DNA of 22,221 nt from a virus: IMG/VR virus record IMGVR_UViG_3300037070_008347, positions 1-22,221 of that record, one strand, 5' to 3'. The position numbers and the translations under genes were made by a program. Positions 1-22,221 of the stretch are shown here, in pieces (positions within the stretch are counted from its first letter, which is position 1; the number at the start of each line of letters is the position of its first letter). The notes below the pieces were generated by a model. It did not search any database and was not told the origin of the DNA. It was given only the letters and a program-made list of their open reading frames with translations.

Positions 1-35
1 GCGCGATGAACTAGCTGGGGCGTACTGCGCCAGGA

Positions 36-60
36 TTGTTCTCCGCGACAGATTGCATAT
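36..60 (+). promoter_or_regulatory. Candidate promoter for the HTH/integrase operon
   Basis: A TTGTTC hexamer at 36-41 and a GCATAT hexamer at 55-60 resemble -35 and -10 elements, but the 13-base spacing is too short for a standard sigma-70 promoter, so only the -10-like box carries weight. A start site about 7 bases after it would fall at the ATG at 67, which would fit a leaderless transcript. No Shine-Dalgarno sequence lies ahead of either candidate start of the next gene. Weak evidence. Confidence 0.25.
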
Positions 61-66
61 CCCACA

Positions 67-396
67 ATGATTTGTGTATCGTCATGGGCTATGGCGGCAA
101 CACAGGTGCGGATTCAGAATCGGGTACCCCAGTTCGACCTTCGCCATCGCCTCGGCCTCGCCCTGGAGAAGGAGCGAGTGAGCCGCAGCGAGATGGCAAA
201 GATCCTCGGCACCCATCCCAACACGATCAGGAACTACCTGGTTGGACGCACAGAACCTCCACGGGCGGTGCTGATCAGTTGGGCGTTGCGATGCGACGTG
301 CCCCTCGAGTGGCTCGTCAGCGGGAACCCGGATCCCCCGTCTACCATTTGGTATTCACATCGCCCCAGCGTGAGCATTCTGGAGGTGGCTGTCTGA
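67..396 (+). CDS. Cro/C1-type helix-turn-helix regulator (immunity repressor or Cro-like)
   Basis: Predicted DNA-binding regulator of 109 residues. The HTH spans about residues 38-60, including SEMAKILGTHPNTIRNYLVG, followed by RTEPPRAVLISWALRCDVPLEW, a C-terminal helix pattern common in actinophage immunity repressors and Cro proteins. It opens the left-arm operon that includes the integrase, so a role in the lysis/lysogeny choice is likely (inference). The start is uncertain: ATG at 67 could be leaderless, and an in-frame ATG at 91 (MAATQVRIQN) gives a 101-residue form with a more typical N-terminus. Neither has a ribosome binding site. The stop TGA shares its A with the ATG of the next gene. 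Whether it is repressor or Cro cannot be decided from this window. Confidence 0.8.
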   Translation: MICVSSWAMAATQVRIQNRVPQFDLRHRLGLALEKERVSRSEMAKILGTHPNTIRNYLVGRTEPPRAVLISWALRCDVPLEWLVSGNPDPPSTIWYSHRPSVSILEVAV

Positions 397-620
397 TGTT
401 CGATCCCGACTGGGACTCCAACGACCTGTTCCGACAGCTATGCGAGGAGCGGGCGTTGGCCGACGTGCTCAAACTCACGATCGACAAGGTCAACGAACTA
501 CTCACCGCCGAGCGGGCGTTGGCCGACGACCTCGCCAACGTACTCGACTACATCCTCCACGCCGAGAACGGCGAAGGCGAGCGGGTGTTGGCCCGCTGGC
601 GGGAAACGAGAGGCCGATGA
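396..620 (+). CDS. Small helical protein with an internal ERALAD repeat
   Basis: A 74-residue protein starting at the ATG that overlaps the previous stop (TGATG), with GGAGG at 381-385 ten bases upstream. The frame stays open further upstream, but that part shadows the HTH gene. It is predicted to be almost all alpha-helical and charged, probably coiled coil. The motif ERALAD occurs twice 21 residues apart, with a diverged third copy (ERVLAR) 23 residues later. The DNA of the first two copies is identical over 19 bases. No family is recognised. It is translationally coupled to its neighbours on both sides, so it is probably expressed with the regulator and integrase. Confidence 0.7.
   Translation: MFDPDWDSNDLFRQLCEERALADVLKLTIDKVNELLTAERALADDLANVLDYILHAENGEGERVLARWRETRGR
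447..595 (+). repeat. In-frame direct repeat, three copies
   Basis: GAGCGGGCGTTGGCCGACG occurs identically at 447-465 and 510-528. A diverged copy begins at 579 (GAGCGGGTGTTGGCCCG, to 595). The spacings are 63 and 69 bases, whole codons, so the repeats encode ERALAD, ERALAD and ERVLAR within the small helical protein. Confidence 0.8.
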
Positions 621-793
621 GCGACGAAGACGTACTGACACTCGGGCGACTGCTCTACCGCATCATGTGCAGCGAGGACTTCGGTTACATCGGACCGCCG
701 ACACCTCGGGCCAGATACCTGACGCTCGACGGCACGATCAGAGACCTCACCGACGACGAGGTCGACGCAATCGATCGGATTCCTCTGCCGTGA
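617..793 (+). CDS. Small acidic hypothetical protein
   Basis: A 58-residue protein whose ATG overlaps the previous stop (ATGA at 617-620), a coupling arrangement used throughout this window. It is acidic, with predicted N-terminal helix MSDEDVLTLGRLLYRI and a C-terminal DLTDDEVDAIDRIPLP segment. No catalytic motif or known family is recognised. It lies between the helical protein and the integrase with an 18-base gap to the integrase start. A directionality factor would be conceivable from position and size, but the protein is acidic and has no clear HTH, so I do not assign that role. Confidence 0.65.
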   Translation: MSDEDVLTLGRLLYRIMCSEDFGYIGPPTPRARYLTLDGTIRDLTDDEVDAIDRIPLP

Positions 794-811
794 GGTGCCG
801 ATAACACCGGC

Positions 812-1591
812 ATGCCCATCAACGGATTCCTTGCCCATCAACGCATCATCGGCCGTGCCCGGCGCACCATCGAACGTCGGGCCTGGTCGCTCGGCTTGTG
901 GGTCGAACACCTCGACGGGGCGACACCGACAGTCGAACACCTCGAAACGTTCCTAGCCCGCTTCCCCGCCCCACAGTCCCGCTACTCGATTCGTTGCGAC
1001 ATCCACCAGCTCTACCGCTGGCTGCGACGCAGCTACCCCGACATGATCGACCCGACCGAACAGATCGACCCGATCACGGTGCCGCGGCGGGCGGCGTCAC
1101 CGATCCACACAGACGACGTCCGCCGCCTGCTCGCCGAGTTGGACGGGGCTGACCGTCTCATCGTCCTGCTGGCCGCTCACGCCGGCCTACGGGTGTCGGA
1201 GATCGCCCGTATCCGGGGCGAAGACGTCGACCTCGAGCGACGCTGGCTGACAGTGTTGGGTAAGGGCGGCCATCTCGACGTCGTGCCGATCTCGGCGACG
1301 TTGGCCGCCGAGCTGGCCCGTCATCCCCGGCAGGGTCGTCTGTTCACGTTCCGCAACGGGCAGGCTGTGTCGGCCCGCATCCGTCGCCTGTTCCGTGCCC
1401 ATGGGGTCGTCGGTCGGCCGCATGATCTGCGGCATTCGTTCGGGACTGAGGCGGCTGAGGTGTGTAACGGCAACGTCGTCAAGGTTCAACAGTTGATGCG
1501 GCACGCCGAGGTGGCGACGACGATGCGCTATGTGCGTCCCAGCGGTGAGCTGCACAGCGTTGTCGACCGGCTTTACGGAGACGCAGCCTGA
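812..1591 (+). CDS. int: Tyrosine recombinase/integrase
   Basis: A 259-residue site-specific recombinase that would insert the phage genome into the host chromosome by attP x attB recombination. The N-terminal 90 residues are a short SAM-like core-binding domain. The catalytic domain carries the full set: Arg127 in HAGLRVSEIARIRG, Lys151 in LGKGGHLDVVP, His204 and Arg207 in PHDLRHSFG, His231 in LMRHAEVATTMRY and the nucleophile Tyr240. It lacks a separate arm-type N-terminal domain, so it is XerC/D-sized, shorter than typical lambda-like phage integrases. The C-terminus is YGDAA; the terminal Ala-Ala resembles ClpXP degrons (speculative). ATG at 812 is used. No attP core can be identified without the host sequence. 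Confidence 0.95.
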   Translation: MPINGFLAHQRIIGRARRTIERRAWSLGLWVEHLDGATPTVEHLETFLARFPAPQSRYSIRCDIHQLYRWLRRSYPDMIDPTEQIDPITVPRRAASPIHTDDVRRLLAELDGADRLIVLLAAHAGLRVSEIARIRGEDVDLERRWLTVLGKGGHLDVVPISATLAAELARHPRQGRLFTFRNGQAVSARIRRLFRAHGVVGRPHDLRHSFGTEAAEVCNGNVVKVQQLMRHAEVATTMRYVRPSGELHSVVDRLYGDAA

Positions 1592-1602
1592 CACCCGTCC
1601 GG

Positions 1603-1608
1603 TATGAT
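1603..1608 (+). promoter_or_regulatory. Candidate -10 box ahead of the membrane protein gene
   Basis: TATGAT at 1603-1608 matches five of six positions of the sigma-70 -10 consensus and lies in the only gap of the left arm. No convincing -35 hexamer is seen 16-18 bases upstream. Transcription from here would run through the hairpin at 1613-1644 into the gene at 1672. Confidence 0.3.
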
Positions 1609-1612
1609 CGGT

Positions 1613-1644
1613 GGCCCGCACCGCCACAAGTAACGGTGCGGGCC
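1613..1644 (+). promoter_or_regulatory. Perfect 11-bp inverted repeat between int and the membrane protein gene
   Basis: GGCCCGCACCG (1613-1623) is the exact reverse complement of CGGTGCGGGCC (1634-1644) with the 10-base loop CCACAAGTAA. It lies 22 bases after the integrase stop and ends 28 bases before the next ATG. No T-run follows, so it is a weak fit for an intrinsic terminator. It could also be an operator, an RNA processing/attenuation structure, or part of an integrase binding region. Confidence 0.6.
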
Positions 1645-1671
1645 AGCCCACACGAACGTAGGAGGTTCGCA

Positions 1672-1944
1672 ATGAGCAAAGTCCAAAGTACCCCGCTGGC
1701 ACCGCCGGCAACGGCGCCGCCGCAAGAGCACGTGTCCCGGCTTGACGAGCAGGGTGGCGGTGTGACCATCATCGTGTTCCTGATGGGCATCGTCGCCTGG
1801 GGTTTCGCGTTGGTCGCGATCACCACCGCTGACGAGGCACGTGTCCCGGCGCAGAACTATGCGTTGGGGATCGCTGCGACGATCGTCGGGGCGACGTTGA
1901 TCCTGGCCGCGACGATCTACGACAGCAGGCGGCGGGATGACTGA
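1672..1944 (+). CDS. Small two-TM membrane protein
   Basis: A 90-residue protein starting at ATG 1672, chosen because AGGAGG lies at 1660-1665 six bases upstream. A GTG at 1636 in the same frame is rejected. The N-terminal 25 residues are Pro/Ala/Gln-rich and soluble. TM1 is about residues 30-50 (VTIIVFLMGIVAWGFALVAI) and TM2 about 62-82 (ALGIAATIVGATLILAATIY), ending in a basic/acidic DSRRRDD tail. It could be a holin, a superinfection-exclusion protein or another lysogeny-associated membrane protein. It is on the integrase strand, away from the endolysin, which argues mildly against a holin. Its last codons overlap the next gene by 8 bases. Confidence 0.8.
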   Translation: MSKVQSTPLAPPATAPPQEHVSRLDEQGGGVTIIVFLMGIVAWGFALVAITTADEARVPAQNYALGIAATIVGATLILAATIYDSRRRDD

Positions 1945-2104
1945 CGAGGAGCGTGATGCGACGATCAACACGTTGGTCGATGCGATTGCCGCGACGAACC
2001 GTAACGTCAACTTGTTGACGGCCGACGTTGCCGGTCTGACCAGGGTGATGCGTCTACATCTGGTGCAGGATCACGGCTACGAGGATCCCGACGACGAGGA
2101 GTGA
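1937..2104 (+). CDS. Small acidic hypothetical protein
   Basis: A 55-residue frame beginning MTDEERDATINTLVDAIAAT at ATG 1937, overlapping the end of the membrane-protein gene by 8 bases, and ending at TGA 2102-2104. The predicted structure is one long amphipathic helix (residues 3-45) followed by an acidic tail, DPDDEE. The GAGGAG-like purine run just upstream is within the previous coding region. No family is recognised. Its 3' end overlaps the end of the convergent minus-strand membrane-protein gene by 28 bases. Small phage genes transcribed right after a membrane gene often act with it, but nothing here proves that. Confidence 0.6.
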   Translation: MTDEERDATINTLVDAIAATNRNVNLLTADVAGLTRVMRLHLVQDHGYEDPDDEE

Positions 2105-2280
2105 TCGTCGTCGTCGCTGCGGTCTCGGCCGAACGTCGCGGCGATCTGGTCCCAGGAGATGACCCCCATCAGCAGCAGCGACGAGACGGTGATGCCGATC
2201 TGTACGGCGTCGACGGTCAGGCTGTAGATGAGCAGGTATACGCCGATAACGAACATCGCGGCTCGACGAATCCAGCTCAC
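2077..2280 (-). CDS. Small two-TM membrane protein, holin candidate
   Basis: A 67-residue protein with a GTG start at 2280, three bases after the stop of the upstream peptide gene. Two hydrophobic helices, about residues 6-26 (RAAMFVIGVYLLIYSLTVDA) and 29-47 (TVSSLLLMGVISWDQIA), are followed by a very hydrophilic tail rich in Asp and Ser. Two TM segments with a charged C-terminal tail fit a class II holin. It is the last gene of the late train, immediately after two other tiny membrane proteins. The C-terminal codons overlap antisense with the last codons of the plus-strand gene ending at 2104. The function is inferred from topology and position only. Confidence 0.65.
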   Translation of the reverse strand: MSWIRRAAMFVIGVYLLIYSLTVDAVQIGITVSSLLLMGVISWDQIAATFGRDRSDDDDHSSSSGSS

Positions 2281-2283
2281 GGC

Positions 2284-2355
2284 CTACAGCAACCAGATCA
2301 ACAAGAGGATCACGGCGATGATCAGGGCGACGACGGCGATCGTGCGGGTCTGCAT
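2284..2355 (-). CDS. Tiny single-TM peptide
   Basis: A 23-residue frame, MQTRTIAVVALIIAVILLLI plus WLL: a short basic N-terminus followed by one continuous hydrophobic helix. ATG at 2355 comes one base after the stop of the 63-residue membrane gene (TGACATG), which fits the coupled layout of this train. The same frame is open upstream to 2529, but the extra part is a Ser/Pro-rich shadow of the neighbouring gene. It may be an accessory lysis peptide or a holin/antiholin partner. No Shine-Dalgarno is seen, and at this size chance cannot be excluded. Confidence 0.45.
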   Translation of the reverse strand: MQTRTIAVVALIIAVILLLIWLL

Positions 2356-2356
2356 G

Positions 2357-2548
2357 TCACAGAACCAACCAACCCAACGCGGCGCTGGCGACGGCGGCCG
2401 AGAGGAGCCAGCCGGCGTGGCCGGCTGAGGTGGGGCGGTAGTGGGCGAGTGCGGAGATGATGGCGAGGATGACGGCGATGAGGAAACACACATCCGCCAA
2501 GTTGGCGTTGCCGGACCAGATGCCGTCATCGACTGCGAGCATGTTCAT
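2357..2548 (-). CDS. Small two-TM membrane protein, holin candidate
   Basis: A 63-residue protein starting MNMLAVDDGIWSGNANLADV. ATG 2548 overlaps the stop of the winged-helix gene (ATGA), which decides the start over the upstream in-frame codon at 2602. A second in-frame ATG lies at 2542. TM1 covers about residues 19-36 (DVCFLIAVILAIISALAH) and TM2 about 44-62 (AGWLLSAAVASAALGWLVL). The pattern of a short polar N-terminus, two TMs and a small loop is frequent among small actinophage membrane proteins annotated as putative holins. Together with the two downstream peptides it forms a likely lysis cluster, although the endolysin gene lies about 6 kb upstream in the same train. Confidence 0.7.
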   Translation of the reverse strand: MNMLAVDDGIWSGNANLADVCFLIAVILAIISALAHYRPTSAGHAGWLLSAAVASAALGWLVL

Positions 2549-2787
2549 GGTTGCGGGAATCTTTCTTTGAAGGTTTGGAACGGGTCGGGTGCCGGCGGCC
2601 ACGGGCCACGGGACTGCCAGCGGACCGGGTGCTCGCCGAGGCGGTCGGCGCGGCCTTCGTCGGCGAGCTCGTGCAACGCCGTGGCGATGGTGGTGGTGTC
2701 GGCTCCGACCATGCCGGCGAGTTGGTGGACGGTGAGCAGTCGGTGCTCTCGGCGCAGCACGGCGTCGACGGCTTCGGTCAGCGTCAT
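2545..2787 (-). CDS. Winged-helix/HTH small protein
   Basis: An 80-residue protein. Residues 1-55 read as a winged-helix fold: MTLTEAVDAVLRREHRLLTV, then HQLAGMVGADTTTIATALHE as the helix-turn-helix, then LADEGRADRLGEHPVRWQ as the wing. The C-terminal 25 residues are Pro/Trp-rich (RGPWPPAPDPFQTFKERF) and probably flexible. It may bind DNA and regulate late or lysis expression, but small winged-helix proteins in phage tail/lysis regions have no settled role. Starts and stops overlap both neighbours by ATGA, so it is co-translated with the 86-residue gene before it and the membrane protein after it. Confidence 0.65.
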   Translation of the reverse strand: MTLTEAVDAVLRREHRLLTVHQLAGMVGADTTTIATALHELADEGRADRLGEHPVRWQSRGPWPPAPDPFQTFKERFPQP

Positions 2788-3044
2788 GGCACCTTCACGC
2801 TGTATGAACGCGTCTTGAGGGGGACTTCGAGGTTGTCGCCGTTGAATTGGAGGATGTCGAGGGTGACCATCGTTGGGCCGATGTGTGCAGCGGTGACGTC
2901 CTTGGGTGTGAAGTTGAGTGCCTCGATGGCCCGAATGAGGCGAACGAGCGTGATCTCGTCGAGAGATTCCTGGGTGTGAATCTCGCCCCAGACGCTCGGG
3001 TAGCGGTAGGCGCCGCCGCCGTGGATGGTGCGAGTCGCGTTCAT
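2784..3044 (-). CDS. Hypothetical protein, possible tail/fibre accessory
   Basis: An 86-residue protein starting MNATRTIHGGGAYRYPSVWG at ATG 3044, overlapping the preceding LamG-like gene's stop by ATGA. It has a predicted mixed alpha/beta fold: a central helix around residues 27-46 (SLDEITLVRLIRAIEALNFT) and beta strands in the C-terminal half, including MVTLDILQFNG. No signal peptide, membrane helix or catalytic motif is seen. Its position directly after the adhesin genes suggests a fibre-associated or assembly role, but this is only context. No family is recognised. Confidence 0.6.
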   Translation of the reverse strand: MNATRTIHGGGAYRYPSVWGEIHTQESLDEITLVRLIRAIEALNFTPKDVTAAHIGPTMVTLDILQFNGDNLEVPLKTRSYSVKVP

Positions 3045-3778
3045 GGGACGACGATCGGGACGGTGCCCTTGTAGGCGGCGACGACAGGTTCGGCTCCGAC
3101 GTTTAGGGCGACGACCGGGTCGAAGCTGCCGGCGACACGGATGCCAGGGTCAGGGGGTAGGAGTTCGGTCATCGTGTAGTCGTCCCAGATGACAGTGGTG
3201 CCGCCGGTCGTGCCGTTGTACAGGCCGACGTACATCCGGCCGGCCGACAGATACGTCGAGTCGAGCACGTCGATGTCCCACGTCGACGGTTCCGGGTCGC
3301 CGTCGGGCCACCACTTGAGGCGGTGCCGGTCCTGTTTGACGCGTAGCCGCCACTGGTAGGCGGCGCCGTCTTGGATGGCGGCGGCGTGGATGTAGGCGAT
3401 CGCGTCGTGGGATGGGAGTTTGCCGATTCCGAAGTTGCCGGCCGTGTGTTCGATCTGGATTTCGTAGCCGATCGACGGGACACCGCTGGTGATGTTGTTG
3501 CCGATGCGGTAGCCGATCGCCGAGAAGTCATGCTCGCCGAGGTCGGGGCGTTGCAGCTTGAACGTCAGGTCGAACCCGGTGACTTCGGGGACCGTGAACG
3601 CGGCGATGAACGTGCCGCCGTCGGCGGCGACCATCTGGCCGGCGTTGGCTTGGATCGTCGGCTGCGGTGACGGGGCGCCCAGGACGAACAGTTCGCGGAT
3701 CGTCGGCCAGACAGTCGGGTTCCACGGGTCGCCGTTGGTGTCGGTGAACGTGTCGGAGATGACGATCGGGTCGGTCAC
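3041..3778 (-). CDS. LamG/concanavalin-like beta-sandwich fibre protein
   Basis: A 245-residue protein. I choose GTG at 3778, beginning VTDPIVISDTFTDTNGDPWN, because it overlaps the previous stop by GTGA. The same frame is open up to 4066, but that part is an Arg-rich shadow of the beta-helix gene. The body shows the alternating strands of a LamG or DUF1080-like jelly roll, with typical elements FIAAFTVPEVTGFDLTFKLQ, YEIQIEHTAGNFGIGK, QWRLRVKQDRHRLKWWPDG, SAGRMYVGLYNG and VIWDDYTM. A C-terminal strand region (residues about 205-245) follows. Such domains bind glycans or other surface ligands in phage tails. It is probably a virion adhesin at the tail tip, the last of the fibre genes. Confidence 0.7.
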   Translation of the reverse strand: MTDPIVISDTFTDTNGDPWNPTVWPTIRELFVLGAPSPQPTIQANAGQMVAADGGTFIAAFTVPEVTGFDLTFKLQRPDLGEHDFSAIGYRIGNNITSGVPSIGYEIQIEHTAGNFGIGKLPSHDAIAYIHAAAIQDGAAYQWRLRVKQDRHRLKWWPDGDPEPSTWDIDVLDSTYLSAGRMYVGLYNGTTGGTTVIWDDYTMTELLPPDPGIRVAGSFDPVVALNVGAEPVVAAYKGTVPIVVP

Positions 3779-4761
3779 GGCGGGTCCAACGGGTCGAGAC
3801 CGTTCCATCCTTGCGGGATGGTGCCGGTGATCGTGGTCGGCTGGCCGTCTTCGTCGAGCACGGCTGTGTGGACGTTGGACCACGTCGTCGTGATGTCCCA
3901 GATGTCGGAGCCGAACGTCAACGGGCCGATGATCCATGAGTCGTCTTCGAAGTAGAGGTTTCGGATGTCGCCGCCGACGTAGTAATAGAAGCAGTAGCCG
4001 GCGCCGCCCAAGATGAGGCCGTCGATGTCGAACGGTCGGCCATGACCGGCACCGGAGATCATGCATGACGTGCCGGCACAGTCACCGGCCTGGTCGATCG
4101 AACGGATCCGTGAGTTGCGGATGCGGCACGGGACGCCGCCGCCGGGGAGGCCGGAGTCGGAGCATTGCCAGCCGTCGCCGTGGTAGTCGAAGTCGCATGG
4201 CGTCGGCCCAGTGATGCGCACATAGGAGTCGTAGATGCGGACGGTGTAGCCGAGCGGGTCGTCGGGGTCTAACAGGTCGGCGCCGACTTGGAGTGAGCCG
4301 CCGGTGCGGACGCCTTCGTTGACGTCGAGGATGCTCGAGCGGCGCATCGTGAATCCGGCCTCGCCGATCGCAGACGAGTTGACGATGCCGACACCGGGCG
4401 GGGTGTAACGAATCGTCGAGTCTTCGAACAGCATGCCGTTGGCGATGTGGTTGGCGTATTCGTTGAACACGTAGGCGCCGACGACTTCGCAGCGTCTGAA
4501 CGTGACGTGTGGGGCGCGGACGATGACTCCGGTGTCGACCCAACGGACGTCTTCGTAGACGGCGCCTTCCTCGAAGATGTACATGTACTGCTCGGGTTCC
4601 GAGATGACCTCGGACGGTTCCCAACCTGGGATGGCGTCGACGCCGACGGTGGTGTCGGTGGGGAACCCGAGCAGCGGTGTCACGGTCCCGGTCAACCCGT
4701 CGGCCCAGCCGCCGGCAACCCGGTACTGGACCTTGGGGCTCTCGATGTAGGTGGGGCTCAT
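3775..4761 (-). CDS. Right-handed beta-helix fibre/tailspike-like protein
   Basis: A 328-residue protein starting MSPTYIESPKVQYRVAGGW at ATG 4761, which overlaps the preceding gene's stop by ATGA; the longer frame to 4836 is rejected. Repeated short strand-turn units fit a pectate-lyase-type beta-helix: VIVRAPHVTFRRCEVVGAYV, GMLFEDSTIRYT, AGFTMRRSSILDV, YTVRIYDSYVRITG, PCRIRNSRIRSI and IDGLILGGAGYCF. It has six or so cysteines in the second half (CDFDYHGDGWQC, GVPCR, AGDCAGTSC), unusual for its neighbours. Phage beta-helix proteins often bind or degrade surface polysaccharide. No catalytic pair can be assigned here, so an adhesin or spike is the safe reading. Confidence 0.7.
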   Translation of the reverse strand: MSPTYIESPKVQYRVAGGWADGLTGTVTPLLGFPTDTTVGVDAIPGWEPSEVISEPEQYMYIFEEGAVYEDVRWVDTGVIVRAPHVTFRRCEVVGAYVFNEYANHIANGMLFEDSTIRYTPPGVGIVNSSAIGEAGFTMRRSSILDVNEGVRTGGSLQVGADLLDPDDPLGYTVRIYDSYVRITGPTPCDFDYHGDGWQCSDSGLPGGGVPCRIRNSRIRSIDQAGDCAGTSCMISGAGHGRPFDIDGLILGGAGYCFYYYVGGDIRNLYFEDDSWIIGPLTFGSDIWDITTTWSNVHTAVLDEDGQPTTITGTIPQGWNGLDPLDPP

Positions 4762-5420
4762 GGTGCGATCACGAAGTAGACGACCGAGCTGTCGGGGGTT
4801 TCGATCGCGTCGTATTCGGTTGTCGTCCCTTGCCACAGTCCGGTGACCCCGTTGAGTCCTGTCACCACATCGGGGGTGGAGCGCAGGACGAGGTCGCCGA
4901 CGACGGCGCCGATCGGGTTGGGCAGGTCGAACGGGTCGGGTATCCAGAAGACGACGTCCGAGTCGGGGCGGGTGTCGGCTTCGTCGGTGTAGGTGAACAC
5001 GGCGACGGTGGTCGCACCCCCGGCCACACCGGGCGGTCCCGGCGGGCCGGGGGGACCCGGCACCGGGACAACGACGGTGTCGGACGGTTCAACGGTCGGT
5101 GACAGGTCAGTCCAGTCCCACGGCCCCGGGGCGGGTAGCGAGATGGTGACGACTTCACGTATCCCGGTGCGGGTCACCCTGTACACCAACGGGCCGTCGA
5201 CGTTGGCGGTTAGTTCCGGGTCGTCGGTGGCCCTGAGGTGGACGGTGAACGCCCCGGCGAGGACGGGGACGGAGACGGGGCCGGGGACGATCGTCTCAGG
5301 GATCGACGTGTCGGGGACGTTGCCGGGGACGAGCTCGAACGTGATGCGGCCACCCGCCAACGCCGGGGATTCGTCAGGGTTGGCGAACCGGCCTGTCAGT
5401 GTGACGAGTGTGGCGACCAT
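4758..5420 (-). CDS. Fibre protein with anchor domain and short collagen-like stalk
   Basis: A 220-residue protein. Residues 1-100 are a beta-rich domain (MVATLVTLTGRFANPDESPA, later LAGAFTVHLRATDD) that resembles the N-terminus of the large collagen-like fibre encoded at 6792-8747, indicating a shared anchor domain. Residues 122-135 are a Gly-X-Y collagen segment (GPPGPPGPPGVAGG). Residues 138-220 form a compact C-terminal domain starting TTVAVFTYTDEADT, with a WIPDPFDLP segment, ending SSVVYFVIAP. A short triple-helical stalk implies trimerisation. It starts 9 bases after the preceding gene, with AAAGGGATG-like purines just before ATG 5420. Likely a tail-tip fibre or fibre adaptor. Confidence 0.7.
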   Translation of the reverse strand: MVATLVTLTGRFANPDESPALAGGRITFELVPGNVPDTSIPETIVPGPVSVPVLAGAFTVHLRATDDPELTANVDGPLVYRVTRTGIREVVTISLPAPGPWDWTDLSPTVEPSDTVVVPVPGPPGPPGPPGVAGGATTVAVFTYTDEADTRPDSDVVFWIPDPFDLPNPIGAVVGDLVLRSTPDVVTGLNGVTGLWQGTTTEYDAIETPDSSVVYFVIAP

Positions 5421-5429
5421 GACATCCCT

Positions 5430-6788
5430 TTAGGTGATCGGTGGGCCGGAGTTGTCGGTGGCGACGGCACCGGTGAGGGTGAGTGTGTGGCCGTTGCCGG
5501 AGTTGTCCGTCGTCGACGCACCGGAGGCGAACGTCCAGTTGGCCCACAGGTTCGCCGTCTTCACCGGTGCATAGGTGGACACCTCGGCGTTGATCTCTGC
5601 TTGCGTCAGGGCCGTCGTCCAGGCTTTGACGGCGGCGATCGACACCGGGCCACGGGAGCCGAACTTGTTGGTGGCGAGGCGGAACGCCCACGTGTCGGCG
5701 ATCGTCGGGTCGACCGCCGAATAGGTGAGTTCGGTCGGTGTGCCGGCGCCGGCGACCATGTAGTAGTTGCGGTCGTTGGTCCCCGAGATCCATGTCATCG
5801 CAGCGAAGTACCAGACGTTGATCGCCATCGCCACAAAGTTCTGGCCGGACACGCTGGTGTCACGTTTCAACGTCGTCCCACCGGAGTCCATGACGATCTG
5901 GATGTAGCCGCCGGAGGCGTGGTCGATGGCGAGGAACGGGACGTCGCCGAGGACCGAGGCGAGTTTGAACCAGCCGCAGACCGTCCAGTTGCCGGCACCC
6001 AGCCCGACGGCCAACACGTCGTAGCCTTGTGCCCCGGCGTTCGTCCATCGCGCCGCCGACGACACGGACGGGACGAGGATGACGACCATGGCGATCCAGT
6101 CGGTTGTCGCCCCGATCGTGTTGCCGTAGTTCTGTGCCGTCGTGCCGGTGGCAATCTTGTATTGGCCGTTGGCCTGGACTCGGGTGGTGTCGGTGCCACC
6201 CGACGCGTTCGACAGGCTGACCATCGTCGACCATGTTCCGTCGGTCGTGTCGGAGTCGGCGGTCGCCGCGTTCTGGGTTTCGGCGCAGACGAGGCCGACG
6301 ACGAGGTCGCCGGAGGCGACGGTGCTCGAGCTGCCTGATGCGGCTGCGGTGCCGGCTGACCCGGATGCCGACGTCGGTAGTGAGCGTGCTGTTGCCGAGC
6401 AGCCGGTGAACGACTCGGCGTAGGCGGCCCGGGCGGCTTCGGTGACGGACTGGGTGATCGTGATCGTCCCGCCGGACGAGACTGCGTTGGTTGCTTTGGA
6501 GACCATGATCGCCCCGGCGACACCGGCTGTCGACGCGCCGACCGCTTTCTGCACCAGCGTCGAGTAGATGTTGGAGCCGGAGTCGGCGCAGGTGAACGTC
6601 GGTGTCGTTGCCGAGGCGTTGTCGGAGGCGATGCGGACGACGACGAGGTCGCCGACGGCGATCGCCGCAGTCGTCGTGATCACCGTCGTCGTCGCCGTCG
6701 TCGTCGCCACCTGAGTCCCCAACGCCGTCTTAAACGCCACCGCCGCAGTCGGCGTCGACAGGACCGGGACTCCGAGATGACGCGTCAT
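5430..6788 (-). CDS. Large Thr/Ala/Ser-rich protein with C-terminal LamG domain
   Basis: A 452-residue protein starting MTRHLGVPVLSTPTAAVAFK at ATG 6788, three bases after the collagen-fibre stop. Residues 20-240 are Ala/Ser/Thr-rich beta structure in two related halves, with matching GDLVVVRIASD (about 46-56) and GDLVVGLVCAE (about 160-170), suggesting duplication of an Ig-like domain. Residues about 247-450 form a LamG/jelly-roll domain with standard signatures: WTVCGWFKLAS, YIQIVMDSGG, WYFAAMTWI, KAWTTALTQAEINAE and the terminal LWANWTFASGASTTDNSGNG. LamG domains at this end of phage proteins bind cell-surface glycans. It is probably a tail-tip adhesin. Confidence 0.8.
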   Translation of the reverse strand: MTRHLGVPVLSTPTAAVAFKTALGTQVATTTATTTVITTTAAIAVGDLVVVRIASDNASATTPTFTCADSGSNIYSTLVQKAVGASTAGVAGAIMVSKATNAVSSGGTITITQSVTEAARAAYAESFTGCSATARSLPTSASGSAGTAAASGSSSTVASGDLVVGLVCAETQNAATADSDTTDGTWSTMVSLSNASGGTDTTRVQANGQYKIATGTTAQNYGNTIGATTDWIAMVVILVPSVSSAARWTNAGAQGYDVLAVGLGAGNWTVCGWFKLASVLGDVPFLAIDHASGGYIQIVMDSGGTTLKRDTSVSGQNFVAMAINVWYFAAMTWISGTNDRNYYMVAGAGTPTELTYSAVDPTIADTWAFRLATNKFGSRGPVSIAAVKAWTTALTQAEINAEVSTYAPVKTANLWANWTFASGASTTDNSGNGHTLTLTGAVATDNSGPPIT

Positions 6789-6791
6789 GTC

Positions 6792-8747
6792 TTAAGTTGC
6801 GCTCGCATCGCCCGTTGCGACCCAGACATCTGTCGCCGTCTTGATGATCGTCATCACCGAGTACTGGGTGCGGGACTTGGCTGTCGCCATCGCCTTGCTG
6901 ATCGTCGGCGGGCCGGCCCCGGTCACGGTGAACTGTCCGGCGGCCAACTGGATCAGGTCGATGCTGGTGCCGATCGGGAAGGCGACGGATGCGTTGGTCG
7001 GCACGGTGAGCGTGATCGCTGCGGCGTTGGACAGGGTGACGATCTTGCCGGCATCGGTCAACACCAACGTGTACGACGTGCCGGTTTGGGCGTTGATCGC
7101 CTGCGACAACGGCTGATATGCCCCGGCGACACCGGCGGCGGTGACGGCTCGTGTCGTGTCGGTGCCGGTGAGCACCTCGGCGGCGGTGGCCAGCTCGACG
7201 ACACCGGTCGCCGTATCGGAGGCTGCGCCGACGGCGATCGTCCTGTTCGCCGACAGGTCCGCCGACGTCGTGCCTGCGATCGTCAACGGTGTCGTCGCCG
7301 TGATCGTGTACCCCGTCTTGACCCTGTCGGCGAGACCGGCGGGGGTGACGGCGCGCACCGTGTCGGTCTGTGCCGTCGCCTCGGCGGTTGTCGCCAACTC
7401 GACGAGACCGGAGACGGTCGCCGACGCCGTCGGCAACGTCGTCCAGTTGACGGCGTAGTCGGTCGACGTGACCTTCGACAACACTTGGTCGGTGGTGCCG
7501 CCGCGGGGGATGCCGACCTGCGCCGGTGGGATCGACTGCAACTCGACACGGCCGGCGCCGATCGTCCCGGCACCCGCGGCGTAGGCGACGGTCATCGTGT
7601 GATAGGTGCCCGAGTCGACGGTCGAGGCGGTGACGTTGTACAGCACCCACTTCGACGAGTCGTCATAGTCCTGGACGTAAACCTGGTAGCCGGCTTTCAT
7701 CCGCTCGAGGCCGGTCGTGACGTCCAATCCGTCGAGGTCGGTGTCGAACACCCATATCGTCGTCGCTGACGCCCAGGCGGCGTTGTTGATGCGCAGCTGG
7801 TTGGCGACGGGTGGCGCCGTCGTCGTCGTGTTGTAGGTGAAGCTGGCGTGACCGGCGAGGTTGCCGCCCGCAGGCCCTTGCGGACCCGTCGCCCCGGTGA
7901 CCCCTTGGATGCCTTGGATGCCTTGGTCGCCCTGCACGCCTTGGATGCCTTGCGGACCCGGGACAGTCGAGTCGGCACCGTCGACACCGTCTGCGCCGTC
8001 GGCCCCGGTCGCCCCGGTGACCCCTTGGATCCCCTGCACGCCTTGGATGCCTTGCACCCCTTGGGGGCCTTCGACGCCTTCGGGGCCTTGGATCGAGCCG
8101 ACGTTGATCCACGCCGCACCGGTCCACACGATGCCGTCACCGGCCTGAGCGTCGGCGCCGCCGTCACGGTCAGGGGCCGCGGTCGGCACCGGCGTGCCCA
8201 ACACCCACAGGTCGTTCACGGCTGGCGACGCAGGCAACGCCGTCGCCGCCCCCGACAACACACCCTTCACTGTGACGCTCGTCCCCGCCGCACCGTCCGC
8301 GCCGTCCGCACCAGGTGCCCCGTCGGCGCCGGCTGGACCATCCGCGCCCGGTTCGCCCTGCGGGCCGGCAGGGCCGGCGAGGTACGGCACACCGGTCGTC
8401 GCCGTCACCGGCGTCACCTCGGCAAGATCGATCGTCTCACCGGCGGGAGCGGACATGTCGAAGCTGTAAGCCGAGATGCCGCCGAGACGGACCCGGACAA
8501 GATACGTCCAATCCTGCGGGTTCAGGTCGGCGTCGTCTGTGGCCATCAACGCCACGCTGAACGCTCCGGCAGCGTCCAAGGGGACGACTTGGGGGACGGC
8601 GGGGATCGTCACCGGCGTTGTGGCGGTGGCGTCGAGCATCCGTGGAGGTTGGGGGACGAACTCCACGGTGCCCGACGGCACCGACCCGTCAGAGTTGACG
8701 AACGCGCCGACGACGGTGCACGTCGCGACGTTGGCCGGCAGCGACAT
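6792..8747 (-). CDS. Large collagen-like tail fibre
   Basis: A 651-residue fibre. ATG 8747 shares its A with the endolysin's TGA; a start at 8777 is possible but would overlap that gene by 31 bases. Residues 1-120 are a beta-rich anchor domain similar to that of the 220-residue fibre. There are two Gly-X-Y stalks: residues 125-155 (GPAGPQGEPGADGPAGADG...) and 221-295 (GPQGVQGIQGVQGIQGVTG...), the second broken by DSTVP at about 259-263. A small globular insert lies between them. Residues 300-435 are a beta-rich domain. Residues 446-545 carry two tail-fibre repeats, SGLVELATTAEATAQTDT and TGVVELATAAEVLTGTDT, each ending in RAVTPAGLA or RAVTAAGVA. The C-terminus forms a beta knob. A trimeric receptor-binding fibre is the likely role. 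Confidence 0.85.
   Translation of the reverse strand: MSLPANVATCTVVGAFVNSDGSVPSGTVEFVPQPPRMLDATATTPVTIPAVPQVVPLDAAGAFSVALMATDDADLNPQDWTYLVRVRLGGISAYSFDMSAPAGETIDLAEVTPVTATTGVPYLAGPAGPQGEPGADGPAGADGAPGADGADGAAGTSVTVKGVLSGAATALPASPAVNDLWVLGTPVPTAAPDRDGGADAQAGDGIVWTGAAWINVGSIQGPEGVEGPQGVQGIQGVQGIQGVTGATGADGADGVDGADSTVPGPQGIQGVQGDQGIQGIQGVTGATGPQGPAGGNLAGHASFTYNTTTTAPPVANQLRINNAAWASATTIWVFDTDLDGLDVTTGLERMKAGYQVYVQDYDDSSKWVLYNVTASTVDSGTYHTMTVAYAAGAGTIGAGRVELQSIPPAQVGIPRGGTTDQVLSKVTSTDYAVNWTTLPTASATVSGLVELATTAEATAQTDTVRAVTPAGLADRVKTGYTITATTPLTIAGTTSADLSANRTIAVGAASDTATGVVELATAAEVLTGTDTTRAVTAAGVAGAYQPLSQAINAQTGTSYTLVLTDAGKIVTLSNAAAITLTVPTNASVAFPIGTSIDLIQLAAGQFTVTGAGPPTISKAMATAKSRTQYSVMTIIKTATDVWVATGDASAT
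7863..8087 (-). repeat. Second collagen-like Gly-X-Y repeat tract
   Basis: This is the DNA encoding residues 221-295 of the large fibre. It is built of 9-base Gly-X-Y units, many alternating GIQGVQ, so on the plus strand short words such as CCTTGGATG recur. One break (DSTVP) divides it. It predicts a collagen triple helix roughly 20 nm long, given about 0.29 nm per residue for such helices. Confidence 0.85.
8283..8375 (-). repeat. First collagen-like Gly-X-Y repeat tract
   Basis: This encodes residues 125-155 of the large fibre, ten Gly-X-Y triplets dominated by GAD and GPA/GPQ units. It is separated from the longer second tract by about 65 non-collagen residues. Confidence 0.8.
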
Positions 8748-9625
8748 CAGGTCAACGTCCTCGAGGCGTAGCCCCACACCTCTTCGGCAACCGAGTTCTT
8801 GGCGTCACCCGCCCTCGTCTGGCGGTCGGCGTTCGCCGCCGCACCACGAATGTAACCCATCAAAGTCTCAGCCGGCACCGGCTTGTTCACAGTCGGATCG
8901 GTGATCATCCGACGCCACACCGCTTCAGCGGTGCGGTTGACCAGTTCGGTCATCTGTTCCTCGGTCAAGTCGTCCTCCTCAGGTTCGGCCGGCTTGGGTG
9001 GGATCGTCACGTTGATCCATCGGCGCACCGCCTCGGCACGGACGTCGTCACAGTTCCACGTCCCCGAGTTGGTCGACGGCCGTGGCTGCCACGGACCGAA
9101 CACCTCGGACGCTTTGGCCGGGTCGATCTTGCGGCTAGGGGCGTACAGGGCGTGGGTGAACAGGTCGGACGGGATGTTTCCAAATTTGAAATTGAGTTCG
9201 TTCGACGCTTTGAAGTAGGCGTCGACCTGTACCCGCGGCCACGGCTGCCCGGTGCCGTTGTTCGCCGCTTCGATCGCCCACGTCGTCGTATTCCCCTTGT
9301 CGACCGGCACCGTCCCCCGATGCAGAGTGACAGGGCCACCCTTGCCGGCCGTGTTCGCCGCACCCGCAGCGATCATGTAGACGACGCCGTCCGGCCAGAG
9401 AAGCATGTTGCCGATCGGTGCGGCGTCGGACCCTTCAGTCATCCAATTCAGGTTCGCTTCCAAGTTCATGTTGCCGGCGGTGTGATGCCACTGGATGCCG
9501 ATCGGGCGTGCAGCGAACCCTCCGGACGACCGGGCACGGGTCTGCCAGCCGTCGACCTCGACGACCGTCAACCCGGCTTCTCGCAGCCACTGGGCGGCCT
9601 GCGTGTAGTAGATGCCTTCGGTCAT
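8747..9625 (-). CDS. Endolysin: N-acetylmuramoyl-L-alanine amidase (amidase_2/PGRP type)
   Basis: A 292-residue zinc amidase that would cut the MurNAc-L-Ala bond of peptidoglycan at lysis. The catalytic domain is about residues 38-180. The first zinc histidine is in IQWHHTAGN (His47/48), Glu119 lies in WAIEAANNGTG, and the second motif HALYAPSRKIDP supplies His158 and Asp168, the usual H...apgrKtDP pattern. Asn191-Cys192-Asp193 follow at the domain end. Residues 212-225 are an acidic linker and 226-292 are helical (LTEEQMTELVNRTAEAVWRR), with no recognised cell-wall-binding repeat. It has no signal peptide, so a holin is needed. The gene lies among tail genes, coupled by ATGA to the 94-residue gene and by TGATG to the fibre. 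Confidence 0.92.
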   Translation of the reverse strand: MTEGIYYTQAAQWLREAGLTVVEVDGWQTRARSSGGFAARPIGIQWHHTAGNMNLEANLNWMTEGSDAAPIGNMLLWPDGVVYMIAAGAANTAGKGGPVTLHRGTVPVDKGNTTTWAIEAANNGTGQPWPRVQVDAYFKASNELNFKFGNIPSDLFTHALYAPSRKIDPAKASEVFGPWQPRPSTNSGTWNCDDVRAEAVRRWINVTIPPKPAEPEEDDLTEEQMTELVNRTAEAVWRRMITDPTVNKPVPAETLMGYIRGAAANADRQTRAGDAKNSVAEEVWGYASRTLT

Positions 9626-9906
9626 GGTTCGGCTTCGATGCGGGCACGGACGAAGATGATGTCGTCGAGCAGGTCGTCGAGGCGTAGTTGGCCGCGGTCG
9701 TCGAGGGCGTCGCGGCGTTGAGCGAACCAGTGGGCGCGTTGATCTATCTCGTCGAGTAGTTCGACCCGGCCGCCGACGAGTCGTAACGCGTCGGCGGCCA
9801 GGTCCAACAGGGCGAGTCGGCGTAGCAGGTTGACGAGTAGGACGGCGACGGTGTCGTCACGGTCCCAGGCGTCTTCTGGTTCTGCGTCGCCGAACACGTC
9901 GGTCAT
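9622..9906 (-). CDS. Small helical hypothetical protein
   Basis: A 94-residue protein starting MTDVFGDAEPEDAWDRDDTV at ATG 9906, which overlaps the preceding 21-codon frame by ATGA and has a GGAG element about 7-10 bases upstream. The upstream extension to 9975 is rejected. It is highly charged and Leu-rich (LLVNLLRRLALLDLAADALR, LLDEIDQRAHWFAQRRDALD), with three or four predicted amphipathic helices and likely coiled-coil assembly. No membrane segment is seen. It sits directly before the endolysin, so a link with lysis or with tail fibres is possible. No family is recognised. Confidence 0.65.
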   Translation of the reverse strand: MTDVFGDAEPEDAWDRDDTVAVLLVNLLRRLALLDLAADALRLVGGRVELLDEIDQRAHWFAQRRDALDDRGQLRLDDLLDDIIFVRARIEAEP

Positions 9907-9968
9907 GCTGATGGTTCTCCGTCCGGGTCTGGTTCGTCGGGATCTGGGTCCTCGGGTGTGAAGTTCAT
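9903..9968 (-). CDS. 21-residue acidic Asp-Pro peptide gene
   Basis: A tiny frame, MNFTPEDPDPDEPDPDGEPS plus A, starting at ATG 9968. Its start overlaps the S74 fibre stop (ATGA) and its stop overlaps the next start (ATGA), exactly the coupling used elsewhere in this train. A GGGGGTGG purine run lies about 5-12 bases upstream of the ATG. The product is very acidic, with repeated Asp-Pro/Glu-Pro units, and is predicted to be disordered. It may simply be a translational relay that carries ribosomes to the next gene, or a small functional peptide. The arrangement is unlikely to be accidental, but coding is unproven. Confidence 0.5.
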   Translation of the reverse strand: MNFTPEDPDPDEPDPDGEPSA

Positions 9969-10816
9969 GCGCCACCCCCTTCCAAAACGTCGATGCGGGC
10001 TGACAATGTTTGAACGGCGCCGACCAACAAGGCGATCAGCTTGCCGGTGTCGAGCTGCTGCGGGTCGATGTCGCCGTCGGCCCGGACGGCGTCCTTGGCG
10101 CCGGTCACGGCGTAAGGGACGACGGCTTGTACTTCGTGGGCGATGAACCCGTCGAACTCGGTTTGATCCGCTTTCCACCGCAGATGTTTCGGTTGCAGCT
10201 CGAGGATCCGGTCCAATGGGGCGTCGATCGGACCCAACTCGTCCTTGAGCCGGTAGTCGGATGTTTCGTTGTAGGCGACACCCGGCCCTGCGGTGATCGT
10301 GATCGAACCGACCTGGTCGGCTGTGCCGGCACGGTCGAACCGGACATACAGGCCGCCGGCGGCGGCGGCCTGGGTGCCGGTGCGCTGCAACACCAAGTTG
10401 GGTAGGGCGGTCGGGGTGGCACCGGTGGTGACGGTCGAGATGATCGCCCCGTCGGGACGCATCCGGGAACCGTCGGTCGACGGGCCCGGTGTCGCCCCGA
10501 CAGACAGGCCGCCGGTCATCGTGTCGCCGGCGATCGCGACACAGTCGTCACGGACGTCGTCGACATAATCCTTGCGGGTCGCATGGTTCGCCGCGGTCGG
10601 CAACGTGTCGGTGATGGCGACCTGGCCGTTGGCGGTGACGAGTCCGGCGACCGTCAACGTCGACGCCGACGGCGTGCCCGAGGTGATCGTCACCGGGCCG
10701 GCCAACGTCTGCGCCGCCGTCTTCTTGACGACGTTGCCGTTCAGTTCGGTGGCGACGGCGTTACCCCACGTCGTACGAACCAGTTCGTTGTTGGAGACGC
10801 CGGGAATCGTGGCCAT
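9965..10816 (-). CDS. Tail fibre with C-terminal S74 intramolecular chaperone
   Basis: A 283-residue fibre starting MATIPGVSNNELVRTTWGNA, with AGGAG eight bases before ATG 10816. Residues 30-180 are beta-rich fibre repeats (VTITSGTPSASTLTVAG, GQVAITDTLPTAANHATRKD). Residues about 183-283 match the peptidase S74/chaperone-of-endosialidase domain: SDYRLKDELGPID, LQPKHLRWKAD, FDGFIAHEVQAVVPYAVTG, and a C-terminal coiled coil LIALLVGAVQTLSARIDVLE. Ser186 and Lys191 are spaced five apart, like the Ser-Lys dyad of endosialidase NF (Ser911/Lys916), so autoproteolytic release after trimer folding is expected. It lies after the baseplate gene. Confidence 0.9.
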   Translation of the reverse strand: MATIPGVSNNELVRTTWGNAVATELNGNVVKKTAAQTLAGPVTITSGTPSASTLTVAGLVTANGQVAITDTLPTAANHATRKDYVDDVRDDCVAIAGDTMTGGLSVGATPGPSTDGSRMRPDGAIISTVTTGATPTALPNLVLQRTGTQAAAAGGLYVRFDRAGTADQVGSITITAGPGVAYNETSDYRLKDELGPIDAPLDRILELQPKHLRWKADQTEFDGFIAHEVQAVVPYAVTGAKDAVRADGDIDPQQLDTGKLIALLVGAVQTLSARIDVLEGGGA

Positions 10817-10826
10817 AAATGTTCTC

Positions 10827-12242
10827 CTAGACGCCTTCGGACCAGCGGGTGATGAACGTGCCGACGGCGGGTTCGGTTGGCTGCCACTGGGCGGTGACGG
10901 CGGTGCCGTCGGACCAGCGGCCGTCGTTGGCGCCGACCTGGAACGGTTTGGCGTTGTCCAATGAGAGACGGGCCGACCAGCCTTCCGGGGTCAACGTGTG
11001 TTCGACGCCGACGACCATCATCGCCTTGTTGATCACGGTGCGCCCGTTGGTGCCGCGATGTTTGCAGTAGACGATCGACGGTTTGAACGGTGACACGGCG
11101 GCGAGCACGTCGACGACGGCCGGGTCGGTGCCGGCGTCGAGTGTGACGGCGGCGATGCGCGGCATGTGGGTCGGTGAGCGAACCTCGAGGATGCGGTCAC
11201 GCAGCGTGACGATGTCGGCGTCCAACCTTGTTTCGAGGTCGGTGCGTTCGAACGTCTCCTCGCCGTAGAGGCGGAACGCTGCGACGTTGGTGGCGGTGAA
11301 CGGCACCTCGCCCGGTCGGCCCAACACGACTTTGGTGGCGACGTCCTCACGGTTGAACGACAGTTCCCAGTTGACCGGACAGACGGCGGTCGGGTTGCCC
11401 TGAATGTCGTTGGAGATCGTCCCGTCGGGTGGTGCGGTCACCGACACGGCCTGCCAGTCCCGGCCACGGAACGCGACACGGCCCTGGACGTCGCCGAACA
11501 CGGCGCCGCCGACCGAGTCGGCGGCCAGGTCCAACAGATCGACCGCCTGGGCGTCCAACGTCGTCGCCTTCAACTGCACCGACGTCGACGCAACCGAACG
11601 GCGTGACGGGAACCAGCCGACAGCATCCAAGATGCGGCCGATGCGGGCCGTCCCGGTTTCGTTCAGGCCGACCCCGGCGGCCAGCTCGCCGAGGAACGGG
11701 CGGCCGGCTTCACCTTTGGCGTCGATGCATTCGAACGTGACGAACTCGCCGTCCTCAGGGTCGTAGCCGGGTTCCATCCCGTCGATGAACCCTGCCCACA
11801 GATAGTGGGCTGTCGTGCCGTCGACGAGCACACCGATGCGGACCTCCCGGCCCGGTCGCATGGAGAGCAGTTGGTCGGGGTCGCCGAGCGGGTAGTCGGC
11901 CCAGCCGTCGGCGTTGTCGACGGTGATTGTCGCGGTGCCGACCTCCCAGGTTTCGTCGGCCCGTTCCCTACCGGAGAACGTCGAGATTTCGCGGACGTGG
12001 CAGGAGACGTCGATGTAGAACGGCTGATCCCCAACCCAATGCGACGTCGGTTCGTTGGTACCAACGGTCGGTTCGGTCGGCTGCCAGCGGGTGACCGCGA
12101 ACCCGGCGACGTCAGGGATGCCGTCGTTGTTGACGTCTTGTTGCCACAGGGCGACGATGCCTTCGGCGTCACGTTCCGAACCGACACCGATCTCGACGAT
12201 CGGCGTAACCCTCGTCACCGTGGGAATCGTCGCCGTTGCCAT
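10827..12242 (-). CDS. Minor tail protein / tail-tip (baseplate hub-like) protein
   Basis: A 471-residue protein immediately after the tape measure gene (TGATG overlap), the position of distal-tail/baseplate proteins in siphophages. The body has hub-like beta elements: TWEVGTATITVDNADGWADY, REVRIGVLVDG, YLWAGFIDGMEPGYD, EFVTFECIDAKGEAGRPF and a helical ARIGRILDAVGWFPSRR stretch, typical of actinophage minor tail proteins. There is a calcium-loop-like motif DVNNDGIPD at residues 36-44. The motif WQPTEPxVGT occurs at residues 53-62 and again at 453-462, near each terminus. Residues 300-440 include a long helix (RTDLETRLDADIVTLRDRIL). The exact match to Dit or Tal cannot be settled. Confidence 0.75.
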   Translation of the reverse strand: MATATIPTVTRVTPIVEIGVGSERDAEGIVALWQQDVNNDGIPDVAGFAVTRWQPTEPTVGTNEPTSHWVGDQPFYIDVSCHVREISTFSGRERADETWEVGTATITVDNADGWADYPLGDPDQLLSMRPGREVRIGVLVDGTTAHYLWAGFIDGMEPGYDPEDGEFVTFECIDAKGEAGRPFLGELAAGVGLNETGTARIGRILDAVGWFPSRRSVASTSVQLKATTLDAQAVDLLDLAADSVGGAVFGDVQGRVAFRGRDWQAVSVTAPPDGTISNDIQGNPTAVCPVNWELSFNREDVATKVVLGRPGEVPFTATNVAAFRLYGEETFERTDLETRLDADIVTLRDRILEVRSPTHMPRIAAVTLDAGTDPAVVDVLAAVSPFKPSIVYCKHRGTNGRTVINKAMMVVGVEHTLTPEGWSARLSLDNAKPFQVGANDGRWSDGTAVTAQWQPTEPAVGTFITRWSEGV

Positions 12243-15208
12243 CAGCGTCTGCCGTTGACACGTTGATGACGGCGCAGGGCGCGGGCGACGGTGCGTTCGA
12301 CATCGAAATGGTTGCCGAGCACGCCGGCGTTGATCGTCACGTTGATCGCACCCGACGCCGACGGGGCGACGAACGGAGTCTGGGTGACGTTGGAGATCGA
12401 CGTCGACGACGGACCCGTCAGCGGCGTCACCTCGGCAGTCGTCATTGGGGTGACGGCGAGACCGGCTGGTCCGGGACCGGCGCTAGCGCCGGAGGTGGTG
12501 GCGCCGTGGACCTGGGTGTAGATGTGGGCGGTGCGGCCTACGCCGCCAGGGTTGGCGGCCTCGTCGAGAATGTTGCGGGCGTCGATGACGTGGGCGATGG
12601 CGATGATGTCGGCGGTACGGTCACGCGACACGCCTTGTGCGCCGGTGCCGAGTAGGAATGCCGCTTCGGCGACTTGGGCGATCGCTTTGATCGTGGCGAA
12701 GCGAGGTTGAGAGATGAAGTCGAGTAGGTCGTCGGCGGCGGCCGCTGTGTCGGGATCTGCCGTGACCGTCGCAGTGCGAGGCTCGGCCACCGTGTCGACG
12801 GCTTCGCCGGTCTCGGCCGCTGTGCCGTTGTCGCTGACGGCGATGTCGACGGCGATCGGCTCCTGACCGACGGAGATCAGGAAGTCGTTGATCAGCCCCA
12901 GCGCCGTCGCCGGGTCGCCGTCGTTAATCGCCATCTGGATGTCAAACGCGGTCGACGCCGGGATGCCTTGGATACCCGAGGTGATCGTGGCGAGGGCGTT
13001 GAGTACCTGTTCCTCATGGGCGATAGCGATCGTCGCTTCGACCTGGGTGTCGTCGAGGATGCCCAGCTCGGTGAGGATCTGGTTGATCACGTCGCTCGAT
13101 GTGATGCCGGCTTCGGTCAGCGAGTCGGTAATTGCTTGACGCGTGTTGTCGGCCCACTGCAGCGCTTCGGGTGAGCCGCCACGCTCGAACGCCTGAGCCA
13201 TCTCCGACTGGACCTGATCGCGCATCCCGCCGATGGCGTCGACCACACCGGCCAACTCCTCGGGCATGTTGAGCACTTCGTCCCAGGTGTCCGGGACGAT
13301 GTCGATGTCGCCGAGGTTGATCGCCTCGAGGTCGGAGTCGGCCAGTTCGTCGACGGCTCCGGCGAGGCCGTGCATCGCGTCGGCGAAGTCGATCACCTCC
13401 GACGTCGCCTGCAACTGCGACGCCTGGTTGATTCGGGCGAAGGCATCGGTGATGCCCTCGGCCCTAGATGCGGATGTGGCCAGTTCGGCGTTGAACTCGC
13501 GCACCGACTCGGCCGCAGCATCGAGGCCGGCGGCCTGGTCGGTGATGATCTGCAGGATCTCGCCGGGCTCCTTGCCGGTCATCTCGGCCAGCACGTTGAT
13601 TCCCTCGGTGAACGCGTCGACGTCGCCGACGCCGTCACGAAAGTCCGTGATCAACGCATCCCACTGGCCGGGGAGGACCGTCAACGGATCCTGCATGCCG
13701 TGCAACGCCTCGGTCAGTTCCTGCGTCGTCAACGTCATCCGGTCATGCTCGGCAACCAGCTCCTTAGTTGCTTCGACCTGGGCGTTGACGTTGTTGACAA
13801 ACTGGTCGTGTTGCCGGTTGTACCTGTCGGCGGCACGGGCGGCGGCGTCGTACGAGTCGGCAGTGTCGTCCAACGTCCGGTTCAGTTCGACGGCGACCTC
13901 GATCTCCGACGGTTCGACAATGCCTTGATCGGCTAGACGTTGACGGGCCGCAGCGATCTGCGCCAACCCCTGATCGGTCAGCTTCAACGTTTCGAGATAA
14001 CGCTTAGCCGCCTCGTTGATGTCGGTGTCCTTGGCCGCCTGACCGATCTGGCCATACAACACGATCTGCTCTTCGAGAGCATCGATCTGGTCACCGGACA
14101 ACGACGTGTTGTCGACGAGGATCTGACGGATCAGATTCCAGTTGGTGCCGGCCTGCCCGACCGCTTCGGCGACGCCGACTGCGTCGGCTTGACTCAGGTG
14201 CAGGTTGGTCCGGATCGACTCGACGAGAAGGTTGAAACCTGCCAAGTCACCCTTCTCACCGAACCCGGCGATGATGTCACCGACGTCGGTGAACTCGATA
14301 CCCAACTGGTTCGCAGCCGACAGGACGTCATTGATCTTCTCGTCGGTAAGCGACAATGCGTTGATCAGTTTGTCGCCGAAGTCGCCCACCTCAGCCTGAG
14401 CGGCCAGCGACTCGTTGACCTGCTCGACGGTTCCGTCGACCTCGATCAGAGACTTGGCGACAGCGTCGGTCTGACGTTGCACCTCGGCCTGAGCCTTCTT
14501 GTAACCCTCCCACAACTTGGTGCCGGCGACGAGGGCGACGCCCAGCCCTGCAGTTGCCGCAGCGGCAGGAGCGAACTCGCCGGCCAACTGGCCGATGCTC
14601 TTGCCGGCGTTGGCGGCGTCGAGCCGGGCATCGGCGAAGTACTCGGAGAGCTGGCCGACCGCCACACCGGCCGAACCGGCGATCCCACCCAACTGAAATA
14701 TGTCCTGGCCGGCGTTGCCGACGACGTTCGCGAGCGCACTCTTCGCACCACCAGCCGAACCCTTGAGACCATCCATCTGGCCTCTCGCGGTTTGGATCTT
14801 GCCGGTCATTCCGCCTAGTCCGTCACCAACCTGCTTAAGGCGGATGTCATCGACTTCTTTCAACGTCAACGCGAACTTGTCGGCGTCAGCAGTGATGTCG
14901 GTGAACTCGACACCCAACTTGTTGAGATCGAGCACCACCTCGTCGAGGTCCATCTTGGCGGTCAGTTCGGGGCCGAGCGCCTGCCCCAACTTGTTGGCGG
15001 CTTCGGCGGCGTCCCGCAGCTCGGTGTCGAACGCCTGCGCCATCGTGATGATCGCCGCCCGCGCCTTGTCCCCCGCCGACGCCGTGTCCTCGAGCCCTTT
15101 GGCTGCATCCTTGCCGGCCTTCTGCGCCGCCCTCGAAAAATCTTTCAGTCCGCGTATGCCGTCGGAGGCGTCGACGTTGACTTCGAAATTGACGTCCTTG
15201 CCTGCCAT
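12242..15208 (-). CDS. Tape measure protein
   Basis: A 988-residue protein, the longest in the window, between the neck/tail-tube genes and the tail-tip gene. It starts MAGKDVNFEVNVDASDGIRG at ATG 15208 (TGATG overlap with the previous stop). It is mainly long amphipathic helices with heptads (e.g. GKIQTARGQMDGLKGSAGGA), with a hydrophobic segment at about residues 211-230 (EFAPAAAATAGLGVALVAGT) typical of tape measures. The C-terminal 100 residues are beta-rich, and a basic end, ERTVARALRRHQRVNGRR, closes it. Using the usual 0.15 nm per residue, it predicts a tail near 150 nm. It scaffolds tail-tube length and enters the cell with the DNA. Confidence 0.93.
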   Translation of the reverse strand: MAGKDVNFEVNVDASDGIRGLKDFSRAAQKAGKDAAKGLEDTASAGDKARAAIITMAQAFDTELRDAAEAANKLGQALGPELTAKMDLDEVVLDLNKLGVEFTDITADADKFALTLKEVDDIRLKQVGDGLGGMTGKIQTARGQMDGLKGSAGGAKSALANVVGNAGQDIFQLGGIAGSAGVAVGQLSEYFADARLDAANAGKSIGQLAGEFAPAAAATAGLGVALVAGTKLWEGYKKAQAEVQRQTDAVAKSLIEVDGTVEQVNESLAAQAEVGDFGDKLINALSLTDEKINDVLSAANQLGIEFTDVGDIIAGFGEKGDLAGFNLLVESIRTNLHLSQADAVGVAEAVGQAGTNWNLIRQILVDNTSLSGDQIDALEEQIVLYGQIGQAAKDTDINEAAKRYLETLKLTDQGLAQIAAARQRLADQGIVEPSEIEVAVELNRTLDDTADSYDAAARAADRYNRQHDQFVNNVNAQVEATKELVAEHDRMTLTTQELTEALHGMQDPLTVLPGQWDALITDFRDGVGDVDAFTEGINVLAEMTGKEPGEILQIITDQAAGLDAAAESVREFNAELATSASRAEGITDAFARINQASQLQATSEVIDFADAMHGLAGAVDELADSDLEAINLGDIDIVPDTWDEVLNMPEELAGVVDAIGGMRDQVQSEMAQAFERGGSPEALQWADNTRQAITDSLTEAGITSSDVINQILTELGILDDTQVEATIAIAHEEQVLNALATITSGIQGIPASTAFDIQMAINDGDPATALGLINDFLISVGQEPIAVDIAVSDNGTAAETGEAVDTVAEPRTATVTADPDTAAAADDLLDFISQPRFATIKAIAQVAEAAFLLGTGAQGVSRDRTADIIAIAHVIDARNILDEAANPGGVGRTAHIYTQVHGATTSGASAGPGPAGLAVTPMTTAEVTPLTGPSSTSISNVTQTPFVAPSASGAINVTINAGVLGNHFDVERTVARALRRHQRVNGRR

Positions 15209-15660
15209 CAGCGAGCCCCCAACGCGTCGGCGTAGACGTCTTCGACGACGTCATCCATCGCCCTGATCGCCGCCGCCTCACCCCGGGTATAGGCGCCAGT
15301 ACCGGCGAACCCGGGATGGTCGACGTGAGCCCAGAACGTCTCGGAGCCGGCCCGCAACGCCTTGCCTTTGCGTGGCCGGATCGGGTGCGGCTTGGCGCCC
15401 CAGGTGAGCATCACCCAGAACCCGACCGGCGACGCCTGGAACTCGACTGTCGCCTGATCGCCGGCCGTCGAGATCTTCTTCGCCTTGAACTTGAGTGGAT
15501 ACCCGGCGAAATGGCTGACACCGGCACCGGCTTTGAACGCCTTCACCCCGACCTTGGCGACGTCGCGGGCTACCTTGCGGGTCGCCTGCTGCATGTCGCG
15601 CACCGTCTTGTCGATCAGCGCATCGACATCGGGCCCTTTGCGTTCGAACGTGACTCGCAC
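15208..15660 (-). CDS. HK97 gp10-like tail completion/connector protein
   Basis: A 150-residue protein. I choose GTG 15660 (VRVTFERKGPDVDALIDKTV), just after the major tail protein stop at 15662. The frame also opens at a TTG at 15690, which would overlap by 29 bases. A long basic helix (LIDKTVRDMQQATRKVARDV) precedes beta strands. The segment VMLTWGAKPHPIRPRKGKAL followed by FWAHVDHPGFAGTGAYTRG matches the conserved core of HK97 gp10-like proteins (Gly, His-Pro-Ile, Lys, then V-x-HPG). Those proteins work at the head-tail or tail-completion interface and are usually encoded before the major tail protein. Here it lies between major tail protein and tape measure, where tail assembly chaperones normally are. 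Confidence 0.75.
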   Translation of the reverse strand: MRVTFERKGPDVDALIDKTVRDMQQATRKVARDVAKVGVKAFKAGAGVSHFAGYPLKFKAKKISTAGDQATVEFQASPVGFWVMLTWGAKPHPIRPRKGKALRAGSETFWAHVDHPGFAGTGAYTRGEAAAIRAMDDVVEDVYADALGAR

Positions 15661-15661
15661 A

Positions 15662-16189
15662 TCAGGCCGCGACTTCTGTGCCCCAAGCAATCGACGGTTT
15701 CTGCGAGCACGGCAGCGACACCGTCGCCGTCAGGTTCTCTCGGGCCGGCCCGCCGAACGAACCGGCGATGAGTCGGCAGCGGCCGATCGCCTGCGGTGCG
15801 GAACCACCGTTGAGGCCGAGCAGGAAATACGCCTCAAGAGTGTCGTTGGTGAACAGATACTCCGACAGACCGTTGAGGATGATCGGATCCTGCAGGAACT
15901 CGGCGTCCAACGAGTACGACGTGACGCCGGGTTGTGGCGTGACGACCGACGGACTGCAAAAGGTGGCCGGTGTAGTCACGTCATTTGCGTTGGGTGACGC
16001 ATTTAGGGCGGCTGACGTCACTTGACAAAGCCAGTGTGCGGCAGCAGCTTCATAATCGCCTATGACTGCAGTAGCCGCTGTCGCACCACCCGGCGCGTTC
16101 CACGCAGTCGAATAACCGACCTCGCCGGTATCGACGAGGGCGAGAGCGAACTCGCCCTCCTCGATCGTGAATATCCTCGCGGCCACCAT
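15662..16189 (-). CDS. Major tail (tube) protein
   Basis: A 175-residue protein starting MVAARIFTIEEGEFALALVD, with a strong AAGGAG a few bases upstream of ATG 16189. It is beta-rich, with the paired pattern YSLDAEFLQDPIILNGLSEY, LEAYFLLGLNGG and CRLIAGSFGGPARENLTATV, as in tail-tube proteins of actinophages: immunoglobulin-like strands ending in a charged turn. Strong ribosome binding fits a highly expressed structural protein. It directly follows the tail terminator gene and is followed by the gp10-like and tape measure genes, which is the expected neighbourhood. The assignment rests on position, size and strand pattern. Confidence 0.8.
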   Translation of the reverse strand: MVAARIFTIEEGEFALALVDTGEVGYSTAWNAPGGATAATAVIGDYEAAAAHWLCQVTSAALNASPNANDVTTPATFCSPSVVTPQPGVTSYSLDAEFLQDPIILNGLSEYLFTNDTLEAYFLLGLNGGSAPQAIGRCRLIAGSFGGPARENLTATVSLPCSQKPSIAWGTEVAA

Positions 16190-16198
16190 GTTGACTCC

Positions 16199-16651
16199 TT
16201 AGACGGTTATCGGGACGGGTTCGGGTGGTACGGCGACCACGGTGGGTGTAGGGATGCAGAACGTGCGGGCGGTGATCGTCGCCGCGACATCGACGACGGC
16301 GCCCCGCAGTACTTGGGCGGTGTCGACGAACACGTCGCCCGGTTCGACGTGACGGGCGTTCATCGACGGGGTTGCTTCGATGATGTCGACGACCTGGGCG
16401 ACGAGATCATCCAACAGGGCGCATTGGGAGTGGGTGGCGCCGTCGACAACCAAGTGCAACGGGAACACCGCCACCCACACATTGGTTGACGTGCCGACCG
16501 TCTCCGGGTCCAACGCCGGTGTGTCGATCCACGCCAACGGGGCGAGACCCCGTTGTACTTTCGTCGGCGGAAACGCGTTGACCCGTCCCGGCAACACGGT
16601 GGCGACCGCATCAGCGATCGACTGACGGGCCAACGCGAGACGATTCGTCAT
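16199..16651 (-). CDS. Tail terminator / tail-completion-like neck protein
   Basis: A 150-residue protein starting MTNRLALARQSIADAVATVL at ATG 16651, overlapping the connector stop by ATGA. It has an N-terminal helix, then an alpha/beta fold: VWVAVFPLHLVVDGATHSQC, a helix CALLDDLVAQVVDIIEATPS, then strands VLRGAVVDVAATITARTFCI. Helix, sheet, long helix and sheet match the gpU/tail terminator fold that caps the tail tube and joins it to the connector. The gene lies between the head-tail connector and the major tail protein, the usual place. No sequence motif is diagnostic, so a general neck-protein assignment is safest. Confidence 0.65.
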   Translation of the reverse strand: MTNRLALARQSIADAVATVLPGRVNAFPPTKVQRGLAPLAWIDTPALDPETVGTSTNVWVAVFPLHLVVDGATHSQCALLDDLVAQVVDIIEATPSMNARHVEPGDVFVDTAQVLRGAVVDVAATITARTFCIPTPTVVAVPPEPVPITV

Positions 16652-16998
16652 CCGACGCCCCAGCGTTGTTTGAACGGCAACAGCTGCGGACGGATCTCAG
16701 CCAACGGATCGGCGAACCCGGACAGGATCGTCGTGCCCTCCAACTGGGATGTCGGCGTGTCCAAGTACAGCCGGATCGTCACATGCTCGAGCGACCATTG
16801 GATCAGCGGATGCGGCGGCGGCCCCGTCAACATGTCGCAGCGGTCGAGCTCGACGTCGATGAGATGTGCCGCCGCCGGAATCAACGCACCTAAACGGTCC
16901 TCGTCGACGTCGCCGATCTGCAGGCGCAACTTGCCGCGGACACCCTCGAGAGTGTCGGCGACGTCGTACCACGGCGACAACGACAAAGGCGTAACCAT
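16648..16998 (-). CDS. Head-tail connector (HK97 gp6-like adaptor)
   Basis: A 116-residue, mostly helical protein. Its ATG at 16998 directly follows the TAG ending the small Lys/Pro-rich frame (TAGATG). The pattern VDEDRLGALIPAAAHLIDVE, then LIQWSLEHVTIRLYLDTPTS, then a Gly-rich turn and EIRPQLLPFKQRWGVG, matches the gp6-like connector family, whose members form a 12-fold ring under the portal. The closing LLPFKQRWGVG is a common ending in actinophage versions. It couples by ATGA to the tail terminator gene. Confidence 0.85.
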   Translation of the reverse strand: MVTPLSLSPWYDVADTLEGVRGKLRLQIGDVDEDRLGALIPAAAHLIDVELDRCDMLTGPPPHPLIQWSLEHVTIRLYLDTPTSQLEGTTILSGFADPLAEIRPQLLPFKQRWGVG

Positions 16999-17127
16999 CT
17001 ACGCCTTGCCCTTCGGCTTCGACGTCGAACGTCGTGCCGGTTTCGATTTGTCCTCGGGTGGGGTCTCGGACATCTTCTTCTCTGCGCTTGGGGTGGTAGG
17101 CGCCTGAGTGGCCCGCGCTGCGGCCAT
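16999..17127 (-). CDS. Lys/Pro-rich 42-codon frame, probably a frameshift extension of the capsid protein
   Basis: An open frame from ATG 17127 to TAG 17001-16999, reading MAAARATQAPTTPSAEKKMS then a Pro/Lys/Arg/Ser-rich tail ending SKPKGKA. It is predicted to be disordered and strongly basic. ATG 17127 has no Shine-Dalgarno and lies inside the stem at 17103-17131. An internal ATG at 17073 (MSETPPEDK...) has AGAGAAGAAG next to it and could start a 24-residue peptide. The frame is also open upstream into the capsid gene in the -1 register, so ribosomes slipping at 17145-17139 would add Ser-Val-Ser-Leu plus these 42 residues to the capsid protein. Either a separate small gene or an extension is possible; I favour the extension. 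Confidence 0.6.
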   Translation of the reverse strand: MAAARATQAPTTPSAEKKMSETPPEDKSKPARRSTSKPKGKA

Positions 17128-17131
17128 CAGG
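17103..17131 (-). promoter_or_regulatory. Stem-loop downstream of the capsid slippery site
   Basis: On the minus strand CCTGATGGCC (17131-17122) pairs with GGCCACTCAGG (17113-17103): 10 base pairs with one bulged C at 17108 and an 8-base loop GCAGCGCG. It begins 7 bases after the slippery heptamer, the spacing usual for stimulators of -1 frameshifting. It also buries the ATG at 17127. Confidence 0.65.
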
Positions 17132-17132
17132 C

Positions 17133-18401
17133 TTACGCTGGGGGGGTTAACGGCGCGAGACCGACAGCCTCCACTGCGTTGTAAGCGATGTATCCGCCGT
17201 AGGCGACCTGCACACCGAGCAGCGACGGCTCAACCGCGGACAGGACACCGATCACCTCTTCGTACACTTCGTACGCTTCGGCGACACCGACGATGCAGGT
17301 GCCGGCGGTGAACGACGGCACGACGACACGGGGAACGGCGAACATGTTGCCGCCGAATCCGGCAGCCCCCTGGGACGAGACGAGTTCGGCGATCATCGAC
17401 CCGGCCGTCACCAGCGCCGAGTCGACCAGCGGACCGACCTTGACCCAGACGTCCGGCGCCATCCAGATGCGGTTCGGCATCCGTGCCGGCGTCGTCGCCG
17501 CATACACCTGCGCAGCCGCCGTGTAGATCGCCGTCGCCCAGTTGGCCAACGTGTTCGTCCCGACGGCGATCGGGGTCGCCGTTGCTTTGGCGACGAAGTC
17601 ATCGGCGACAGTGTTCTCGACGTCCTCGGCGTAGACGGCGGCGAGATCGGAGAGCAGGATGTCCCACGCCGACGGCACCGTCCAGTCGATGTCCTGACGC
17701 GAAATATCTATCGTGCCGCCCCTCGTCTTCTTGGTGAAGGTGACCGACGAGATCGTCATTTTCTGACTGGTCAGCTCAGTTTTTTCGGTCGCCTGAGTGC
17801 CCGACGTGGCGTGCTGGGTGATCTTCGGACGGGTGAACGTCGCCCCGGGGATGCCACCCATCGGCTTGGCGCCGCCGATCGACGAGATGAACGGCTGCAC
17901 CGCCATCTTCGCCTGCAGGACGTCGCCGACGATCGGGGTCGGCAGGATCCCCGCCGTGTCCGACGAAATCTGGTTGGCGACCGTACGGGACAGCATCTGC
18001 ATCCGTTCGATCGCGTTGGCGTCGGGGGCGAGCACCGAGTTCGAGTAGTCACGCATCCCGCCACGGGCCCGCAAGTGGTCGACGATGAACTCGCCGGCCG
18101 ACCGGTACACCGTCTCGGACTGCGGCGGCGGCGGTGCGGCGCTGTCACCGTTGTCACGTGCCGGTGTCGCCCGGTGCAGCACGCTGTGCGCGTCGGTCGA
18201 CTCGAGACGCATCTTCTCCAGGTCGACCTGCGCCCGGATCAACTGTTCGAGTTCGCCGAAGCGATCTTTCATCCGTGACAGCGAGCCGTTCTCGAGGTCG
18301 GACGGATCACGGCCGTCGGCCTCGATGTTGGCAAGCGTGCGGTCGATGTCGTCGTTGACCTGTTCGCGTTCTGCGGCCAGCCGCTCGAGCACCTTGTTCA
18401 T
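17133..18401 (-). CDS. Major capsid protein, HK97 fold
   Basis: A 422-residue shell protein. The strong GGAGG in GGAGGGTGTATG fixes ATG 18401. Residues 1-75 are a charged coiled-coil delta (scaffolding) domain (MNKVLERLAAEREQVNDDID), followed by a Pro-rich linker at about 80-95 that the prohead protease would cut. Residues about 100-420 are the HK97-type shell: DTAGILPTPIVGDVLQAKMA (N-arm/E-loop entry), TSQKMTISSVTFTKKTRGGT, SRQDIDWTVPSAWDILLSDL (spine helix), NRIWMAPDVWVKVGP and a C-terminal A-domain ending AVEAVGLAPLTPPA. The zero-frame product ends at TAA 17135-17133, but the codons ACC CCC CCA just before it form a slippery site that may yield a longer product. Confidence 0.95.
   Translation of the reverse strand: MNKVLERLAAEREQVNDDIDRTLANIEADGRDPSDLENGSLSRMKDRFGELEQLIRAQVDLEKMRLESTDAHSVLHRATPARDNGDSAAPPPPQSETVYRSAGEFIVDHLRARGGMRDYSNSVLAPDANAIERMQMLSRTVANQISSDTAGILPTPIVGDVLQAKMAVQPFISSIGGAKPMGGIPGATFTRPKITQHATSGTQATEKTELTSQKMTISSVTFTKKTRGGTIDISRQDIDWTVPSAWDILLSDLAAVYAEDVENTVADDFVAKATATPIAVGTNTLANWATAIYTAAAQVYAATTPARMPNRIWMAPDVWVKVGPLVDSALVTAGSMIAELVSSQGAAGFGGNMFAVPRVVVPSFTAGTCIVGVAEAYEVYEEVIGVLSAVEPSLLGVQVAYGGYIAYNAVEAVGLAPLTPPA
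17139..17145 (-). other. Candidate -1 ribosomal frameshift heptamer C CCC CCA
   Basis: The zero-frame capsid codons ACC CCC CCA (17147-17139) contain C CCC CCA, which fits X XXY YYZ with X=Y=C. Two zero-frame codons remain, GCG and then TAA. After a -1 slip the frame continues AGC GTA AGC CTG ATG and stays open to 16999. A bulged 10-bp stem starts 7 bases downstream. Capsid-end frameshifting is known in phage T7 (gp10A/10B) and in Listeria phage PSA. Confidence 0.55.
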
Positions 18402-18581
18402 ACACCCTCCAAGCGATTGCGGTTGTCGCTCGCCGGGGTGTCGGCCTCGTCGGGGTGCCCACGATTGTGGGGGTGTCGACCGTGCCGGGGTGTCGGCCTC
18501 TGTACTGGCGCAGGCTAGTCGCCCGCACCCCGGAGTTACAAGAGTGTAGTTACACGCCCCTACGGGCTTTGCAAAGAGGTC
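18402..18581 (-). promoter_or_regulatory. 180-base non-coding leader ahead of the capsid gene
   Basis: This is the only large gap inside the late train. In minus-strand order it holds a 10-bp palindrome CTTTGCAAAG (18567-18576), two AGTTACA words on the plus strand 14 bases apart (18534-18540 and 18548-18554), possible promoter hexamers (TTGTAA then TAGCCT with 18 bases between), a four-unit tandem repeat (18434-18502) and the capsid Shine-Dalgarno. On the RNA, CCGGGGTG at 18533-18526 can pair with any of several CACCCC words in the repeats. It probably serves as an internal promoter or 5' leader boosting capsid synthesis. Confidence 0.5.
18434..18502 (-). repeat. Four-unit 17/18-bp tandem repeat before the capsid gene
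   Basis: Plus-strand units are CGGGGTGTCGGCCTCGT, CGGGGTGCCCACGATTGT, GGGGGTGTCGACCGTGC and CGGGGTGTCGGCCTCTG. The GGGGTG core starts at 18435, 18452, 18470 and 18487, spacing 17, 18 and 17. Units 1 and 4 lie within identical 17-base words at 18432-18448 and 18484-18500. An inverted core, CACCCCG, follows at 18526-18532. Confidence 0.75.
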
Positions 18582-19166
18582 TCAGGCGATGCCGAGGTCC
18601 CTCAACGCGTCGTCCAACGCGACGTCACGGACCGGTCGCAGCGCCGCCAGCTTCGGCGGCATCATCAACCGTTCGTCACCACGGGACCGCAACGCCTCGA
18701 CGACCGCCCCCGCATACGCCGGCTGACGACACAGGGCGACCCTGTCCAGATGACACGCCGTCCTGACGACGACGTCACCGTCACGCCGACCCGGACCCAT
18801 CACAAGGGCCCGCACCGACATCCCGGACAACACGCCGGCACGGATCAACTCCAACGCCTGATCCCCCGGCGCACCCACAGCCGAGAACGTGCCGTGCAAC
18901 CCGTCGTCGCGCTCGACCAGCTCGACCGCATGCCCGACAACGTCCAAGATGCCTTCCCGGTGTTCGAAGTCCAAGATGACCCGTTGCGCCGACGTCGTCG
19001 CCCGCCGGAACGCCCCTTTGGCGAACATCTCCTGGAACGGACCCTGCCCGTCGTCCACCGTGGCAACCTCGCCGTACGGCACGCAACGCCCGACGATCGT
19101 CCGACCATCCCCCTCGGACATCTCGACCGGGAACGACCTGACGACGATCTCCCGCGACGTGTTCAT
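18582..19166 (-). CDS. Prohead maturation protease (HK97 type, S78/U35)
   Basis: A 194-residue serine protease that would remove the capsid delta domain during head maturation. It begins MNTSREIVVRSFPVEMSEGD and has the family's strand pattern GRTIVGRCVPYGEVATVDDG. Catalytic candidates are His69 in VILDFEHREGIL and Ser117 in GVLSGMSVRAL. The third position, usually Glu in an E-V-S-L context, is Asp141 in HLDRVALCRQPAYAGA. The closing helix DVALDDALRDLG is a self-cleavable tail. ATG 19166 overlaps the portal stop by ATGA. A separate capsid gene follows after 180 bases, so protease and capsid are not fused. Confidence 0.9.
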   Translation of the reverse strand: MNTSREIVVRSFPVEMSEGDGRTIVGRCVPYGEVATVDDGQGPFQEMFAKGAFRRATTSAQRVILDFEHREGILDVVGHAVELVERDDGLHGTFSAVGAPGDQALELIRAGVLSGMSVRALVMGPGRRDGDVVVRTACHLDRVALCRQPAYAGAVVEALRSRGDERLMMPPKLAALRPVRDVALDDALRDLGIA

Positions 19167-20374
19167 TGCAACACTCCCGCCGTCAACGTCTCGGTCGGCG
19201 CCGAATTCGTGAAACGTTCCATCTCACGCCACTCCTCCCTGGAGATGACCCCGCTCGTAAACAGGATCGCGTTCGTCTGCGCCCGCTCCAACGGGTCAGG
19301 CTTGATGTACTCGTCCTGATTCAGCTCGACATGCGTCCCACGCGGCAACGCCCACTGCGACAGGGCACCCATCACGCGGGCAACCTTCGTCTTCAGGCCG
19401 GCCTGCCAATGCTGGATGCGGATCATCGTCGCCGTGTTGTACGTCAACGAATCCTGCCCCGACGGCAGGCCGAGCAGCGGCGGCGGAATCTGCAACAGGA
19501 CCGCCAGCCGTGCCTCCTCGTAGCGGGCGAGGTCCAACCACGCCATCTTCTCCGGGTCGATCGACAACGTCTTCAACTCGATGCCACCCGACAACACACC
19601 CGGGAGTCCCATCGCCGCAATCCGCCGGTCGACCCACTGCCACTGCAACGCAGCCGCCTGCTCCGCCGTCAACTCGTCACCGTGGACGAGTACGGCGTAA
19701 GGGATCCCGCCACTGGCCGCGAGCTCCGTCGCATAACGATTCAACGCGTTCGCCGCGATCACCCGCGACCTACCAACCTCCAACGGGCCTTTGCCGTGGG
19801 CGTCACCGACCGTCGACTTGTACCGGACATGCAGAATCTGGCCGGTGACGTCGTTGGTGCCGATCCGATAACGACGCAACCCGCCCTTGATGTCAGCCGT
19901 CACCCGCCACGGCGACACGACATGGAACCGTGACGGCCACCCCGTCGAATACCACGACGTCGGCATCACGAACGCCTCACCCGTCTGGAAATCCCAGAAC
20001 AACTCTTTGGCGAACTCCGTCCAATCGGCGTACACCGACGGATCCGGGTTGATCATCCAATCCGCGTTCAACGACTCGGCGGCGTTGACGAGATACGGCG
20101 GCATCGTCGCAATCACCGACGCATTCAAATCCAGGCCGGCCCACGCCGTATCGGTCAACTCCTCGATCCGACCCCACGACTGCCCCCACCACGGATCACC
20201 GAACGCCGACGGCCAACCAGCCCAACGCTGCGGCGTGATCGGCGGCGGCTCCGACGACGTGATGGTCGGCGTCGCCGACACCGCAACCGCTGGCGACGGC
20301 GAGTCCGTCGATGCCGGCGACGCCTCAACAGGGGGACGCAACGACCGTTCGACGAGGTCCGCTGCCATCTCCAC
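19163..20374 (-). CDS. Portal protein, HK97 family
   Basis: A 403-residue portal that would form the DNA channel at the capsid vertex. Residues about 13-50 are a disordered Ser/Pro/Thr-rich leader. The core carries family patterns: WAGLDLNASVIATMPPYLVN, FAKELFWDFQTGEAFVMPTS, GQILHVRYKSTVGDAHGKGP, a long helix RSRVIAANALNRYATELAAS, LARYEEARLAVLLQIPPPLL followed by GLPSGQDSLTYNTA, and FTSGVISREEWREMERF near the end. The start is uncertain between GTG 20374 and ATG 20368 two codons later; neither has a good Shine-Dalgarno. It follows the terminase after a 24-base gap holding inverted repeats. Confidence 0.93.
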   Translation of the reverse strand: MEMAADLVERSLRPPVEASPASTDSPSPAVAVSATPTITSSEPPPITPQRWAGWPSAFGDPWWGQSWGRIEELTDTAWAGLDLNASVIATMPPYLVNAAESLNADWMINPDPSVYADWTEFAKELFWDFQTGEAFVMPTSWYSTGWPSRFHVVSPWRVTADIKGGLRRYRIGTNDVTGQILHVRYKSTVGDAHGKGPLEVGRSRVIAANALNRYATELAASGGIPYAVLVHGDELTAEQAAALQWQWVDRRIAAMGLPGVLSGGIELKTLSIDPEKMAWLDLARYEEARLAVLLQIPPPLLGLPSGQDSLTYNTATMIRIQHWQAGLKTKVARVMGALSQWALPRGTHVELNQDEYIKPDPLERAQTNAILFTSGVISREEWREMERFTNSAPTETLTAGVLQ

Positions 20375-20376
20375 TG

Positions 20377-20397
20377 GTTACTTACAGTAACGGTTAC
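20377..20397 (-). repeat. Overlapping inverted repeats between terminase and portal genes
   Basis: GTTACT (20377-20382) pairs with AGTAAC (20386-20391) across TAC, and GTAAC (20387-20391) pairs with GTTAC (20393-20397) across a single G, so two mutually exclusive hairpins or one compound protein site are possible. The site fills the 24-base gap before the portal start. Related GTTAC words occur before the capsid gene. Confidence 0.5.
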
Positions 20398-20398
20398 G

Positions 20399-22132
20399 TC
20401 AACCAGCCACCCGCGATACCGGCCACGTCAACACCGGAACCACCGCCGGCGCCTGAGCAAACCACAACGCCCACGCCAACGCCCGCACCAAATCCGTACG
20501 CGACCCCGGCAACAACGCCAACCCGCCCGACACCTCACGCACCCGCACCGCATCCAACTGTGCCTCCAACTCAGGCGTCTCATCATGCACAATCCGCCCA
20601 AGCGTCGACCGCACCAACGGCAACCCGACCCGCGTCTCAGTCGCCCCCGCCCGCTGACCCACCGTCGTACGAATCCCCGCCGACACAATCAACCGCCCCG
20701 GCGCCCGCTGCGACGCCAACACAGCCTGCCCCTCAGCCAACGCCGTCTCCCACCTGTCACAGCACCACCCGTCAACCTCGAACCGGCCATCGGCCAGCTC
20801 GGCGACAGCGACCACCGCACCACCGTCACCAAAGTTGTTCTCCACCGCCACCCACAACCGCCGCACCGACGACTCGACGGGCCGCTCCAACGCCGCCCAC
20901 GCCCCACGCTGAATCAGACGTTCACCCCGGCCGACCGGCACCACCTGCGCCGGCCAGATGTTCAACACCTGAGCACGCGCCGACCCCTCAGGATCCACCG
21001 ACTCGGCATCATCGCCCTCGGCGAGGATCCGGGCGATCCGCTCAGGAATCAACCGCGCCCACCCGTCATCCCAGAACGGCGACGCCGCACGCCACGCCTC
21101 CTCATCATCCAACGCACAGCCACGCGGCGCAGACCACTCGACGAGCAGTGTCGACCGCGGCGACTGCAACGCATCCAACGCCGCGTTACGACGCTCAGGG
21201 AACAACGACGTCGTACGCGGATGCGCAGTCGACGCCAACACGATCTGCGGCGAACGCCGCGCCAACATCGTCGGCTCCAACCCGTCATCGACAACCTCAG
21301 ACAAGATCCCCCACGCCTCATCGGCCAACACCATCGACGCCGAATACCCGTACACCGAACCCTTGCCCCGCACAATCCACCGCGACCCCGACAACGGCTC
21401 AGTGATCTGCTCATTGCCGTTCTGCTCACGCACCGGGTACCCCCGCGCCTTCGCCCACGCCCGCGCCAACGCCTGCACCTCCTTGCACACCGGCAAGTCC
21501 TTACCCGTATGCACCACCGTCTGCGCCTCCCCCCACCGCGCCGTCTGATGGATCCGCCACGTCGCACCGGCCCGCAACGTCGTCGACTTACCAACCTGAC
21601 GCGCCGTCGTCAACAACACGAACGGCCAGACCAGATTGCCATCGCCGTCATGCTCGAGCCGACGAGTCAGATCCAGCCGTTGCCAATGACGCAGATCGAG
21701 ACCCATCTCGGCACGCACCCAGGCGATCGCCTCAGCACCCAACGAACCGACCGCGTTGGGATGCGGCACCGTCATCAACCGCGGCCACGCACTCTCAGCC
21801 GGCACCTCACGCAACTCGTCCAGCCACGGCACATTCCACGCCGCATGCCCGACGGGCAACCCGACCGGCTCATCGATGATCTCGATCGGGACGACGACGC
21901 CCTGGCGGATGTGGGCGAGCTGGCCGCCCTGTTGGCGGGCATGCAGGGCACACGTCGGCAACAACACGCAGCAGCCCGACCCGTCGACGTGTGGACGTGA
22001 GTGCAACGTGATCGGCGGTTGATGATCCAACTCGGTCGCCGGTTGACCGCAACGGCATCGCCGCTTGGCGGCGATCATCCGCTTCTTCTCCCTTTGGTAT
22101 GCCGGACCATACGGGGACTTGTGAGGCGGCAT
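20399..22132 (-). CDS. terL: Large terminase with N-terminal HNH-like zinc domain
   Basis: A 577-residue DNA-packaging motor. Residues 8-75 look like an HNH domain: YGPAYQREKKRM, CRCGQPATELDHQPP (Cys26, Cys28, Asp36-His37), then CVLLPTCALHARQQGG (Cys61, His64). The final HNH His/Asn aligns with Ala65, so activity is uncertain. The ATPase spans about 115-345: Q-motif RHWQRLDL, Walker A TARQVGKST (177-185), Walker B SMVLADEAW (Asp271-Glu272) and coupling VLASTAHP. The nuclease half (about 425-560) starts LWVAVENNFGDGGAVVAVAE, with Glu431 where Asp is usual, and ends RTDLVRALAWALWFA with Asp547. The first ATG after an in-frame TGA is at 22132. No small terminase is seen. Confidence 0.9.
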   Translation of the reverse strand: MPPHKSPYGPAYQREKKRMIAAKRRCRCGQPATELDHQPPITLHSRPHVDGSGCCVLLPTCALHARQQGGQLAHIRQGVVVPIEIIDEPVGLPVGHAAWNVPWLDELREVPAESAWPRLMTVPHPNAVGSLGAEAIAWVRAEMGLDLRHWQRLDLTRRLEHDGDGNLVWPFVLLTTARQVGKSTTLRAGATWRIHQTARWGEAQTVVHTGKDLPVCKEVQALARAWAKARGYPVREQNGNEQITEPLSGSRWIVRGKGSVYGYSASMVLADEAWGILSEVVDDGLEPTMLARRSPQIVLASTAHPRTTSLFPERRNAALDALQSPRSTLLVEWSAPRGCALDDEEAWRAASPFWDDGWARLIPERIARILAEGDDAESVDPEGSARAQVLNIWPAQVVPVGRGERLIQRGAWAALERPVESSVRRLWVAVENNFGDGGAVVAVAELADGRFEVDGWCCDRWETALAEGQAVLASQRAPGRLIVSAGIRTTVGQRAGATETRVGLPLVRSTLGRIVHDETPELEAQLDAVRVREVSGGLALLPGSRTDLVRALAWALWFAQAPAVVPVLTWPVSRVAG

Positions 22133-22198
22133 CAGCCCAACGTTAGAGACTCACGGCGATACGTGGAGATCGTGGACACCCTGGGGGGGTACCGCACG

Positions 22199-22221
22199 AG
22201 GAGGGGTGGGCTCCCTCCTTT
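22199..22221 (+). other. GC-rich hairpin at the right edge
   Basis: AGGAGGG (22199-22205) pairs with CCCTCCT (22213-22219) across a 7-base loop, followed by TT at the edge. Read on the plus strand it looks like the start of a terminator; read on the minus strand the edge begins AAAGGAGGG, a strong Shine-Dalgarno with no ATG close by. The window ends here, so neither reading can be completed. The rest of 22133-22198 shows no gene. Confidence 0.3.

Follow-up and report, generated by a model that had tools for sequence, protein, structure and literature searches.

Several phages are known to produce minor capsid proteins by frameshifting. T7 (protein 10B), the Listeria phages A118 and A500, and Privateer do so by a -1 shift, and the Listeria phage PSA by a +1 shift (PMC5009743, PMC7881722). 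In T7 10A/10B, as in T3 and Privateer (slip sequence GGGAAAG), the -1 shift takes place near the 3' end of the capsid gene and gives a minor, C-terminally extended form; the T7 gp10 shift also involves a distant 3' element. In PSA, the +1 shift occurs at a CCC proline codon and is accompanied by a pseudoknot. According to Atkins et al., it seems to make no difference to phages whether a C-terminal Ig-like extension is decoded in frame or after a +1 or -1 shift (PMC5009743).

The locus examined here lies in a 22.2-kb virus record (the window, i.e. the whole stretch of DNA analysed), the one record of this phage. The virus is actinophage-like and belongs to a high-GC family. On the minus strand of the window, Pfam and PHROGs profiles identify genes for the terminase, the portal and an S78 protease, followed by the capsid gene. 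The product of the latter matches Phage_capsid_4 (Pfam, 3.3e-9) and the major head protein family phrog_2263 (6.8e-43), and the structure predicted for it by AlphaFold (mean pLDDT 75) corresponds to the HK97 fold. The next gene has no family match among Pfam and PHROGs profiles; from its position, which is that of the adaptor gene in MooMoo and Catdawg, it is a probable head-tail adaptor. Elsewhere, the tail-fibre region (6792-8777 and 9965-10816, both minus strand) encodes a collagen-repeat protein and an S74 endosialidase-chaperone-domain protein. A gene of the phage integrase family is found at 812-1591 on the plus strand, opposite to the capsid gene, and the phage is therefore probably temperate. 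The features discussed below are collected in Table 1.

Table 1. Positions of features at the capsid gene end of the window and of C_CCU_UAR capsid ends in related loci (L numbers).
Feature	Positions	Strand	Remarks
Major capsid protein (MCP) gene	17133..18401	-	422 aa, HK97 fold
Slippery heptamer C_CCC_CCA, capsid frame	17139..17145	-	within C7 17140-17146; 3 nt before TAA
Hairpin, 11 bp with one bulge	17102..17132	-	6 nt past heptamer; contains ATG 17127
-1 frame tail	17002..17139	-	46 codons, Lys/Pro/Ser/Ala-rich, SVSLMAAAR...KPKGKA
Alternative: separate 42-codon gene	16999..17127	-	from ATG 17127, TGATG context
Next gene, probable head-tail adaptor	16648..16998	-	ATG at 16998 adjoins the TAG of the tail
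C_CCU_UAR capsid end, -1 module after	L019:3781-3787
C_CCU_UAR capsid end, -1 module after	L031:3775-3781
C_CCU_UAR capsid end, -1 module after	L265:147-153
C_CCU_UAR capsid end, -1 module after	L038:3769-3775
C_CCU_UAR capsid end, -1 module after	L004:4287-4293
C_CCU_UAR capsid end, -1 module after	L015:3808-3814

The capsid protein ends in L-T-P-P-A-stop, spelt ACC CCC CCA GCG TAA. The initial annotation recognised in this string a C CCC CCA that fits the slippery rule, and the heptamer was confirmed in frame at 17145-17139. X_XXY_YYZ heptamers are few in the window (six in all among 18 genes and 6,393 codons), and C_CCC_CCA is the sole one near a gene end; C7 runs as such are not over-represented (two observed versus 5.6 expected). 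No Shine-Dalgarno-like sequence was found 10-14 nt upstream of the heptamer. No stop interrupts the -1 frame between 17229 and 17002, and its 46 codons past the slip point are closed by a TAG (17001-16999) directly flush with the ATG of the next gene, in agreement with the earlier description. The predicted frameshift product, with the junction peptide ...LTPPSVSLMAAAR, likewise has the 467 residues first calculated (421+46). The spacer, previously given as seven bases, was re-measured as 6 nt, and the stem, reported as 10 bp with one bulge, does have the bulge but comprises 11 bp. Compared with shuffled sequences, this hairpin scores a z of about -1.2 to -3.3, varying with the window used, and ranks 10th of 142 capsid ends; some ends without frameshift carry stronger stems. 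Its strength is thus not exceptional among capsid ends and is suggestive. Hairpin strength alone was rejected as proof of a frameshift because non-frameshift capsid ends can be equally strong.

These elements suggest the following mode of action. On C_CCC_CCA, which encodes the Pro-Pro before the stop, and facing the hairpin 6 nt downstream, a fraction of the ribosomes would slip back by one base. The slipped ribosomes would bypass the TAA and produce a 467-residue minor capsid protein, and a minority of shell subunits would carry a disordered, basic C-terminal tail with a putative function in adhesion or DNA binding. The likeness to T7 10A/10B would lie in the -1 shift near the capsid 3' end; the slip sequence is a different one, and the tail of the window phage is, as predicted from its sequence, a basic disordered peptide. 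T7 gp10A/10B and PSA had been named together as precedents. Both do make capsid extensions, but PSA shifts by +1, and it is A118 and A500 that shift by -1 (PMC5009743). With PSA, the window would share a frameshift extension near the capsid gene end, which in PSA arises on a proline codon; the tail of the window lies in the -1 frame and not in the +1 frame. Slippage in the window phage, its rate and the location of the tail are what we infer. That the phage uses frameshifting to make its capsid tail is plausible, if unproven, and modestly favoured; it is the better reading of the locus, not the sole one. Of the programmed -1 frameshift originally proposed, the coding tail, the anatomy of the signal and the presence of modules at the same terminus in relatives hold, whereas use of the C7 by the window phage is not established.

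A comparison of about 140 distinct capsid ends revealed three arrangements of C-terminal modules, namely fusion in frame, a separate start/stop-coupled gene, and a -1 frame. In IMG/VR, the window has only three close relatives, L002, L003 and L004, which together with it form a four-member clade (support 100). In a large sister clade (87 rows in the tree; e.g. L020 and L059), the tails are in frame, comprise 39-83 residues counted from the VAYGGY motif, are Ala/Pro/Glu-rich and mostly end in Lys/Arg. They resemble the window tail in length and composition but are fused without a frameshift, so that every subunit carries one. Separate small genes, with a 1- or 4-nt stop/start overlap, follow the capsid gene in the Mycobacterium phages MooMoo (gp6), Catdawg (gp40), Ryadel (gp44) and prophiGD91-2 (gp88); L005-L007, L099 and L103 also have a separate small gene in the -1 frame. 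Since 1- and 4-nt overlaps both result in a -1 frame, finding a module in this frame does not by itself demonstrate frameshifting. A module named SAP-like by eye (it has no profile match) occurs both as an in-frame fusion (L025) and as a separate coupled gene (L007, L099).

It is accordingly conceivable, though rather unlikely, that the window phage has a separate small gene as well. Translation would stop at the TAA, or at the TGA of TGATG, and restart at ATG 17127 to give a free, basic 42-residue protein coupled to the capsid. The annotated outgroup relatives make the equivalent protein in just this manner, always in the -1 frame, and TGATG and ATGA junctions are frequent elsewhere in the window phage. 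MooMoo gp6 and Catdawg gp40 are similar to the window tail: they share its position, -1 frame, Lys/Pro-rich composition and lack of a clear ribosome site. On the other hand, their start codons overlap the capsid stop (TGATG/TAATG) and they have no C7 heptamer, while ATG 17127 lies 5 nt past the TAA, overlaps only the second in-frame stop, TGA, and sits inside the hairpin. No ribosome-binding site was found upstream of it. The initial annotation had dismissed this ATG on the latter two grounds; both observations are correct, but the argument from the ribosome site is weak, as MooMoo gp6 and Catdawg gp40 themselves start without a clear Shine-Dalgarno sequence. A separate gene would also make the slippery heptamer an accident, and none of the 39 homologous T-P-P motifs of relatives is spelt as the slippery ACC CCC CCA. 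Moreover, many relatives have the tail fused in frame.

These in-frame tails, present in about 97 distinct relatives, could point to an indel in the homopolymer instead. The true or ancestral gene would then have one more C and an in-frame tail, with the break being either a recent mutation or an error in sequencing. The frame break does sit exactly at the C7, and one added C joins the frames. However, the capsids of the nearest relatives, L002, L003 and L004, also terminate early, and short-read errors at a run of seven are uncommon; an indel is improbable. An alignment of relatives for C7, spacer, stem and -1 frame had been proposed as a check. Modules in the -1 frame were indeed found, but the C7 is kept in no close relative, and six relatives have C_CCU_UAR instead. 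Among GTDB genomes, none was found with the window protein alone and nine more distant relatives with a profile, and the slippery C-run at the capsid end is absent from all nine. Because no relative keeps the C7, the signal of the window cannot be judged by conservation.

The coding nature of the tail was assessed by scoring its composition; the reference sets were 97 in-frame tails from the capsids of relatives and, as decoys, 600 out-of-frame stretches free of stops. At 0.98 bits/residue, the window tail falls on the mean of the natural tails (0.975 +/- 0.37), and the decoys score at most -0.17. Counted from the VAYGGY motif on, the frameshifted capsid has 69 residues, and natural in-frame tails have 40-83 (median 54). 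The codon-usage score of the small frame is uninformative, and Rfam, Pfam and PHROGs gave no match for the tail and its surroundings. Judged by composition, the -1 frame beyond the capsid stop truly encodes a tail; composition does not settle the route to it. Relatives often have a -1 frame that stays open beyond the capsid stop, yet an untranslated frame left open merely by GC-rich DNA is most improbable, as 0 of 600 decoys reach the tail's composition and the frame ends flush with the next ATG.

A second candidate signal is found in the relatives. Where the -1 frame crosses the capsid stop, the latter reads C_CCU_UAR in L002, L004, L019, L031, L038 and L265, and thus in two of the three nearest relatives of the window, which itself has no CCCTTAR motif. 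In these six, the -1 module starts right at the capsid stop, with CCC TTA R in its own frame against C CCT TAR in that of the capsid. As a control, the ends of open frames of at least 150 codons in the same loci were examined (about 1,570 distinct ones); CCCTTAR occurs only at these capsid gene ends and in no other gene (L265, cut by the contig end, is below the 150-codon limit). Capsid genes with a Pro-stop end but without such a module use CCG, CCC or CCA. The -1 modules behind C_CCU_UAR comprise a PKD domain (L019; Pfam PKD, 2.7e-5) and/or a conserved FDPG-HT..EV domain. In L019, L031 and L265, the -1 frames agree from the first post-slip codon (PLVTVRVQVG, PLITVSAVVG and PLITARVEVG, respectively), upstream of any start codon. 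L265 and L287 (IMGVR_UViG_3300036835_000168) hold two parts of the capsid gene at two contig ends, and this contig is therefore probably circular or permuted.

The same three loci have in common a 10-bp stem just past the stop (3791-3845 in L019), in which 28 of 30 cells are paired; three of its pairs are compensatory, changed on both sides. Sliding the stem partner by 1-3 columns abolishes the covariation, and 30 of 500 shuffles match it; with three sequences only, this is good but not overwhelming support. Stems are found at the equivalent place in L038 and L004, and a weak one in L002. In L004, the region directly behind the capsid stop contains no start codon, the sole candidate being a GTG 31 nt upstream; in L002, a GTG overlaps the stop (TAGTG) and would allow translation to start without use of the CCCTTAG. 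Mechanistically, tRNA-Pro on CCU, with the stop codon in the A site, would probably slip back to CCC with better pairing. On this sequence evidence, C_CCU_UAR is a candidate stop-codon -1 frameshift signal, distinct from the +1 shift of PSA as is C_CCC_CCA in the window, and this capsid family probably includes members that extend the capsid protein by a -1 shift. No match for CCCUUAG with frameshift was found in the open-licence literature searched, and phage records gave none in a tblastn search with the PKD-type -1 product.

Tentatively, with the balance slightly against so broad a statement, the capsid C-terminus may be regarded as a slot for modules (basic tail, PKD/Ig-like, SAP-like or HTVAEV) that are joined in frame, encoded separately, or reached via two -1 slip signals, one of which, C_CCU_UAR plus hairpin, is undescribed in the literature searched. 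By analogy, the family looks like a case of the decoding indifference described by Atkins et al. If the frameshift reading is true, a high-GC, actinophage-like family would join the few phages known to control by frameshifting how much of an extended capsid protein is made, and C_CCU_UAR would be an easy motif by which annotators could spot hidden capsid extensions. The in-frame tails and separate genes within the same family provide natural controls, which allow one to ask why a tail should be placed on only some of the subunits.
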